A stretch of 64,000 nt of DNA from Hyphomicrobiales bacterium. Lineage in GTDB: Bacteria; Pseudomonadota; Alphaproteobacteria; JAPOUT01. The notes below the pieces were generated by a model. It worked only from the letters and a program-made list of their open reading frames with translations. It had not been told where the DNA came from and did not search any database. Shown in pieces: positions 1 to 64,000 of the stretch. Position 1 is the first letter of the stretch, and every line of letters begins with the position of its first letter. Location of the stretch: NCBI GenBank assembly GCA_026708505.1, contig JAPOUU010000011.1, positions 80,509 to 144,508 on the forward strand, given 5' to 3'. A program made the translations under genes and the position numbers.

Positions 1-1064
1 TGGGAGTCAACGGGCACTTCGTTGTCTATCAGGGAAACATACAAGTCCTTGATGACGCCACCGTCACCAGGCGCCTTGATGACATCAACGGACTCGTCGC
101 CGCCATCCCCCTCGTGGACGGGCAAGCATTGGTAAGCGGAGCAAGAACCTCCCGCGGCGTGCTCGTGCGAGGCATCAAGGCGTTCGACCTTGATCGCCTC
201 GCAATCCTCTCCGAGGGACTGAGTGAAGGCGCCTTGGACGCTTTTGCCCTGAACGGAGGCGTCATCACCGGATCAAGGCTGGCGACGGCTTTGGGTGTCA
301 CCGTCGGCGACTCCATCACGCTCCTGGCGCCCGAAGGTGCGAACACGCCCTTCGGAATCGCGCCGCGCTATCTCTCCTTTCCCGTGGTCGGAACGTTCGA
401 GGTAGGAATGGCGGAGATCGATACAAACGTTCTCTTCCTTCCGCTGGAAACCGCGCAACGATTCTTCAATGCCGGTCCGGGAGTGTCGCAAATTGAAATC
501 TTCATCGAGAATCCCGAAAACATTGATCAATTCCGCGAGCAAATACAGAATGCCGCTCCAAACCATCCCGTCGCCGACTGGAAACAATCCAATGCGACCC
601 TCCAAGGCGCTCTTGAAGTCGAACGAAACGTCATGTTCCTCATACTGACGATGATTGTTTTGGTCGCCGCGCTCAACATCGTCTCCGGCATGATCATGCT
701 CGTCAAAGACAAAAACAAGGACATCGCCGTTCTGCGGGCCATGGGGGCGACAAAGGGCGCCATACTTCGAATCTTCTTCCTCGCAGGCGCAAGCATCGGC
801 ATCAGCGGAACCCTTATCGGATGCGCCATAGGAATCCTCTTCTGCCAAAACATCGAAACGCTCCGGCAGTGGCTCTCCAGGCTCTCCGGCACCGAACTCT
901 TCTCCCCGGAGGTTTATTATCTCACGCAGCTTCCCGCCAAAATGGATGCGAGTGAAATCATAGGCGTCGTTCTGATGGCGCTCACGCTTTCGTTTTTTGC
1001 AACGCTCTACCCCTCCTGGCGTGCCGCATCCCTAGATCCCGTACAGGCGCTTCGATATGAGTAA
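1..1064 (+). CDS. lolC: LolC/LolE-family lipoprotein-releasing ABC permease (5' end outside window)
   Basis: Inner-membrane permease of the Lol system, which extracts outer-membrane lipoproteins from the inner membrane and hands them to LolA. The frame is open from base 3, so the start and the first membrane segment lie to the left; 353 residues are visible. They begin with a GVNGHFVVYQ stretch typical of the start of the LolC/E periplasmic domain. Three hydrophobic segments follow at about visible residues 210-235, 254-281 and 319-339, and the protein ends DPVQALRYE, the usual FtsX-like end. A GTG at 114 is internal, not the start. The stop overlaps lolD by 8 nt (ATGAGTAA). LolC and LolE cannot be told apart here; many alphaproteobacteria have a single hybrid. 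Confidence 0.9.
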   Translation, partial: GVNGHFVVYQGNIQVLDDATVTRRLDDINGLVAAIPLVDGQALVSGARTSRGVLVRGIKAFDLDRLAILSEGLSEGALDAFALNGGVITGSRLATALGVTVGDSITLLAPEGANTPFGIAPRYLSFPVVGTFEVGMAEIDTNVLFLPLETAQRFFNAGPGVSQIEIFIENPENIDQFREQIQNAAPNHPVADWKQSNATLQGALEVERNVMFLILTMIVLVAALNIVSGMIMLVKDKNKDIAVLRAMGATKGAILRIFFLAGASIGISGTLIGCAIGILFCQNIETLRQWLSRLSGTELFSPEVYYLTQLPAKMDASEIIGVVLMALTLSFFATLYPSWRAASLDPVQALRYE

Positions 1065-1785
1065 CGGTTCCGATTCCAAGCGCGTGATGCTCGCAATCGA
1101 GGAGGTGGAGCGAAGCTACACGCAAGGAGGCGAGCATCTGCAAGTGTTCAAGGGCGCCTCCATGAAAATCCATGCCGGCGAGATGGTCGCGCTGGTAGGA
1201 CCAAGCGGGTCGGGAAAGTCATCCCTGCTGCACATCGCAGGGCTGCTCGAAAAGCCGGACAGGGGCGAAATCGCCATCTGCGGAAGGGAAACATCGAATC
1301 TCCATGACAGGGAACTCTCGCAGTTGCGGCGCGGCAGCATCGGTTTTGTGTTCCAATTTCACCACCTGCTCTCGGAATTTTCGGCTCTCGAAAACGTCGC
1401 CATGCCGCAACGCATCAGGGGCATCTCAAACGCGCAAGCATCCAGACATGCACAAAAACTTTTGCGCGAATTCGGCCTGGGGGAGCGGCTTCAGCATCGT
1501 CCCGGACAATTATCCGGCGGCGAACAGCAACGCGTCGCCATTGCACGGGCGCTCGCAAACGAACCCGACATCCTTCTCGCAGACGAACCCACGGGAGATC
1601 TTGACCCCGCAACCGCACGCATGGTGTTCAAACAATTACTCCAAAGCGTCCGAGTCAGAGGACTTGCCGCATTGATTGCCACGCACAACCTCGCGCTCGC
1701 GGGACACATGGATCGGGTCATCCTGCTACGCGGCGGACTTCTTTACGAAGGCGCGGAACTCGCAAGGGAATTCGCAGAGAGATAA
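1057..1785 (+). CDS. lolD: LolD, lipoprotein-releasing ABC transporter ATPase
   Basis: ATPase that powers LolC/E release of outer-membrane lipoproteins at the inner face of the cytoplasmic membrane. The 242 residues hold all ABC motifs: Walker A GPSGSGKS at 48-55, Q-loop FQ at 99-100, signature LSGGE at 152-156, Walker B ILLADEPTGDLD at about 172-183, and the H-loop ATHN near 223. Length is normal for LolD. It overlaps the permease stop by 8 nt, so translation is probably coupled. It is the last gene before convergent autotransporter 1. MacB-type ATPases are close relatives; the adjacent LolC-type permease decides for LolD. Confidence 0.95.
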   Translation: MSNGSDSKRVMLAIEEVERSYTQGGEHLQVFKGASMKIHAGEMVALVGPSGSGKSSLLHIAGLLEKPDRGEIAICGRETSNLHDRELSQLRRGSIGFVFQFHHLLSEFSALENVAMPQRIRGISNAQASRHAQKLLREFGLGERLQHRPGQLSGGEQQRVAIARALANEPDILLADEPTGDLDPATARMVFKQLLQSVRVRGLAALIATHNLALAGHMDRVILLRGGLLYEGAELAREFAER

Positions 1786-1843
1786 GATCGGAACTGCGCG
1801 GAAAATTCCGCGTACGGGAGCGTGAAGACGGGCTCTGTCAAAG

Positions 1844-1868
1844 GCCGCAAACCCGCGGCGCCGTTTTT
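1844..1868 (+). terminator. possible Rho-independent terminator of lolC-lolD
   Basis: GCCGC (1844-1848) can pair with GCGGC (1855-1859) across a six-base loop, followed after GCCG by five T. It lies 60 nt after the lolD stop and its T run overlaps the stop of convergent autotransporter 1. An upstream CGCGGAA/TTCCGCG palindrome near 1796-1811 could add a second stem. The stem is short, so confidence is modest. Confidence 0.4.
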
Positions 1869-4513
1869 AGAAGAACGAATAAACGAATCCGAGGCTTGCG
1901 GCGTATCCTGCAACCTCTCCCCCTTGTTGCGTGGAGACGTCCGCCGAAAGCGCATAAGCGCCGCCCCATGAATATGTCGCGCCGACACCAACGTCAAATG
2001 CGGGATCTTCGCGCTTGGAGGTTATTTCCGTTCCGTTGAGTTTGGTGGCAACTTCGCCGTCCAGCGGGACGAGAACATCTGCATGGCCGCGAAAGTCGAT
2101 CCCCTCCCAGGAATCCTCGAACGCGACGCCTGTACGCGCAAGAAGCACATCGCCGTCTCCGAGAGCAACGTTCGTGCCGACGGTGTCGGTGAAGTCGTCA
2201 AAATCAACACTCGTCCACGAGAGCTGCGCCGAGGGAATGAGGACGGTATTAGAAAACACGGGGATGCGTATCAATTTATCAAGTTCCATCGCATATCCGA
2301 CCTCAACGCCCGCCGTATATGCCTTCACGTCCACATCGGCAATCTTTGCATCCTTCTCAATGCTGTTATCGAAGCTGCTGTATCGGAGTTGTCCGTCCGC
2401 ATAGACGCCCCTGTGCTCCCAGCCTGCATTGATCGTGCTGATGATTGATTCGGAAGCAATTTCTCCGGTGCCGACCGGAACGGAGACATCGGTGCCGGCG
2501 TCCCCGAAAGCGACACTCGCACCCAAATTGAACGAGGAATTACCGGAGCGAATCGGAACGTCAACGCCGAACTCGGCAACGATGTTCTCGGCCTCGTATG
2601 TTGCCCCGGCGGCGGAGTTCGGTTCGAACTCTCCGGATGCTCCTCCGACCTTCCCCCACATTGCCGTATTGCCGGCATGCTGCCTGCCCCGGAGCCGTTG
2701 CTGGCGGGACTCCAAGTCGGCGAGTTGCGAGAGGGCGGCAGGAAGCGACTCATAGAGTGCTACGTCAAGGAGCGTCACACTATTGAGCAGTGCATCAAAG
2801 CTTCCCGATGCCGCCTGGCAGCCCGCACCGACGGGACAAGCAACGAGATCCCATCGATTTTCGGCTGAATTATAAACAAGGTTAAAGTCGAAATTGCCGC
2901 CGTCCAGAACATCCCCTGCTACGAAGGCATTGGAATTTGCAGAATCTACGACGGCTATGAAGTGTTGAAGGGTAATGAAACCGTCTTCATCGTTGTCGGA
3001 AACCTGGAATTCATTCATTGATCTAATGTTGACGGGGATTGTGCCGGTGACCGATGTTGTCCTCAGGCGCGCATTGGCGAGTTCCGCGTCCCCGCCGGAG
3101 AAGTCGACATCAATGTCGATTTCTCCGTCTCCCGTAAGTGATCCGATAGCGAAATTGGTGCCGTTTCCGGTGAGCTCGAGTCGACCGGAAAGTGTAACCG
3201 ATGCACCGCTGAAGGAACTGTCATCCGTGATTTCAAGGGTCGCTCCATCGGCGATGGCAAGGCCCCCGGTTCGGAAGATTGAACCTTCCCAAACGAGTTT
3301 TCCTTCATTGACGTTGGTTTGGGCGAAGCCTGCCCCGGATGCGTGGGTTCCCGTGACGGTAAGAGTATGGTCGCCGTCTTTATCAAAATTGTGGTCACCG
3401 GTGATTGCGGGAGTGTCACCAATGTCAAAACTGCGGTCGCCCGTTCCGCCAATTTCAATACTTGCAGCTCCCGTGACACCGGATACATCAATACCGCCGG
3501 TAAAACTTGCACCCGTTCCCAAAACGATAGTGGCGTTACTTGATGCTGATGTCGTTGAAAGCTCGATGGCGTTTGCGCTCGAACCGCCAACAACGCTGCC
3601 GTTGACGGTAAGGGTAATATTGCCGGTGCCCGAGTGGTTAACACGGACGGCGTCCTTGGCGGCGGCAGTGGCGGTCACGGTGTCGGCGATGGTTATGTCC
3701 ACATCTCCCGTGCCGGAATGTTCAACCTCAATAGCCTCTTCACTGGTACTGGAGGTAACCGTTCCGGTTGCCATAACGGTAACCGCGTTGTTTCCGTCGA
3801 TATCGAGCTTGATACCTTCCGTACCGCCCGTGACAGCCGCGTTTGTGGTGAGATTTACCTCGCCCGTTGTTGCCGCAGCCGTGGAGATCTGGATGCCGGA
3901 AACGTGCCCTGTCACGGTTCCGTCCGTGGTGACGGTAACATCGCCGTTTCCGGACTGGCTGATGTCAATTCCCTCATTATTGTTGGACCTGATGGTTCCG
4001 TTTGTTGTAAGGACAACCGCGCCCGTGCCATTTGAGTCGATGCGGACGGCATCGTTATGGGAGGTAATGTTGTTGCTTTGCGATAAATTGACAGTAATTG
4101 TAGTGGTGGTCGCTTCGGACGTGACTCTGATACCATAGTTAGTGGTATTGGAAGAATTCAGGCCGAAGGAGGGCACGTTGTTGATGCCCCTGGTGCCATA
4201 AACGCTTACAGACTGATTCGCCCTGCCCTCAATGGTTTGCGTTAAGTCTCTGCCGCCGCTATCCGGGCCAGCGGAACAAACCCACCTCCCAATTACCCCG
4301 GGATCGGTGCAAATCCCCGCCTCAACGGGCGAGGTCGATGCCAACATTGCGCCGAGTGCAAAAACCGATACGCCGGCTAAAAACGGTGCAAAGGAGACTA
4401 GGCCCTTTGAAGTTTTCCTAAGTCGTCCGCCTCGAATGAGTTCGGGGGGGGGGGGGGGGGGGTGATTTCACGGTCGCCGACACCGCAACGGCTGTAGAAC
4501 TAAACGAATTCAT
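1867..4513 (-). CDS. Autotransporter 1 (type Va, beta-helical passenger), out of frame at a poly-C tract: phase OFF as sequenced
   Basis: Surface-exposed or secreted type V autotransporter. The 826-residue open part (ATG at 4347) begins inside the signal peptide. The true start is ATG 4513, 6-7 nt after a GGGAGA ribosome-binding site. From 4513 the frame gives 17 residues, six Pro from C19, then eight wrong residues and TAG at 4420-4418. Removing one C (18) restores an 881-residue protein: charged LIRGGRLRKTSKG, a hydrophobic core, cleavage after SPVEA, a passenger of about 500 residues made of roughly 30-35-residue Gly/Thr/Asp/Asn-rich repeats (pattern NGTVTG...GI), a linker with a Cys pair (CPVGAGC), and a C-terminal beta-barrel of about 270 residues starting near AMWGKVGG and ending YSFF. 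The passenger function is unknown; adhesion is the usual role. No inactivating change other than the tract is visible. Confidence 0.85.
4444..4462. repeat. G19 homopolymer (C19 on coding strand) in autotransporter 1 signal region
   Basis: Nineteen consecutive G on the plus strand, read as C19 immediately after codon 17 (TCA) of autotransporter 1. The downstream frame needs a tract divisible by three, so 19 is one too many and 18 or 21 would be ON. Tracts of this length slip during replication and are typical phase-variation switches. The exact count depends on how well the assembly resolved the homopolymer. Confidence 0.95.
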
Positions 4514-4552
4514 TTGATGTCTCCCTGCATTGAGAAATTTACAATTTAAGTA

Positions 4553-4581
4553 ATTTTATCGAACCGCCACGCAAACGTCAA
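4553..4581 (-). promoter_or_regulatory. sigma70-type promoter of autotransporter 1
   Basis: On the minus strand: -35 TTGACG (4581-4576), a 17-nt spacer ending GGTTCGA, and -10 TAAAAT (4558-4553), each one mismatch from consensus. The predicted start near 4546 gives a leader of about 33 nt. The same layout, with the same TCGATAAAAT at the -10, precedes autotransporter 2. Confidence 0.75.
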
Positions 4582-4682
4582 GCCTTAAAACCCGCCGTTT
4601 TACCCGTTTGTTTTGCGGATTTCGGGGAATCCGTTTTGACCGCCCGGGCGCACAATTCCCGGAGCCGAATCCCGTTTGATTT

Positions 4683-4711
4683 TATACAGCGCCGCTCGTC
4701 TCTGCTATACT
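4683..4711 (+). promoter_or_regulatory. dnaE promoter, probably giving a leaderless mRNA
   Basis: -35 TATACA (4683-4688, 4 of 6), 17-nt spacer, -10 TATACT (4706-4711, 5 of 6). The -10 ends seven bases before the dnaE ATG at 4719, so the predicted transcription start falls on or next to the A of the ATG. No purine-rich ribosome-binding site precedes the ATG. Confidence 0.55.
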
Positions 4712-4718
4712 GCCGGTC

Positions 4719-7700
4719 ATGTCTTTCGTCCACCTGCACACGTACACCGCATACTCTCTGCTTGAAAGCGCGGTGCGAATCGAACGACTCGCCGAATTCT
4801 GCCGAACCCACAAATCCCCCGCAATCGCAATCACCGACAGGGGAAATCTCTTCGGCGCATTGGAGTTTTCCGAAGCGCTTGCCAAGGAAGGCGTTCAACC
4901 CATCATCGGAGTAACGCTGCCCGTACATCCGGATCCCTCCCAGGACGGCGCGCAAGCAACCACAACCTACCGGCTGCCGCACATCCTCCTGCTTGCCAAA
5001 GACGAACCCGGCTATCAAAATTTGATGAAGGTCGTTTCCAAAATTCATCTTCAGCCCAGAGCGCTTGTTAACGAAAACAATTCCAATTCTCCTTCCATTC
5101 ACGAACCCCACGCCCGTCTCGACGCATTGCAGGGCCGCACCGAAGGACTCATCTGTTTAACCGGCGGCAACGAGGGTCTCCTTGAGCATTATCTCGTCCA
5201 AGGACAAGACGCGCGCGCGAAAGAGACGCTCGTCAAACTCAAGGAGATGTTCCCCGGACGCCTCTATGTGGAACTCCAGCGCCACAACCTTGAACACGAA
5301 CGCCTGAGCGAAGCGCGCCAGATTGCCCTCGCTTACGAGCTCGAGTTGCCGCTGGTTGCAACCAACGCCGCCCGCTTCCATGAGCGCGGAGATTTTCCCG
5401 CCTACGAAGTCTTGTGCTGCATCGAGCAAGGCGTGCGACTCGAGCAGCCCGACCGGCGCAGAAGCACCGAGGAGCACTATCTCAAGCCTCCCGAAGAAAT
5501 GCACACGCTCTTCGCGGACATTCCCGAAGCCCTCGACAACTCCATCGAAATCGCCCGGCGCTGTTCATACCGTCCCACTCCGCGTGAAGCCATCCTGCCG
5601 CGCTTCCCGGATGCCGAACAAAGCGAAGCGGAAGAATTGTGTTCGCGCGCACGCGAAGGCCTGCGGAAGCGATTCGAAGGCGCTAATCTCGCCGGCACGA
5701 AGGAAGAATACGAACAACGCCTCGAGAGCGAACTCGATGTCATCACCAAGATGAACTATCCCGGATATTTCCTCGTCGTCGCCGATTTCATCCAGTGGGC
5801 CCGGTCGAAAAAAATCCCCGTGGGCCCCGGACGAGGCTCCGGCGCGGGTTCGCTGGTCGCCTACGCGCTCACCATTACGGACATCGACCCGTTGCGCTTC
5901 GGCTTGTTGTTCGAGCGCTTCCTCAACTCCGAGCGCATCTCCATGCCCGACTTCGATATCGACTTCTGCCCGAACAGGCGTGACGAGGTCATCAACTACG
6001 TCTGCGAAAAATACGGGGGCGACAGAGTCGCGCAAATCATCACCTTCGGAACCCTGCAGGCGCGCGCCGTCCTGCGCGATGTCGGACGCGTCCTCGGCGT
6101 GCCGTACGGACAGGTCGACCGCTTGTGCAAACTCATCCCTTATACTCCCGCCAATCCGACGTCCCTTGAACAGGCCATCCGCGAAACCCCGCTGCTGGCC
6201 GAAGCGCGCAAGCAAGATGAAACCGTCGCGCACATGATGGACGTTGCCATACAACTCGAAGGACTCTACCGGCACGCATCCACCCACGCCGCCGGCATTG
6301 TCATTTCGAACAAACCTCTCGACGAACTCGTTCCGCTCTACAGGGACTCGCGCTCGGAAATGCCGGTGACGCAATTTTCCATGAAGTGGGTGGAAAGCGC
6401 CGGACTCGTTAAGTTCGACTTCCTCGGATTGAAAACGCTGAGCATCATTGACGATGCCGCGGCAAGCGTTAATGCCCCTCGCGATATGCCCCTGGACGAT
6501 GCCAAAACTTTCGAGATGCTCCGGCGCGGTGACACCATGGGCGTGTTTCAGGTGGAAGGCCAGGGCATGAGTGACACCCTGCGGCAAATGGGCGCCGACC
6601 GCATCGAAGATCTGATCGCCCTCATTGCGCTTTACCGCCCCGGCCCCATGGATAACATCCCCACATTCATTAAGTGCAAACAAGGGAAGGAAAATCCCGA
6701 TTATCTCCATGACACAATCCGCCCGGTGCTGGAGGAAACCTACGGCGTCATCGTCTACCAAGAGCAAGTGATGAAAATCGCGCAGATTCTCGCCGACTAC
6801 TCCCTCAACGAAGCCGACATTCTGCGTCGCGCCATGGGTAAAAAAATCCGCTCCGAGATGGAACAACAAAAGCAGCGCTTCGTTGAGGCCGTTCTGAACA
6901 AAGACATCAATCGGAGTCGCGCCGAACATATCTTTCAACTGGTGAATAGATTCGCCGACTACGGCTTTAACAAAAGCCATGCGGCGGCGTATGCAATGCT
7001 TGTCTACCAGACGGCTTATTTGAAAGCGCATTACCCCGCTCCCTTCCTGGCCGCATGCATGAGCTGGGACATGAACAACACCGACAGAATCCGCGCCCTT
7101 CGGGAAGAAGCCGAACACATTGACGTCTCCCTGCAGGCGCCCTGCGTCAATCGCTCCGGCGAAGTCTTTGCTGTCGACAGCGACGGATCGATTCTCTATG
7201 CGCTCTCCGCCGTGCGCAACATCGGACGACGCGCCGCCCGCCACATTGCCGAAGTGCGCGAGGAGGGCGGCAACTTCCGCGATCTGTTTGATTTCGCGCG
7301 ACGGGTGTCCCCGCGAGACCTGCCCAGGCGTTCATGGGAGTTTTTGGCAAAAGCCGGCGCCTTTGATGCCCTTGAACCCAACCGCAACCGAATCTTCCAG
7401 GAAATCGACCGGCTGCTTTCCATCTCCGCGCGCGAAGCCGCCGAACAGGAAAATGCGCAAGACAATCTCTTCGGCGGCGAAAATGCCGGCACGACCCTGC
7501 AAGACGCTCCGCTGAAAGACGCGCCGGTGTGGGAGGACATGGAACGTCTGCGCCACGAGTTCGAAGCGGTCGGGTTCCATCTCTCCGGCCACCCCCTTGA
7601 CCCCCACAAAGAAAACCTGGTCAATGCGGGGGCTTTAAGCCTGCGGCAGGCACGGGAAGACAATCGACACACCGCAATCCTGGCAGGCGTGATCACCGGC

Positions 7701-8366
7701 ATCAAAGAACGAAAGTCGTCACAAGGAAACCGTTACGCTTTCGTCGCGCTCTCGGATCCCACCGGCGAGTTCGAAGGCATTATCTTCTCCGAAGCCCTCA
7801 CGCAGTCGCGTTCGCTCCTGGAAGTCGGGCGCCTGGTTGTTGCCCACGTTGAATTCCAATCCGGTGAAGACGGAGGCGAAACCCGTCTGCGCATTTCCAA
7901 TGTCGAATCCCTTGAGGCGTTTCTCGCAAGAAAGCCCGCGCGCGCTGCGCAACCGGCGCAACCGGCACGACCCACGACTCCCGCACCTCCGCCGCCTTCC
8001 CCGACGCCGACCGCCCCCGCACCGGCCGCTCCGGCGCCGCCCTCCCCGACTCATCCGGCGCCGGGCGCATCCCCGCCTCCGCCGATTCCCCCCGCTTCTC
8101 CGTCCCCCCCGATTCTCGAGATTCGGGTAAGTGATTCGCTCGCCCTGCCCCCCCTCCGCGAGAGCCTTGAAGCCGCCCGGCGCGAAAACGGCATGGCAAA
8201 CGGGGAAAAAGTCGCAGTGGTGCTGATTCTGGACGGAGCGGGCGAGCCCCGGGGCGACGCGCGCCTGCGATTAAACGGACATTTCACCCTCGACAGAGCC
8301 GCGCGCGAGCGCATCCAATCCTTGACGGGCGTCAAATCCGTCGCCCCCGCACGAATAAACCCTTGA
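4719..8366 (+). CDS. dnaE: DNA polymerase III alpha subunit (DnaE) with a Pro/Ala-rich linker
   Basis: Catalytic subunit of the replicative DNA polymerase, 1215 residues. The N-terminal PHP domain starts HLHTYTAYSLLE (from residue 5). The palm carries PDFDIDF near 410-416 with two catalytic Asp, and the third lies in VKFDFLG near 567. A helix-hairpin-helix region and an OB fold (AGVITGIKERKSSQGN, about 988-1003) follow. Between the OB fold and the last 80 residues is an unusual stretch of about 60 residues (roughly 1072-1130) made almost only of Pro, Ala, Ser and Thr, including PPPP runs. It accounts for most of the extra length over the E. coli protein (1160). It stands alone, preceded by its own promoter and lacking a Shine-Dalgarno sequence. 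Confidence 0.97.
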   Translation: MSFVHLHTYTAYSLLESAVRIERLAEFCRTHKSPAIAITDRGNLFGALEFSEALAKEGVQPIIGVTLPVHPDPSQDGAQATTTYRLPHILLLAKDEPGYQNLMKVVSKIHLQPRALVNENNSNSPSIHEPHARLDALQGRTEGLICLTGGNEGLLEHYLVQGQDARAKETLVKLKEMFPGRLYVELQRHNLEHERLSEARQIALAYELELPLVATNAARFHERGDFPAYEVLCCIEQGVRLEQPDRRRSTEEHYLKPPEEMHTLFADIPEALDNSIEIARRCSYRPTPREAILPRFPDAEQSEAEELCSRAREGLRKRFEGANLAGTKEEYEQRLESELDVITKMNYPGYFLVVADFIQWARSKKIPVGPGRGSGAGSLVAYALTITDIDPLRFGLLFERFLNSERISMPDFDIDFCPNRRDEVINYVCEKYGGDRVAQIITFGTLQARAVLRDVGRVLGVPYGQVDRLCKLIPYTPANPTSLEQAIRETPLLAEARKQDETVAHMMDVAIQLEGLYRHASTHAAGIVISNKPLDELVPLYRDSRSEMPVTQFSMKWVESAGLVKFDFLGLKTLSIIDDAAASVNAPRDMPLDDAKTFEMLRRGDTMGVFQVEGQGMSDTLRQMGADRIEDLIALIALYRPGPMDNIPTFIKCKQGKENPDYLHDTIRPVLEETYGVIVYQEQVMKIAQILADYSLNEADILRRAMGKKIRSEMEQQKQRFVEAVLNKDINRSRAEHIFQLVNRFADYGFNKSHAAAYAMLVYQTAYLKAHYPAPFLAACMSWDMNNTDRIRALREEAEHIDVSLQAPCVNRSGEVFAVDSDGSILYALSAVRNIGRRAARHIAEVREEGGNFRDLFDFARRVSPRDLPRRSWEFLAKAGAFDALEPNRNRIFQEIDRLLSISAREAAEQENAQDNLFGGENAGTTLQDAPLKDAPVWEDMERLRHEFEAVGFHLSGHPLDPHKENLVNAGALSLRQAREDNRHTAILAGVITGIKERKSSQGNRYAFVALSDPTGEFEGIIFSEALTQSRSLLEVGRLVVAHVEFQSGEDGGETRLRISNVESLEAFLARKPARAAQPAQPARPTTPAPPPPSPTPTAPAPAAPAPPSPTHPAPGASPPPPIPPASPSPPILEIRVSDSLALPPLRESLEAARRENGMANGEKVAVVLILDGAGEPRGDARLRLNGHFTLDRAARERIQSLTGVKSVAPARINP

Positions 8367-8376
8367 AAAAATCCTC

Positions 8377-8398
8377 ATACTCGGTATATTCCGAGTAT
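8377..8398 (+). promoter_or_regulatory. perfect 8-bp palindrome in the dnaE-rpsB gap (leader hairpin or operator)
   Basis: ATACTCGG (8377-8384) and CCGAGTAT (8391-8398) are exact inverted repeats around TATATT. It lies 10 nt after the dnaE stop and 130 nt before rpsB. There is no T run, so a classic terminator is unlikely. The loop resembles a -10 box, which would suit an operator; a leader hairpin for ribosomal protein autoregulation is the other reading. Confidence 0.45.
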
Positions 8399-8528
8399 CT
8401 CCCGGTGCCGGATTGGAATGGTCGGGGGGGCTTTGTGCGCATGCACGACTCCCTTCCATGGTTTTCATGTGCCCATTTCCGTGCAACCGGCATGCGGGAG
8501 CAGTCGAACACATAAGGAACCCACAGCG

Positions 8529-9386
8529 ATGGCGATCCCCGATTTCTCCATGCGCGAACTGCTCGATGCCGGAGTGCACTTCGGACACCAACGACACAGA
8601 TGGAATCCAAAAATGGAGCCCTATCTGTTTGGTGTGCGCAACAACGTTCACATTATCGATCTCACCCACACAATGCCGTTGCTCCACCGGGCGCTTGTCG
8701 CCGCGCGGGAAACGACCCGGGAAGGCGGACGCATTCTTTTCGTCGGAACAAAGACGGCCGCGGGAAAACCCTTGAGCGAAGCGGCGCAGGCGTGTGCACA
8801 GTACTACATTGACCATCGCTGGCTTGGTGGAACGCTCACCAACTGGCAGACCATCAATAATTCGATAAAACGTTTGGGTCACTTGGAAGATGTTCTCGCC
8901 GAAGAGAAAGCATCGGGCCTGAGCAAGAAGGAGCGGCTGAAACTCACGCGTGAACGCGACAAGCTGAACAGGGCGCTCGGCGGCATCAAGGGCATGGGAG
9001 ATCTCCCCGACCTGATGTTCGTCATCGACACAAACAAAGAGTCCATTGCCGTTCGCGAAGCGCAACAGCTGGGAATACCCGTTATGGCGGTTCTGGATTC
9101 CAACAGCAATCCCGACGACATCACTTACCCGATTCCGGGAAACGACGATGGCGCGCGCGCAATCTTGCTCTACTGCAAACTGGTTTCGGCGGCGGCATTG
9201 GACGGAGTCTCGGAGTATCAAGAAAGCGCGGCCTTTGCGGCCGACGAAGCGGACAGCGCCGAAGCCCTTGCCGAGACGGCGGAAGCGGACGCTCCCGCAG
9301 AAGCGGAGGCACCGGCCGAGACGGCACCTGCGGACCCGGAAGCAAAACCGGAAGAGTCAAAGACGGAACCGGAGGAATCCTCGTGA
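8529..9386 (+). CDS. rpsB: 30S ribosomal protein S2
   Basis: Small-subunit ribosomal protein, 285 residues. The start [20 protein letters not shown] is the normal S2 beginning and is preceded by AAGGA. An upstream in-frame ATG-less extension to 8418 is not supported. The body (about residues 1-228) carries the family motifs [23 protein letters not shown] and [10 protein letters not shown]. About 55 C-terminal residues form an acidic Ala/Glu/Pro-rich tail, unlike E. coli S2 (241 residues). It overlaps tsf by 4 nt (GTGA), the classic rpsB-tsf pair. Confidence 0.97.
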
Positions 9387-10138
9387 GCGGAATATCCGCA
9401 TCCGATGTGATGGCGTTGCGTCAGAAGACGGGAGCGGGCGTGGTTCAATGTCGAAACGCCTTGCAAGCCTGCAGTGGAGATGTTGCACGCGCCGAAGAAC
9501 AGTTGCGCGCCGAGTCACGCGAACGCGCCGGCGCGAAGATGGGGCGCGAAGCCGGCGAAGGAGGCATTGCCCTTGCGATAGACGGCTTGCGCGGCGCGCT
9601 GGTCGAGATCAACACCGAAACCGACTTCGCCGCACGCACCAAGGAATTCTGCACGCTGGCGCAAGATGTCGCCGGACTTGCCCTTGAGCAAGGCGATAAC
9701 GTCGAAACGCTGTTGTCGGCGAACTACCCCGGATCAAGCGTGAACGTCAAAGAGCAAATACAAGAAATCGCAGGCGGAACCATTCGCGAAAACCTTCGCC
9801 TGCGACGCTCGGGAGTGTTGCGCGCTTCAAGCGGCGCGGTGGTCGGCTATGTGCACAACAAAATCAACGATGATATCGGCAGGCTTGCCGCGTTGGTCGC
9901 GGTTGAATCGTCCGCATCACCCGAATCGCTCGCAACCATCGGCAAACAACTTGCCATGCATGTCGCGGCAAACGCTCCGCGCAATGCCGAAGAGATGGCA
10001 AACCAGGACTTCGTCATGAACGCAAAGATATCGGTCGCCAAAGCCCTTGAGGACGCCTCCGGAGACATCGGTGCCGAGGTGCGGCTGTCCGGATTCTTGC
10101 GCTTCGCTCTTGCCGAGCCCGTTGACGACGACTCTTAA
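9383..10138 (+). CDS. tsf: Elongation factor Ts
   Basis: Guanine nucleotide exchange factor for EF-Tu. It starts at GTG 9383, inside the end of rpsB, with a GGAGGAA ribosome-binding site. The N-terminal UBA-like domain (about 1-45) has [16 protein letters not shown], and the core has ETDFAART at 79-86, equivalent to the TDFV motif that contacts EF-Tu. At 251 residues it is somewhat shorter than E. coli EF-Ts (283). Confidence 0.96.
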
Positions 10139-10149
10139 ACAAAAAAACA

Positions 10150-10899
10150 ATGCCTCCCTACGCACGCGTGTTGCTGAAACTCTCGGGAGAGAGTCTTGCC
10201 GGCGGGCGCGGGCTCGGTATCGATTCCAACGCCCTTGAGCGCATCGCCAAGGACATCGTCGAAGCATCCAACAAAGGCGTCACCTTCGGCATCGTCATCG
10301 GCGGAGGAAACTTCTTCCGCGGCGCCTCAAGCGAGGGACTCTCCATAGAACAACCCCAAGCCGACGCCATCGGCATGCTGGCGACCTGCATGAACGGCGT
10401 GGTCCTGGCGGCGGCGTTGCGACAAGCGGGACGAACCGCCCAGGTGTTCTCGGCCCTGCCCATCGGCGATATGGGAGGATCCTGCCAGCCCTACGCCCGC
10501 GGCAAAGCGTTGCAATGCCTGCAAGAGGAAGAAATCGCCATCTTCGTCGGCGGGACAGGCCATCCCTATTTCACCACCGATACCGCCGCAGCCTTGCGTG
10601 CGGCCGAGATGGACTGCAACGCTCTCTTCAAAGCCACCAAAGTTGACGGCGTCTATGCCGCCGACCCGAAAGCGGAGGCAGGCGGAGGCGAGCGCTTCGA
10701 TCACATCTCCTACGACGAGGCTCTCGCCCGGGGGTTGCGTTTCATGGATGCCACCGCCCTGGCGCTGGCACGCGATACCGGCATGCCTATATTATTGTTT
10801 TCAATCGAAGAGGGTGGCAATCTTGCCCGGGTATCGGGCGGAGAAGGCGTCTTCACGCGCATTGACTCGGGCGGCAAGCATGCCAAATCCCCTGATTAA
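10150..10899 (+). CDS. pyrH: Uridylate kinase (UMP kinase)
   Basis: Phosphorylates UMP to UDP in pyrimidine synthesis; amino-acid-kinase fold, 249 residues. Visible are KLSGES at 10-15 (phosphate-binding lysine), GGGNFFRG at 51-58, and TGHPYFTTDTAAALRA with KVDGVYAADPK further on. The start ATG 10150 is preceded by an A7 run rather than a Shine-Dalgarno sequence, 12 nt after the tsf stop. The order rpsB-tsf-pyrH-frr is the common bacterial one. Confidence 0.97.
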   Translation: MPPYARVLLKLSGESLAGGRGLGIDSNALERIAKDIVEASNKGVTFGIVIGGGNFFRGASSEGLSIEQPQADAIGMLATCMNGVVLAAALRQAGRTAQVFSALPIGDMGGSCQPYARGKALQCLQEEEIAIFVGGTGHPYFTTDTAAALRAAEMDCNALFKATKVDGVYAADPKAEAGGGERFDHISYDEALARGLRFMDATALALARDTGMPILLFSIEEGGNLARVSGGEGVFTRIDSGGKHAKSPD

Positions 10900-10908
10900 T
10901 GCTATAAT
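10880..10908 (+). promoter_or_regulatory. internal promoter for frr
   Basis: A perfect -10 TATAAT (10903-10908) and a -35 ATGCCA (10880-10885, 4 of 6) with a 17-nt spacer, overlapping the last codons of pyrH. The predicted start near 10915 gives frr a leader of about 36 nt, so frr and later genes need not rely only on read-through. Confidence 0.55.
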
Positions 10909-10950
10909 GGCCGTTAACGAAGGGAATGCGAGAGGAAAACCAGGAACAAA

Positions 10951-11514
10951 ATGAGCGAGAATGTTTTCAATATCGATGACTTAAAGCGCCGGATGGAGGG
11001 CGGCTTGGCGTCGTTGCGCTCCGAATTCAACGGACTTCGAACCGGACGCGCAAATGCGGGAATGCTGGAATCCGTGCGCGTTGAAGCCTACGGGCAATCC
11101 ATGCCGCTAGACCAGATGGCAAGCATTTCCGTTCCGGACGCTCGAACCTTGAGCGTGCAGGTCTGGGACCGTGAACAAGTCGCCGCGGTGGAAAAAGCAA
11201 TCATCAGTGCGGATTTGGGAGTCAATCCGCAGACCGACGGGCAAGTGCTGCGTATTCCGGTTCCGCCTCTAAGCGAGGAACGTCGCAAGGAGCTTTCGCG
11301 TCTGGCCGCCAAATACGCCGAACAGGCGCGCATTGCCATTCGAAACATTCGACGCGACGGGATGGACCAACTGCGCGCAGCCGAAAAAAAAGGCGAAATC
11401 AGCCAGGACGAGCACCGAACCCGGTCAAACGAGATTCAAAAACTCACCGACCTCCACGTCTCCCGCATTGACGAAACCCTCGCGCTTAAAGAGCGTGAGG
11501 TCATGCAAGTTTAG
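10951..11514 (+). CDS. frr: Ribosome recycling factor
   Basis: Splits post-termination ribosomes together with EF-G. The 187 residues fit the family length of about 185. Typical stretches are LRTGRANAGMLESV near 31-44, PQTDGQVLRIPVPPLSEERR in the middle, and AIRNIRRDGMDQLRAAEKKGEIS. Its ATG follows AGGA and lies behind its own TATAAT promoter. It contains an A8 run in the AEKKGE codons, a mild slippage site but normal for this motif. Confidence 0.97.
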   Translation: MSENVFNIDDLKRRMEGGLASLRSEFNGLRTGRANAGMLESVRVEAYGQSMPLDQMASISVPDARTLSVQVWDREQVAAVEKAIISADLGVNPQTDGQVLRIPVPPLSEERRKELSRLAAKYAEQARIAIRNIRRDGMDQLRAAEKKGEISQDEHRTRSNEIQKLTDLHVSRIDETLALKEREVMQV

Positions 11515-11532
11515 TATTCTTGGGAGTAGCAC

Positions 11533-12330
11533 ATGAACCTTGGACGCGCACGTTCGTTTTTTGACACGGTTGGATCACACATCCCGACGCGCAGGGATGT
11601 GCGCGGCAATCAAACCACGCCTCATCACATCGCCTTCACCATGGACGGCAACCGTCGATGGGCACGGGCAAACGGCGTTCCGGCGCTTCGAGGGCACCGG
11701 CAAGGCGCACTGGCTCTGCGCCGCACCATTGACGCCGCCATCAACGAAAACATTCCGTGGCTGACCTTCTACGCTTTTAGCACGGAGAATTGGAACCGCG
11801 CCCCCGACGAGGTCGATGCGCTAATGGGATTGGCGCGAAACTTCTCCGGCGACCACCTCGAAGAACTTCACCGCAAGGGCGCGCACCTGCGAGTGCTCGG
11901 TGAACGTCACGGCCTTGATGCCGAATTGGTCGATAGCATCGAGAAAGCCGAAGCGCTCACAAAGGACAATGACGTTGTTTATGTCAATCTGGCGTTCAAC
12001 TATTCCGGACGCTACGATCTCACACGCGCCGTCAAGCAAATAGTGCGCAAGATTGCCGACGGCGAAATGGATCCCGAAGAGATCAACGCTTCCGAACTCG
12101 GCGCGCATCTATCGACCGCGGGAATGCCGCCGCCGGACTTGTTAATTCGAACCGGCGGCGAACAGCGCTTGAGCAATTTTCTCCTTTGGGAAAGCGCCTA
12201 CTCGGAACTTCTGTTCATGGACGTGCTGTGGCCCGACTTTGGTGCGGAAGCGTTGCGCGAAGCGATAGAAATATTTCGGCAACGTACCTCTCGCGCGGGG
12301 ACGTACCCCAACCGAGCGGCAGGAGCATGA
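11533..12330 (+). CDS. uppS: Undecaprenyl diphosphate synthase
   Basis: Cis-prenyltransferase that makes the C55 carrier lipid for peptidoglycan and O-antigen. The 265 residues contain TMDGNRRWA with catalytic Asp38, LRGHRQGA, FYAFSTENW and the C-terminal RTGGEQRLSNFLLWESAYSE. An extra 30 N-terminal residues precede the core; the GGGAG site before ATG 11533 supports this start. The stop overlaps cdsA by 4 nt (ATGA). Confidence 0.97.
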   Translation: MNLGRARSFFDTVGSHIPTRRDVRGNQTTPHHIAFTMDGNRRWARANGVPALRGHRQGALALRRTIDAAINENIPWLTFYAFSTENWNRAPDEVDALMGLARNFSGDHLEELHRKGAHLRVLGERHGLDAELVDSIEKAEALTKDNDVVYVNLAFNYSGRYDLTRAVKQIVRKIADGEMDPEEINASELGAHLSTAGMPPPDLLIRTGGEQRLSNFLLWESAYSELLFMDVLWPDFGAEALREAIEIFRQRTSRAGTYPNRAAGA

Positions 12331-13202
12331 AACCGGCAAGGGAACTCTCTCTGCGTTTGATAACCACAATCATTGCATTAGCAATCGTGCTGACGTGTTT
12401 GTGGCTCGGCGAATTATTCTGGCTCGGATTGCTCTGGCTGACCGGCATGGTGGCAATAACCGAACTGTGGCGGCTGGATAAAGCAAGCTGGCACAGCCTC
12501 GAAGGGCTTGTGAGCATCGTCGCGCTGCCCGCATTGTTGTTATCCTTCGCGTGGGGATGGTTTGAGGTCGGTGCGGCGTTGCTGGTATCAACCTGCTTGC
12601 TGGCGACATTCGCGCGGACGCAAAAATCCGGCGCGCTTGTGTTTCCTCTATTGTTGTTACCGGCGCTTTTGGGAGGCTTGATGTTTGCGGCGTATCTGGG
12701 CGTTGCAGGAGGCTTGAACGCCGGTGCAATAATCTTCTTGTGGCTGCTGGCGGTGATTGCCGCCGCCGACAGCGGAGCCTTTTGCTGCGGACGCATCATC
12801 AAAGGCCCCCGCCTTGCCGTAAAAATCTCTCCCAACAAAACTTGGGCGGGAGCCATCGGCGCGATTGGCTTCGGCGCCGTTGCCGGAGGGCTTGCCGGCG
12901 TCGAATGCGCAAAGATTCTCCAATTTACGAATCCCGACATCGGCGTGTTCGCAATTTTGGGAGCCGTTATAGCGGCGCTCTCGCAAGGGGGAGATTTATA
13001 CGAGTCTTTTCTCAAGCGTCGCGCCGGTGTAAAGGACTCCGGAAACCTCCTGCCCGGACATGGCGGCATCCTCGACCGTATCGACTCTCTTCTTGTCGGC
13101 ATGTGGCTCATCGTATTGATCGGACTGGCGCGCGAGCAGCCTCAAAGCATCGGGAGTTTTGACAGCGAAGCCGTTGCGCGGGGAGTTCTCTCATGGATGT
13201 AG
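12327..13202 (+). CDS. cdsA: Phosphatidate cytidylyltransferase
   Basis: Integral membrane enzyme that makes CDP-diacylglycerol for phospholipid synthesis, 291 residues from ATG 12327 inside the uppS stop. About seven hydrophobic segments precede the C-terminal signature S-x-x-K-R-x(4)-K-D...HGG-x-x-D-R-x-D, seen as FLKRRAGVKDSGNLLPGHGG then ILDRIDSLL. NKTWAGAIG is also typical. An open frame further upstream (from 12186) is rejected because it lies wholly inside uppS. Confidence 0.95.
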   Translation: MKPARELSLRLITTIIALAIVLTCLWLGELFWLGLLWLTGMVAITELWRLDKASWHSLEGLVSIVALPALLLSFAWGWFEVGAALLVSTCLLATFARTQKSGALVFPLLLLPALLGGLMFAAYLGVAGGLNAGAIIFLWLLAVIAAADSGAFCCGRIIKGPRLAVKISPNKTWAGAIGAIGFGAVAGGLAGVECAKILQFTNPDIGVFAILGAVIAALSQGGDLYESFLKRRAGVKDSGNLLPGHGGILDRIDSLLVGMWLIVLIGLAREQPQSIGSFDSEAVARGVLSWM

Positions 13203-14455
13203 CCATGCCTCGACGGGTAAGCGTGTTCGGGTCGACCGGTTCCATCGGACGCAACACCATTGAACTACTCGAAGCGCGCGGGGATGAGTTTCAAGTTGAA
13301 GCCCTAACGGCGCATTCGAACATTGAACTGTTGTGCGAGCAGGCCGTCCGATTGAAGGCAAAGACGGCGGTCATCGGCAACGATGCGCTCTTTCCCGAAC
13401 TCAAGGAACGACTCCGCGATACCGGCATCGCCTGCGCCGCGGGAACATCGGGATTGCTTGAAGCGGCCGCGCGTCCGGTTGACTGGACAATGATCGCCAT
13501 CGTCGGAATGGACTGTCTCAGGCCCGCCCTTGAAATCGTTGCACAGGGAGGATGCGTCGCTATGGCAAACAAAGAGTGCCTCGCGGCCGCGGGAAAACTT
13601 TTCGTGGAAGCGGCGCAGCGCTCCCGGGCGCAACTGCTGCCGGTGGACTCCGAACACAACGCCATCTTCCAGCTGTTTGACCCCGAACGCGCCGAGTGGA
13701 TCGAGCATATCACCCTCACCGCATCGGGCGGCCCCTTCCGCAGCCGCACGCTCGATGAACTTGAAAACGTCACTCCCGCACAAGCGCTTCAGCACCCCAC
13801 TTGGAGCATGGGCGCGAAAATCTCCATTGACTCCGCAACGCTGATGAACAAAGGACTCGAACTCATCGAGGCCCATTGGCTCTTTCCCGTCGGACATGAA
13901 AAATTTCGCATTGTGCTTCACCCGCAGTCCGTCGTTCATGCAATGGTCACTTATGTGGACGGCTCCGTCATGGCGCACATGTCCGCGCCCGACATGCGCG
14001 TCCCCATAGCGCACGCGCTCGCATACCCCGGGCGGATGCGCACGGACACCGCGAGTTCCGATCTCACGAAAATCGGCAGCCTCGATTTCGAGCCCGCCTG
14101 CGAGAAACGCTTCCCCGCCCTGCGCCTCGCCCGCACGGCCCTCGAGCGCAATGACGGCTCTGCAACCGTGCTCAATGCCGCAAATGAGGTCGCTGTAGCC
14201 GCGTTTTTGGAGCTGCGGCTGCGCTTCACCGACATCCTTCCCGTCATTGAAGGCGTCCTGGAGGACATGGCGGCAGCGCCCGACGCCCTCAAGGCGCCGC
14301 AGAGTTTCGACGATGTCTTCGCGCTTGACCGGCACGCCCGCCGCAAAGCCCTTGAAGGCATCAATGAGCGCATCCGTGGTCGGCAAAATCTCTCGCATGC
14401 CCCCTCCGCAGGCGCACCAACCCCGCACGCAAGAAAACGCGAAAAGATTGCCTAA
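13193..14455 (+). CDS. dxr: 1-deoxy-D-xylulose 5-phosphate reductoisomerase
   Basis: Second step of the non-mevalonate isoprenoid pathway. The NADPH-binding motif VFGSTGSIG lies at 11-19, ANKECLAAAG near 125, and the metal and substrate region DSEHNAIFQL near 153, with TLTASGGPFR and HPTWSMGAKISIDSATLMNK following. Length 420 is slightly above the usual 380-400 because of a loose C-terminal tail. It overlaps cdsA by 10 nt; an alternative start four codons later (13205) is possible. Confidence 0.96.
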   Translation: MDVAMPRRVSVFGSTGSIGRNTIELLEARGDEFQVEALTAHSNIELLCEQAVRLKAKTAVIGNDALFPELKERLRDTGIACAAGTSGLLEAAARPVDWTMIAIVGMDCLRPALEIVAQGGCVAMANKECLAAAGKLFVEAAQRSRAQLLPVDSEHNAIFQLFDPERAEWIEHITLTASGGPFRSRTLDELENVTPAQALQHPTWSMGAKISIDSATLMNKGLELIEAHWLFPVGHEKFRIVLHPQSVVHAMVTYVDGSVMAHMSAPDMRVPIAHALAYPGRMRTDTASSDLTKIGSLDFEPACEKRFPALRLARTALERNDGSATVLNAANEVAVAAFLELRLRFTDILPVIEGVLEDMAAAPDALKAPQSFDDVFALDRHARRKALEGINERIRGRQNLSHAPSAGAPTPHARKREKIA

Positions 14456-14499
14456 AACGGCAATTATGCTATTATGCAAGAACTCTCGAAACGAGAGTT
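14448..14499 (+). promoter_or_regulatory. rseP promoter followed by a perfect 8-bp hairpin at the predicted mRNA 5' end
   Basis: -35 TTGCCT (14448-14453), 16-nt spacer, -10 TATTAT (14470-14475). The predicted start (about 14482) lands in AACTCTCG (14481-14488), which is exactly complementary to CGAGAGTT (14492-14499) across AAA. This may be a 5' mRNA stem, an operator, or a weak terminator of dxr without a T run. Confidence 0.45.
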
Positions 14500-14525
14500 T
14501 CGCAATTAAAATTAGGTAGACAAAA

Positions 14526-15689
14526 ATGGAAATGCTTGCTGGTTTTTTCGAGTTTCTCTCTTCGAGTGCCGGATACATCCTGCCCTTTTTATTCGTGCTG
14601 ACGGTTGTGGTGTTTTTCCACGAACTTGGGCATTTTGCCGTCGCACGCTGGAACGGCGTGCGCGTCGAAACCTTTTCGGTGGGATTCGGATCCGAAATCT
14701 TCGGCTACACCGACAAGCACGGCACTCGCTGGAAATTTTCCTGGATACCCCTGGGCGGATATGTCCGCTTCCACGGCGATGCCAACGTTGCAAGCGTCCC
14801 CGATAGTTCGAGTGTCGACGAGGACGACGAAGGCAACTTCCACACGAAACCGCTGGGCGCACGCATGGCGGTTGCGGCTGCGGGGCCACTTGCGAATTTC
14901 ATTCTCGCGATTGTCATCTTTGCAACGCTCGCTTTCTTCTTCGGAGAATATTCGCGCCCGCCGCGCATCGACGAGGTGCGTCCCGACAGCGCCGCCGAGC
15001 AAGCCGGACTGCTTGCCGGAGACATCGTTCGCGCCATTGACGGAAGCGAAATCGAATCCTTCCAAGACATTCGCGAAAAAGTTCTGCTCCGTCCCGATGA
15101 AACGTTGGAATTCACCATTGAACGCGGCAGTGATCTTCTCCTCCTTGCGGTCACGCCGAGATGGGAGACCACCACCGACCTGTTCGGAAACGAAACCCGT
15201 GCGGGTGTTCTGGGAGTCATCCAGCACGCTTCCGAGCAAGACAGCGAGATTCGCCATGTCGAATACGGGATTATCGGCGCGCTCGGGCAGGGAATCTCGC
15301 GCACCTATGTCATCACACGCGACACCCTCAGTTATATCGGGCAGATGATTACCGGCCAGCGCAATGCCGACCAGCTGGGCGGTCCCATCCGCATCGCGCA
15401 GATCTCGGGGCAATCGGCGGAACTCGGATGGCTCGCACTCATCCAATTGACCGCATTGCTGTCGGTAAGCATCGGGCTTATAAACCTGTTTCCCATCCCC
15501 CTTCTCGACGGCGGACATCTGTTGTATTATTCTATCGAAGGGTTGCTCGGAAAACCTCTCGCGCAGCGTTACCAGAACGCCGGGTTCCATCTCGGTTTGG
15601 CTTTTGTAATTTTACTCATGGTATTTGTTACATGGAACGACTTGCGCCATCTCAAACTGTTTGCGTATCTCCGTGACGTGTTGAGCTAA
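14526..15689 (+). CDS. rseP: RseP-family site-2 intramembrane zinc metalloprotease
   Basis: Cleaves transmembrane substrates such as anti-sigma factors and signal-peptide remnants within the inner membrane. The zinc motif HELGH lies at 32-36 in the first membrane helix, and the second active-site motif NLFPIPLLDGGH near 320. One PDZ domain (about 150-215, with IDEVRPDSAAEQAGL before GDIVRAIDG) is present, whereas E. coli RseP (450 residues) has two; 387 residues with one PDZ is usual in alphaproteobacteria. It sits directly before bamA, as in many Gram-negatives. Confidence 0.95.
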   Translation: MEMLAGFFEFLSSSAGYILPFLFVLTVVVFFHELGHFAVARWNGVRVETFSVGFGSEIFGYTDKHGTRWKFSWIPLGGYVRFHGDANVASVPDSSSVDEDDEGNFHTKPLGARMAVAAAGPLANFILAIVIFATLAFFFGEYSRPPRIDEVRPDSAAEQAGLLAGDIVRAIDGSEIESFQDIREKVLLRPDETLEFTIERGSDLLLLAVTPRWETTTDLFGNETRAGVLGVIQHASEQDSEIRHVEYGIIGALGQGISRTYVITRDTLSYIGQMITGQRNADQLGGPIRIAQISGQSAELGWLALIQLTALLSVSIGLINLFPIPLLDGGHLLYYSIEGLLGKPLAQRYQNAGFHLGLAFVILLMVFVTWNDLRHLKLFAYLRDVLS

Positions 15690-15705
15690 AAAATAGGAGA
15701 GCCAA

Positions 15706-18039
15706 GTGTATCTACGCAGGATTGCAATCTTCGCGGCATGTCTGATGCTTGCTGTTGCGTATTCCTCCAACAAAGAAGCCCGGGCGCAAAGCGGCACGAT
15801 CATCGAGGAGATTGCCATCTCCGGGAACCTGCGCGTGGACGCCGAGACGGTCTTGTCTTATCTGCCGTTGAACGTGGGCGATGAGTTCGACCCCGCTACG
15901 CTGGATTCGGCGCTTAAGGCGTTGTATGCGACGGGACTGTTTTCGGATGTGGAGATTTCCCAGGAAGACTCGCGCCTTATCGTCGTGGTGCAGGAAAATC
16001 CAATCATCAACCGCATCGCTTTTGAGGGCAACGACATCATTGATGACGAAAGCCTGCGCACGGAAACACTTCTGCGCGAGCGGGCCACGTTCAACCTCAC
16101 GCAGGTGCAGTCGGACACCAAGCGAATCATCGACCTCTACCGCCGGCAGGGACGCTTCGCCGCACGGGTGGAGCCCAAAGCCATTGATCTTGACCAGAAC
16201 CGCATCGACCTCGTCTACGAAATCTCCGAAGGGCCCGTAACCGGCATCCGCGCCATCAACTTCATCGGCAATGATGTGTTTAGTGATTCGGAATTAAAAG
16301 ACGTCATCTCCACGCAGGAGAGCAATTGGTGGAACTTTTTCGTAACCGGCGACAGTTACGACCCCGACCGGCTTGCATTGGACCGGGAATTGTTGCGGCA
16401 ATTCTACCTCAACAATAGTTATGCCGACATCCGGATTATCTCCGGAGTCGCCGAACTCACGCCGGACGGCAGCGACTTCTTCATCACCTTTACCCTGGAG
16501 GAAGGCATTCCTTACGACTTCGGCACCATCGAAATCGCCACGGATGTCGCGCGCCTTGATACCGAGGAGTTCATTTCGCTGGTTGAATTTGAAACCGGAG
16601 ACCCTTACGAAGCCGCCGCGATTGAAGAGGCCATCAGCGACATCGTCCTGTTGCTGGGCGAAGAGGGTTTCGTCTTTGCGGACGTGCGCCCGCAGGTTCG
16701 ACGCAATCAGGAAACCCAGACCGTTGATGTCGTCTTTCGCATCGAGGAAGGTCAACGCGTCTACGTTGAGCGTATCAACATCAACGGAAACTCGCGCACG
16801 CTTGACGAGGTCATTCGCCGCGAAATCGAACTGGTCGAAAAGGACGCCTTCAACCGGGCCCTGCGTGCACGCTCCGAGCGCAACATTCGCGGACTCGGTT
16901 ATTTCGCCTCGGTCGAAGTTGTTGAGCGTGAAGGCTCCGCAGACGATCTGTCCATTCTCGACTTCAATATCGTCGAGCGCGCCACCGGAGAGCTCTCTTT
17001 CGGTATTGGATTTTCATCGGTCGATAATCTCGTCGGTGACATCTCTTTGACCGAGCGCAACTTTCGAGGGCGCGGACAGACCTTGCAGACACGCTTCGCT
17101 TACGGAGAAAACCGCCAAACCCTCGATTTGCGTTTTACCGAACCGCGATTCCTCGGACGCGACCTCTCCGCCGGTATTGATTTGTTCGGAACCGAAACCG
17201 ACTTCCAAAGCGAGTCATCCTTTGACGAGCGCACCATCGGTATTGGTGTCCGGCTGGGATTTCCGCTTGGGGCCGACTGGTATCTTACCTCCCGCTACCG
17301 CTATCTCGACGAAAGCGTCGACAATGTCGCCTCCGACGCCTCGGCTGTCGTTCAAGACGCACAGGGAGATCACACGCGCTCGCTGCTGGGTTATACGATT
17401 TCCACCGACCGTCGAAACGACCCCATCAATCCCTCCGAAGGCTGGTATGTCTCCTTTGACCAGGATGCCTCCCTGCCGCCGGGCAGCGTGAACTTCGTCA
17501 AGCAGGAGTTTCGCTACCAGCATTATTACGAGTTTGCCGAGAATTGGATCGGAACATTCCGCCTGACCGGCGGTTATGTCCACGGACTTGGCGAAGATGT
17601 TCGCCTCAACGACCGCTTCTTCAAGGGAGGCACGTCTTTTCGCGGATTCGAACGGGCAGGTGTTGGTCCGCGCGACGTCCGAACCGACGATGCCATCGGC
17701 GCGCAGGCTTTCGCCATCGGAACGCTTGCGCTTGCCGTGCCACTGCCTTTCATCCCCGAGGAACTTGCGCTTTCGGGTAATTTCTTTACCGACTTCGGCT
17801 GGATTGGGATTACCGACAATGAAGACGAGTTCTTAGCCGGCATAAATACCGCGGGCCAACCCATCCTAACTCAAACCACTCAAATCGAAGACGGCTTTGA
17901 CCCACGCGTGGGTGCCGGCTTCGGCTTCTTCTGGGAGTCACCCATCGGACCGGTGCGTTTTGACTTCTCGAGAACCATCCTCAAAGAGGATTATGATAAA
18001 ACCGAACGGTTCCGATTCAGTGCAGGAACGAAATTTTAA
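15706..18039 (+). CDS. bamA: Outer membrane protein assembly factor BamA
   Basis: Omp85-family core of the BAM complex, which inserts beta-barrels, including the two autotransporters of this window, into the outer membrane. It starts at GTG 15706 behind AGGAGA. The 777 residues comprise a signal peptide (cleavage after about EARAQ), five POTRA repeats (about 30-370; GNxRxxxxxI-type openings) and a 16-strand barrel. The barrel has the conserved loop-6 motif, here SFRGF near 645, and a terminal Phe (SAGTKF). It lies between rseP and skp as usual. Confidence 0.97.
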   Translation: MYLRRIAIFAACLMLAVAYSSNKEARAQSGTIIEEIAISGNLRVDAETVLSYLPLNVGDEFDPATLDSALKALYATGLFSDVEISQEDSRLIVVVQENPIINRIAFEGNDIIDDESLRTETLLRERATFNLTQVQSDTKRIIDLYRRQGRFAARVEPKAIDLDQNRIDLVYEISEGPVTGIRAINFIGNDVFSDSELKDVISTQESNWWNFFVTGDSYDPDRLALDRELLRQFYLNNSYADIRIISGVAELTPDGSDFFITFTLEEGIPYDFGTIEIATDVARLDTEEFISLVEFETGDPYEAAAIEEAISDIVLLLGEEGFVFADVRPQVRRNQETQTVDVVFRIEEGQRVYVERININGNSRTLDEVIRREIELVEKDAFNRALRARSERNIRGLGYFASVEVVEREGSADDLSILDFNIVERATGELSFGIGFSSVDNLVGDISLTERNFRGRGQTLQTRFAYGENRQTLDLRFTEPRFLGRDLSAGIDLFGTETDFQSESSFDERTIGIGVRLGFPLGADWYLTSRYRYLDESVDNVASDASAVVQDAQGDHTRSLLGYTISTDRRNDPINPSEGWYVSFDQDASLPPGSVNFVKQEFRYQHYYEFAENWIGTFRLTGGYVHGLGEDVRLNDRFFKGGTSFRGFERAGVGPRDVRTDDAIGAQAFAIGTLALAVPLPFIPEELALSGNFFTDFGWIGITDNEDEFLAGINTAGQPILTQTTQIEDGFDPRVGAGFGFFWESPIGPVRFDFSRTILKEDYDKTERFRFSAGTKF

Positions 18040-18060
18040 ACACAAGTAAGGAGAAAAATC

Positions 18061-18723
18061 ATGAAAAAAACCATTCAAACATTCTGGAAAACCATTACCT
18101 TGACGATTGTCGCAACAGCATGCTCCGTGAGTTTTGCAAACGCGCAAGAAGGATCAGGCCCGCAGGTAAGCGACTTGCTTTTTGTTGATGTACAACAAGT
18201 GCTTGTCGGTTCATCTGCCATGCTCGATATTCGAAGGCAGGTCAGTGACCAAATCACTGCTATCCGTTCGGATGCACAGCAGGAAGAAGCCAACCTCATC
18301 GAAGAGGAAAAGAAACTCAAAGCCAAAGCGGACAGCATCTCCGAAGAGGAGCTCCAAACCGAGTATCGCCAGCTGGACGAAAAACTCACACGTGTTCGGG
18401 CTGAACTCTCGCAACGTTTGCAGGCCGTTCAAAATGGAGCGTTTGAAGCACAGCGCGAAGTCGAAAACCATCTCGCAGAGATCTTTAACAGCTTGCGCCT
18501 CGAGCGCGGCGCCGACTTGCTCGTCAATCCGCAGGGAATTCTCTCCGCCGACATCGGCTACACCATTCCCTCGGAGCAGAACATCACCGATGATGTTGTC
18601 ACTGCTTTGGACGAACGTCTGCCCGCCGTGGTCGTCATGCCTCGAACGATTCCACCGGCACCCGCTTCGCCTTTGTCGACCATACCTGACGGCACCGAAA
18701 CGGATGCCTCCGAAGGGCAGTAA
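18061..18723 (+). CDS. skp: Skp/OmpH-type periplasmic chaperone
   Basis: Holds unfolded outer-membrane proteins in the periplasm on the way to BamA. The 220 residues start with a signal peptide ending [20 protein letters not shown] is followed by a charged coiled-coil stretch (about 65-145, rich in Glu, Lys, Gln and Ala) and a C-terminal body segment. A Pro-rich tail of about 25 residues is extra. An AAGGAG site precedes ATG 18061. Its place after bamA fits the role. Confidence 0.9.
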
Positions 18724-18746
18724 CCTCTGCCGACAGGAGACATGCA

Positions 18747-19811
18747 ATGGCGGATGCGAGATTCTACCGCAACGCCGGGCCCTTTCGTCTGGATGAAATC
18801 GCCCAAGCCGTCGGCGCGGAGATAATTTCGGATGGAGATGGAGAACGCACCCTCGAAGATGTCGCGTCCCTGCAATCTGCAGGCCCGCGTGACTTGTGCT
18901 TCTTCACCCATCCGAAATACCGCGACGACTTTCTCGGCAGCAAAGCCGGTGCTTGCATTCTCGATGCCGCGAAAACCGAAAAACTCGGCACTATGCCGAA
19001 AGGCACGGCAATCCTTGCCAGCAAGGATGCCTATCGAGCCTTCGGCGAGGCGGTCGCACTGTTCTATCCCGAGGTCGATGGCCTGGACGTAAGTTCCGCC
19101 GACGGGTCCCAATTAAAGAAAACGGATTCCGATGCTTATGTCGCGGTTGATGCCGTCCTCGAAGAAGACGTCAACCTTGAAGCCGGAGTTGTCGTCGGTG
19201 CGGGCGCGCGCATCGGTCGGGGCACGAGCATCGGCGCGCACACTGTCATCGGCAGGGGCGTTACCATCGGACGCAACTGTGCAATCGCTCCGCATGTTTC
19301 CATTTCATACGCACTGATCGGCGACGGGGTTATCTTTCATCCGGGCGTGCGTGTCGGACAAGACGGCTTCGGCTTCGCTATGGGCCCGCAAGGACATCGC
19401 AAAATCCCGCAGGTCGGACGCGTTCTTGTCCAAGATGATGTTGAGGTTGGCGCCAATTCTTGCATCGACCGCGGTTTTCTTGACGACACCATCATCGGTG
19501 AAGGTTCCAAGATCGATAACCTCGTGCAAATCGCCCATAATGTCGTGCTCGGACGCGGATGCATCATCGCCGGACAGTCCGGAGTCTCGGGAAGCTCGAA
19601 GCTTGGCGCGTTCGTCGCGATAGGCGGACGGGTCGGAATTTCAGGACACATCGAACTCGGCGACGGCGCCCAGGTCGCGGGAAACTCGGGAGTTCCCCGC
19701 GACGTCCCCGCCGGCGAAATTCACGCAGGTTATCCTGCCAAACCTATCGCACTCTGGCGCAGAGAAGTCGCCGCACTGGCAAAACTTGCAAGAGGCAAAC
19801 ATAAGGACTAG
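18747..19811 (+). CDS. lpxD: UDP-3-O-(3-hydroxyacyl)glucosamine N-acyltransferase
   Basis: Third acylation-stage enzyme of lipid A synthesis. The N-terminal uridine-binding domain (about 1-105) is followed by a left-handed beta-helix of hexapeptide repeats (for example [20 protein letters not shown]) and the typical [14 protein letters not shown], then [21 protein letters not shown] with the catalytic-type His. Length 354 is normal. An AGGAG site precedes ATG 18747. It belongs to the lpxD-fabZ-lpxA-lpxI-lpxB set. Confidence 0.97.
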
Positions 19812-19832
19812 AACGCGGCATACTTGCGGACC

Positions 19833-19861
19833 TTGTCCCTCTTGCGCAACTCCCCTATAAT
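19833..19861 (+). promoter_or_regulatory. fabZ promoter with consensus -10, predicted leaderless start
   Basis: -35 TTGTCC (19833-19838, 4 of 6), exactly 17 nt, -10 TATAAT (19856-19861, perfect). Six bases then separate it from the fabZ ATG at 19868, so the expected transcription start is the A of the start codon. No Shine-Dalgarno sequence precedes the ATG. The 56-nt lpxD-fabZ gap is largely this promoter. Confidence 0.7.
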
Positions 19862-19867
19862 ACGGTT

Positions 19868-20329
19868 ATGAATACCCAAACTTCGGGCGATAGTCTCGAG
19901 CTTGCCGACATCATGCGGCTGCTTCCGCATCGCTATCCGTTCCTTATGATTGAGCGCGTTGAGAACATCGTTGATTCGGAAAGCGCAGTCGGCATCAAGA
20001 ACGTCTCGATCAACGAACCCTTCTTCCGGGGACATTTCCCCGGACATCCCGTATTTCCGGGCGTATTGATAGTCGAAGCGATTGCACAAACGGCCGGAGC
20101 GGTTACTGCATATCGCGCAAATATTCCCGGCGCGATGACTTACATGGTTGGAATTGACAAAGCACGTTTCCGTAGACCCGTTCTTCCCGGTCACCGGCTT
20201 TGCCTGCACGTTAAAAAAATAGGAATGCGTCGGGACATTTGGCGATTTTCCGGCGAGGCCAAAGTTGACGGCGTACTGGTTGCAGAAGCCGAATGCAGCG
20301 CGTTTCTCGCCTCAACCGGCGACGATTAA
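19868..20329 (+). CDS. fabZ: 3-hydroxyacyl-ACP dehydratase FabZ
   Basis: Dehydrates 3-hydroxyacyl-ACP in fatty acid elongation and so competes with LpxA and LpxD for the same substrate pool. The 153-residue hot-dog-fold protein has [13 protein letters not shown] and [20 protein letters not shown] with catalytic His56 and Glu70. It is expressed from its own promoter inside the lpx cluster, which gives a way to balance fatty acid against lipid A synthesis (inference). Confidence 0.97.
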
Positions 20330-20345
20330 AAGAGCACACAGATTG

Positions 20346-21149
20346 ATGACAGCGCGCATTCATCCCACTGCCATCATTGCCGACGATGCCCGTATTCACG
20401 AGAGTGTCGAGATTGGCGCTTTCTGTCAGATTGGACCCAAGACCACCCTTGAAGCCGGCGTGATGCTGCATTCGAATGTTGTCGTGTGCGGCAATAGTCG
20501 TCTCGGCGAGAATGTTGTGGTGTTTCCCCACGCCTGCATCGGCGGCGAACCTCAAGACATGAAATTTGACGGCGAAGAAAGTTTCCTCGAAATCGGCGCG
20601 CGCTCGATCATCCGCGAGAATGTCACCATCTCGCGCGGAACACAGGGCGGCGGATTGCTGACGCGCATCGGTACCGATTGTCTGCTTCAATGCAACAGCC
20701 ATGTCGGCCATGACGGCATTATCGGCAATCATGTGATTTTCTCGGCGGCGGCGATGACTGCAGGACACTGCAAGGTGGACGACTTTGCCATTCTTGGCGG
20801 CAATAGCGCGATACAGCAATTCGTCCGGATTGGTAAATATGCAATGGTCGGGGGCATGACAGGCGTGCGCAATGATGTTCTTCCCTTTGCACTAGTCACG
20901 GATATGCCCGCAACGCTGAAAGGGCTCAACCTTGTGGGATTGCGCAGACACGGTTTCAAAACCGCGGACATCCGCGCCATCAAACGCGCCTACGGCATCC
21001 TCTTTGATGCAAACGACTCGCTTCGTGCACGCGCTGAAAGCCTCACCGACACCTTCAGCAACAACGCTCATGTGAATTTGCTGCGTGACTTTGTTCTTGA
21101 GGTCGGAAAATGCTCTTTGTGCATGCCCGACGGTGACTTTGCCGAATAA
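20346..21149 (+). CDS. lpxA: UDP-N-acetylglucosamine 3-O-acyltransferase
   Basis: First committed step of lipid A synthesis. The start is ATG 20346 (MTARIHPTAIIADDARI), giving 267 residues; the open frame upstream to 20265 lies inside fabZ. The hexapeptide beta-helix covers most of the protein. The active-site segment CNSHVGHD has His119 and His122, the latter matching E. coli His125. GGMTGVRNDVLPFALVTDMP and GLNLVGLRRHGF mark the helical C-terminal domain. Confidence 0.97.
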   Translation: MTARIHPTAIIADDARIHESVEIGAFCQIGPKTTLEAGVMLHSNVVVCGNSRLGENVVVFPHACIGGEPQDMKFDGEESFLEIGARSIIRENVTISRGTQGGGLLTRIGTDCLLQCNSHVGHDGIIGNHVIFSAAAMTAGHCKVDDFAILGGNSAIQQFVRIGKYAMVGGMTGVRNDVLPFALVTDMPATLKGLNLVGLRRHGFKTADIRAIKRAYGILFDANDSLRARAESLTDTFSNNAHVNLLRDFVLEVGKCSLCMPDGDFAE

Positions 21150-21155
21150 CGCCGA

Positions 21156-22034
21156 ATGAGCACCGCACCTTTGGGAATCATTGCCGGCAGCGGCGTATTG
21201 CCAGAGATGGTCGCGCGGGCGGCGCTTAAGCAGGGGCGCGATGTCACTGTATTGGCACTCACCGGAGAAGCGGACGGTTCGCTGGACTCATTCGCACCCC
21301 ACTGGATAAATATAGGCGAACTGCGACGCGGGATGTCCTTGTTGCAAGAAAGAGGCGTGCGGGACCTGGTAATCGTTGGGCGGGTTCGCCGTCCGAGCTT
21401 GCGAGGTTTTAGAGGTGACAGCGAAGCTTGGAAATTCTTGTTTCGTTGGATTGTCGGCAAGCGAAGCAACGATGAACGGTTGCTGCAAGCACTTCGGCGC
21501 TACCTTGAGGAGCGTGGCGGTTTTCGCATCGTTGCGGCACAAGAGATTTGCGAATCGTTGCTGGCTACTCCCGGCTTTCTCGGACGCCATCACGCAAATA
21601 ACGAAACACAAAAAGACATCACGTTCGGTGTGGAAGTTGCACGCGAGGTCGCGAAATACGACATTGGTCAGGGAGTCGTCGTATGCAGGGGTGTTGTGTT
21701 GGCGGTGGAAGCGCAAGAGCAGACCGATAACATGTTGCGTCGCGTGGGCGAGTTGGATGAATCGTTACGCGGCTCCCCCCAAGAACGCGCAGGCGTTCTT
21801 ATTAAACTCCCTAAACCGTTGCAGACTCGCGAGCTGGACTGGCCCGTGATTGGCGAGAAGACGATCATCAATGCGTCGCAGGCGGGATTGTCAGGTGTCG
21901 TGCTACAAGCGGGGGGATGCCTCCTGATAGATGCCGAAGCAATTGCCAGGCGCATTGATGCGGAAGGAATGTTTTTGCTTTCGCTTGAAGCGGACGAGAT
22001 GGCCGCGCGTAAGCCCCATGACCAACACGACTGA
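21156..22034 (+). CDS. lpxI: UDP-2,3-diacylglucosamine pyrophosphatase LpxI
   Basis: Hydrolyses UDP-2,3-diacylglucosamine to lipid X; LpxI does this job in alphaproteobacteria in place of LpxH. The 292 residues start LGIIAGSGVLPEMVARAA, the family hallmark, and contain DGCLLI-like and GVVVCRGVVLAVEAQE stretches of the C-terminal catalytic domain (DUF1009). It lies 6 nt after lpxA and overlaps lpxB by 17 nt. It is one of the stronger taxonomic clues here. Confidence 0.95.
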   Translation: MSTAPLGIIAGSGVLPEMVARAALKQGRDVTVLALTGEADGSLDSFAPHWINIGELRRGMSLLQERGVRDLVIVGRVRRPSLRGFRGDSEAWKFLFRWIVGKRSNDERLLQALRRYLEERGGFRIVAAQEICESLLATPGFLGRHHANNETQKDITFGVEVAREVAKYDIGQGVVVCRGVVLAVEAQEQTDNMLRRVGELDESLRGSPQERAGVLIKLPKPLQTRELDWPVIGEKTIINASQAGLSGVVLQAGGCLLIDAEAIARRIDAEGMFLLSLEADEMAARKPHDQHD

Positions 22035-23205
22035 TAAGCCCTTGCGCATTATGCTGGTTGCCGGCGAGGTTTCCGGTGACCGGTTTGGTGCGCAGTTGAT
22101 GTCATCGCTGCGCCGCGTGTCGACTCGACCGGTATCATTCATAGGCGTTGGAGGTGCAACAATGTCGGCGCAGGGATTGACTTCGTTGCATGATATAAAC
22201 GATACAGCGGTTGTCGGAATATGGGACGTTATGAAGCGCCTGCCGTTACTACTGCGCCGCATTCGCGAAACCGCCGATTTTGCCTTACGCGAGTCCCCGG
22301 ACGCACTCATCCTTATCGACAGCCCCGACTTCACACATCGTGTTGCAAAGCGTGTGCGTGCGCGCAACAAGAAGATTCCCATTATCACGTATGTTGCGCC
22401 GAGCGTTTGGGCATGGCGCCCCCGTAGAGCAGTCCGGATGTGCTCTTATATCGATCATATGATGGTGCTGCTGCCATTTGAGGAGGAGGTGTTTCGCCGT
22501 GCAAAAGGACCTGCCTGCACCTATGTCGGACATCCCGCTCTGGAAGAGGTGCCCGCACCCGGGGATGGAGAAGCGTTTCGCAAACGTCATGGAATCGGCA
22601 TGGACGAGCAGATTGTTGCGTTGTTGCCCGGAAGCCGCCGAGGCGAGGTAGAACGTCATGTTGACGACTTCGTTGAGGCCGGGTTGCAATTGCGTGAATT
22701 GGTCGAAAATACCCGCCTTGTGTTGCTGGGGCGCGAGGAGGTTCGTCCATTGCTAGAATCGAAACAACCAAGCTGGGGCGGCAAAATTCTGTTGTTGTTC
22801 GGCGAGGAAGAGCGAGCCGGATTGTTCGGATCCGCGAACGCGGCATTGGTTGCGGTAGGCACGGCGGCTTTGGAGCTGGGCTTGGCGCGTGTTCCGATGG
22901 TTGTAGGGCTGCGCGAACATGCTTTTAACGCTTATCTGGGTGCACGGTTATTGCGCACGCCTTCCTTGTCGTTGGTGAATTTGGTGCTGGATACTCCTGT
23001 AGTTGAGGAATACCTGCAAGAAAAGTTGGAGACGGAAAAAGTTGTCGAAGCGTTGCAACGCATTTTGACCTCACCCGGACGCGAACGGATTCTCGGACAT
23101 CTGAATGAGTTTTATGCCGCGATGAGCATTGGAGACGATGTGCCTTCGGAACGTGCCGCTCGGGCGGTTCTGAAAGTTTTGGAAGACGCGAATAACTCCG
23201 AATAG
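22018..23205 (+). CDS. lpxB: Lipid-A-disaccharide synthase
   Basis: GT19 glycosyltransferase that joins lipid X and UDP-diacylglucosamine. The start ATG 22018 (MTNTTDKPLRIMLVAGEVSGD) gives 395 residues and lies inside the lpxI end. Visible are GEVSGDRFGA, LIDSPDFTHRVAKRVR, YVAPSVWAWRPRR, YVGHPALEEV and ALLPGSRRGEVERH. It closes the lipid A run and ends 17 nt before the convergent peroxiredoxin gene. Confidence 0.97.
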   Translation: MTNTTDKPLRIMLVAGEVSGDRFGAQLMSSLRRVSTRPVSFIGVGGATMSAQGLTSLHDINDTAVVGIWDVMKRLPLLLRRIRETADFALRESPDALILIDSPDFTHRVAKRVRARNKKIPIITYVAPSVWAWRPRRAVRMCSYIDHMMVLLPFEEEVFRRAKGPACTYVGHPALEEVPAPGDGEAFRKRHGIGMDEQIVALLPGSRRGEVERHVDDFVEAGLQLRELVENTRLVLLGREEVRPLLESKQPSWGGKILLLFGEEERAGLFGSANAALVAVGTAALELGLARVPMVVGLREHAFNAYLGARLLRTPSLSLVNLVLDTPVVEEYLQEKLETEKVVEALQRILTSPGRERILGHLNEFYAAMSIGDDVPSERAARAVLKVLEDANNSE

Positions 23206-23222
23206 ACTTTTCAGCCTGTTTT

Positions 23223-23792
23223 TTATCCTCGTTGCTTCAAATAGTTAATGACTTCAATAGCATTTTTATCCGGAGGAAAAACCGGATAGAAAACTTTGTT
23301 TATGGTCCCCTCATCAATTACAAAGGTTATTCGCTTCAATAACGTCATCTCCTCGACAACCATAATTGGCAGACTTAACGCTTTTGAAAAATTTAAATCT
23401 GAATCCGATAACATCGGGAAAGGCAAGTGCAGCCGTTTAACGGCTTCGCTCTGATATTGTGTGCTCTGCGTCGACATGCCGAACAAATTTTCAACACCCA
23501 AAGATTGAAACTCTGCGTAAAGATCTCGAAACGAGCAGGATTGCGGAGTGCAACCGCGCGCGCCCGGTATCTGATCCCATCCATCCGGCAAAGGAGTGTC
23601 CGGCCTGCCTGTCATAGGATAAACAAACAGAACTGTCACCCCCGGCAGGGAAGATATGTCAACGCAACTCCCGTCCGTGCCTTTCATCGCAATAGACGGC
23701 ACTTTCATGCCGCATAGATGCGAAGCCTTCCCGTCGTCCTCCGGTTTCGGCAAAGAGGACCAATCAACAACATTGAGATTACTCTGGTTCAT
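23223..23792 (-). CDS. Peroxiredoxin of the AhpC/TSA - BCP (PrxQ) type
   Basis: Thiol peroxidase, presumably cytoplasmic (no signal peptide), 189 residues. The start ATG 23792 (MNQSNLNVVDW) is preceded by GGAGCGGAGAG at good spacing; an upstream ATG at 23819 is less likely. The thioredoxin-like core has LFVYPMTG, then GARGCTPQSCSFRD with Cys81 (peroxidatic) and Cys86 (resolving), the C-x4-C pattern of PrxQ. It is convergent with lpxB and divergent from the DUF1272 operon, and begins the AT-rich stretch. The peroxide it reduces is unknown. Confidence 0.8.
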   Translation of the reverse strand: MNQSNLNVVDWSSLPKPEDDGKASHLCGMKVPSIAMKGTDGSCVDISSLPGVTVLFVYPMTGRPDTPLPDGWDQIPGARGCTPQSCSFRDLYAEFQSLGVENLFGMSTQSTQYQSEAVKRLHLPFPMLSDSDLNFSKALSLPIMVVEEMTLLKRITFVIDEGTINKVFYPVFPPDKNAIEVINYLKQRG

Positions 23793-23967
23793 ATAAACTC
23801 TCCGCTCCCATGGCATCAATTATGAAATTCAACATACCGGAAAAAATTGCGAATTCAAATTTTATTCTAGTTTGGAAAATATATGTTATATCTTCAACCT
23901 CACAAATTTCATTGATTTAACATCATTGGAATCACGCAACGAAATAACCCTGAAAAGGAGAAGTAGT

Positions 23968-24141
23968 ATGCTTGAAATGAAAAATGAATGCCTTCAGTGC
24001 AATATCAAACTTGAACCGACCTCTGATGCCATGATTTGCTCTTATGAGTGCACGTTCTGCATGCAGTGCGCAAATGAAAACAACGGTATTTGCAAAAACT
24101 GCGGCGGGGATTTGCAGTTGCGCCCTAAAAGAAAGCAATGA
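23968..24141 (+). CDS. DUF1272 small Cys-rich (zinc-binding type) protein
   Basis: A 57-residue protein, MLEMKNECLQCNIKL..., with eight Cys at 8, 11, 24, 28, 31, 34, 42 and 45, in CxxC-type pairs that suit two zinc sites. The pattern ICSYECTFCMQCA...GICKNCGG is that of DUF1272, whose function is not known. ATG 23968 follows AAAAGGAGAAG; an in-frame ATG at 23872 lacks such a site. It overlaps the cupin gene by 4 nt (ATGA). Base composition is richer in A+T than the lpx genes. Confidence 0.8.
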   Translation: MLEMKNECLQCNIKLEPTSDAMICSYECTFCMQCANENNGICKNCGGDLQLRPKRKQ

Positions 24142-24497
24142 AGGCCATGAATACGGAAAAAGCGCAAATATTTCCCCTGAAGAATGCCAGGGAAAAATTT
24201 GCAGCATCGCCTCGACCGACAGAAATTATACCCGGCGTAACAAAACTTTCCGAACTTGTGTTTTCAAAAGGCGATCTTCAACTCCGTTATTACGAACCGG
24301 GAAAGATTGACCACCAAGTGCCGCATGATCAGGAAGAATTATACATCGTTATATCGGGAACGGCAGAACTTGATCACGGAGGAAGAAAAGTTTGTTGCAA
24401 TCCCGGAGACTCCATTTTTGTTTCGAAGGGAGAAACACATAAATTTGTTAATATCTCGGACGATTTTTCAGTTTGGGTAATATATTTTAATGCATGA
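24138..24497 (+). CDS. Small single-domain cupin
   Basis: A 119-residue cupin-2 beta-barrel. Motif 1 is seen as IDHQVPHDQEELYIVISG (His, His, Glu-Glu metal ligand set), and motif 2 as PGDSIFVSKGETHKFVN. It could bind a metal and act as a small-molecule isomerase, dioxygenase or sensor; the substrate is unknown. An alternative start is ATG 24147. It is translationally coupled to DUF1272 (ATGA) and to the LysE gene (8-nt overlap), so the three form one operon. Confidence 0.8.
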   Translation: MKAMNTEKAQIFPLKNAREKFAASPRPTEIIPGVTKLSELVFSKGDLQLRYYEPGKIDHQVPHDQEELYIVISGTAELDHGGRKVCCNPGDSIFVSKGETHKFVNISDDFSVWVIYFNA

Positions 24498-25110
24498 GTT
24501 GATTTCGTTCGCAATTTTATGGTTTTTCCTGGCCGTGCCCATAGGCCCGAACGCCCTAATCTCGATTGATTCGTCAATTCAATACGGCTGGCCCCGTGCG
24601 GTGATGGTTCCTTTGGGAATAGCGGTGGCTTCAATAGTTTACAGCTCCCTTTCCTTAACCGTTCTCGCCTACCTCCTGAAGCTGGCGCCCGTTTTGTTCA
24701 AATTAATTATAATTCTCGGATCTCTTTATTTGCTTTATTTGGGTTATAAAATTTTGATACGCCCCGCGCTGGAAAGAAGCGGCGCAATAAAAGACATTAA
24801 AAACAACAAACTTATGTTTCTTGGATTTACAACTTCGCTTTCCAACCCAAAAGCGGCATTAGTATATTTATCGGTTTTTCCCGCTATGGCTCATAGCGGA
24901 GATATCGATCCGATAGTCTTAATAGCAACCGCATGCATAATTACCTTCTTTGTATATTGTGCTTACAGCGGATTCGCAAATTTGTTTCGTGATTTTGTTA
25001 TAGGTTTCCCGCGCAGACAAAAATTAATGGATATGCTTGCCTGTCTTTCGTTTTCACTAATTGCGGTGCAGAACATTTATTATGCGATTACGGAAAAGGC
25101 TCTCACTTGA
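24490..25110 (+). CDS. LysE/RhtB-family exporter
   Basis: Inner-membrane exporter of amino acids or related small molecules, 206 residues with about six hydrophobic segments. The N-terminus has AVPIGPNALISID, the LysE-family PGPN-type motif, and the middle has FLGFTTSLSNPKAALVYLSVFP. The substrate is not predictable. It ends the DUF1272-cupin-LysE operon. It is AT-rich, with many ATA, TTA and AAA codons unlike the flanking genes, which suggests later acquisition. Confidence 0.85.
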   Translation: MHELISFAILWFFLAVPIGPNALISIDSSIQYGWPRAVMVPLGIAVASIVYSSLSLTVLAYLLKLAPVLFKLIIILGSLYLLYLGYKILIRPALERSGAIKDIKNNKLMFLGFTTSLSNPKAALVYLSVFPAMAHSGDIDPIVLIATACIITFFVYCAYSGFANLFRDFVIGFPRRQKLMDMLACLSFSLIAVQNIYYAITEKALT

Positions 25111-25192
25111 GCGAGCTTGTAATTCTACATCACCACCGGCAGGCACCGCTTAAATCCACAAAGCCCTGAAGTTCTCCCCTTCAATAAAGGAT

Positions 25193-25220
25193 TTGGAAAG
25201 ACCCTTTTAAATGCTACAAT
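25193..25220 (+). promoter_or_regulatory. probable promoter of the MaoC-like gene
   Basis: -35 TTGGAA (25193-25198), 16-nt spacer, -10 TACAAT (25215-25220). The predicted start lies about 22 nt before ATG 25249, which has a GAGGAAG ribosome-binding site. Confidence 0.45.
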
Positions 25221-25248
25221 TCCCAAAAATCCCTCACCGAGGAAGATC

Positions 25249-26109
25249 ATGCCACTCGATTACGAAAAGTTGCGCGCCGTTCATTTTAAAGATGAGGCGC
25301 ATCATTATGATGAGAAAGACGCCATATTGTACGCGTTATCCGTTGGCTTTGGCGCCGACGCTTCCGACCGAAACGAACTTGGATATGTGTGCGAGTGCCT
25401 CGAGGGAGGCTTGAAGACCGTACCTACTCTTGCAACGGTATTGGTTCGAAGCGCCGGCGCCATCGATACTCCCGGAATCAATCACGAGCTTCTTGTTCAC
25501 GGCGACCAGCGCCTTCGCATCGACAATCCTCTCCCTCCCGAAGCCGATGTGCTTGCCGATACCCGGGTAGTTGAGATCTTCGACAAGGGTGCGGACAAAG
25601 GCGCCTTGTTGCTGGTCGAAACAAAACTCCGCCTTGAGGACGACACGCCGCTTGCGACATCAACCACCGGATTGTTCCTTCGGGGGGACGGCGGATTCGG
25701 CGGGCCGAAGGACGGCGCACCCAGGCCGCACGCGATTCCCGAGTGTGACCCCGACTTCATCGCGCCGCTTCATACCACGCCAAATCAGGCGCTCCTCTAC
25801 CGTCTCAACAGTGATAGAAACCCGCTCCATGTTGACCCGGACTTTGCCGCGCGTGCCGGATTTGACCGGCCGATTCTCCACGGATTGTGCAGCTACGGAA
25901 TTGCCTGTCGCGGCTTGATACAACACGTTTGCAATTATGATGCGTGGCGTATTCGTGAGTTTGATGCACGATTTTCCGCGCCTGTTTTTCCCGGCGATGT
26001 ATTGGAGATGGAGTTCTGGCACAAGGACGAGACCGTCTCTTTTCGCGTGCGCAACAAGGAGAGCAAGCAGGTTGTCATCAACAACGGCAGATGTTTGCTT
26101 GGAGGTTAG
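25249..26109 (+). CDS. MaoC-like (R)-specific enoyl-CoA hydratase, two hot-dog domains
   Basis: Probable 2-enoyl-CoA hydratase 2 acting on CoA thioesters in fatty acid breakdown or a related pathway. The 286 residues form an N-terminal degenerate hot-dog half (about 1-150) and a C-terminal half with the hydratase-2 motif YRLNSDRNPLHVDPDFA (catalytic Asp and His), followed by GFDRPILHGLCSYGIA. The size and two-domain layout match 17-beta-HSD4-type hydratases. It stands alone after its own promoter; neighbours do not reveal the pathway. Confidence 0.88.
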   Translation: MPLDYEKLRAVHFKDEAHHYDEKDAILYALSVGFGADASDRNELGYVCECLEGGLKTVPTLATVLVRSAGAIDTPGINHELLVHGDQRLRIDNPLPPEADVLADTRVVEIFDKGADKGALLLVETKLRLEDDTPLATSTTGLFLRGDGGFGGPKDGAPRPHAIPECDPDFIAPLHTTPNQALLYRLNSDRNPLHVDPDFAARAGFDRPILHGLCSYGIACRGLIQHVCNYDAWRIREFDARFSAPVFPGDVLEMEFWHKDETVSFRVRNKESKQVVINNGRCLLGG

Positions 26110-26195
26110 CTTGTTTTTATGGATACACAAAAATGTGATGATGCAAATGCTTCGTATCGTTTGAATTTTCCGGATACTTGCACGACTTTATCCTT

Positions 26196-27356
26196 ATGAC
26201 CCCGCCTTATATCCTTCGCTTGTTTTGCGTGACTGCTTTTACGCTTGTGTTTGCATTTGAAGCGCTCGCACAAGAAGCCCCCGCAACCCCGCCTCCCCAG
26301 GTTTCCACTGCTGAGGTCGACATTGCCACCACCCCTATCGGGCGTGACTATCCTGCGAGAGTGGTTGCGGCACAAAGTGTTTTGTTGTTGGCACAGGTTG
26401 GCGGAGTCATCACAAAGCGCATCTTCGAGGAAGGCGCTTTTGTCGATCGAGGCGACGTGCTTTATGTCATCGATCCCGAATCCTACCAAATTGCACTTGA
26501 CCAAGCTGATGCCCAAGTGAGTTCAGCGCGGGCAAACTTGTCCTTCGCACAAGCCGAAGTCGATCGCTTTACACCTCTCGCGAAGGAAAACATCACCTCG
26601 AGCCAGAAATTGCAACAATTGGTCGAGCAACGTGACAGCGCTGTTGCTCTCGTTGAAGTCGCTCTTACCGAACGCAATGCCGCGGAGTTGGCGCTTCGAC
26701 GCGCGCGCATCAGGGCGCCATTGTCCGGACGGATGGGATTGGCGGAAGCGGATGTCGGCGATTTGGTCACCGCCGGCCAGACGCCTCTAACAACATTGGT
26801 GCAGTGGAATCCTATCGAAGTTCATTTTCACCCTCCCGCGCGTGATTTGTTCTTGATTGAAAAACATCACGCGCTTGCGCCCTTGGAAGTGAGCGTGTTT
26901 CTCCCGAAGTCCGATGACGGTGATGATGACGATACCGGTGAGATGGCGGGACATGTTTTTACCGGAAAAGGCGTTCTTGATTTTATCGATAACGAGGTTT
27001 CTCCTTCAACCGACACGATTCTGATGCGTGCGAGCGTGGATAATCCCGATGCAAAACTCCGTCCGGGACAGTTTGCGCGCGCACGTGTGCATATAAGCGA
27101 GCGCGAAAGTTTGCTTGTACCGCGCAAGGCGATACAACAACACCAGGCCGGGTACCTTCTCTATGTCGTTGATGATAACGACACAATTCAAACGCGCGAA
27201 GTGAAACTTGGAGAGGGGTTTGGCACACAGCAGATCATTCTCAAAGGTGTTCAGCAAGGCGAGCGGGTTGTCGTTTCGGATATCACCCGGCTTCGTGAAG
27301 GTATGAAAGTCGAACCTCGCGAAGAAAACGACGAAGTCGCTCCCTCGCAACCATGA
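26196..27356 (+). CDS. RND efflux periplasmic adaptor (membrane fusion protein)
   Basis: Links an RND pump to an outer-membrane channel. ATG 26196 gives 386 residues beginning with a signal peptide ending FEALAQ. GVITKRIFEEGAFVDRGDVLY is the lipoyl half-motif, followed by a coiled-coil hairpin (about 100-165), the second lipoyl half RIRAPLSGRMGLAEADVGD, and beta-barrel and proximal domains. No Shine-Dalgarno sequence precedes the ATG; a TTG at 26178 is the alternative. It overlaps the pump gene by 4 nt. An outer-membrane partner is not encoded here. Confidence 0.92.
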   Translation: MTPPYILRLFCVTAFTLVFAFEALAQEAPATPPPQVSTAEVDIATTPIGRDYPARVVAAQSVLLLAQVGGVITKRIFEEGAFVDRGDVLYVIDPESYQIALDQADAQVSSARANLSFAQAEVDRFTPLAKENITSSQKLQQLVEQRDSAVALVEVALTERNAAELALRRARIRAPLSGRMGLAEADVGDLVTAGQTPLTTLVQWNPIEVHFHPPARDLFLIEKHHALAPLEVSVFLPKSDDGDDDDTGEMAGHVFTGKGVLDFIDNEVSPSTDTILMRASVDNPDAKLRPGQFARARVHISERESLLVPRKAIQQHQAGYLLYVVDDNDTIQTREVKLGEGFGTQQIILKGVQQGERVVVSDITRLREGMKVEPREENDEVAPSQP

Positions 27357-30300
27357 GCGGATTTTTCATTACGCGTCCGATATTCGCCGGCGTTGTCGCG
27401 ATACTAACGCTGCTGTTTGGTTTGTTTGCGATATATTTGATGCCGGTTGACCGTTTTCCGCCGGTAGCTCCTCCGGTGATATCGGTTGCGGCGAGTTATC
27501 CCGGGGCAAGCGCCGAGATTGTTGCAGAGACGGTCACAACGCCGCTTGAGCAAGCCATAAACGGCGCTCGAGGAATGTTGTATATGTCATCGAGCAGCGC
27601 GAATTCGGGGCAATCGTCGATTTCAATTACCTTCGAGAACGGCTATGACATTGACCTCGCCGCGGTGGATGTGCAGAACCGCATCCAAAGCGTTTTGCAA
27701 AGTTTACCGGAGATAACCAGGCGTGCGGGTGTGCGGGTCGATAAAGCGGGAACTTCGGTTACTCTGGTCGTCAATCTGTTTGCGCCCGACTCCCGCTATG
27801 ACGAAATCTTTCTAAGCAATTACGCCGATCTTCACATTGTTGATGTGTTAAGCCGCGTTCCCGGCGTGGGACAAGTGCTCATCTTCGGAGAGAAAAAATA
27901 CGCTCTTCGGATTTGGCTGGATGCGGACAAAATGGCAGCGCTTCAACTTGCCCCCAATGATGTCATCACCGCCATTCAAGACCAAAATCAGCAAGTCGGC
28001 GCCGGAATCATCGGGCAAAACCCCGCGCCGCAAGGACAAGCCTTCGAATATCCGCTCATCGCACAAGGGCGCCTCGAGGAGATTGAAGAATTTGAGAAAA
28101 TCATCATCCGTGCATCGGCAGACGGTTCCGTGTTACGGCTTTCAGACATTGCCACTATCGAGCTTGGCGCCGAGAATTACGACGGCTTTACCCAGTTCTC
28201 CAACCAACCAACCGTTGCGATTGCGGTGTTTCAATTACCGGACGCAAACGGACTTGAAGTATCGAGCGCGGTCCATGAGGCGGTTTCAAAACTTTCGGAA
28301 AATTTCCCCGAAGGCGTCGAGTACGGAATCCTCTACGACACCACCGTCTACATCAGCCAATCGATAAGCGACGTTCTTGCGGCGTTGCGTGATGCCATCA
28401 TCCTCGTTGTGATTGTCGTGATCGTGTTTTTGCACAATTGGCGCTCGAGCATCATTCCGATAATTGCGATACCGGTTTCATTGATTGGAGCGTTTACCTT
28501 CATGTTGGCGTTGGGCTTTTCGATAAACTTGCTGACGATGCTTGGGATTGTCCTTGCGGTTGGTTTGGTTGTTGATGACGCGATTGTTGTGGTTGAAAAC
28601 GTTGACCGACGGCGACGCCTCAATGAAAACACTTCGATTTATGAGACGGTTCGATCCTCAATGAGCGAGGTTACCGGGCCCATCCTGACAACGACCGCAG
28701 TATTGCTTGCGGTGTTTGTTCCGATATCGCTACAACCGGGCGTTACCGGAAAATTGTATTACGAGTTTGCGCTCACGATTGCAATTGCGTTGACAATTTC
28801 TTCTTTTAATTCCCTAACGCTAAGTCCCGCCTTGTGTGCATTGCTGTTTCGAAATCAACCTGTTTCGAACGCAAAGGAAGGCTCGCATTGGTCGCCGCTG
28901 ACATGGTTTGATAGGGGATTTGATCGTGTACGCGACATTTACATGGTGCTCATTGAACGACTCATTCGAGCACGATGGATTGTAATGCTGGTTTTTTTCG
29001 GTGCATTTGGGCTGACATTGTACGTCTTCGAGAAGACGCCGAGTTCTTTTTTACCACAAGAGGACCAGGGTTTTTTACTTGCAAACGCGACGCTTCCGGC
29101 AGGAAGCTCCCTTGAGCGCACCGAAGCTATAGCGCGCGAGGCAACGGATATTATGCTGGATACGCCCGGGATTATTTCGGTAATCACCGTAGGCGGACTT
29201 GACCTTCTCAACAATGTAAGCGCCTCAAACACGGCGACTTTTTTTATTGTGCTCGATAGTTGGGACAATCGTGCGGAAAATCCGGGACAAGATTTGCATA
29301 CGATACTGACATCTTTACATGGGAAATTTGGAGGGATTAAGGATGCGACGGTTGTGCCGTTTAATGTTCCCTCGATTCCGGAGTTAAGTTTGGTGAGCGG
29401 TTTTTCATATCAATTACAAGACACGCTGCATGCGGGACCCGAGGCAATGCAGGGGGCGGTCGGAGCATTGCTACAAGAAGCGGGCGCGCGGGAAGAACTC
29501 GGTTTTATTTTCACAAGCTATTCGGTATCCAAACCTCGTTACGAGGTTGATATTGACAGGGAAAAATTGTTCGAGATGGGGATTCGTTTGAGTGACGTTT
29601 TCGATGCATTGCAAGTTTATCTTGGTTCGTTTTATGTAAATGACTTTAACAAGTTCGGTCGAGTATATCGTGTGATTGTTCAAGCACGCGAGGAACAACG
29701 CGCCGAGATTGACGATGTCCAACTTCCACGCATTCGAAGCAGCACAGGTGAAATGATACCGCTGGCATCATTGTTATCACTGCGCCCCACAGTCTCGCCA
29801 ACGAGCATCTCGCATCACAATCTCTACCCCTCGGTCTCAATAACGGGTGCGGCAGCAGAGGGATATAGTTCCTCGGAGGCAATTGATGCGATGCGTGAGG
29901 TTTCGGAGAAAGTACTCCCCCAAGGTTTTTCATTTGAGTGGAGCGGCGTGACATTCCAGGAAATTCGTTCAAGCGCGGCCGCGCCTATTATTTTTGCGCT
30001 TGCGCCTTTGATGGTATTCCTCTTTCTTGCGGCGTTCTATGAAAGTTGGACAATGCCATTCATGATCTTGCTGAACACGCCAATGGCGGTGTTGGGAGCA
30101 TTGCTGGCGCTTTCCCTCGTCGGCCTGCAGTTGGATGTATATGCGCAAATAGGGATTATCATGCTTGTCGGCTTATCGGCAAAGAACGCCATCCTCATTG
30201 TTGAGTTTGCGAGGGTTCGTCGAGAGCAGGGTGAAAGCATCGAGGCTGCCGCCCTTGCCGCCGCACGAGACAGGCTGCGGCCGGTCTTGATGACGGGTTT

Positions 30301-30499
30301 TGCCTTTATTTTGGGGGTTATTCCGTTGTTTACAACAGGCGGCGCAGGAGCCGCATCCCGCGCTTCGATAGGAATTACGGTGTTCGGAGGGATGCTTGCG
30401 GCGACCCTCCTCAGCATTTTGCTCGCCCCGGTGTTTTATGTAGTGATACAGAATTTGACCGAACACTCTCGCTTTCTTCGCAGACTGGGTATAAAATAG
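27353..30499 (+). CDS. RND multidrug efflux pump, AcrB/MexB (HAE-1) family
   Basis: Proton-driven inner-membrane exporter of drugs, bile-type compounds or lipids, 1048 residues as usual for the family. It starts [19 protein letters not shown]. Twelve membrane helices flank two large periplasmic loops. The TM4 proton-relay motif [14 protein letters not shown] with the Asp pair is present, and [14 protein letters not shown] marks TM10 with the relay Lys. It is coupled to the adaptor by an ATGA overlap and ends 4 nt before efp. No TetR-type repressor lies next to it. Confidence 0.95.
30490..30497 (+). promoter_or_regulatory. possible -10 element of efp, 6 nt before its start
   Basis: TATAAAAT overlaps the stop of the pump gene, and the efp ATG follows six bases later with no Shine-Dalgarno sequence. 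The spacing equals that at fabZ and the 33709 lipoprotein gene, but no good -35 sits 16-18 nt upstream, so this is the weakest of the leaderless candidates. Confidence 0.35.
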
Positions 30500-30503
30500 C
30501 CGG

Positions 30504-31070
30504 ATGGTTAAGATAAACGGCAACGAGGTTCGCCCGGGCAATATCATTGAGCACAAGGGAAGCTTGTGGAGCGTGGTAAAGTTGCGCCATGTAAAACCGG
30601 GCAAGGGCGGGGCGTTTGCACAGGTTGAATTGAAAAGCGTTCTAGACGGGACAAAGCTGAACGAACGTTTCCGTTCTTCACAGACGATTGAACGTGTGCG
30701 CCTGGAGCAAAAGAAGTGCCAGTTTCTTTATGCGGATGGTGACATGTTGAACTTTATGGACCAGGAAAGTTTTGATCAGGTATCGCTTGGAAGTGACTTA
30801 ATAGGGGAAAGTTTGGCGTATCTGCGTGAGGGGATGGAAGTCTCACTAGAGAGTTACGAGGGCAAGTTTGTCGGGATCGAATTGCCCGACCAAGTTACCC
30901 TCGAGGTGACGGAAACCGAGCCTTTTATTAAGGGACAAACGGCTGCGTCTTCGAACAAGCCGGCGCTGTTAGAGAACGGATTGCGTGTGATGGTGCCGCC
31001 GTTTGTATCGGTTGGAGACAAGGTCATTGTTGACACGCGTGATGGTAGTTACATCCGCCCGGCAGAATGA
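30504..31070 (+). CDS. efp: Elongation factor P
   Basis: Relieves ribosomes stalled on consecutive prolines. The 188 residues form the usual three beta-barrel domains. The tip loop reads KPGKGGAF with Lys34 at the position modified in E. coli; which modification is used here is not visible. The C-terminus ends [13 protein letters not shown], as in the family. It overlaps suhB by 4 nt. It matters here because both autotransporters have six Pro in their signal region and DnaE has PPPP runs. Confidence 0.97.
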
Positions 31071-31876
31071 GTCGTTACGCTGCAACGCTATCGCCGTTGC
31101 TTGGTATCATGACGGCGGCGGTGCGCAAAGCCGCCTTCGGGGTGTTGCGGGATTTCCGCGAAGTGTCGCAGTTGCAGGTATCAAAAAAAGGGCCGGCGGA
31201 TTTTGTTACAAGCGCGGATAAAAGGGCGGATGAAGTTTTGCGCGAAGAGTTATCGCGCGCGCGTCCGGACTATGGTTTTCTCACCGAAGAAGGCGAAACC
31301 GTTGTGGGTGCCGACTCCGAGCACTGCTGGATTATTGATCCCATCGACGGCACGCTAAACTTTCTGCATAGTTTGCCGTCTTTTGCCATATCTATGGCGC
31401 TGACTTACCGGGGCGATGTTGTCTGCGGTGTGACTTACGATCCGGTCTTGGATGAGATTTTCTACGCCGAGAAGGGTAAAGGCGCATATCTTAATGACAA
31501 GCGTGTGAGGGTGTCGGCGCGCGCATCAATGGAGGAAGCACTGATAGCGGCGGCTTCAAGCGGATTCGCACGACCGGAACGCGAGCGCTTCTTTCGCGAG
31601 GCAAATGCGATCTCGAATAAAGTTGCCGGACTGCGGAGCAGTGGTTGTGCATCGTTAAACCTTGCCTATGTCGCGGCGGGAAGATTTGACGGTTACTGGG
31701 AGCGCCATCTTCAGGCATGGGACATTGCGGCGGGGATAGTGTTGTTGCGGGAGGCCGGAGGAATTGTCTCGGAGCCGGACGGCGGGGATAGAATGCTGGA
31801 GAGCGGCGCGATTTTGGCGGCAAACTTGGAATTACACAGAGCATTGGCCAAAGTGCTGCGTGAATCTCGGGCTTGA
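31067..31876 (+). CDS. suhB: Inositol monophosphatase family (SuhB-like)
   Basis: Mg-dependent sugar phosphatase, 269 residues. Metal-binding motifs are the TEEGE region (Glu74/75), DPIDGTLNF at 91-99, and [10 protein letters not shown] further on. In bacteria, members hydrolyse inositol phosphate and some (SuhB) act in rRNA transcription; which role applies cannot be read from sequence. It is coupled to efp by ATGA, a frequent pairing in alphaproteobacteria. Confidence 0.9.
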
Positions 31877-31942
31877 CTTGACGATAAGGACTTGTAGAGT
31901 GACGCAGTTTGCGCCACCTGTAAAATTGGAAAGGAAAAAATT

Positions 31943-33607
31943 ATGTCGGATATAGAGATTGCCCGTAAAGCGAGTTTGCGCCCGATTCCCGAGATAGGAG
32001 CAAAGCTGGGAATAAGTGAGGAATCTTTGATTCCAATGGGCCGTTCGGTTGCCAAGCTGGACTTGGACTTCATCAAAGGGCTCAATGAACGCCCGGACGG
32101 CAAACTGATATTGGTCACGGCAATGACTCCCACGGCTGCAGGCGAGGGCAAAACGACGACGACGGTTGGATTGGGTGATGCGTTGAATCGCATTGGCAAG
32201 CGCACGGCGATATGCCTGCGCGAACCGAGTTTGGGTCCTTGTTTCGGCATGAAGGGAGGAGCGGCCGGAGGAGGTTACGCGCAAGTTGTTCCGATGGAAA
32301 CTATCAACCTGCATTTCACCGGCGACTTTCATGCAATATCGGCGGCACACAATCTTTTGGCCGCAATGACCGACAATCACATTTACTGGGACAACAAATT
32401 AAATTTGGACACGCGAAGGATTGACTGGGGTCGTGTTGTGGACATGAACGACAGGGCGCTTCGAAACATCACGGTTGCATTAGGAGGTATTGCGAACGGT
32501 TTCCCGAGACAATCTCGTTATGACATCACCGTTGCATCGGAGATAATGGCAATATTGTGTTTGGCAAAGAATCTTGAAGACTTGGAAGAGCGTTTGGGGG
32601 ACATCATCATCGGACAGACTCGCGCGAAGGAAGGGGTGACAGCGAAGGAGTTGGAAGCGGCCGGTGCGATGACATGCCTGTTGCGTGACGCTCTTGCTCC
32701 GAATTTGGTTCAAACACTGGAAAACAATCCGGCATTTGTGCACGGCGGGCCGTTTGCCAACATTGCGCACGGATGTAATTCCGTGATGGCAACAAAGTCT
32801 GCGTTGAAATTGGCGGATTATGTTGTCACGGAAGCCGGATTTGGCGCGGATTTGGGAGCGGAAAAATTCTTTGACATTAAATGTCGTAGTGCCGATTTAC
32901 GCCCGAGCGCTGCAGTGATAGTGGCAACGGCACGTGCATTGAAAATGCACGGAGGCGTGAAACAAACAGATTTGAGCGAGGAGAATGTGGACGCGGTTCG
33001 TGACGGCCTGGCGAATTTGGGTCGCCACATTCATAATGTTAAGCGTTTTGGAATTCCCGTGGTTGTTGCGCTGAACGCGTTTTCGGCGGACACGCCTTCG
33101 GAGATTGCAGCAGTTCGCGAGTTTTGCGAGAGCCTGGATGTCCCGATGTCCGAGGCACGCCACTGGGCAGAAGGAGGAGCCGGTGCCGAGGACCTGGCTC
33201 GCCTGGTTGATGCAGCGGTTGAGGAGGGAGGCGCGTTTCATACGTTATACGAGGACGATGTTCCTTTATGGCGCAAAGCGCAGACGATTGCGCGCGAGAT
33301 TTACGGAGCGGATGACATCATCGCGGACAAGCGCGTAAGAGAGCAGTTCCGCGCTTATCAAGAAGGCGGCTTTGGAGACTTCCCTATTTGCATGGCGAAG
33401 ACTCAATACAGTTTTTCGACCGACCCGGAACGCAAAGGTGCGCCGGATGATCATGTCACGCCAATACGCGAAGTTCGCTTGGCTGCGGGTGCGCGGTTCT
33501 TGGTGGTGATATGCGGCGAGATAATGACAATGCCCGGTTTGCCCCGTCGCCCTGCGGCGTGTGATATTGGACTGGACGGGGATGGACAAATTTACGGGCT
33601 GTTTTAG
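31943..33607 (+). CDS. fhs: Formate-tetrahydrofolate ligase
   Basis: Makes 10-formyl-THF from formate, THF and ATP, feeding one-carbon units to purine and fMet synthesis. The 554 residues carry the P-loop [15 protein letters not shown] at 62-76 and the signatures [19 protein letters not shown] and [14 protein letters not shown]. Length is normal. An AAGGAA site precedes ATG 31943. It stands alone, 66 nt after suhB. Confidence 0.97.
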
Positions 33608-33672
33608 AACACCATTTGAACTAATTCATACGGTCGAAGCGTTCGAGTTTACCGAGAGTTCCTGCTACTTGT

Positions 33673-33702
33673 TTGTTTTTTGAGAATCCCTGGTGTTATA
33701 CT
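33673..33702 (+). promoter_or_regulatory. promoter of the 33709 lipoprotein gene, predicted leaderless
   Basis: -35 TTGTTT (33673-33678), 18-nt spacer, -10 TATACT (33697-33702), then six bases to ATG 33709. It rules out the in-frame upstream start at 33673, which would lie in the promoter and would bury the lipoprotein signal peptide. Confidence 0.5.
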
Positions 33703-33708
33703 CCCCTC

Positions 33709-34875
33709 ATGTCCCAAAAAATCTACCTTACAATTGCGCTTGCCGTCTTTGCTCTTCTGTCTGCCTGCGCTCTTCTCCCCGAGCGCTTTGCGGTTAACAC
33801 GCCCTGGCTACAAGAATTCTTCGCTCGCGCACAGGCTCCCGACCAAGTAACGCTTAACTCCAAAATCCAACTCCCGCCGGGATATTCGATATCCGTATTT
33901 GCCGAAAATCTCGATGACCCGCGCATGCTCTTGTGGGTCAACGCAAACCTTCTCGTCTCGACTCCGTCAAGCCGCACAGTAAAACTGCTTCGACCGAATG
34001 CACAGGGAACTCGTATCGAGTCTGTCGAAACACTGTTCTCGAGCCTGAATCTTCCCCACGGTCTCGAATACCATGACGGCAAACTCTACATCGCCGCACA
34101 AGACGCAATCTATCAAGCTGATTTCGATGCACAAAGCGGCGTGGCGACATCAGCGCTGCAATCAATTGCCTCAATGCCGGAACGGGGCGGTCACTGGACT
34201 CGAACGATAAAACGCGGGCCCGATAACCTCCTTTATGTCGGCGTCGGCTCGTCGTGCAATGTCTGCGAAGAAGATGATGAACGCCGCGCCGCACTTCTTA
34301 CGCTTGATCCGAACACGCATGCACTTGAGGTGTATGCGTCCGGTTTGCGCAATACGGTCGGGTGGGATTGGCGCGCATCCGACAATGCGCTCTACGGCGT
34401 CGATAACGGACGGGACCTTCTCGGTGACGATGTCCCTCCCGACGAGTTGAATCGAATTGAGAAGGGCGGCTTCTACGGCTGGCCCTATTTGCACGGGGAC
34501 AATGTTCCCGACCCCGATTACGGCGATATTTCCGACCCCCGCATTGCCGGGGCAGTCCCGCCTGAACACGGTTTTCAAGCCCATGTTGCGCCCTTGTCTT
34601 TAAAGTTTTTGGAAAATTCACTTCCGGGACTGGAAAACGCCGCCCTCGTTGCGTTGCACGGTTCGTGGAATCGAAGTTCCAAAGTTGGTTACAAGCTTGT
34701 CTCGTTGCATTGGGACGACAACGACAATATCGAAGAACGTGACTTTGCCGTTGGTTTTGAAGAAAACGAAGACGTGTTCGGTCGCCCGGTTGATGTCGTC
34801 GAAGGACCCGATGGCGCGCTCTATGTTTCCGATGATTTTGCCGGTGTGATTTATCGCATTGCGTTTGACGAATGA
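33709..34875 (+). CDS. Lipoprotein beta-propeller, PQQ-dependent sugar dehydrogenase / L-sorbosone dehydrogenase-like
   Basis: Probable periplasmic quinoprotein of the soluble glucose/sorbosone dehydrogenase family; the substrate is unknown. ATG 33709 gives 388 residues starting with a lipoprotein signal (MSQKIYL...) and the lipobox LSAC with Cys20. The propeller shows KIQLPPGYSISVFAENL, LPHGLEYHDGKLYIA, GHWTRTIKRGPDNLLYVGVG, SSCNVCEEDDERRA, ASGLRNTVGWDW, GGFYGWPY and HGSWNRSSKVGYK. No PQQ synthesis gene is nearby. Its stop overlaps pabB by 4 nt, so it leads the pab operon although no functional link is obvious. Confidence 0.85.
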   Translation: MSQKIYLTIALAVFALLSACALLPERFAVNTPWLQEFFARAQAPDQVTLNSKIQLPPGYSISVFAENLDDPRMLLWVNANLLVSTPSSRTVKLLRPNAQGTRIESVETLFSSLNLPHGLEYHDGKLYIAAQDAIYQADFDAQSGVATSALQSIASMPERGGHWTRTIKRGPDNLLYVGVGSSCNVCEEDDERRAALLTLDPNTHALEVYASGLRNTVGWDWRASDNALYGVDNGRDLLGDDVPPDELNRIEKGGFYGWPYLHGDNVPDPDYGDISDPRIAGAVPPEHGFQAHVAPLSLKFLENSLPGLENAALVALHGSWNRSSKVGYKLVSLHWDDNDNIEERDFAVGFEENEDVFGRPVDVVEGPDGALYVSDDFAGVIYRIAFDE

Positions 34876-36347
34876 GCGACTTGCTCTCCGAAACAATTCT
34901 CAATACCGCCGTTGTAGAGGAGCTGCCCTGGCAGGCCGAACCGCAAGACGTGTTCGCACCCATTGCGCAACACCCTTTTTCGATGTTCCTGGATTCCTCC
35001 GATACCGTGCATACGCCCGGACGATGGAGCATTCTCGTCTGCGAACCTTTTGAGACCCTGTCTTTAAACGTGCGTGCAAACCCCAATCCTTTTGAGGCTT
35101 TGCGCACCCGAATGTCGCGCTTTAGGATACCGCCGCACTGGCACGCCGAACTCGCCGAGCGATTACAAAATCAACCACCTCCGTTTTTGGGCGGCGCAGT
35201 GGGTTTGTTCGGTTATGAACTCGCCGCCTGCTTGGAATCGCTGCCGAACATGCCGCGCAACAGGCACCACGCCGATATGGTTGTCGGCTTGTACGACTCA
35301 TTGCTTGCGTTCGACCATCATGCCAAACGCGTCTTTTCGATCTCGACCGGCTTACGCGAATCGGAAGGCGCGGCGCGGGAGAATTTGTCACGTTATTGGG
35401 CGGAGCGTTGGCGCACACGCATGGCACACGCCGCTCGAGCCAAACACAAACGTAATTCTGCAAATCTCCCGCCCGCGAGGGTCATACATTGGCGCAGCAA
35501 CTTCACTCGCGCATCATACGAAGCCGCCGTTGCCCGCATCGTTCGATACATTCGGGCCGGTGATATTTTTCAGGCAAACCTGTCGCGCCGTTTCGAGTTG
35601 CATTTGGATTCCGATGATCCTGCCTTTGCTTTCTACCGGCGTTTGCGGAAAATCTCTCCTGCTCCCTTTTCCGCATTTTTGAATCTGGGCAAGCGTACAA
35701 TATTGTCGTCCTCTCCGGAGCGCTTTCTCGAAAGCCGCGATGGCCACGTTCGCGCACAACCCATCAAGGGAACGCGTCCGCGCGGGACCTCTCCCAAACA
35801 CGATCGCGCCAACGCTACCGATCTGCTCAATAGCGCCAAAGACAGAGCCGAAAACATCATGATTGCCGACTTGCTGCGAAATGACATCTCCAAAGTTGCC
35901 TTGCCCCACTCGGTCGGCGTTGCAAACTTATGCACACTCAAACAATTCGCCAACGTGCACCATCTTGTTTCAACCGTTACAGGAAAATTACGCGACAAAT
36001 TCGATAGCCTCGACTTGCTCGCCGCATGCTTTCCCGGCGGCTCGATAACCGGTGCGCCAAAGCCCCGCGCCATGGAAATCATCTCCGAGCTTGAAGGCAT
36101 TGAGCGTGGCGCCTATTGCGGCGCGATAGGCTATATAGGCTTCGACGGATCAATGGATGCATCCATCGCAATTCGCACCATCTCGATGTTCGGAAACATT
36201 GCGAACTTTCATGTCGGCGGCGGCGTCGTGCTCGATTCAAATCCTTCGGGCGAATATGAAGAGACCGTCGCCAAAGGCTGGGCGATGGCGCAGGCCTTGA
36301 GCGATGAAGCGGAGAGAGTATTCACTAGCGAGAAAGTTACGCAATGA
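34872..36347 (+). CDS. pabB: Aminodeoxychorismate synthase component I
   Basis: Converts chorismate and ammonia (from PabA) to 4-amino-4-deoxychorismate for folate synthesis. The 491 residues carry the chorismate-binding C-terminal domain. PIKGT at 297-301 with Lys299 marks PabB, since anthranilate synthase has PIAGT. DRAENIMIADLLRND, GGSITGAPKPRAMEII and AIRTI follow. It is coupled to both neighbours by ATGA overlaps. Confidence 0.95.
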   Translation: MSDLLSETILNTAVVEELPWQAEPQDVFAPIAQHPFSMFLDSSDTVHTPGRWSILVCEPFETLSLNVRANPNPFEALRTRMSRFRIPPHWHAELAERLQNQPPPFLGGAVGLFGYELAACLESLPNMPRNRHHADMVVGLYDSLLAFDHHAKRVFSISTGLRESEGAARENLSRYWAERWRTRMAHAARAKHKRNSANLPPARVIHWRSNFTRASYEAAVARIVRYIRAGDIFQANLSRRFELHLDSDDPAFAFYRRLRKISPAPFSAFLNLGKRTILSSSPERFLESRDGHVRAQPIKGTRPRGTSPKHDRANATDLLNSAKDRAENIMIADLLRNDISKVALPHSVGVANLCTLKQFANVHHLVSTVTGKLRDKFDSLDLLAACFPGGSITGAPKPRAMEIISELEGIERGAYCGAIGYIGFDGSMDASIAIRTISMFGNIANFHVGGGVVLDSNPSGEYEETVAKGWAMAQALSDEAERVFTSEKVTQ

Positions 36348-36949
36348 TCCTGCTTATCGACAATTACGATTCCTTCGTCTACAACCTCGCACGCTATATC
36401 GAGGAACTCGGCTTTCCGTGCCGTGTCGTTCGAAATGACACCCTTGATGTCGCGGAAGCGCTCTCGCTGCAACCCCGCGCAATTGTGCTTTCGCCGGGAC
36501 CCTGCGCACCGGACGATGCGGGCATCTCGATAGAATTGGCCCGCACCGTCGCCGCGCGCGGCGACACCGCTTTGCTGGGCGTGTGCCTCGGACACCAGGC
36601 TATTGTTCAAGCGCTGGGAGGAAACGTCCGAGCGGCTCGTCGTCCGATGCACGGGATGGCGGCACAAGTGTTTCACAAGGGCGGAAAGTTGTTTTCAGGG
36701 ATACCTCCGACCTTCACGGTCGGACGCTATCACTCCCTGGCCGCGGATGTTGCGAGCGAAGGCAAACTGCAGGCGTGTGCATGGGATGAGGATAGCGAGG
36801 TAATGGCGGTTGAACATGAAAGCGCCCCGGTGTTTGGCGTGCAGTTTCATCCGGAGTCGATTTTGTCCGAGTACGGACATTTGCTGCTGGCGAATTTCTT
36901 AAACTTCGCCGGAATGAAAGCAAAGAGGATCCCGCGGTGGGCGGCATGA
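36344..36949 (+). CDS. pabA: Aminodeoxychorismate synthase component II (glutamine amidotransferase)
   Basis: Class I glutamine amidotransferase giving ammonia to PabB. The 201 residues have DNYDSFVYNL at 6-15, the nucleophile motif GVCLGHQ with Cys81, and HPE with His169 and Glu171. TrpG has the same fold; the PabB neighbour decides, though one subunit often serves both enzymes. ATGA overlaps on both sides. Confidence 0.93.
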   Translation: MILLIDNYDSFVYNLARYIEELGFPCRVVRNDTLDVAEALSLQPRAIVLSPGPCAPDDAGISIELARTVAARGDTALLGVCLGHQAIVQALGGNVRAARRPMHGMAAQVFHKGGKLFSGIPPTFTVGRYHSLAADVASEGKLQACAWDEDSEVMAVEHESAPVFGVQFHPESILSEYGHLLLANFLNFAGMKAKRIPRWAA

Positions 36950-37794
36950 GTGGGACGTATGCGCTTTGCTGGTTGAACGGCCGAACAATGCGAACCGAAG
37001 AGGCGCGCATTGATCCTGACGACAGAGGCTTTCTGCTGGGCGACGGTGTTTTCGAGACAGTGCTGTTACGGCGGGGACAAGCAGTTTGGTGGCAGGAGCA
37101 TGTGCAGCGGCTTCGGCATGGCGCGCAAGTGTTGGGAATGACGCCGCCCGATGTTGACGTGCTTTCGAATGCGTTTGGCGAAATTGTTGCGGCGAACAAT
37201 CTGGATAATGTGGACGAAAGCGTGCTGCGAATAACTTTTTCAAGGGGAAGCGGAGGCAGGGGCTTGTCGGCGGGCGCCGGGAAGGAAGCGACTTTGCTGC
37301 TACGGGCGAGCGCAATGGCTGCTTCAAGTGATGTCGCAAGGGCAATGATAGTGGAATCGGTTCGACGAAACGGGTCGAGTGTTTCGTCACGCTTGAAAAC
37401 ATTGTCTTACGTTGATGGCGTGCTGGCCCAACGGGAAGCAGAAGCTCAAAGATTTAGCGAAGCGCTGCTACGCAATGATATCGGGCGATTGATCTGCGGG
37501 GCGCGGGCAAATCTGTTTGTTTGGCGGAATGCAGAGTTATGGACGCCGCCGATTGAAGAGGGATGCCTGCCCGGGATTGCACGAGGATATCTGCTGGATA
37601 TTGCAAGAAATACCGGGATTGTGTGCAGAGAAGAAAGTTTGGAAGATTTGCGGGCGGATGATTGTGTTTTGCTAACCAATAGTTTGCGGGGGGTCGTGGT
37701 GCTGGCGGAAGTTGGCGGTGTTGCATTGCGCCCCGCCGATAAATGCGGCGATCTAACCGCGCTTCTGTCCGCTTTTCGGAAGCGGATGGCTTAA
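36946..37794 (+). CDS. pabC: Class IV aminotransferase, probable aminodeoxychorismate lyase
   Basis: PLP enzyme that probably releases pyruvate from aminodeoxychorismate to give p-aminobenzoate. The start ATG 36946 lies inside the pabA stop (a GTG at 36937 is the alternative); 282 residues. IDPDDRGFLLGDGVFET is the family opening, and LKTLSYVDGVLAQ carries the PLP lysine near 151. Branched-chain and D-amino acid aminotransferases share the fold; the operon supports PabC. It converges with cca, and the two stop codons overlap in TTAA. Confidence 0.87.
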   Translation: MSGTYALCWLNGRTMRTEEARIDPDDRGFLLGDGVFETVLLRRGQAVWWQEHVQRLRHGAQVLGMTPPDVDVLSNAFGEIVAANNLDNVDESVLRITFSRGSGGRGLSAGAGKEATLLLRASAMAASSDVARAMIVESVRRNGSSVSSRLKTLSYVDGVLAQREAEAQRFSEALLRNDIGRLICGARANLFVWRNAELWTPPIEEGCLPGIARGYLLDIARNTGIVCREESLEDLRADDCVLLTNSLRGVVVLAEVGGVALRPADKCGDLTALLSAFRKRMA

Positions 37795-39008
37795 GAATTG
37801 CCGAGGGAGGCAATCTCCTCGCGAGCGCACTGAACGGCCCAATCCGAATCACCCTTGAACCCTCCCGAGATCCAGCGGGATTCGACGCGGGACAGCACCT
37901 TCCCGACCAGCTCGCCCTCCTTAACACCCAAATCCATCACCATTGAACCCGTCAAAGGAAAATTAGGAATCTCGCCCTCAAGACCCTCCAAAGCTTTCTT
38001 CCATTCCTGAACGTTATCGCGGAGGACTCCGTTCGACCACGAGAGCAGCAGAATGTCACGCGCGGATGAGCGACCATAACGATACAACAAACCACGCACT
38101 TCCAAATCCGAAGGAATGTTCGATAACATTGCCGAAAACATCATGGCAAGGCGGCGTGTATAAACGCGTGAAAAACGCAGTCGTTCGCCGACATCGCGCA
38201 CACCCTTTTCGTCATGCAGCAAAACCCCCAAACGCAACCCGGCATCGCTTTCCAAACCCAGCGAAGATTCGATTTCGATTAGCGCCTTATAGCGTTCGAG
38301 TCTCACATCTCCCAAACATTCCCTTAATACACCGCAGGATTCCATCCACTCAAGGGCGTCACCGCCGCGCGGCAGCATTAATATACGCGACAGTTCCTCA
38401 TCAATGCGCTCGCCGGAAATGCGTGACAACCCCTCGCGCAATTCTTCACAAGCAGCCAAACCTTCGGCATCGGGGCGCGCGCCCCCATAGCCGGCGGTAA
38501 ACCGAAAGAAGCGCAGGATTCGCAGATAATCCTCCTGTATGCGCTTTCGAGATTCGCCTATAAAGCGAATACGCTTTGCCTTTAAATCCGCAACGCCGTC
38601 AAAAGGATCATGCAGCACACCTTCCCCATCCAGATAAAGAGCGTTGACGGTAAAGTCACGACGCACGGCATCCTCGTCCCAATCATCGATTGCTTCAACG
38701 CGAGCGTGCCGTCCGTCGGTCTCCTCGTCCCGGCGCAATTGCGTTATCTCGAAGCGAGTCCCCTCGACCCATGCCGAAACCGTGCCATGCGCCAAACCCG
38801 TCGGAACAACACGAACACCCTCACGAACCAACCTCGCAATAACCTCGTCCGGCGAAAGACGGGACGCTACGTCAATATCCTTGACTTCAAGCTCAAGCAG
38901 GGCGTCCCGCACCGCTCCTCCGACAAGACGAATGTTCCCCTCTCCGAGCATCGCAAACAGCGAACGCACGTCTTCACGTCCGGTCAACGCCTTCAACGAT
39001 GCTTTCAT
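37791..39008 (-). CDS. cca: tRNA nucleotidyltransferase / poly(A) polymerase family (CCA-adding)
   Basis: Adds or repairs the 3' CCA of tRNA. The 405 residues start with the class II nucleotidyltransferase head: RLVGGAVRDALL (Gly30-Gly31, Arg34) and DIDVA with catalytic Asp44 and Asp46. RRDFTVNALYLD and IRFIGESRKRIQEDYLRILRFFRF complete the head and neck. No HD domain is seen. It overlaps the upstream DUF6111 gene by 4 nt. Confidence 0.92.
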   Translation of the reverse strand: MKASLKALTGREDVRSLFAMLGEGNIRLVGGAVRDALLELEVKDIDVASRLSPDEVIARLVREGVRVVPTGLAHGTVSAWVEGTRFEITQLRRDEETDGRHARVEAIDDWDEDAVRRDFTVNALYLDGEGVLHDPFDGVADLKAKRIRFIGESRKRIQEDYLRILRFFRFTAGYGGARPDAEGLAACEELREGLSRISGERIDEELSRILMLPRGGDALEWMESCGVLRECLGDVRLERYKALIEIESSLGLESDAGLRLGVLLHDEKGVRDVGERLRFSRVYTRRLAMMFSAMLSNIPSDLEVRGLLYRYGRSSARDILLLSWSNGVLRDNVQEWKKALEGLEGEIPNFPLTGSMVMDLGVKEGELVGKVLSRVESRWISGGFKGDSDWAVQCAREEIASLGNS

Positions 39009-39274
39009 TCGAACTGTCCGGGAACGATATCGCCCTGCTCAAAGCGCGGCGGGGAATACGCCTTGCCGGTTTCCTCCCCCTCCACTAATGCAAATGTGAA
39101 CAGGGATGCCGCGACCAGCAGCAATCCGCACGCCGCCAGCCACACCAGGGCCTTTGAGCCCATTTTGCTCTCACGCCGGGCAGGAAATAGCCGCCGGACC
39201 GCGTGGATATACAGCCCGTAGACCACAAACGGCAGCAAAAACCATCCCAGTTGAATAAGAAGAATTCGTAACAA
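39005..39274 (-). CDS. DUF6111 small membrane protein
   Basis: An 89-residue protein with two hydrophobic segments (about 3-22 and 42-64) separated by a basic loop (RRLFPARRESK), ending in an acidic, Pro-containing tail. It resembles DUF6111, which commonly sits directly before cca in alphaproteobacteria, as here with an ATGA overlap. No function is known. Confidence 0.7.
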   Translation of the reverse strand: MLRILLIQLGWFLLPFVVYGLYIHAVRRLFPARRESKMGSKALVWLAACGLLLVAASLFTFALVEGEETGKAYSPPRFEQGDIVPGQFE

Positions 39275-39368
39275 TTAGTCCCAATCCTGTCGTTTCCATA
39301 CTATCATTGAAAGCATTTAGAGGGTATCATAACAGCACAACTCTGTAATCCACCATGATATCAGAACC

Positions 39369-40397
39369 ATGAACACGGCACTTCCTGATTTATCCACAAC
39401 ACCCGACTCGCCCCCGGCCCCGGAAGAAAACGAACTCGTGCTTGAGGCCGAGAGCCTGTGCGCTTCCCTGCAGCGCGCTCGCGATGCCATCGCCGGAGCC
39501 ATCCTGGGGCAAGACGAAGTCATTGAGCAGACGCTCATCACATTGCTGTGCGGCGGACACGCGCTTCTCGTGGGTCTGCCCGGTCTCGGCAAAACATCCC
39601 TCGTGCACGCAACCGCCAGAGCCCTCGGCATGCAAGAGGGACGAATCCAATTCACGCCCGACTTGCTGCCCGGCGACATTTTGGGATCCGAGATTCTCGA
39701 GGACGGAGACGACGGCAGACGGAGTTTTCGATTTCTTCCCGGCCCGATCTTCTGCCGCCTGTTGATGGCGGACGAAATCAACCGGGCATCACCACGAACA
39801 CAATCCGCGCTGTTGCAGGGCATGCAGGAGAAATTCATCACCGTTGCAGGCAAGCGCTACGACCTCCCCACACCGTTCCACGTCCTCGCAACACAAAACC
39901 CCATCGAGCAGGAAGGAACGTATCCGCTCCCGGAAGCGCAACTCGACAGATTCCTCATGCACATCGAGATGCGCTACCCCAACCTGGAAACTGAACAGCG
40001 CATCCTCATCGAAACAACCGGCGAAGCCCCCCTCGAAGCAAATGCGGCCCTGTCCGTTGAAGATCTCTTACGCGCACAAACGCTCGTGCGGCGCATGCCC
40101 GTTGGAGAACGGGTCGCAAACATGATTTTGCGGTTGATACGCTCGGCCCGGCCCGACGACGGCACGGACGATCAAATCCTATGGGGGCCATCCTCCCGTG
40201 CGGGACAAGCGTTGATGCTGGCATCGCGGGCGCGGGCCCTGCTGCAGGGACGCTTCGCGCCCTCGTCCGAAGACGTTCACGCACTCGCCGTCCCCATCCT
40301 CCGGCATCGAATGGCTTTGCGCTTTGAAGCCATTGCTGCGGGAACTCGCGTCGAAGACCTCATTCTTGAGCGCGCCAACCGGGCCGATACATCCTAG
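39369..40397 (+). CDS. MoxR-family AAA+ ATPase
   Basis: Chaperone-like ATPase of the MoxR group, 342 residues. Walker A GLPGLGKTS lies at 69-77, Walker B MADEINRASPRTQSALLQ from about 133, and QNPIEQEGTYPLPEAQLDRF is the sensor region. It is the first of four consecutive genes (MoxR, DUF58, DUF4159, large membrane protein), an arrangement usual in alphaproteobacteria and thought to act in cell-envelope protein maturation; the client is unknown. Confidence 0.93.
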   Translation: MNTALPDLSTTPDSPPAPEENELVLEAESLCASLQRARDAIAGAILGQDEVIEQTLITLLCGGHALLVGLPGLGKTSLVHATARALGMQEGRIQFTPDLLPGDILGSEILEDGDDGRRSFRFLPGPIFCRLLMADEINRASPRTQSALLQGMQEKFITVAGKRYDLPTPFHVLATQNPIEQEGTYPLPEAQLDRFLMHIEMRYPNLETEQRILIETTGEAPLEANAALSVEDLLRAQTLVRRMPVGERVANMILRLIRSARPDDGTDDQILWGPSSRAGQALMLASRARALLQGRFAPSSEDVHALAVPILRHRMALRFEAIAAGTRVEDLILERANRADTS

Positions 40398-40403
40398 ACA
40401 ATC

Positions 40404-41270
40404 GTGAAACCGATTCTCGACCAGGTGATCGCCGTAGCGGCAAGGACATCGGCAAATCCACGCACACGCCTCGAAATTGAAGCCGAACAACTCGCTTTGA
40501 GTCTGCCTCCGCTGCGCGCAACCGCAACGCTTGCACGCGCGAGCGTTGATCCCGGTGTTCATGGTCACAAACGCGCGGGAACCGGTGAAAGCTTCTGGCA
40601 ATTCAGAAGATTCCAAGAGGGCGACTTTCGCAGCGACATCGACTGGAGGGCGTCCGCACGACACGAACACCTCCACGTACGTGAACGCGAAAAGGAAGCG
40701 CCCCTGCGATTCCGTCTTTGGTGGAGCAACGCACATACAATGTCCTATCGCTCTAAACGCAAACTTCCCTACAAGCATGAACGAGCCGCCGTCCTGCTGC
40801 TGGCGCTCGCTCGGCTGCTGCGGCGCGGAGGTGAAAAAGTTGAGACGCTCGAGGGCGAAGCGGAAAACCCGCTCAATCGCGCGCCTGCAGAATCGAGAGC
40901 GTCCTGCCTGATTTTGGCGGGTGATTTTCTTGATGTTTCCGATGACCTGTACGAGCAGATGCGTCCGCTCGCTTCGGGCAACGCCACCGGGCATTTGTTG
41001 CACATCATTGATCCGGCGGAGGAAAAATTCCCCTTCCAGGGGAGAACCGGATTTACCAACGCCGAAGGCGCCGTTCGACAAATTCTCGGCAATGCGGAAG
41101 ATTGTACGCACGAATATCAAAATCGTTTCACGCGGCATTGCGACCGAATCGGGAAAATCGCCCGTGCGCTCGGATGGAGTCTGCAGCGGCATTACACGGA
41201 TGAAACCGCGCAAGACGCCCTCCTTCAGTTGCATCAACGTTTAAGTGCTCCGGCGGGGGGGATGTCGTGA
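40404..41270 (+). CDS. DUF58-domain protein
   Basis: A 288-residue protein starting at GTG 40404, six nt after moxR. It holds the DUF58 core: HKRAGTGESFWQFRRFQEGD, SDIDWRASARHEHLHVRERE, then a von Willebrand A-like region. There is no signal peptide or membrane helix. DUF58 proteins regularly accompany MoxR ATPases. It overlaps the next gene by 4 nt (GTGA). Confidence 0.88.
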   Translation: MKPILDQVIAVAARTSANPRTRLEIEAEQLALSLPPLRATATLARASVDPGVHGHKRAGTGESFWQFRRFQEGDFRSDIDWRASARHEHLHVREREKEAPLRFRLWWSNAHTMSYRSKRKLPYKHERAAVLLLALARLLRRGGEKVETLEGEAENPLNRAPAESRASCLILAGDFLDVSDDLYEQMRPLASGNATGHLLHIIDPAEEKFPFQGRTGFTNAEGAVRQILGNAEDCTHEYQNRFTRHCDRIGKIARALGWSLQRHYTDETAQDALLQLHQRLSAPAGGMS

Positions 41271-44200
41271 GCATCGGAGCGTTTCTCATTCATGCGCCCT
41301 GGGCATTGCTGGCAGTTGCGCTGCTGCCGGTGTTGTGGTGGCTGATACGATTTCTCCCGCCGCCGCCCCGTCGCATTTGGTTTCCCCCGCTGGCGCTCCT
41401 GGAAGGATTGCGCTCGGCAACGCGGGCGCGGATTCACCCCAATTACTGGCTGCTCTTGCTGCGCATGCTCATCTGCGCGCTGATTTTGGCGGCCATGGCG
41501 GACATCTTTTACCTGCGCGACATCGCCGCACATTTGGGACGCGAATCGGTACGCCTGATTGTTATCGATAACGGATGGTCTTCGGCAACAGGATGGCAGG
41601 AACGCTCCGAAGCGCTGGAGCGGCTAATCGATGAAGCCGAACGCGACCAACGCAGAGTCTTGCTGCTGACAAGCGCGGACAATGTGGAAGAGATGTCGTT
41701 CGATCCGGTCAGCGCGGCTAAAGCGCGCCTGCTTGCCGATGCGCTCGAGCCGCTGCCTTGGCGCAGCAACCGAATCGCCCTCGCGCGGCAACTCAACTCC
41801 TTGATTAAAAACTCTTCCCCCGCGTGGCTGGACGGCGTTGAACCCATCTGGATCGACGACGGCATCGAAGAAAAGCGCGATGGAGGCGGCGCCGAAGCAC
41901 TCGCTTCAGCATTGTCGCTCTTGGGTGAACGTGGTGTTGCGCCGCGTCGACTCTCTCACACGCATAGCGACGGCAACGCCTTGTTGGCGCTGCGCCCGTC
42001 CACGCCTGCGGAAAACGCAGACGCGATTCTTCTGTCCTCAGGCATCACACAACGCAATATTAACGAAAAAATCATCGTCGCCGTGGATGCATTCGATAGC
42101 AACGGCAAACGCATCGCGCGAGAAGAAGTCGAACTTGATGTCAACGCCCGCGAAACCCCCCTGCACTTTGATTTACCTTTGTTGTCTTCAAGCAAAATTG
42201 CGCAAATTGCCGTCCAGGGACAAGCATCCGCCGCCGCCGTGCTTCTACAAGGATCAAGCACGCATCGACTTCCCGTTGCGCTTCTGGATTCCAATCCGTC
42301 GCAAAGCGAGCGCCCCTATTTTTCCGGACTCTATTATCTGCGACGTGCGCTCGCACCCTTCGCGCAATCGCGTGCCGCATCCGATGTATCAAAGACGGGC
42401 GGGAACTCGCCACTCGAACAATTGCTCGAAGAGGCGCCTGCCGTCGTTATCCTGGACGATGTCGCACGCATGACACCCTCCGAACGACGCATTCTCACAA
42501 GCTGGGTTGAACGCGGCGGCATCCTTGTCCGCTTCGCCGGAACCAACACCGCGCAAGCGCAAACATCCGACAATGTCGACGAACTCTTGCCGGTGCGACT
42601 GCGAAGCGATGAGCGCGTTCTCGGAGGTGCGCTTTCGTGGGATTCGCCGAGACGCCTGGGCAAGTTTGAAGAAGACAGCCCCTTCTACGGGCTTGATGTT
42701 CCCGACGAGGTCACGGTTTCGAGACAGATACTCTCACTTCCCGACTCCACCGGAACGGGACAGGAGCGCGCGCAAGCCTGGGCAAAACTTTCGGACGGCT
42801 CGCCTTTCGTAAGCGCACGCCCGAAAGGTCGGGGTCTGCTCGTTTTCTTCCATGTCACCGCGGCGCCGAACTGGTCGAATCTGCCTTTGTCCGGACTTTA
42901 TGTTGATATGCTCAGGCGAATCCTGCGACTTTCTCCCGGGCCCGTCACGCCCGAGCAAACATCTTCCGAGAGCGCTCTTTCGACCCGCTCAACCGATGCC
43001 GCCAACCGGGAATCCCTGCGGCCCTTCCTGACACTCGACGGCTTCGGCGTGCTCGGCTCGCCGCCGATATCCGTGCGGGCGTTCGAAACCGACAAGATCA
43101 ACCACATACAAGCGTCCGAACAACACCCTCCCGGATTTTACGGAAACGCAGGCGCCCTCGAAGCTGTCAATGTGCTCGGCGAAAACGATAAAATCATCGC
43201 GCTTGAAATCGCGGGTGCCGACGCACTCGGCAGCATTCCCGCACTCCCGCTCCTCGAACTCGGCGCCTTCTCGCTCACACCCTATCTGCTCTGGCTCGCC
43301 TTTGCATTGCTGTTGCTCGACTCCGCCATCGCGCTGCGCTCCCTGCGTCCGGCGTTCGCCCCCGTCAAAGCCGCAAGCATCGTCGTCCTGCTCGTGATGG
43401 CCTCCCCGGCTTTTGCACAATCCGCCTCCGATGCCAACAATGTCGCACCCATTCCCGTGCCTGAAGCGCTGCGAAGTTTCACGCTCGCATACGTCAAAAC
43501 CGGAAACGTGCAGGTCGACAATATGAGCCGCGACGGCTTGCGCGGACTCGCCCAAGAACTCCACAAACGCACGACCGTCTATTCCGACATCCCTGAAGGC
43601 GGGCGTCCGTCCGAGCCCATTGGCATCAACATTGAGAGCGACGAGCTTGCATATTTTCCCCTGCTTTACTGGCCGGTTACACCGGAACAGCGCGCCCTTT
43701 CGACCCGGGCCAAAGCACAGGTCTCCGAATATCTGCGCTTCGGCGGAATGATTCTTTTCGATACCCGCGACAGGTATTCGGGAACATCCTCTTTTGAGGG
43801 AGGCGCGACCGAAGGCGAGCTAGCGCTCCGGCAGTTGCTTAAGGACATAGACATTCCTCCGCTCATGCCGGCATCGTCCGCACATGCACTCGGCAAATCC
43901 TTTTACCTGCTGGACGAATTTCCCGGACGCTATGCCGGCGGGCGCGTTTGGGTTTCGGCTTCCGAAGGAGAAGACGGCAACAAAACCGTCTCGCCCGTTG
44001 TCATCGGCGGACACGACTGGGCGGCCGCCTGGGCCATAAACGCCTTCGATCGTCCTTTGATACTGCCGTTGCCCGGGCGTGAGCGTCAAAGGGAAATGGC
44101 GCGGCGATTCGGCGTCAACCTCGTCCTCTACGCACTAACCGGAAACTACAAACAAGACCAGGTCCATCTGCCAATCCTCCTCGAAAGGCTTGCACACTAA
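41267..44200 (+). CDS. Large membrane protein with BatA-like N-terminus and C-terminal DUF4159
   Basis: A 977-residue envelope protein. Two N-terminal hydrophobic segments (about 10-26 and 62-80) bracket PPPPRRIWFPPLALLEGL, the BatA/aerotolerance N-terminal domain. A long periplasmic or VWA-like region follows. Hydrophobic segments appear near 665-690 and 705-720, and then SPAFAQ. The C-terminal 250 residues form DUF4159, with FPLLYWPVTP, GGMILFDTRD and WAINAFDRPL. It starts at GTG inside the DUF58 gene. The molecular role is unknown. Confidence 0.82.
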   Translation: MSIGAFLIHAPWALLAVALLPVLWWLIRFLPPPPRRIWFPPLALLEGLRSATRARIHPNYWLLLLRMLICALILAAMADIFYLRDIAAHLGRESVRLIVIDNGWSSATGWQERSEALERLIDEAERDQRRVLLLTSADNVEEMSFDPVSAAKARLLADALEPLPWRSNRIALARQLNSLIKNSSPAWLDGVEPIWIDDGIEEKRDGGGAEALASALSLLGERGVAPRRLSHTHSDGNALLALRPSTPAENADAILLSSGITQRNINEKIIVAVDAFDSNGKRIAREEVELDVNARETPLHFDLPLLSSSKIAQIAVQGQASAAAVLLQGSSTHRLPVALLDSNPSQSERPYFSGLYYLRRALAPFAQSRAASDVSKTGGNSPLEQLLEEAPAVVILDDVARMTPSERRILTSWVERGGILVRFAGTNTAQAQTSDNVDELLPVRLRSDERVLGGALSWDSPRRLGKFEEDSPFYGLDVPDEVTVSRQILSLPDSTGTGQERAQAWAKLSDGSPFVSARPKGRGLLVFFHVTAAPNWSNLPLSGLYVDMLRRILRLSPGPVTPEQTSSESALSTRSTDAANRESLRPFLTLDGFGVLGSPPISVRAFETDKINHIQASEQHPPGFYGNAGALEAVNVLGENDKIIALEIAGADALGSIPALPLLELGAFSLTPYLLWLAFALLLLDSAIALRSLRPAFAPVKAASIVVLLVMASPAFAQSASDANNVAPIPVPEALRSFTLAYVKTGNVQVDNMSRDGLRGLAQELHKRTTVYSDIPEGGRPSEPIGINIESDELAYFPLLYWPVTPEQRALSTRAKAQVSEYLRFGGMILFDTRDRYSGTSSFEGGATEGELALRQLLKDIDIPPLMPASSAHALGKSFYLLDEFPGRYAGGRVWVSASEGEDGNKTVSPVVIGGHDWAAAWAINAFDRPLILPLPGRERQREMARRFGVNLVLYALTGNYKQDQVHLPILLERLAH

Positions 44201-46248
44201 TGGCAATCGAAATCGCTTTTGCACCTTTGGCTCCCATGCTCGCACTGCTCATCGCCGGCGCGGCGGTAGCGTTGTTCGCGGTGACGGCACTCTACTGGCG
44301 CGCATGGGAAACATTCTGGCGCGTCCTTCCGCTCGGGCTTTTGCTGCTTGCCCTGGCTGCACCTTATTTAAAGGAAGAACGTCGAACGCCCCTTGAGGAC
44401 ATTGTTGTTCTGATATCCGACCACACGCCGAGTCAAAAACTCCCCGAACGGGAGTTGCAACGCGAACAGGCAATGAATCATCTGCGTGAACAAATTGAAC
44501 GTCTCGACAATATCGAAACACGCATCTTGACCGTTGAAGAAGACTCGCGCGGAGGAACAAAATTGTTTTCCGCATTACAAGAAGCCCTCGAAGGCCTGCC
44601 GCGCGAAAGGCTTGCCGGAGTCGTGATGATCACCGACGGACAGGTCCATGACATTCCCGAGTCCGCCGAGGCCGACCTCTCCATGCCCTTCCACGTGCTC
44701 CTCACCGGCAAACCCGACGAAATCGATAGAACCCTCCGCATTGAGCACTCTCCGGGATTCGGACTCGTGGGCGAATCGGTTGAAACGCTCTTGCGCATCG
44801 AGGACTTCCCGCAAAGCGAAGGCAAAGGCGCGCGCCTGAGTTTGCGACTGGACGGTATCGAGCGCGAAACCATCGCCGTCCGAAGCGGTGAAACCATCCC
44901 GTTGCAGATTCCCCTGCTTCATGCCGGCGCAAACATCCTTGAGGCCGAGGTCACGCCGCTCGCCGGCGAAACCTTTCTCGACAACAACAACATCGTCCTC
45001 GAGATTCAGGGCATCCGGGAACGTCTGCGCGTGTTGCTGGTTTCCGGGCGCCCCCATCCGGGAATGCGGGTCTGGAGATGGCTCCTCAAGGGTGACGCGG
45101 CCGTTGATCTGGTCCACTTCACCGTGCTGCGCGATCCGAGTCAGTCCGACGACATCCCCAACTCGGAGTTGTCGCTGATTCCGTTTCCCGCGCGCGAACT
45201 TTTTCTCGACAGGCTTGATGAGTTCGATCTCGTTATTTTCGACAATTATCGACTGCGCGGAATCCTTCCGCAGAACTATTTTGACAATATCGTGCGCTAC
45301 ATCTTTGACGGCGGCGCGTTGCTCGTTGCATCCGGACAAGACTTCGCAACCGGGAACGGCTTGTACAACTCACCGCTTTCGAAAATCCTGCCGCTGCGCC
45401 CGACCGGCGGCCTTCTCGAACGCCAATATGTCCCCCGCATCGAAGGCGCGGGACTGCGCCATCCGGTCACAGCGGATTTGGCAAACGCGGGAGGCCCGTG
45501 GGGCGGATGGTTCAGGCTTGTCGAAGGCGAAGTCCTTGACGGAGACGTGCTGATGACGGGACTCGGAGGACGCCCGTTGCTGGGGCTGCAGCGCGTTGGC
45601 GAAGGACGGGTCGCGCAACTGATGTCCGACCACATCTGGCTTTGGGCGCGCGGGTTTGCCGACGGAGGCCCGCATGCAGACCTCCTGCGCGCCCTTGCCC
45701 ACTGGCTTATGCGCGAGCCCGAACTTGAAGAAGAACGTTTATGGGGAGAGGTTGAAGAGGATATCCTGACCGTGCGGCGCGCGGGCATGGGAACCACCGT
45801 CTCGCCCGTAGAGGTGACATCGGCATCGGGAGAGGTTCGAAAGGTTGAGTTGGAAGAAGTCGGGCTGGGACGCTGGCGCGGACAACTTGAGTTGGGAGAA
45901 GATTTGTCCGGCGAGGCGATTCGCTTGCGCAGCGACGGGTTGGAGACCTTGCTGGCGATCGAAGGCGGGAGCGGCCTGGAAAAAGACGAGGTGCGGGCGC
46001 GCGCGGATTTGCTCGAGCCGGTGGTTGAAGCGAACGGGGGGTTTTTGGGATGGATTGATTCGGAGTTGCCGAAAGTGCTGCAGGTGGACGCCGATGCGCT
46101 GCCCTCGGGCGCAGGATGGCTGGGGTTGCGGGAAAACGGCAATTACGTTGTCGGCTCGGTCGATCGGGTCTCCTTGTTGCGCGGAGTGTTTGCGGTGCTG
46201 GCAATGTTTGGCGTGCTGGCGTGGTGCTGGTGGCGCGAGGCGCGCTAA
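44200..46248 (+). CDS. Membrane protein with glutamine-amidotransferase-like domain (MoxR cluster)
   Basis: A 682-residue protein. Two N-terminal hydrophobic segments (about 10-30 and 38-56) are followed by a VWA-like portion (DIVVLISDHTPSQ, GVVMITDGQVHD), a region resembling a class I GATase fold (DEFDLVIFDNYRLRGILP, GGALLVASGQDF), and a final hydrophobic helix near 660-678. The catalytic Cys of true amidotransferases is not evident. Its ATG shares one base with the preceding stop. It ends immediately beside the convergent GNAT gene. Confidence 0.75.
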   Translation: MAIEIAFAPLAPMLALLIAGAAVALFAVTALYWRAWETFWRVLPLGLLLLALAAPYLKEERRTPLEDIVVLISDHTPSQKLPERELQREQAMNHLREQIERLDNIETRILTVEEDSRGGTKLFSALQEALEGLPRERLAGVVMITDGQVHDIPESAEADLSMPFHVLLTGKPDEIDRTLRIEHSPGFGLVGESVETLLRIEDFPQSEGKGARLSLRLDGIERETIAVRSGETIPLQIPLLHAGANILEAEVTPLAGETFLDNNNIVLEIQGIRERLRVLLVSGRPHPGMRVWRWLLKGDAAVDLVHFTVLRDPSQSDDIPNSELSLIPFPARELFLDRLDEFDLVIFDNYRLRGILPQNYFDNIVRYIFDGGALLVASGQDFATGNGLYNSPLSKILPLRPTGGLLERQYVPRIEGAGLRHPVTADLANAGGPWGGWFRLVEGEVLDGDVLMTGLGGRPLLGLQRVGEGRVAQLMSDHIWLWARGFADGGPHADLLRALAHWLMREPELEEERLWGEVEEDILTVRRAGMGTTVSPVEVTSASGEVRKVELEEVGLGRWRGQLELGEDLSGEAIRLRSDGLETLLAIEGGSGLEKDEVRARADLLEPVVEANGGFLGWIDSELPKVLQVDADALPSGAGWLGLRENGNYVVGSVDRVSLLRGVFAVLAMFGVLAWCWWREAR

Positions 46249-46725
46249 TCAAAACCAAACACGTCCAAGCGGCGCATCGTTGCCGCGCCATAACACCCTT
46301 TGCGCATCCACCGGTCCGGGAAAGGTTATGCGACCCGGGGGAACAATCTCAAATCCGACACGGCGATAGTAGGGCGCATCCCCCACCAGCAGCACGCCCG
46401 AGCGGTTCATCTTGTCCGCTTCTTCCAGCGAGCGCTGCATTAATCCCAAACCGATTCCCTCGCCCTGGTGTTCCGGATGAACCGCCAAGGGGCCCAGCAA
46501 AAGCGCATCAACCCCGCCAATCCGAATCCCCCAGTAGCGAATTGATCCCAACAGATCCCCTCCGTCCCCGAAGCACACAAACGACAAGCCCGCGACCGCT
46601 TCCCGCCCCTCGCGCAAACGATAAGCGCTCCGCGCAAACCTTCCCGGTCCGAAAGCCAAGTCCAGCAACGACTCAATATCGTTGTCTTGTTCTCCGCCCA
46701 ATGATTCCGCTACAATGTTAAACAT
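46249..46725 (-). CDS. GNAT-family N-acetyltransferase
   Basis: A 158-residue acetyl-CoA-dependent acyltransferase. The start MFNIVAES at 46725 gives a complete GNAT fold: LLGPLAVHPEHQGEGIGLGL is the acetyl-CoA loop (Q-x-x-G-x-G), and VLLVGDAPYYRRVGFEIV is typical of the predicted YhbS-like N-acetyltransferases. A longer open frame to 47805 only mirrors the aminotransferase gene and is not used. It diverges from the aminotransferase with overlapping promoter regions. The substrate is unknown. Confidence 0.85.
   Translation of the reverse strand: MFNIVAESLGGEQDNDIESLLDLAFGPGRFARSAYRLREGREAVAGLSFVCFGDGGDLLGSIRYWGIRIGGVDALLLGPLAVHPEHQGEGIGLGLMQRSLEEADKMNRSGVLLVGDAPYYRRVGFEIVPPGRITFPGPVDAQRVLWRGNDAPLGRVWF
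46687..46716 (+). promoter_or_regulatory. possible promoter of the class III aminotransferase
   Basis: -35 TTGTTC (46687-46692), 18-nt spacer, -10 TACAAT (46711-46716). It lies within the first codons of the divergent GNAT gene and about 40 nt before ATG 46756, so the two genes' promoters are interlocked. Confidence 0.35.
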
Positions 46726-46755
46726 CAAGACACCATAAACTACAGGCGCACAATT

Positions 46756-48153
46756 ATGAATACCCCGCTTTCCAACATCGAAACCCGCGATGTCGAAACC
46801 CTCATCCATCCATACACCAATCTCGATACGCTGCGAACCAGCGGGCCCTTTATCATTGAACGCGGCGAAGGCATTTACGTCTTCGACTCGCAGGGGCGCA
46901 AATACATCGAAGGGCTTGCGGGCCTGTGGTGCTGTTCGCTCGGATACGGCGACGCCGAACTCGTCCAAGCCGCAAAAGAGCAACTCGAGCAACTTTCCTA
47001 TGCGCACCTCTTCGGCGGCAAAAGCTTCGAGCCGGCCATCGAACTCGCCGAAAGACTCAAAGCCGTCGCGCCGCATCCGGCATCCAAAATCCTCTTTTGC
47101 AGTTCCGGCTCCGAAGCAAACGATCAACAAATCAAACTTCTCTGGTATTACAACAACGCGCGGGGGCTCCCCAACAAAAAGAAGATTATTTCGCGCCAGC
47201 GCGGCTATCACGGCGTCACCCTCGCATCCGCCAGCCTCACCGGTCTGGACGTGCTGCACAAAGACTTCGACTTGCCGCTGGAACGCTTCATCCATGTCTC
47301 CTGTCCCGATCCCTACCGGGGCCGGCACGACGGAGAAAGCGAATCCGACTTCGCAACGCGACTCGCCCAAGAACTCGAGGAAACCATCCAGCGCGAAAAT
47401 CACGAGACTGTCGCCGGGTTTATCGCCGAGCCGGTCATGGCGGCGGGCGGGGTCATCGTCCCTCCGGAAACCTACTTCGACAAAATCAGCGCCGTGCTGG
47501 ACAAATACGATGTCCGGCTCATCGCCGACGAGGTCGTGTGCGGGTTCGGACGGCTGGGCGAGTGGTTCGGTTCCAACGCGCTTGAATTCACGCCGGATTC
47601 CGTCTCCATGGCGAAGGGATTGTCCTCTGCGTATCTCCCCATCGGCGCGGTCACCATTGACGACAATATGTATGACGCCATGCTCGAACAAAGCAAAAAA
47701 CTCGGAACCTTCGGGCACGGATACACCTACTCCGCCCATCCCGTTGCCGCCGCGCTTGCATGCAAAGTGCTGGAGATCTACGAACGCCGCAACATTCTCA
47801 AACATGTCCGGAAAATAGCGCCTGTCTTCGCAAAACGCTTAAAGAAGCTGGAAGAGCACCCGCTGGTCGGCAACGCGCGTTCGATGGGTTTAATCGGCGC
47901 GCTCGAGCTGGTTGCCGACAAACAAACCAAACGCTCCTTCGCCCCCGAACACATGGTGCATGCGCGCGCGACGGCCTTCGCGCAGGAGCGCGGCCTTATC
48001 GTTCGCGCGCTGCCGCGGCCCGGTGACATTCTCGGCTTCTGCCCGCCGCTCATCATCAACAAGTCGCAGATCGACGAGATGTTCGAAATCACCGAACATG
48101 CCCTCAACGACACGCTAGATTGGGTCCAACGCGAAAACCTGCGAGCGGAATAG
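46756..48153 (+). CDS. Class III omega-aminotransferase (beta-alanine/pyruvate type)
   Basis: PLP-dependent transfer of an amino group from an omega-amine or beta-amino acid to pyruvate or a keto acid; the substrate is uncertain. The 465 residues show GLAGLWCCSLGYGDAEL, FCSSGSEANDQQIKL, RGYHGVTLASASLTG, IADEVVCGFGRLGEWF and SMAKGLSSAYLPIGAV with PLP Lys287. Length and motifs fit the omega-amino acid-pyruvate group. Confidence 0.9.
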   Translation: MNTPLSNIETRDVETLIHPYTNLDTLRTSGPFIIERGEGIYVFDSQGRKYIEGLAGLWCCSLGYGDAELVQAAKEQLEQLSYAHLFGGKSFEPAIELAERLKAVAPHPASKILFCSSGSEANDQQIKLLWYYNNARGLPNKKKIISRQRGYHGVTLASASLTGLDVLHKDFDLPLERFIHVSCPDPYRGRHDGESESDFATRLAQELEETIQRENHETVAGFIAEPVMAAGGVIVPPETYFDKISAVLDKYDVRLIADEVVCGFGRLGEWFGSNALEFTPDSVSMAKGLSSAYLPIGAVTIDDNMYDAMLEQSKKLGTFGHGYTYSAHPVAAALACKVLEIYERRNILKHVRKIAPVFAKRLKKLEEHPLVGNARSMGLIGALELVADKQTKRSFAPEHMVHARATAFAQERGLIVRALPRPGDILGFCPPLIINKSQIDEMFEITEHALNDTLDWVQRENLRAE

Positions 48154-48235
48154 TCCTAAATTTTCCCTTCCATCAGGGCGTATTTCCTGCTAGACTGCGT
48201 CTAATCTGAATTTCAACAAGAGGACTTTGCAATAT

Positions 48236-48265
48236 CCCATGTCGCAACACCCCATGTCGCAACAC
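48236..48265 (+). repeat. 15-bp perfect tandem duplication at the DoxX gene start
   Basis: CCCATGTCGCAACAC occurs twice head to tail (48236-48250, 48251-48265), giving two in-frame start codons and the peptide MSQHPMSQHENQ. The length is a multiple of three, so the frame is kept. Confidence 0.9.
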
Positions 48266-48736
48266 GAGAATCAAAAACACGTCACCTCTCTCGCCCAATG
48301 GATTCAATGGGGTGTTTGCGCGTGCGCGTTCCTCCCCTACGCCCTCGTTGCGCTCTTAATTCGCATCGTCATCTTCCGCGTCTTCTTCCTCTCGGCCCAG
48401 ACCAAGGTGGAGGACTTTGCCATAACGCCGGCGACTTTCTACCTGTTCCAGTACGAATATGCCCTGCCGATTATCCCGTATAAGCTTGCGGCATATGCAG
48501 GAACGCTCGGCGAATTTGCATTCTCGATTATGCTGCTCTTCGGACTTGCGACGCGCTTTGCCGCGCTCGGACTGATCGTTATGACCCTCATCATCCAATA
48601 TGTCTATCCGGAAGCATGGTGGAGCGTCCACGTCTGGTGGCTGCTCGGACTGCTCGTACTGGTCTCCAAAAGCGGCGGCATGCTTTCCCTGGATTACCTG
48701 GTCAAACGCATGTACGACGGTTCGGTAAAATCCTAA
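48239..48736 (+). CDS. DoxX-family membrane protein
   Basis: A 165-residue inner-membrane protein with four hydrophobic segments, including LLIRIVIFRVFFLSAQTKV, LGEFAFSIMLLFGLATRFAALGL and HVWWLLGLLVLVSKSGGMLSLDYL, as in DoxX/YqjF proteins linked to quinone or oxidative-stress metabolism. Its function here is unknown. ATG 48239 and ATG 48254 are both possible because of a 15-bp duplication; AAGAGGAC lies 12 nt before the first. A TAGACT at 48191 may be its -10. Confidence 0.85.
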   Translation: MSQHPMSQHENQKHVTSLAQWIQWGVCACAFLPYALVALLIRIVIFRVFFLSAQTKVEDFAITPATFYLFQYEYALPIIPYKLAAYAGTLGEFAFSIMLLFGLATRFAALGLIVMTLIIQYVYPEAWWSVHVWWLLGLLVLVSKSGGMLSLDYLVKRMYDGSVKS

Positions 48737-48773
48737 ACTTTCGCGCTGAAATCGCGCAAAACCGCGCACGGGC

Positions 48774-50507
48774 ATGAGTGAAAACATCGACACGTTGCTA
48801 CGCAAAGGTATTCAACAGCAAGAGGCCGGGCGCTCGGATCTCGCACACAGCCTCTTCCAACAGGCACTTCGCCTTGATCCCGATAATCCGGATGCATGGC
48901 ATCTGGACGGAATCGTGGCGTTTCGATCCGGTAATCTGCAGGCAGCCGAGAAAATGATTCAACACGCGATAGAAAAAAGTCCCGACCAGCCCCTCTTCCG
49001 CACCACATTGGGAAATGTTCTGCGGGCACAAGGACGTTTCGAGGACGCGATCGACTCCTATGATTCCGCGTTGTCCAAGGATAAAAATGCGACATTTGTT
49101 TATTTCAACCGCGCAACTTTGTTGCAAGATTTGGGACGGCATGAAGAAGCGATTGCGGATTTGGACACGCTCTTGTCGCTTTCGGATGCGCCGGAGAGCC
49201 TTGGCGACATCCATGCGTTGCGCGCGGAATCCTTTATCGGGCTGGGGCAACGTGACAAAGCCGTTGATATCTACGAATCGGCACTGCGAGTGCAACCCGA
49301 CCACATCAGATGCCGCCTCGGACTCGCCGAAATCCTCGAACTCCAAGCATGTTTGGACGAAGCTCTTACGCATACAAACCACATACTTGAGCGCGCGCAC
49401 GATAATTGGCACGCCGCGCGCTTAAGCGCGACCATATTACGCCGGCAAGGGAAGCTTGATGCCGCGCTAAAACAAATACAGACAGTCGACTTGAAAAAAA
49501 CTCCTCTCCCGGCGGCACGGCAAGTCCTCGCCGAGCACGCACGCATCCTTGACCGCCGCGAAGAGTTCGAGAAGGCATTTGAGAAGTACGAAGCACAAAA
49601 CCGCATCGCGCAAAAACTCTCTTCTCAAACGCCCGTCCACAAAGACAAATACCTCGGGCAGGTTTTGGAATTGCTGCGTTACTTTTCCAGCGACCTGCCC
49701 GGCGAATGGCGCGATCTGCCTGCGCCCTCTTCGTGGGGAAAGCACCCGCCGGTGTTTCTGGTCGGATTCCCGCGCTCGGGGACAACGCTGCTTGACCAAA
49801 TCCTTGACGCCCATCCCGACATCCATGTGGTGGAAGAACGTCCCCTGCTTCTGGCGCTGCGCGACCGCCTGCGCGAATCACCCGAAGGCTACCCCGCCGC
49901 GCTCGGTACAATGAGTTCCTCCCAACGAGACGAATTGCGCGCGCTCTACCGGGAACAACTGCAAGGCGAAGGGTTTGGGGACGCCGGCAAACTCATCGTT
50001 AACAAACTGCCGCTCAACCTGATTCATACAGGGCTGATTCACCGCGTCTTCCCCGAGGCGCGGATTATTCTCGCGCTGCGCCATCCTTGTGATGTTATAC
50101 TCAGTTGTTTCATGCAGGACTTTACACTCAATAATTCCATGGCAAATTTCCTCACTCTCAAAGACAGTGCGCACCTTTACGACAAGGTAATGTCCCTGTG
50201 GAGCGCCTATCAGACGCGCTTCAATATCCCCGTTCACGAGTTGCGCTACGAAAGCCTCATCGATAATTTTGATTCCGAGGTTGCTAATCTGCTAAACTTC
50301 CTCGAACTTCCGTGGAAGGACGAAGTGCGTGACTTTGCCGCTCATGCGCGGATGCGTCCGCTTATCCGGACGCCCTCCTACGAGCAGGTCACCGGTGAAC
50401 TGCACAACCGCTCCCGCGGGCGGTGGCGCAATTATTTCACCCGTATCGAACCACATATCAAAACCCTCGAACCTCATATTGATGCGTTCGACTACAACGA
50501 AAACTAA
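48774..50507 (+). CDS. TPR-sulfotransferase fusion protein
   Basis: Probable PAPS-dependent sulfotransferase that moves sulfate to an unknown acceptor. The 577 residues begin with TPR units (about 5-290; for example ALRLDPDNPDAWHLDGIVAF, AIDSYDSALSKDKNATFVYF). The C-terminal catalytic domain opens PVFLVGFPRSGTTLLDQILD (5'-phosphosulfate loop, about 325-340), with EERPLL and RHPCDVILSCFMQDF (3'-phosphate region). It is cytosolic, with no signal peptide. It could decorate a surface glycan or lipid. Confidence 0.88.
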   Translation: MSENIDTLLRKGIQQQEAGRSDLAHSLFQQALRLDPDNPDAWHLDGIVAFRSGNLQAAEKMIQHAIEKSPDQPLFRTTLGNVLRAQGRFEDAIDSYDSALSKDKNATFVYFNRATLLQDLGRHEEAIADLDTLLSLSDAPESLGDIHALRAESFIGLGQRDKAVDIYESALRVQPDHIRCRLGLAEILELQACLDEALTHTNHILERAHDNWHAARLSATILRRQGKLDAALKQIQTVDLKKTPLPAARQVLAEHARILDRREEFEKAFEKYEAQNRIAQKLSSQTPVHKDKYLGQVLELLRYFSSDLPGEWRDLPAPSSWGKHPPVFLVGFPRSGTTLLDQILDAHPDIHVVEERPLLLALRDRLRESPEGYPAALGTMSSSQRDELRALYREQLQGEGFGDAGKLIVNKLPLNLIHTGLIHRVFPEARIILALRHPCDVILSCFMQDFTLNNSMANFLTLKDSAHLYDKVMSLWSAYQTRFNIPVHELRYESLIDNFDSEVANLLNFLELPWKDEVRDFAAHARMRPLIRTPSYEQVTGELHNRSRGRWRNYFTRIEPHIKTLEPHIDAFDYNEN

Positions 50508-50518
50508 GGAGTCACCCC

Positions 50519-51205
50519 ATGGCAAAAAAAATCATGCTTGTTGATGACGATGATATATTACGTGAAACCCTCTGCGAACAATTTGAACCCTTTGAAGAGT
50601 TTGATGTCGTCGGCTTCGGAGACGCCAAAAGCGGTCTCCAGCACGCAAAGAAAAACCGTCTTGATCTGGCGTTGCTAGACGTCAGGCTCCCCGACATGGA
50701 CGGACGAGACCTTTGCAGAAGCCTTCGAGAAAACAACATGCGCGCGCCCATCATCATGCTTACGAGCGTCGATAGCGATTCCGACACCATCCGCGGTCTC
50801 GATTCCGGGGCCGATGATTATGTCACCAAACCGTTTCGCTTCAATGTTCTGCTCGCCCGCATCCGTGCAAATTTTCGAAAACACGAGAAAAGCGAAGATG
50901 CGCAACTCACTATCGGGAACTACATCTTCCGCCCGGGAATGAAAACCCTCGCGTGTGAAGGCAGCAAAAAATTCTCAATACGCCTCACGGAAAAAGAAAC
51001 GGCAATTTTGAAGTATCTCTACCGGGCCGACGGCAAGGTCATCTCCAAAGACGAACTGCTCACGGAAGTCTGGGGATACAACAAAGAGGTCACAACCCAT
51101 ACCCTCGAAACGCACATTTACCGGCTAAGACAAAAGATCGAAGCCAAATCGAACGAAGAAGGCATTCTCCTTACCGAAACCGGGGGGTACAGACTCGCCC
51201 TCTAA
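50519..51205 (+). CDS. OmpR/PhoB-family response regulator, no adjacent kinase
   Basis: A 228-residue two-component transcription factor. The receiver has the acidic pair Asp10-Asp11, phospho-acceptor Asp54 (LLDVRLPDMDG) and Lys104 (KPF). The winged-helix output domain has LTEKETAILKYLYRADGKVISKDELLTEVWGY and THTLETHIYRLRQKI. GGAGTCACC lies just before ATG 50519. No histidine kinase is encoded in the window, so its signal and targets are unknown. Confidence 0.93.
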   Translation: MAKKIMLVDDDDILRETLCEQFEPFEEFDVVGFGDAKSGLQHAKKNRLDLALLDVRLPDMDGRDLCRSLRENNMRAPIIMLTSVDSDSDTIRGLDSGADDYVTKPFRFNVLLARIRANFRKHEKSEDAQLTIGNYIFRPGMKTLACEGSKKFSIRLTEKETAILKYLYRADGKVISKDELLTEVWGYNKEVTTHTLETHIYRLRQKIEAKSNEEGILLTETGGYRLAL

Positions 51206-51214
51206 CACGCGCGT

Positions 51215-52687
51215 ATGAACGTCCTGCTAAGCGCCGATCAAACCCGTGCCGCAGAAGCTTTCGCTTGCCGAAAAGGCATCTCCGGCGCGATTATGATGGA
51301 AAACGCAGGCGTCTCCGCTGCCGGGGCCATACGCAAACGCTTTTCCCCCGGAGAAACCCTTGTGCTATGCGGCCCGGGCAACAACGGCGGCGACGGATTC
51401 GTCATCGCACGGGAGTTGCGACGCGCCGGTTGGCCCGTGCGCGTTGCACATGATGCAAAGAAGCGCCTTCCCGCCGATGCAGAGGCAATGGCGCAACTTT
51501 GGAAGGGCAAAAGCTTTCCCCTCGAATCACTGGACACGCTGCCGCGCGAGCCGCGGTTGGTGGTGGATGCACTCTTCGGAACCGGACTCACCCGTGAGAT
51601 CGGCGGCGCGCATGCCCGCGCCATTGAGACGGCCGCGTCATGGCAGGTTCCGGTGGTGGCGGTGGACATGCCCAGCGGCATCGATAGCAACAGCGGCGCC
51701 GTTCACGGCGCGGCCCTGAAGGCGGATGTGACGGTGACTTTCTTTCGCGGGCGTCCGGGACAGTATTTGTTTCCGGGCAGACAATTTTGCGGCGAGGTGA
51801 TCGTATGCGACATCGGTATTCCCGATGATGCACTTGATGCGATGGATGAATCATCCCGCGTGTTTCTCAATTGCCCGGACGTTTGGCGCGAACATCTGCC
51901 CCGTCTGGAAGAAACGAGCCACAAATATCGACGCGGCCATGTGGTTGTGCGAGGCGGAGGGCTGCCGCACGCGGGAGCATCACGCCTAGCGGCACGGGCG
52001 GCGTTGCGTTGCGGGGCGGGAATGGTTAGCCTGGCATGCTCACCCTCGGCATTGCTGGCACACGCATCGAAGGAAACTGCTGTGATTGTCACAAGCGTGG
52101 ATGCGGACGGTTTGGAATCGCTGGTATCCGAGCGCAAGGTTCGAGCGATGGTGCTGGGCCCGGGCAACGGTGTCGGCGAAGAAACGCGGGAATTCGTCTT
52201 AAAGGCGTTGCGTTTGCCGATAGCGCTTGTGCTGGACGCCGATGCTCTGTCGAGTTTTTCCGGTTGCATTGAGAAATTGTCGGATGCGATCGCCAAACAT
52301 AACGGCAGTGTTGTTCTCACGCCTCATAGCGGCGAGTTTGAAAGATTGTTTGGAGAGATTGGAAGCGATAAACTGTCAACAACGCGTTCGGCGGCAAAGC
52401 GCATCGGAGCGATTGTTATTCACAAGGGGGCCGATACGGTTGTCGCGGACGTTTGCGGCCGTGCGATGATTGCGGATAATGCACCGTATTCTCTCTCGAC
52501 CGCGGGCAGCGGTGATGTCCTTGCCGGGATGCTCGGCGGCCTATTGGCAACGGGCATGCCGGCGTTTTATGCGGCCGGTTGCGGCGTGTGGATGCACGGC
52601 CAAACGGCGCAGTCCTTTGGAAGAGGCTTGACGGCAGAAGACTTACCGCCTCGAATAGCGGGGGTCTGGCATCAGTTGGACGAATAA
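51215..52687 (+). CDS. nnr: Bifunctional NAD(P)HX epimerase / ADP-dependent dehydratase
   Basis: Repairs hydrated NAD(P)H. The N-terminal epimerase (YjeF_N, about 1-215) has MMENAGVSAA and GPGNNGGDGFV from 53. The C-terminal ribokinase-fold dehydratase (about 225-490) has VMLGPGNG-type, VLDADALSSF, VVLTPHSGEFERLFG and AGSGDVLAG from about 430. The fused form of 490 residues is the usual bacterial one. It lies 9 nt after the response regulator; its end carries the tRNA-Leu promoter. Confidence 0.95.
   Translation: MNVLLSADQTRAAEAFACRKGISGAIMMENAGVSAAGAIRKRFSPGETLVLCGPGNNGGDGFVIARELRRAGWPVRVAHDAKKRLPADAEAMAQLWKGKSFPLESLDTLPREPRLVVDALFGTGLTREIGGAHARAIETAASWQVPVVAVDMPSGIDSNSGAVHGAALKADVTVTFFRGRPGQYLFPGRQFCGEVIVCDIGIPDDALDAMDESSRVFLNCPDVWREHLPRLEETSHKYRRGHVVVRGGGLPHAGASRLAARAALRCGAGMVSLACSPSALLAHASKETAVIVTSVDADGLESLVSERKVRAMVLGPGNGVGEETREFVLKALRLPIALVLDADALSSFSGCIEKLSDAIAKHNGSVVLTPHSGEFERLFGEIGSDKLSTTRSAAKRIGAIVIHKGADTVVADVCGRAMIADNAPYSLSTAGSGDVLAGMLGGLLATGMPAFYAAGCGVWMHGQTAQSFGRGLTAEDLPPRIAGVWHQLDE
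52628..52656 (+). promoter_or_regulatory. probable tRNA-Leu promoter inside the end of nnr
   Basis: -35 TTGACG (52628-52633), 17-nt spacer, -10 TCGAAT (52651-52656). It would start transcription about 28 nt before the mature tRNA 5' end. Confidence 0.4.
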
Positions 52688-52690
52688 AAT

Positions 52691-52775
52691 GCGGACGTGG
52701 TGGAATTGGTAGACACGCAGGTTTTAGGTACCTGTGCCGAGAGGCTTGGGGGTTCGAGTCCCTCCGTCCGCACCA
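52691..52775 (+). tRNA. tRNA-Leu (anticodon UAG), CCA encoded
   Basis: An 85-nt class II tRNA. The acceptor GCGGACG (52691-52697) pairs with CGTCCGC (52765-52771), followed by A and an encoded CCA. The D-arm has GGTGGAATTGGTAGAC. The anticodon stem CAGGT/ACCTG closes the loop TTTAGGT, so the anticodon is UAG. There is a long variable arm (GCCGAGAGGCTT...), and the T-loop is GGTTCGAGTCC. It marks the left border of a region with accessory genes (AbiE, type III secretion). Confidence 0.97.
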
Positions 52776-52776
52776 A

Positions 52777-52804
52777 CTTCCCTTCCGGCAACGGACGGGG
52801 GAAG
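52777..52804 (+). terminator. hairpin directly after tRNA-Leu
   Basis: CTTCCC (52777-52782) can pair with GGGAAG (52799-52804), with an inner TCCG-GCAA-CGGA stem whose GCAA is a GNRA tetraloop. It starts 1 nt after the CCA. No T run follows, so it may be a 3' processing or Rho-assisted end rather than a classic terminator. The remaining bases to 52891 hold nothing I recognise. Confidence 0.4.
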
Positions 52805-52891
52805 ACTAAAAAACCTCGCGCTGTATTTTCTCGTCATTGATTTGACACTCGCAACTTCGGACGAGACAAGAATACGAAACAAAATCTTGTT

Positions 52892-53674
52892 TTATGGCAA
52901 TTTGCTGACAACATTATCGACAACAAACTGATGAGCCTCATCGAAATTCCATTTTGAGTCTGCGGGAAGTAATGCGTGTATGTCTAATTGAAAATCTGGA
53001 TGGCTGCGCTTTGATTCCAAGTTACTTAGGAATTCGTCTTTGGTGAAATGCAAGTCATCCTTCGCGCAGTATTCTGCGAATATTTCAAAAACTCTATCCA
53101 AATTAATCATCTTGTTTTTTGCGACATACCATAAATCAAACAGATCTCGCCCTTTACGCCTCTGGTAAAGCGCTCTGAGTTTTGTTGCCATCAACTCGTC
53201 AATTTCGTAGGTAACGAGTTTTGCATTACCATTCCACCAGCCTGACTGCACACTGAATTCTTCTGTGCGCAAGGGAAGCATTCGAAAATGCTCGGTGGTA
53301 TTGATTTCAATTTTTAATCTAGCCGGCAATTTGTTAATGGCCTCATATCTATAGATTAGTGTTGTGTTTCGGGCAATTTTCCAGCTCGGGTCACCGAGCC
53401 ACGGCTTAAGGACTTCTCTGATCGCATCGATTGTTTGGCCTATCGGCTCGACTCTTTTTTGAACAAGATCTATGTCTTCACTGTATCTTGCGGGCGGTTT
53501 CAGAAATAATTTGTTGAGTGCCGTACCTCCTCGAAAAGCAAGAGATTCTCTCACATGAGGTTCGTTGTATAGGTCCACAAGCGCCCTGCTTATTATCAAG
53601 TCTTGCTCAACTTGAACTAAGTTTTTCCATCGGGCATTCTCCCGCCATTCTTGAATAAAATTTTCCGGTATCAT
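52892..53674 (-). CDS. abiEii: AbiEii-type nucleotidyltransferase toxin
   Basis: Toxin of a type IV toxin-antitoxin and abortive-infection pair; characterised relatives are nucleotidyltransferases that stop growth. The 260 residues contain FRGGTALNKL (Gly49-Gly50-Thr51...Lys55) and RYSEDIDLV with the Asp67-x-Asp69 metal pair, then Lys165 in ATKLRALYQRRKGRDLFDLW. All family motifs are intact. It is translated after the antitoxin with a 4-nt overlap. The AT-rich composition differs from the neighbouring housekeeping genes, suggesting acquisition. Confidence 0.92.
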   Translation of the reverse strand: MIPENFIQEWRENARWKNLVQVEQDLIISRALVDLYNEPHVRESLAFRGGTALNKLFLKPPARYSEDIDLVQKRVEPIGQTIDAIREVLKPWLGDPSWKIARNTTLIYRYEAINKLPARLKIEINTTEHFRMLPLRTEEFSVQSGWWNGNAKLVTYEIDELMATKLRALYQRRKGRDLFDLWYVAKNKMINLDRVFEIFAEYCAKDDLHFTKDEFLSNLESKRSHPDFQLDIHALLPADSKWNFDEAHQFVVDNVVSKLP

Positions 53675-54477
53675 AAGTCGCTTTCGAAATCGGTATTTTC
53701 AACAATTCTCCATTTTTCACATTTAGGGTGCCCAACCCTGGATATATAAGGAGCGAGCGCCACATAAGGGCGATTGGAATTTTTTAAATACTCTGCAAGC
53801 GTTCGAATTATTTTCTCCTTCTTCTCTTCATCCTCGAGAACATTAATTTTTTCCAATATAAAACCGAACCTTTGTATTTGGCAGATCTCCCCCAATTCTT
53901 CAGCAAGCGCGATTAATTTATTCTCATCAATACTGGGGGCAAGTTCCGATAACACAGTGGCAATATGACTGGTACCCCCAGATCTTTTACTGTACTTAAA
54001 CAAATCAATGGCAATCAGTTCCGGGGTTGCCACTTTTAGATAACCGGTGCTGACCACAAAATCCTGAGTGGGCAAACCATCCAAAGAATCCTTGTAGATG
54101 AGTTCGATAACAACATCGCCAAACTCAAAGGAGTGTTTGATGCGCTTATTGGTAATCACCTGGAAACGAGCCGGCTTCTGGTGGGTCGCACCAAAGAACA
54201 GGCCCGCGCTTAGCAGCCCGACATAATAGTCGGCCTCTAGGTGCCGCATAATAATGGGGACCAACTCCTCTGCCGGGATAGAGCCGTAAGGACGACATTC
54301 GGGCGGGACGATCACATACAGCCCGTTAACCGGGCTGATAATTTTCTTGTCTTTTTTTAGCCTGTATAAGCCCGATCTTGCCGCATCATCGGATAATTCC
54401 AAGTCGCAACGGATTTTCTCGGAAGTGAAATACCGCTCTCCCTTATATCGTAACTGGTCCAGATATTTCGTAAACAT
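53671..54477 (-). CDS. abiEi: AbiEi-type antitoxin / transcriptional autorepressor
   Basis: Antitoxin of the AbiE pair; in studied systems it represses its own operon by binding inverted repeats. The 268 residues have an N-terminal winged-helix (about 1-55; YFTSEKIRCDLELSDDAARSGLYRLKKD...ISPVNGLYVIVPPE) and the AbiEi C-terminal domain with YYVGLLSAGLFFGATHQKPARFQVIT and KVATPELIAIDLFKY. Its ATG lies 2 nt after a 15-bp palindrome that contains its AGGA ribosome-binding site. AT-rich. Confidence 0.92.
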   Translation of the reverse strand: MFTKYLDQLRYKGERYFTSEKIRCDLELSDDAARSGLYRLKKDKKIISPVNGLYVIVPPECRPYGSIPAEELVPIIMRHLEADYYVGLLSAGLFFGATHQKPARFQVITNKRIKHSFEFGDVVIELIYKDSLDGLPTQDFVVSTGYLKVATPELIAIDLFKYSKRSGGTSHIATVLSELAPSIDENKLIALAEELGEICQIQRFGFILEKINVLEDEEKKEKIIRTLAEYLKNSNRPYVALAPYISRVGHPKCEKWRIVENTDFESDL

Positions 54478-54479
54478 GA

Positions 54480-54547
54480 TATGTCCTAAAAGTGGTGAAA
54501 AATGACACTTTTAGGACATAATATATCACAAGACTGATTCGGGTCAA
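54480..54547 (-). promoter_or_regulatory. abiE promoter with 15-bp palindromic operator that masks the ribosome-binding site
   Basis: On the minus strand: -35 TTGACC (54547-54542), -10 TATATT (54525-54520, 16-nt spacer) or TATTAT (54523-54518, 18-nt spacer), then TATGTCCTAAAAGTG (54520-54506), 11 nt, and its exact complement CACTTTTAGGACATA (54494-54480), two bases before the AbiEi ATG. The palindrome overlaps the -10 and fills the whole leader. Its second arm holds the AGGA ribosome-binding site, so an RNA hairpin would hide it. Confidence 0.8.
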
Positions 54548-54601
54548 GAAGAAACACCTAAAGAGAATTTCTCCAAACTTCGAAAAAACTCCCAAATTCC
54601 G

Positions 54602-54621
54602 CCGAAAATTGCATTTTTCGG
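54602..54621 (-). terminator. possible terminator after sctV
   Basis: On the minus strand CCGAAAA (54621-54615) pairs with TTTTCGG (54608-54602) around ATGCAA. A T6 run follows only about 14 nt later (A run at 54583-54588 on plus), so efficiency is doubtful. Confidence 0.3.
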
Positions 54622-54654
54622 AATTCAAAGACAGCCGATGAACGCCGCACAAAT

Positions 54655-56769
54655 TTAGTTGATGGTGACTTTTCCAAGAGGCTGCAGCGTTATCTCGGGC
54701 GTAACCTCCTGATAGGAAAGCACCGGTAATTCCGGCAGCACGCCTTCAATCAGTCTTCGAACGTATCTGCGGATGTCCATTGTGGTAATCAGCACGGCCT
54801 GATTCTTACCGGGAAGATTCTCGCCGGCAACCTGTTTAATGCGATCAACAATCTTGTCCGAGATATCCGGATCCAACGCAATGTAACTCGCAACCGACGT
54901 CTGCCGAACCGCATTGCGTATCGTTTCCTCAATTTCTCCATCCAGCAATATTGCCGGCAAAATATTGTAGCCAACCGAATATTGATAGCTAATCTGCCGC
55001 GACAGGCTCGAGCGGATGTGTTCCACCAACATAATCGGATCCTTTTCCTTTGCTCCCCATTCGGTGATGGCACTGAGAATCTGCCGCAGGTCCCGTATCG
55101 AGACGAACTCCTGGACCAACCGCCGAAACAACTCCGCTATCCCCTGTATCGGCATTACGCGTTGAACTTCTTTGACCAAGTCGGGGAACTCGCCCTCCAT
55201 CCGCATCAGCAAAAACTTCGCCTCTTGAATTCCAATGAAGCTCGAAACATATTTCGCGACAACAAGCTCGCAGTGATAGCGAACCAAATCAAACGACTCC
55301 TTGAAGCGGATTTCCGCCGAATCCAACTGCCCGCGGTACGATTCATCCACCCAAACGCTCTCGTGGTTGGGCAAGAACGGATCATCTTTCTCGAAGGGAA
55401 TGTGAAACAGATCAAGATTCTCCATACGATCAACGATGAATAAATGTCCGTGACGCAGTTTGCCGTCGGCCGTGGGAATCTCGCCGACAAAAATCCGATA
55501 ACGATCTTCTTCAAGCTCCGCATTGAAGCGCAAATCAATCACCGGCAGCGGAACACCCAGGCGGTAATACAGCGTCAGGCGAATCTGATTGATTTTCTCG
55601 CGGTAGTCCTCCACATCACCCTGTGCACGCATTGAGGCGGGCAACTCAACGAGCAGGGGAACCGTCGGCGAAAAGATCGGATCCCGCGAGGCCGAAAACG
55701 CGCCCTCGCCCTTCTTCTCGATGCGCGCTCCAAGATTTTCCTGTGATTCGCTGCCGAGAGATTCGCCGGTCCGCGCGCCTCTTTTGCCCCTGCGCGCGAC
55801 CATGAACAGCATCACGCACGGCACACCCAGCAAAAGCGACAATGCCACGAAAATTCCGCTCGGAAATCCCGGCACCAGCGCGAATACCAACAACATTGCA
55901 GACGTCACCAACAAGGCCTTCGGCTGGGCACTGATCTGCCTGCCTATGTCGCTTCCAAGGTTGGTCTTTTCGCTCTCGTCACTCACGCGCGTGACCATGA
56001 TGCCCGCCGTAATTGAGACAAACAGCGCGGGTATCTGCGCAACCAGCCCGTCACCGATACTCAGAATCGAATAAACATGAACCGCGTCGGCAAAATCAAA
56101 CCCGCGCTGCAAAGTTCCGATGGCGAGACCGCCAATCAAATTCACAAACACAATGATGATGGACGCAATGGCATCGCCTTTGACGAATTTCATCGCGCCG
56201 TCCATGGAACCATAGAGTTTGGATTCTTTTTGCACCTGCGAGCGCATGTGTCGCGCCTCGTCAAGACTGATAGCACCGGCGCGCATGTCCGCATCAATAC
56301 TGAGCTGCTTGCCGGGGAGCGCATCAAGGGAAAAACGCGCCGAAACCTCGGCAACGCGCTCCGCTCCCTTCGTGATGACCACAAACTGAACGATCGTGAG
56401 TATCAAAAACACCACCAGCCCGACAATGATGTTACCGCCGACAACGAACTCGCCGAAAGTCTGGATGATTTCACCGGCATCGGCCTGTAAGAGAATCAGC
56501 CGTGTCGTGGATATCGACAGCGCCAGCCGGAACAGCGTCGATATCAACAACACCGAGGGAAACGCGGCAAATGCCAACGGCGACGGCAAATACATTGTCA
56601 CCATCAGCAATATCACGGCAATCGACATATTGAGGGCAATGAGAGCGTCCACCAGCCCGGTAGGCAGCGGAATCACCAGCATGAAAATGACCGAAACCAT
56701 GAACACCGCAAGAACAATGTCCTGGCGTTGCGCGATTTTCTCCAGCCATGGCGAAATATGCTTTAGCAT
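54655..56769 (-). CDS. sctV: Type III secretion export gate protein SctV (FlhA/LcrD family)
   Basis: Nonameric export gate of a type III secretion system. The 704 residues start with about eight membrane helices (to about 310; IPLPTGLVDALIALNMSIAV, FPSVLLISTLFRLALSISTT, GGNIIVGLVVFLILTIVQF). The cytoplasmic loop has ARFSLDALPGKQLSIDADMR and KLYGSMDGAMKFVKGDAIA, the latter in the secretion-type wording. The C-terminal domain ends LPVLSYQEV...QPLGKV. The SYQE end and the gene set with sctRSTU favour SctV over flagellar FlhA. It lies 23 nt after the MT-A70 gene on the same strand, apparently one transcript. Confidence 0.88.
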   Translation of the reverse strand: MLKHISPWLEKIAQRQDIVLAVFMVSVIFMLVIPLPTGLVDALIALNMSIAVILLMVTMYLPSPLAFAAFPSVLLISTLFRLALSISTTRLILLQADAGEIIQTFGEFVVGGNIIVGLVVFLILTIVQFVVITKGAERVAEVSARFSLDALPGKQLSIDADMRAGAISLDEARHMRSQVQKESKLYGSMDGAMKFVKGDAIASIIIVFVNLIGGLAIGTLQRGFDFADAVHVYSILSIGDGLVAQIPALFVSITAGIMVTRVSDESEKTNLGSDIGRQISAQPKALLVTSAMLLVFALVPGFPSGIFVALSLLLGVPCVMLFMVARRGKRGARTGESLGSESQENLGARIEKKGEGAFSASRDPIFSPTVPLLVELPASMRAQGDVEDYREKINQIRLTLYYRLGVPLPVIDLRFNAELEEDRYRIFVGEIPTADGKLRHGHLFIVDRMENLDLFHIPFEKDDPFLPNHESVWVDESYRGQLDSAEIRFKESFDLVRYHCELVVAKYVSSFIGIQEAKFLLMRMEGEFPDLVKEVQRVMPIQGIAELFRRLVQEFVSIRDLRQILSAITEWGAKEKDPIMLVEHIRSSLSRQISYQYSVGYNILPAILLDGEIEETIRNAVRQTSVASYIALDPDISDKIVDRIKQVAGENLPGKNQAVLITTMDIRRYVRRLIEGVLPELPVLSYQEVTPEITLQPLGKVTIN

Positions 56770-56792
56770 GCCGCCACTTTGAACTAACAGGG

Positions 56793-57419
56793 TTAATAAG
56801 AGGTAAACGCTTCGGCTTCCAGCCCCTCTGCCTCAAGTCCCCACCCATACCACCCGTGCACGCGCACACGGGCGAAAAGTTCGATTTTCTTCTGCGTAGG
56901 AAACATCGCCTCGATTCGCTCGCGCACCTCTTCGGGCTTGCGTGAATGCTCCTGCCTTGCCACCTCGACGAATTGCCGAATATTGCGCGCACCCCGCGGC
57001 GAGGGAATCCTCCCGCGCTTGAAGGCAAGGCAAAGCTCGCATTGACTTAGCGTGTAAAAACCCGGATTTACCTTGCCCTTGTTCCACACAAATGCAACCG
57101 TTGCCCAGTTGAATCCCCACGCTTTGCCAAGCTCAATGGCCTGGTCAAGATGCGGCGAGGTTGACCATAAGAACAGCAGGCTGTTTTCTTCGGCAATCCG
57201 GTGCACCGGCAGATTCATCAACATATCCAGGGTCACGGTCGGATAATGGCGAATCGCCCCGCCCGAATCACCACTGCCTTCGCCGGCATGCTGAAGTTGC
57301 CCCCTGTAGTCCCACGGCGGATCAGCGTAGATGACGCTGAACTTCTCGTTCGGCAACGGAGGGAAAAGTAGCTGATTCATGGGCCATACCCCGTGCATTC
57401 CACGTTCTAGCGCAAGCAT
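56793..57419 (-). CDS. MT-A70-family adenine-N6 DNA methyltransferase
   Basis: S-adenosylmethionine-dependent adenine methyltransferase of the MT-A70 group. The 208 residues carry the catalytic DPPW at 33-36 (VIYADPPWDYRG), LLFLWSTSPHLDQAIEL, and the typical end HSRKPEEVRERIEAMFP...IELFAR. No restriction enzyme is adjacent, so it is an orphan methyltransferase. Starts at codon 8 or 14 (ATG 57380) are possible. It is encoded between the two halves of the type III secretion locus and 23 nt upstream of sctV, so it is probably co-transcribed with the export gate. The target site is unknown. Confidence 0.85.
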   Translation of the reverse strand: MLALERGMHGVWPMNQLLFPPLPNEKFSVIYADPPWDYRGQLQHAGEGSGDSGGAIRHYPTVTLDMLMNLPVHRIAEENSLLFLWSTSPHLDQAIELGKAWGFNWATVAFVWNKGKVNPGFYTLSQCELCLAFKRGRIPSPRGARNIRQFVEVARQEHSRKPEEVRERIEAMFPTQKKIELFARVRVHGWYGWGLEAEGLEAEAFTSY

Positions 57420-57427
57420 AGAAGCAA

Positions 57428-57444
57428 GTTAACCTGATGTTAAC
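57428..57444. promoter_or_regulatory. GTTAAC-N5-GTTAAC operator-like element between the divergent T3SS transcripts
   Basis: Two self-complementary GTTAAC hexamers (57428-57433 and 57439-57444) start exactly 11 bp apart, about one helical turn. They lie 9 nt before the MT-A70 start and 60 nt before the sctQ-type ATG. A TAATAT at 57461-57466 could be the -10 for the plus-strand operon, putting the second hexamer at about -35. Such spacing suits a dimeric regulator; its identity is unknown. Confidence 0.45.
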
Positions 57445-57504
57445 CCTCTTGGCGCATATCTAATATCGTGCGTGTTCCCCCACAGCAAGATTTTAGGAGC
57501 AAAT

Positions 57505-57807
57505 ATGTCCAACGAGGAGAATATCCCCAGCGAAGACACCACCCAAACCGATAACACCGCGCCCAAAGAGCCAAATTCCCCGGGCGCTTTAGCGTCATTG
57601 CCGGTTCGAATCGATTTCCATGTCGGAGAAGTGAGCGTTCCGGCGTCAAAATTGGGAGAGCTGTGCGAAGGCTACTGCTTTCCCAAGCTCGAAGGCGACG
57701 GATTTCCATTAGCGCGTGCGTTGTGCGGAGGTAAAGCATTCGCCGAGGGCGAACTCGTCGATATCGACGGTGCACTCGGATTTCGAATCACCCGACTACT
57801 TGACTGA
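57505..57807 (+). CDS. sctQ: SpoA-domain protein, SctQ C-terminal/FliN type
   Basis: A cytoplasmic sorting-platform component. Only 100 residues: an acidic, disordered N-terminus (about 1-30) and one SpoA domain, LPVRIDFHVGEVSVPASKLG...GFRITRLLD. Full SctQ proteins have about 300 residues with two SpoA domains; this matches only the C-terminal SctQ product or FliN. ATG 57505 follows AGGAG. The next gene, sctR, starts 9 nt later, as in sctQ-sctR operons. FliN is the alternative name, but the neighbours are secretion-type. Confidence 0.75.
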   Translation: MSNEENIPSEDTTQTDNTAPKEPNSPGALASLPVRIDFHVGEVSVPASKLGELCEGYCFPKLEGDGFPLARALCGGKAFAEGELVDIDGALGFRITRLLD

Positions 57808-57816
57808 GGCACCCCC

Positions 57817-58470
57817 ATGGAAGACGGCGTCGTTCTTTCCAGCAATTTGCTCTACTCGATCGCGGCAATATCACTTTTGCCGTTCTTGTTGATATCGACG
57901 ACATCGTTCATCAAACTAGCGGTGGTGTTGTCACTGGTGCGCAACGCTTTGGGTATTCAGCAGATACCCCCCAACATCGTAATCTACTCCCTCGCCCTGC
58001 TGATAACCGCCTATGTCATGTTTCCGCTCGGCGTTGAGGTCGGCGGCCTGCTGCAAGAGGGCGTTGATGCCAACGCCGACACTCTCACCACTTTGCAAAA
58101 TGCCCTGGTGCCGGTCTCGGCTTTCCTGGAACGGCACACGGATCCGTCGCAGTTGCAATTTTTCTCCCAGAACATTGATTCCTTCTGGAGAGGCAAAGTG
58201 GATGTCTCTCCGGACGTGGAGAAATTCTTTGCGCTACTGCCGGCGTTTGTCATCACCGAACTCTCCGAGGCTTTTAAGATTGGTTTTCTGATTTACCTTC
58301 CCTTCATTGCCATTGACTTGGTGGTTTCCAACATTTTGCTTTCCATGGGAATGATGATGGTTTCACCGGTGACGATATCCCTGCCGTTCAAACTGTTTTT
58401 GTTTGTTGCCGTGGACGGATGGTCGCGTCTCATCAAAGGTCTCGTGATGACCTACGCCGGAGGCGCATGA
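57817..58470 (+). CDS. sctR: Type III secretion export apparatus protein SctR
   Basis: Core of the SctRST inner-membrane export pore. The 217 residues lack the cleaved signal peptide seen in most FliP. TSFIKLAVVLSLVRNALGIQ and QIPPNIVIYSLALLITAYVM are the SctR signatures (FliP usually has TSFTRIIIVL). Four membrane segments are seen, with a periplasmic stretch of about 75 residues between the second pair. It ends 3 nt before sctS. Confidence 0.9.
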   Translation: MEDGVVLSSNLLYSIAAISLLPFLLISTTSFIKLAVVLSLVRNALGIQQIPPNIVIYSLALLITAYVMFPLGVEVGGLLQEGVDANADTLTTLQNALVPVSAFLERHTDPSQLQFFSQNIDSFWRGKVDVSPDVEKFFALLPAFVITELSEAFKIGFLIYLPFIAIDLVVSNILLSMGMMMVSPVTISLPFKLFLFVAVDGWSRLIKGLVMTYAGGA

Positions 58471-58473
58471 GCC

Positions 58474-58746
58474 ATGGGCACCCTCGCCGAAATCGTTGCA
58501 CTCGCCACGCAAACTATCTCGCTGGTGTTGTGGGCATCCCTGCCGGCGGTCATCGCAACGGCTGCAACAGGTTTGCTGGTCTCGCTGGTGCAAGCGCTCA
58601 CGCAACTACAAGAGCAAACACTCGCTTTCGGGTTTAAGCTCATTGCCGTTGTTGCAACATTGTATTTGACTTTAACTTTTGTCGGCGCAAATTTCTACCG
58701 CTTTACCGTACATATATTCGATTCCATACCGCGCTGGGGACTGTAA
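58474..58746 (+). CDS. sctS: Type III secretion export apparatus protein SctS
   Basis: A small two-helix subunit of the export pore, 90 residues. SLPAVIATAATGLLVSLVQA and LTQLQEQTLAFGFKLIAVVA match the SctS pattern (SLPP...GLLVSLVQALTQIQEQTL) more closely than FliQ. It sits between sctR and sctT with 3-nt gaps on both sides. Confidence 0.9.
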   Translation: MGTLAEIVALATQTISLVLWASLPAVIATAATGLLVSLVQALTQLQEQTLAFGFKLIAVVATLYLTLTFVGANFYRFTVHIFDSIPRWGL

Positions 58747-58749
58747 GCA

Positions 58750-59529
58750 ATGTTTGCGCTCGAGACCGATGTCATCGACGCCGTCTTGCTAACCTTGCCG
58801 CGACTGTTGGGAATGGCATTGTTCTTGCCGTTTTTTCGGGCACCCCTGGTGCCGGCGCTGGTGCGCAACGCCGTGCTATTAAGCATTGCGCTGGTCGTCT
58901 TGCCGGTCGGATTCGATAGCATCCAAGCCCTGAGCGCCTCGACAACGCCCTATTGGCTGCTCGCCATCAAAGAATTCGGCGTCGGCATGTTGTTCGGATT
59001 CTTAATCGGTTTGACATTTTTGGTTCCCCAAATTATCGGCGACTATCTCGACAACCAGCGAGGCGCATCAATAGCCTCGCTGTTCAATCCGACAGTGGGA
59101 GGACAAAGCTCCAACCTCGGGTTGCTGCTGGGGCAAATATTCCTGGTGTGGTTTCTGGTTTCCGGCGGCATGGAGGCGCTCTATGGCGTTGTGCTGCAGT
59201 CGTATCGCGTCTATCCCATCAACGCACCTTTGCCCGTAATCGATGAAAGCGCACTGGATGCACTGCTCGCGTTGTTTTCGAAGTTCATTAAATTGGCTCT
59301 GCTGCTGGCCGCGCCCGCGGCATTTGTGATGTTGCTGGCAGAATTCGGTTTGGGTTTGGTGAGTCGGTTCGCGCCACAGTTGAATGTGTTCTTCTTGGCA
59401 ATGCCTTTGAAAAGCGTTCTGGCGCTGTTGATTGTCGGGCTAACGTTGAGCGTGATCCTGACGCAGTTGTGGGAGTCCGGATTGATATTCGCACCTGCCC
59501 GCGGACTGCTTGAGGCGCTGGCGAAATGA
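58750..59529 (+). CDS. sctT: Type III secretion export apparatus protein SctT
   Basis: The third export-pore subunit, 259 residues with about six hydrophobic segments. IIGDYLDNQRGASIASLFNP and LVSRFAPQLNVFFLAMPLKS are characteristic of SctT (YscT/SpaR) rather than FliR. It overlaps sctU by 4 nt (ATGA). Confidence 0.9.
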   Translation: MFALETDVIDAVLLTLPRLLGMALFLPFFRAPLVPALVRNAVLLSIALVVLPVGFDSIQALSASTTPYWLLAIKEFGVGMLFGFLIGLTFLVPQIIGDYLDNQRGASIASLFNPTVGGQSSNLGLLLGQIFLVWFLVSGGMEALYGVVLQSYRVYPINAPLPVIDESALDALLALFSKFIKLALLLAAPAAFVMLLAEFGLGLVSRFAPQLNVFFLAMPLKSVLALLIVGLTLSVILTQLWESGLIFAPARGLLEALAK

Positions 59530-60575
59530 GCGAGAAGACCGAACAACCGTCAAGCAAGCGGATTCGCGACGCACGAAAAGAAGGGCAATATCTAATCTCC
59601 AAGGAAGTCTCTTCTTTGGCCGTGCTCTTTGGCGTGACTGTTGCTTTGTTTTTGTTTCGCGCACCTATTGCGGATTTACTTATTCACGAGACCGAACAAG
59701 TCCTGACCCTTGCGCTTAAACCCATTGACGAGGCGCTGCCATCGATATTGCGACTTGTGCTTTTGTTTGCGGGCGCCGTTAGCGCTGTTGTATGCGGAGC
59801 ATCCATTGTTGCGGCGGTGATTTCAGGCGTTGCGCAGACGGGCCCGGTTTTCAACGCTGCAAAACTGACGAAAGGATTCCAAGCGCTCAATGTCGTCAAC
59901 AACGCCAAGCAGATTTTTTCCAAACGCAATCTGTTCACGCTCGGACTCAATATAATCAAGATCGTGGTGATAGGCGTGACGGTTTATTTGGTCGTACGCG
60001 CCAAACTCGGCGATTTCGTCGCCTCGGTTTACTGCGGCCTCCCTTGCTCAATGGAATTGGCGGGCGAGGCTTTTGTTTGGTTGCTGGCAGCGGTGATAGG
60101 CGTGTTTTTACCGATAGCAGTGCTGGATTATTTGGCGCAGAGGTATTTCTACCTGAAGGAGCTGCGCATGAGCAAGGATGAAGTCAAACAAGAGTTCAAA
60201 GAAACCGAAGGCAATCCGGAAATCAAAGGGCATCGCAAACAATTGCATCAGGAAGTGTTGAACTCATCAATGCTGGACAGGGTTCGCAAGAAAGCAACGC
60301 TGGTGATTAAAAACCCGACGCATTACGCAGTCGCCCTGTTTCATGATGATGAAGAGATGCCCCTGCCGCAAGTGGTAGGCAAGGGCGAGGGACCGCTGGC
60401 GCTGGAAATTATCGCACTGGCGGAACGCGAAGGCATTCCGATTTACGAAAATGTTGCACTTGCGCGCGGCCTGTATGGCGAGATTGAGATGGGGCGCAAC
60501 ATTACATCGGCGTTTATCGCGCCGGTCGTCGAAGCGCTGCGCTATGTCGAGATGGTAAAAGGAGAACGTCGGTGA
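59526..60575 (+). CDS. sctU: Type III secretion switch protein SctU
   Basis: Inner-membrane protein that changes substrate specificity after self-cleavage. The 349 residues open MSEKTEQPSSKRIRDARKEG, the SctU start, with four membrane helices (about 30-210). The cytoplasmic domain has the autocleavage site NPTH at 263-266, the same numbering as Yersinia YscU, followed by YAVAL and NVALARGLY. FlhB is the flagellar relative. The gene overlaps the chaperone gene by 4 nt (GTGA). Confidence 0.92.
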   Translation: MSEKTEQPSSKRIRDARKEGQYLISKEVSSLAVLFGVTVALFLFRAPIADLLIHETEQVLTLALKPIDEALPSILRLVLLFAGAVSAVVCGASIVAAVISGVAQTGPVFNAAKLTKGFQALNVVNNAKQIFSKRNLFTLGLNIIKIVVIGVTVYLVVRAKLGDFVASVYCGLPCSMELAGEAFVWLLAAVIGVFLPIAVLDYLAQRYFYLKELRMSKDEVKQEFKETEGNPEIKGHRKQLHQEVLNSSMLDRVRKKATLVIKNPTHYAVALFHDDEEMPLPQVVGKGEGPLALEIIALAEREGIPIYENVALARGLYGEIEMGRNITSAFIAPVVEALRYVEMVKGERR

Positions 60576-61036
60576 CTTGTTGGAAAGACACGCTGATTGA
60601 ATGGCTGCGTGCCCGCGACATTGAACCGGTCGAGCGGGCAGGCATTGCACGCTACGACGCATTGCTAAAGAATGATGTTCGAATGACTATCGACAAGGAT
60701 ATGTACGATGCGGACGGGCATATAAGAATTTGGGTTTGGATCGGAGCGTTTCCGTTCGCAACGCGCGAGAAAGAGCGCTTCGCAAAACAAATGTTAAATA
60801 TCAATCACACATTGCTGCGCGAGAAGTCCGCAGCATTGCGGCTTGCAGGAGACGAGAACGCAATTGTTATGGAGGTTCTGGACGGCGCGATGGAGAAATC
60901 GCACGCGCGCTCGAACATGGCGGCCTTCCTGTCGCATCTCGGAAAGACGGCGGAGCACGTGCAAAGGCTGTTGCGGGAGACAAAAGTTAAATCAACACGG
61001 GCACAAGAGGATGCCCGCTGGATGAAACCCCTTTAA
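60572..61036 (+). CDS. CesT-like type III secretion chaperone
   Basis: A small acidic/basic mixed protein of 154 residues resembling class I type III chaperones that bind effectors or translocators as dimers. The N-terminal helix WKDTLIEWLRARDIE, alternating strands (RMTIDKDMY, IRIWVWIGAFP), NINHTLLREKSAALRLAGDENAIVMEVLD and a C-terminal helix fit the fold, though identity to named members cannot be judged by eye. It starts at GTG inside the sctU stop, so it is translated with it. No effector-like gene follows; autotransporter 2 does. Confidence 0.65.
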   Translation: MTCWKDTLIEWLRARDIEPVERAGIARYDALLKNDVRMTIDKDMYDADGHIRIWVWIGAFPFATREKERFAKQMLNINHTLLREKSAALRLAGDENAIVMEVLDGAMEKSHARSNMAAFLSHLGKTAEHVQRLLRETKVKSTRAQEDARWMKPL

Positions 61037-61136
61037 ACCCGGAGAATTGCGATTGAGTGCCAGAGGGGCGGATTTCCGCCGAATTGCGCCGATTTCCCGC
61101 CAATTGGGGGCGAAAGCGAACGAGTGAAAATATTTC

Positions 61137-61165
61137 TTGACTATCGCAAGGCGTGTCGATAAAAT
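61137..61165 (+). promoter_or_regulatory. sigma70-type promoter of autotransporter 2
   Basis: -35 TTGACT (61137-61142), 17-nt spacer ending GTGTCGA, -10 TAAAAT (61160-61165), each one mismatch from consensus. The predicted start near 61172 gives a 38-nt leader with GAGAGGG eight nt before the ATG. It is near-identical in layout to the autotransporter 1 promoter. The 100 bases between the chaperone stop and this promoter hold only a small GGCGG/CCGCC hairpin (61067-61080). Confidence 0.8.
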
Positions 61166-61209
61166 CGGTCCATAGTTTTGTTTTATCAGCACAAGAGAGG
61201 GCTTACCGA

Positions 61210-64000
61210 ATGAACCTGTTTCACTCTGCGACCGTTGTAGTTTCGGCGGTTACGAAATCCCCCCCCCCCCCCCCCCCGAACTTAATTCGAGGCGGACGGC
61301 TTAGAAAAACCTCAAAAGGTCTAATATCCTTTGCGCCGTTTCTGGCCGGCGCATCGGCGCTTGCGCTCGGCGCGTTGCTGTCAACGACCTCGCCGGTTGA
61401 AGCGGGGAGTTGTTCTACTGCCAATCAGCCCGCCGGGACGGCGCGTTGCGCGGACACGGCGGATCCGTCGGACGGAACCGAAACGCTTACAACTCCGGCG
61501 AACGGCTCCTTTACCGTCACGGATGCTCCGGGTTTCGGTTTGGATGTTCAAGCGGCGAACAGCAAGGGCATAGTTGTCAATTCGCATGCGGATAACACCA
61601 ACACCGACATCAGCGTTGATTTGGACGGCAACGTCAAAGCAACCGACAACGCCCTGGAGATTGACCAGGACGGCACCGGCGCGACGACCGTCACAATGGA
61701 CGGAACCCTCACCTCGACCGGCGGAGCAGGTTTCTTTGCCAACGTTGCTTCCACGGCGACGGGCGCGGTTATGCTCACCACCGCCGGCATCACCGCCCAA
61801 GGTCACGGCATCCGCTTAGTCAAGTACCAGGGTAGCGGTGCGACAACCATCACGGCAAACGGCGACATTGACGCCGAGGATAGGGCTATTTCCATCACCG
61901 ACCGAGGGGCGGGAAATTTGAGCATTATTGCCAGCGGCGCTCTCGACGGGCACGGAGGGGGCATGAGAGTTAACAAAGGACCCACCGGTACCGGTGCAAT
62001 TGATATCAGGGCGAGCGGCGGTATCACTTCCGCAAACGGCCGAGGGATCTATACCAGTAACCCATCGCTTACAGGAGGCTCCATAAATATTGATACCACC
62101 GGCGGCGCCGTCCAAGCCAAAACACAAGGTGTCCAAGTCGGGCACGACGGAGTCGGCGCGATTACCATCACCACAGACGATGTTACCTCCACTGATGAGG
62201 AAGGTATCAGGGCCATCAGTTCTACGAATCAGACGGGCAATTTTGAAATCACCGCGAACGGCAATGTTACCGGCGGGAAGCAAGGTATCTCTGCGGACAA
62301 TCGGGGGACGGGTGCGCTCACGGTCACAACAGGGTCGAGTTCGGTTGTCACTTCCAATACCGCGGAAGGTATCAATGCCATCAGTTCTACGGCACAGACG
62401 GGTAATTTTGAAATCACCGCGAACGGCAATGTTACCGGCGCGACGCATGGCATCCTTGCGACAAATGCGGGGTCGGGTGCGCTCATGGTCACAACAGGGG
62501 CGGGTTCGGTTGTCACTTCCACCAGCAGCGGAACGCATTATGCTATTCATGCCGTCGTCGATCAGCATATAGCTGCAATATCAAGCCTCAGCCAAGTCAT
62601 GACGATTACCGTTAACGGTGACATCGGCACTTCATCGAGTGACTCTCGCGGCGGAATTTGGGCGCGTCATAGCGGACTCGGCAATTTGAACGTGACCGTT
62701 AACGGCGATGTTTTCTCCGGCCTGGCGGGCGTGCATGCCTATCACTCGGGCCGGGGCAATATCGATGTTGCGATTAACGGTGCCGTCAACGGCGGAACGC
62801 ATGGTGTTCGTGTCAACCACCACCAAAACGACTCAAACGGAAATCTTCCGGACAACACCGCCACCGTCGCCCTGAACAACAATGTCGAGGGCGACATCGG
62901 GCTTCTCGTTGATATCAGGGATGCGGGCAACTCCTCCATGATTACCGTCGGCCGCACGGACGGGACCGCCGTCACCGTCACCGGCACGGACGGAACCGCG
63001 GTTGACCTGGACGGCGCGGGCAGCCACAGTTTCACCTTGCGAAGCGGCGCGACCCTTGCGGGAGGCATTGACGCTTCCGGCGCCACCGGAGGAACAACTC
63101 TCGACATCAGCGGGGCAATCAGCGCTACCGGCGGAGCCGGCGGAGACGCCATTAAATTCGACGGCGCGGGCAACCACACCGTCATCCTGAGGGGCGGCGC
63201 GGACATCACGGGGCGCATCGAAAAAGGCACCGCCGGAAACGTTGCAATCCGGATCGAGGGGGACCTCACCGCGAATCCTATCAGGTGGAGCAACCGCTCA
63301 ACACAAGCGAGCGCCAACAGTCTCAATAATTTTGACGGCGGCGACAGCATCGTCATCGCCGACAATTCGAGAGTCGAGTTTGCCACGGGCACGGGCCTCA
63401 ACGCCATACCCGTCGATCTTCACGGCCGGCTCGTATTCTCCGGCATATCCGACACCCAGCAGGTCCAACTCGCCGTTCTCAGGGGAATGGGCGGCGAGAT
63501 TGAAATGGACATTAATTTCGCCAACGGCGACAGGGAGCGGAGTTCTGCACGATTGCAACTAAACAATCTGCACAACTCGGCCATGCGGATCCCCGTCAAC
63601 GTTCGTGCGTTTGGCGGATTCCCCAAATTCAACGAAAATCTTGAATTCATCGATACAACCCTGGACACGGACGGAGACGGTTCAATCACCATCGGGCAGG
63701 TAATCCAAACCCACGGCATCGGCAACCTCGGCGAGGAGCATTTCGTTAGGGGAGTGGTGCTGGACAACGGAATCGACGACGGAAACTGGGTGCTCGAGCT
63801 CGTCTGCATCGGGTGCGACGACCCCCTTGCAACACCGACTTGGAGCGTTCGGGCAACGCCGACGCTGGATGCAGGCACAGGCGGCGGTCCCGGCGGTCCT
63901 GCCGTTCCCGCCGGCCCCGCGACCCTCTTTGACACGCTTCCGGCTGTCCTCGCGCATCTCGGGCAGCCCGAGTCCATGCACGCCAGAACGCGCAACCGCA
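61210..64000 (+). CDS. Autotransporter 2 (type Va), in frame through its poly-C tract: phase ON; 3' end outside window
   Basis: Large surface autotransporter. The frame from ATG 61210 is open for 930 codons to the window edge. Residues 1-17 (MNLFHSATVVVSAVTKS), six Pro from the C19 tract, LIRGGRLRKTSKG, a hydrophobic core and cleavage after SPVEA form a long signal peptide, closely matching autotransporter 1. The mature start has a Cys pair (GSC...ARC). The passenger is made of short Gly/Asp/Thr-rich beta-helix repeats, including two copies of a 55-residue unit. Near the end, ELVCIGCDDP and TLFDTLPAVLAHLGQPES resemble the linker just before the autotransporter 1 barrel, so the barrel should follow beyond 64000. 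It directly follows the type III secretion genes. Confidence 0.87.
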   Translation, partial: MNLFHSATVVVSAVTKSPPPPPPNLIRGGRLRKTSKGLISFAPFLAGASALALGALLSTTSPVEAGSCSTANQPAGTARCADTADPSDGTETLTTPANGSFTVTDAPGFGLDVQAANSKGIVVNSHADNTNTDISVDLDGNVKATDNALEIDQDGTGATTVTMDGTLTSTGGAGFFANVASTATGAVMLTTAGITAQGHGIRLVKYQGSGATTITANGDIDAEDRAISITDRGAGNLSIIASGALDGHGGGMRVNKGPTGTGAIDIRASGGITSANGRGIYTSNPSLTGGSINIDTTGGAVQAKTQGVQVGHDGVGAITITTDDVTSTDEEGIRAISSTNQTGNFEITANGNVTGGKQGISADNRGTGALTVTTGSSSVVTSNTAEGINAISSTAQTGNFEITANGNVTGATHGILATNAGSGALMVTTGAGSVVTSTSSGTHYAIHAVVDQHIAAISSLSQVMTITVNGDIGTSSSDSRGGIWARHSGLGNLNVTVNGDVFSGLAGVHAYHSGRGNIDVAINGAVNGGTHGVRVNHHQNDSNGNLPDNTATVALNNNVEGDIGLLVDIRDAGNSSMITVGRTDGTAVTVTGTDGTAVDLDGAGSHSFTLRSGATLAGGIDASGATGGTTLDISGAISATGGAGGDAIKFDGAGNHTVILRGGADITGRIEKGTAGNVAIRIEGDLTANPIRWSNRSTQASANSLNNFDGGDSIVIADNSRVEFATGTGLNAIPVDLHGRLVFSGISDTQQVQLAVLRGMGGEIEMDINFANGDRERSSARLQLNNLHNSAMRIPVNVRAFGGFPKFNENLEFIDTTLDTDGDGSITIGQVIQTHGIGNLGEEHFVRGVVLDNGIDDGNWVLELVCIGCDDPLATPTWSVRATPTLDAGTGGGPGGPAVPAGPATLFDTLPAVLAHLGQPESMHARTRNR
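61259..61277. repeat. C19 homopolymer in autotransporter 2 signal region
   Basis: Nineteen C, the first two completing the serine codon TCC and the last two opening CCG. With 19 the downstream frame (ATT CGA GGC) is kept, so the gene reads ON; a change of one or two bases would close it. The base next to the tract differs from autotransporter 1, which is why the same length gives the opposite state. Confidence 0.95.
62203..62532 (+). repeat. two tandem 165-bp units in the autotransporter 2 passenger
   Basis: A unit starting GGTATCA (62203 and 62368) repeats with period 165 bp (55 residues). Long identical runs occur in both copies, for example around AATTTTGAAATCACCGCGAA. The copies encode EGI-A-ISST...TGNFEITANGNVTG. 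Such units can be gained or lost by recombination without a frameshift. Confidence 0.8.

Follow-up and report, generated by a model that had tools for sequence, protein, structure and literature searches.

A 19-nucleotide poly-C tract places a predicted autotransporter gene out of frame in an alphaproteobacterium that likely carries a poly-C phasome

Genome-wide phase variation through poly-C and poly-G tracts has been described mostly in pathogens of mucosal surfaces, Neisseria and Campylobacter among them. According to a study on nalP and mspA of Neisseria meningitidis, a poly-C tract within the coding sequence sets the reading frame, ON and OFF alleles are both common, tract lengths range over 6–15 (nalP) and 6–14 (mspA), and expression was checked by immunoblot (PMC3723659). 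The Campylobacter gene capD encodes an autotransporter with a poly-G tract in its coding sequence; a paper on such genes argues that their inactivation tracks lineage (decay) and not tract length, a point tested for capC (PMC7168839). The term phase variation also occurs in two papers on Bartonella (PMC8859334, PMC10936683), and (AG)n repeats in Rhizobiales and Rickettsiales are treated in another (PMC4516964). In a review (PMC11868660), the strings alphaproteobacteria, symbio, Brucella, Ehrlichia and autotransporter do not occur and metagenom occurs once. A literature search at abstract level, with most subscription papers outside its scope, returned no poly-C phasome in an alphaproteobacterium. 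Here, we describe two uncultured alphaproteobacteria of one genus, with 16 long tracts in one and 15 in the other; their carriers include autotransporter genes, inverse-autotransporter-type genes and genes for TbpB/NHBA-like lipoproteins.

The window, that is, the whole 64 kb stretch of DNA analysed, comes from a Hyphomicrobiales assembly (G000) of 121 contigs that is 93% complete. On its minus strand, window gene 1 (locus L025) starts with an ATG at 4513-4511. This ATG opens a 51-nt coding module, MNSFSSTAVAVSATVKS (4463..4513), which over the 36 nt compared resembles the starts of inverse-autotransporter genes. The module is followed by exactly 19 C (4444..4462), a run that starts 51 nt past the A of the ATG and is thus a simple repeat in coding sequence near the 5′ end; sequence and run statistics mark it as a likely switch. 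With the tract as assembled, the frame from ATG 4513 reaches a stop after 31 codons (4418..4513), in agreement with the sequence-only reading. Directly behind the tract an 858-codon frame without inner stops opens with ELIRGGRLRKTSKG and ends with a stop at 1867 (1867..4443, minus strand); its register differs from that of ATG 4513. No start codon is present between the preceding stop and the tract of this gene. Upstream on the same strand are a promoter-like site, TTGACG-17-TAAAAT (4553..4581; 10 of 12 consensus bases, a match and not a proof), and the sequence AGGGAG (4521..4526), from its position 7 nt before the ATG a likely ribosome-binding site. ATG 4513 is likely used as a start, because this sigma-70-like site and AGGGAG lie upstream of it. 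Two promoter-like sites, one of them on the opposite strand, were found around the gene, versus 0.2 in shuffled sequences.

Frame reading, Pfam and modelling divide the 858-codon frame into a leader, a passenger and a barrel. The conserved leader, ELIRGGRLRKTSKGLVSFAPF...PVEAG (4315..4443, minus strand), probably acts as an extended signal peptide, judging from an alignment of 23 members; these show a charged segment, a hydrophobic segment and a likely cleavage site at PVEAG, all read from the alignment. In window gene 1 the ATG and this leader are parted by the frameshift. The tract had been placed within the region coding for the signal peptide. It does lie near the 5′ end of the coding sequence; its exact place, however, is an additional N-terminal stretch, directly ahead of the conserved leader. 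The autotransporter beta-domain (1936..2661, minus strand) matches PF03797 with an E-value of 8.7e-24 and 85 bits against a cut-off of 26, and its modelled fold matches the translocators of AIDA-I, EspP and NalP (TMt about 0.66–0.79; 0.75–0.79 for NalP). The model of the piece behind the tract, built with 22 sequences, has a mean pLDDT of 78.5 and a pTM of 0.53; within the passenger, which is repetitive, residues 101–330 reach block pLDDT values of 84–96 and form regular short strands. The frame ends in GFVYSFF, that is, with a terminal aromatic residue. Window gene 1 is therefore a predicted classical (type Va) autotransporter, with a modelled C-terminal 12-stranded barrel and a terminal aromatic residue, and the view that the gene is intact apart from its start is borne out by the stop-free frame, the barrel and this end.

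Like nalP and mspA, window gene 1 carries poly-C within its coding sequence and is predicted to encode a classical autotransporter, and its modelled barrel matches the translocator fold of NalP. Since the mechanism matches, this would be a known kind of switch. The differences are that the tracts measure 15–21 in this genome and 14–20 in its congener G001 (with a search threshold of 14), that they are known here from sequence alone, and that the tract precedes a conserved leader, recurs in paralogues and belongs to an alphaproteobacterium. With capD the locus shares a homopolymeric G/C tract in an autotransporter coding sequence, in another bacterial class. Novel aspects are the bacterial class, the tract length (15–21 versus 6–15), the set of surface families that carry tracts together, and gene starts shared between families.

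A second gene of the same kind lies on the plus strand of the window. Its layout repeats that of window gene 1, with a promoter-like site, TTGACT-17-TAAAAT (61137..61165; a consensus match), a 5′ coding module, MNLFHSATVVVSAVTKS (61210..61258), identical at 31 of 36 nt to an inverse-autotransporter-type gene of G001, and a second C19 tract (61259..61277), which is in frame with the gene behind it. The gene (61210..63999) was placed by its leader in the same family, the contig end cutting it before the barrel. No Pfam match was obtained on this cut gene or on its full-length relative P0155, which aligns over its last 297 residues with the barrel region of another database protein, P0001, at 35% identity (E 3e-48). 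The six-proline leader of the second window gene was found in two other database proteins, including P0155, which is encoded on a 2.84 Mb contig. Of the cut gene's product, P0155 has the first 85 residues and almost all of the final 303; the passenger between them differs, which suggests passenger shuffling, as read from these sequences.

Genome-wide, 16 tracts were found: four at autotransporter-family genes, five at genes for TbpB/NHBA-like lipoproteins, two at inverse-autotransporter-type genes, one at a cysteine-desulfurase-like gene, one at a MucR-like gene, and three elsewhere, these last not directly before a long frame. The tract of window gene 1 occurs at the same place in three paralogues, and all four genes (window gene 1, the second window gene and those on contigs C11 and C64) share the leader LIRGGRLRKTSKGLISFAPFLAG. 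PF03797 was detected in window gene 1 and C11, while the second window gene and C64, both cut by contig ends before the barrel, were placed by the leader alone. The five tract lipoproteins, one of which is contig-cut, combine a lipobox with a TbpB/NHBA-like barrel. The lipobox reads LLVAC-GGGG in three of the four fully read members, LVAAC-GGGG in the fourth and ILVNC-GGGG in the contig-cut C45; in this family the cysteine C47 is invariant in 24 aligned sequences. The TbpB_B_D barrel (PF01298) was matched with E-values of 7e-6 to 7e-5, one of four lipoproteins lying over the curated cut-off and three just below. Their C-terminal barrel resembles the C-terminal domain of NHBA (TMt 0.66–0.67); over the best fold matches among TbpB, NHBA and fHbp, known as neisserial surface lipoproteins, these proteins of about 360 residues are 9–20% identical and give model-normalised TM values of about 0.2–0.33. 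Inverse autotransporters (IAT_beta), of the intimin/invasin type, are the third tract-bearing family here and the main tract carrier in G001. One of the two tract genes was assigned by Pfam and the other by its start only, its contig ending 35 nt on, and four members scanned against PF11924 gave E-values of 1e-17 to 1e-19. In autotransporter and lipoprotein genes the tract comes before the likely signal peptide, whereas at the inverse-autotransporter-type genes it lies just after it or further in.

With 11 of the 16 tracts near the 5′ ends of genes whose predicted products, of these three kinds, belong to the outer surface, a poly-C phasome is likely in this genome. With good confidence, we propose that the C19 tract places the autotransporter gene out of frame and that slippage would likely vary its length, turning a predicted surface protein on and off. 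Slipped-strand mispairing at a pure C run during replication would add or remove bases. In one register, translation from ATG 4513 would run into the leader and give an exportable protein; in the assembled register it would halt after 31 codons, so that the autotransporter would be expressed in an ON/OFF manner. For autotransporters and lipoproteins, the varying number of prolines would be lost from the mature protein, because the tract precedes the likely signal peptide with which they would be removed. Some leakage could arise from +1 frameshifting at CCC codons. If switching occurs, a population would contain cells of several surface types, and seemingly broken genes in such assemblies may be intact. 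As to its use, bet-hedging against host defence, phage or predators and grazers would be a guess.

The register could be read at 11 tracts. Five are in frame (second window gene, C64, C39, C72 and C80) and six out of frame (window gene 1, C11, C31, C41, C45 and C1, the register of C1 having been taken from the upstream open frame with its signal-like segment). Such a mix fits random slippage, which predicts it. In the C11 gene, where the tract is out of frame, a second, inner ATG is in frame. mutS is present in the genome, so no repair defect accounts for tract instability.

Near-identical database proteins, likely from other assemblies, provide further alleles. P0001 has the same start, MNSFSSTAVAVSATVKS, and is identical to window gene 1 at 848 of 858 positions behind the tract; it is in frame and reads PPS where window gene 1 has the long run. 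P0080 agrees with the product of the C31 lipoprotein gene at 358 of 358 residues and is in frame, C31 being out of frame. P0040 matches the C72 gene over 356 of 356 residues with one proline fewer. The alleles were compared as proteins, each 90% cluster being represented by a single sequence, and gene callers have a preference for in-frame forms; P0058 and P0077, which begin at inner methionines, were left out. More distant autotransporter relatives (P0006, P0019 and P0159) have 5 to 8 prolines at the place of the tract. One fixed tract length across isolates, which had been named as evidence against a switch, is thus contradicted for three genes at the protein level. As P0001 has at most a short interrupted tract, not every strain has a live switch at this locus. 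That an intragenic poly-C tract brings about translational phase variation, as proposed earlier, is the best-fitting reading, supported by the intact frame, the promoter-like and likely ribosome-binding sites, the paralogue tracts, the mixed registers and these alleles.

Ribosomes stall at consecutive prolines, a block relieved by EF-P, and +1 shifts occur at CCC codons. The tract could accordingly be kept as a polyproline stretch or translation brake, its length tuning the level of expression instead of switching it on and off. We consider this improbable. In-frame forms do encode 4–8 consecutive prolines, and an EF-P gene lies within the window (30504-31070, domain about 30711-30869). However, a polyproline stretch could equally be encoded by proline codons other than CCC, whereas the tracts consist of C alone; roughly half of them are out of frame; the tract of two families lies ahead of the likely signal peptide and would be absent from the mature protein; and the 26 tract-free leaders examined lack such a run.

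An assembly or sequencing error, by which the true length would differ and the gene simply be on, or by which the run would be a poly-G artefact of two-colour chemistry, is in our estimate very improbable. The source assembly is fragmented into its 121 contigs, homopolymers of such length are hard to count, and five tracts lie within 420 bases of contig ends (C4, C24, C45, C64 and C72). Against an artefact as the main reading, the flanks run into coding sequence on both sides, paralogues have the tract at the same place, and the six-proline leader recurs in the two database proteins mentioned above, on a 2.84 Mb contig in the case of P0155; it was rejected on these grounds. The count may nevertheless be off by at least one base, which would alter the ON/OFF label and not the tract itself. 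The description of window gene 1 as switched OFF stands in so far as its frame is broken in the assembly, but the label covers the assembled consensus only.

That the frameshift marks a plain pseudogene, a one-way loss in a redundant family, is extremely unlikely and was rejected: the family is large (17 leader matches here) and locus L044 of G001 has no in-frame start, but the 858 codons are stop-free with an intact barrel, the near-identical P0001 is in frame, and one-way loss leaves 16 tracts in several gene families unexplained. A chance homopolymer was rejected, since a first-order Markov model from the window predicts 0.009 G/C runs of at least 14 in 2.249 Mb and 16 were found. The window, which the analysis had not picked for its tracts, has no G/C run above 7 apart from the two C19 runs. 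Across 213,064 bases, comprising the window and 14 loci fetched because of their tracts, G/C runs of 1 to 7 were followed by none of 8–14 and then by the 16 tracts of 15–21; runs of 8–13 were counted in these bases only. A/T runs stop at 8.

The leader family was matched 17 times in this genome (one match of just 18 residues) and 14 times in G001, and 0 times in the other 57 genomes searched. A search of named genomes returned 10 loci, all in Hyphomicrobiales bacterium CLI1_bin_3, which is G001, the window's own genome possibly being outside the scope of that search. In viral contigs 67 stretches match the pattern, none of which encodes a relative. C17–C19 separates a start codon from the conserved leader in four of the 16 cases examined here; in the remaining 12, and in each of the 14 of G001, no C run in front exceeds 6. 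An in-frame start codon (ATG, GTG or TTG) precedes 25 of these 26 tract-free leaders, L044 of G001 being the exception. At least five leader-family autotransporter genes (L041, L045, L047, L039 and L051) lie on one strand of contig C57 of G000, at 22.8–42.8 kb, none with a tract.

The congener G001 has 15 tracts of C14 or more, with lengths of 14–20. Among the 13 listed tracts that were examined, eight are at inverse-autotransporter-type genes (three called by Pfam, three by similarity and two by their starts only) and five elsewhere; five of the 13 are not in front of a long frame. The registers of the eight are in frame in four cases and out in three, one being cut off at the tract; the frame of L090, one of those in frame, meets a stop 103 codons on. 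As none of the 14 leaders of G001 has a tract, the switch at the leader family is not conserved in the genus. As far as these sequences reach, the genus appears to keep the poly-C device, with different families carrying it in the two species.

We extended the tract search beyond the genus. Among four genomes of the order, the two outside the genus have one tract each. Of 289 genomes of alphaproteobacteria, a subset of a larger group, with G000 and G001 among the 289, 55 have a tract of at least 14 C and eight have 10 or more such tracts. From two of these eight (G210 and G075) we fetched 20 tract loci, a part of their tracts, three of which had too little sequence behind. Only two of the 17 judgeable tracts have a frame of at least 100 codons behind them, for which reason the tracts of these genomes are not of the same kind; since most are not before long frames, tracts alone are no proof of switching. 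In G075, a member of another alphaproteobacterial family, four poly-C tracts (L176, L181, L182 and L183) follow a nearly identical sequence of the ATTGTTACACTTTTGTTACAAATATG type. A contig end lies too close behind two of them for a judgement and one has a long open frame behind; these are possibly promoter-type tracts.

The starts of the tract autotransporters were compared over their first 36 nt with those of inverse-autotransporter-type genes. The comparison used 19 starts with an evident ATG and of MNLF-like type, other or unresolved starts being left out, and the 34 other gene starts of the window as controls. Window gene 1 is identical to the best of the 19 at 27/36 nt (controls at most 18), the second window gene at 31/36 (best control 19) and the remaining cassette-like tract autotransporter at 27/36 (best control 21). 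The C11 start is unlike them (best 16/36 versus 17 in a control), so the cassette idea holds for three of the four tract autotransporters. Between the second window gene and an inverse-autotransporter-type start on C4, the likeness extends back to the promoter (score 38 versus 28 for the best of 200 shuffles). Start regions may have been exchanged at the tract between inverse-autotransporter and autotransporter genes, although the case is weaker for having been tested once the likeness had already been noticed, and with starts selected by type.

We tentatively suggest, as a possibility we rate below an even chance, that the tracts serve as both switches and joints. Inverse-autotransporter start cassettes (promoter, ribosome site and first dozen codons) would have been fused at the tract to classical autotransporters, placing one on/off device across unrelated surface families, alongside passenger shuffling; the bacterium would then have arrived independently at a surface that varies in phase and antigen much as that of Neisseria does, through autotransporters together with TbpB/NHBA-like lipoproteins. 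Shared start cassettes would offer a concrete route for the spread of a switch between gene families.

Two further tracts lie at genes of other kinds. In the cysteine-desulfurase-like gene (L020:10825-11981) a C17 tract begins one base after the ATG and is in frame; no close orthologue was found in G001, where the best match has 38% identity, and a phase switch on a metabolic enzyme would be unusual. A C16 tract lies in front of the MucR/Ros-type regulator gene (L012:67-496), whose contig starts 66 nt upstream of the gene; if phase-variable, this regulator could switch many genes at once.
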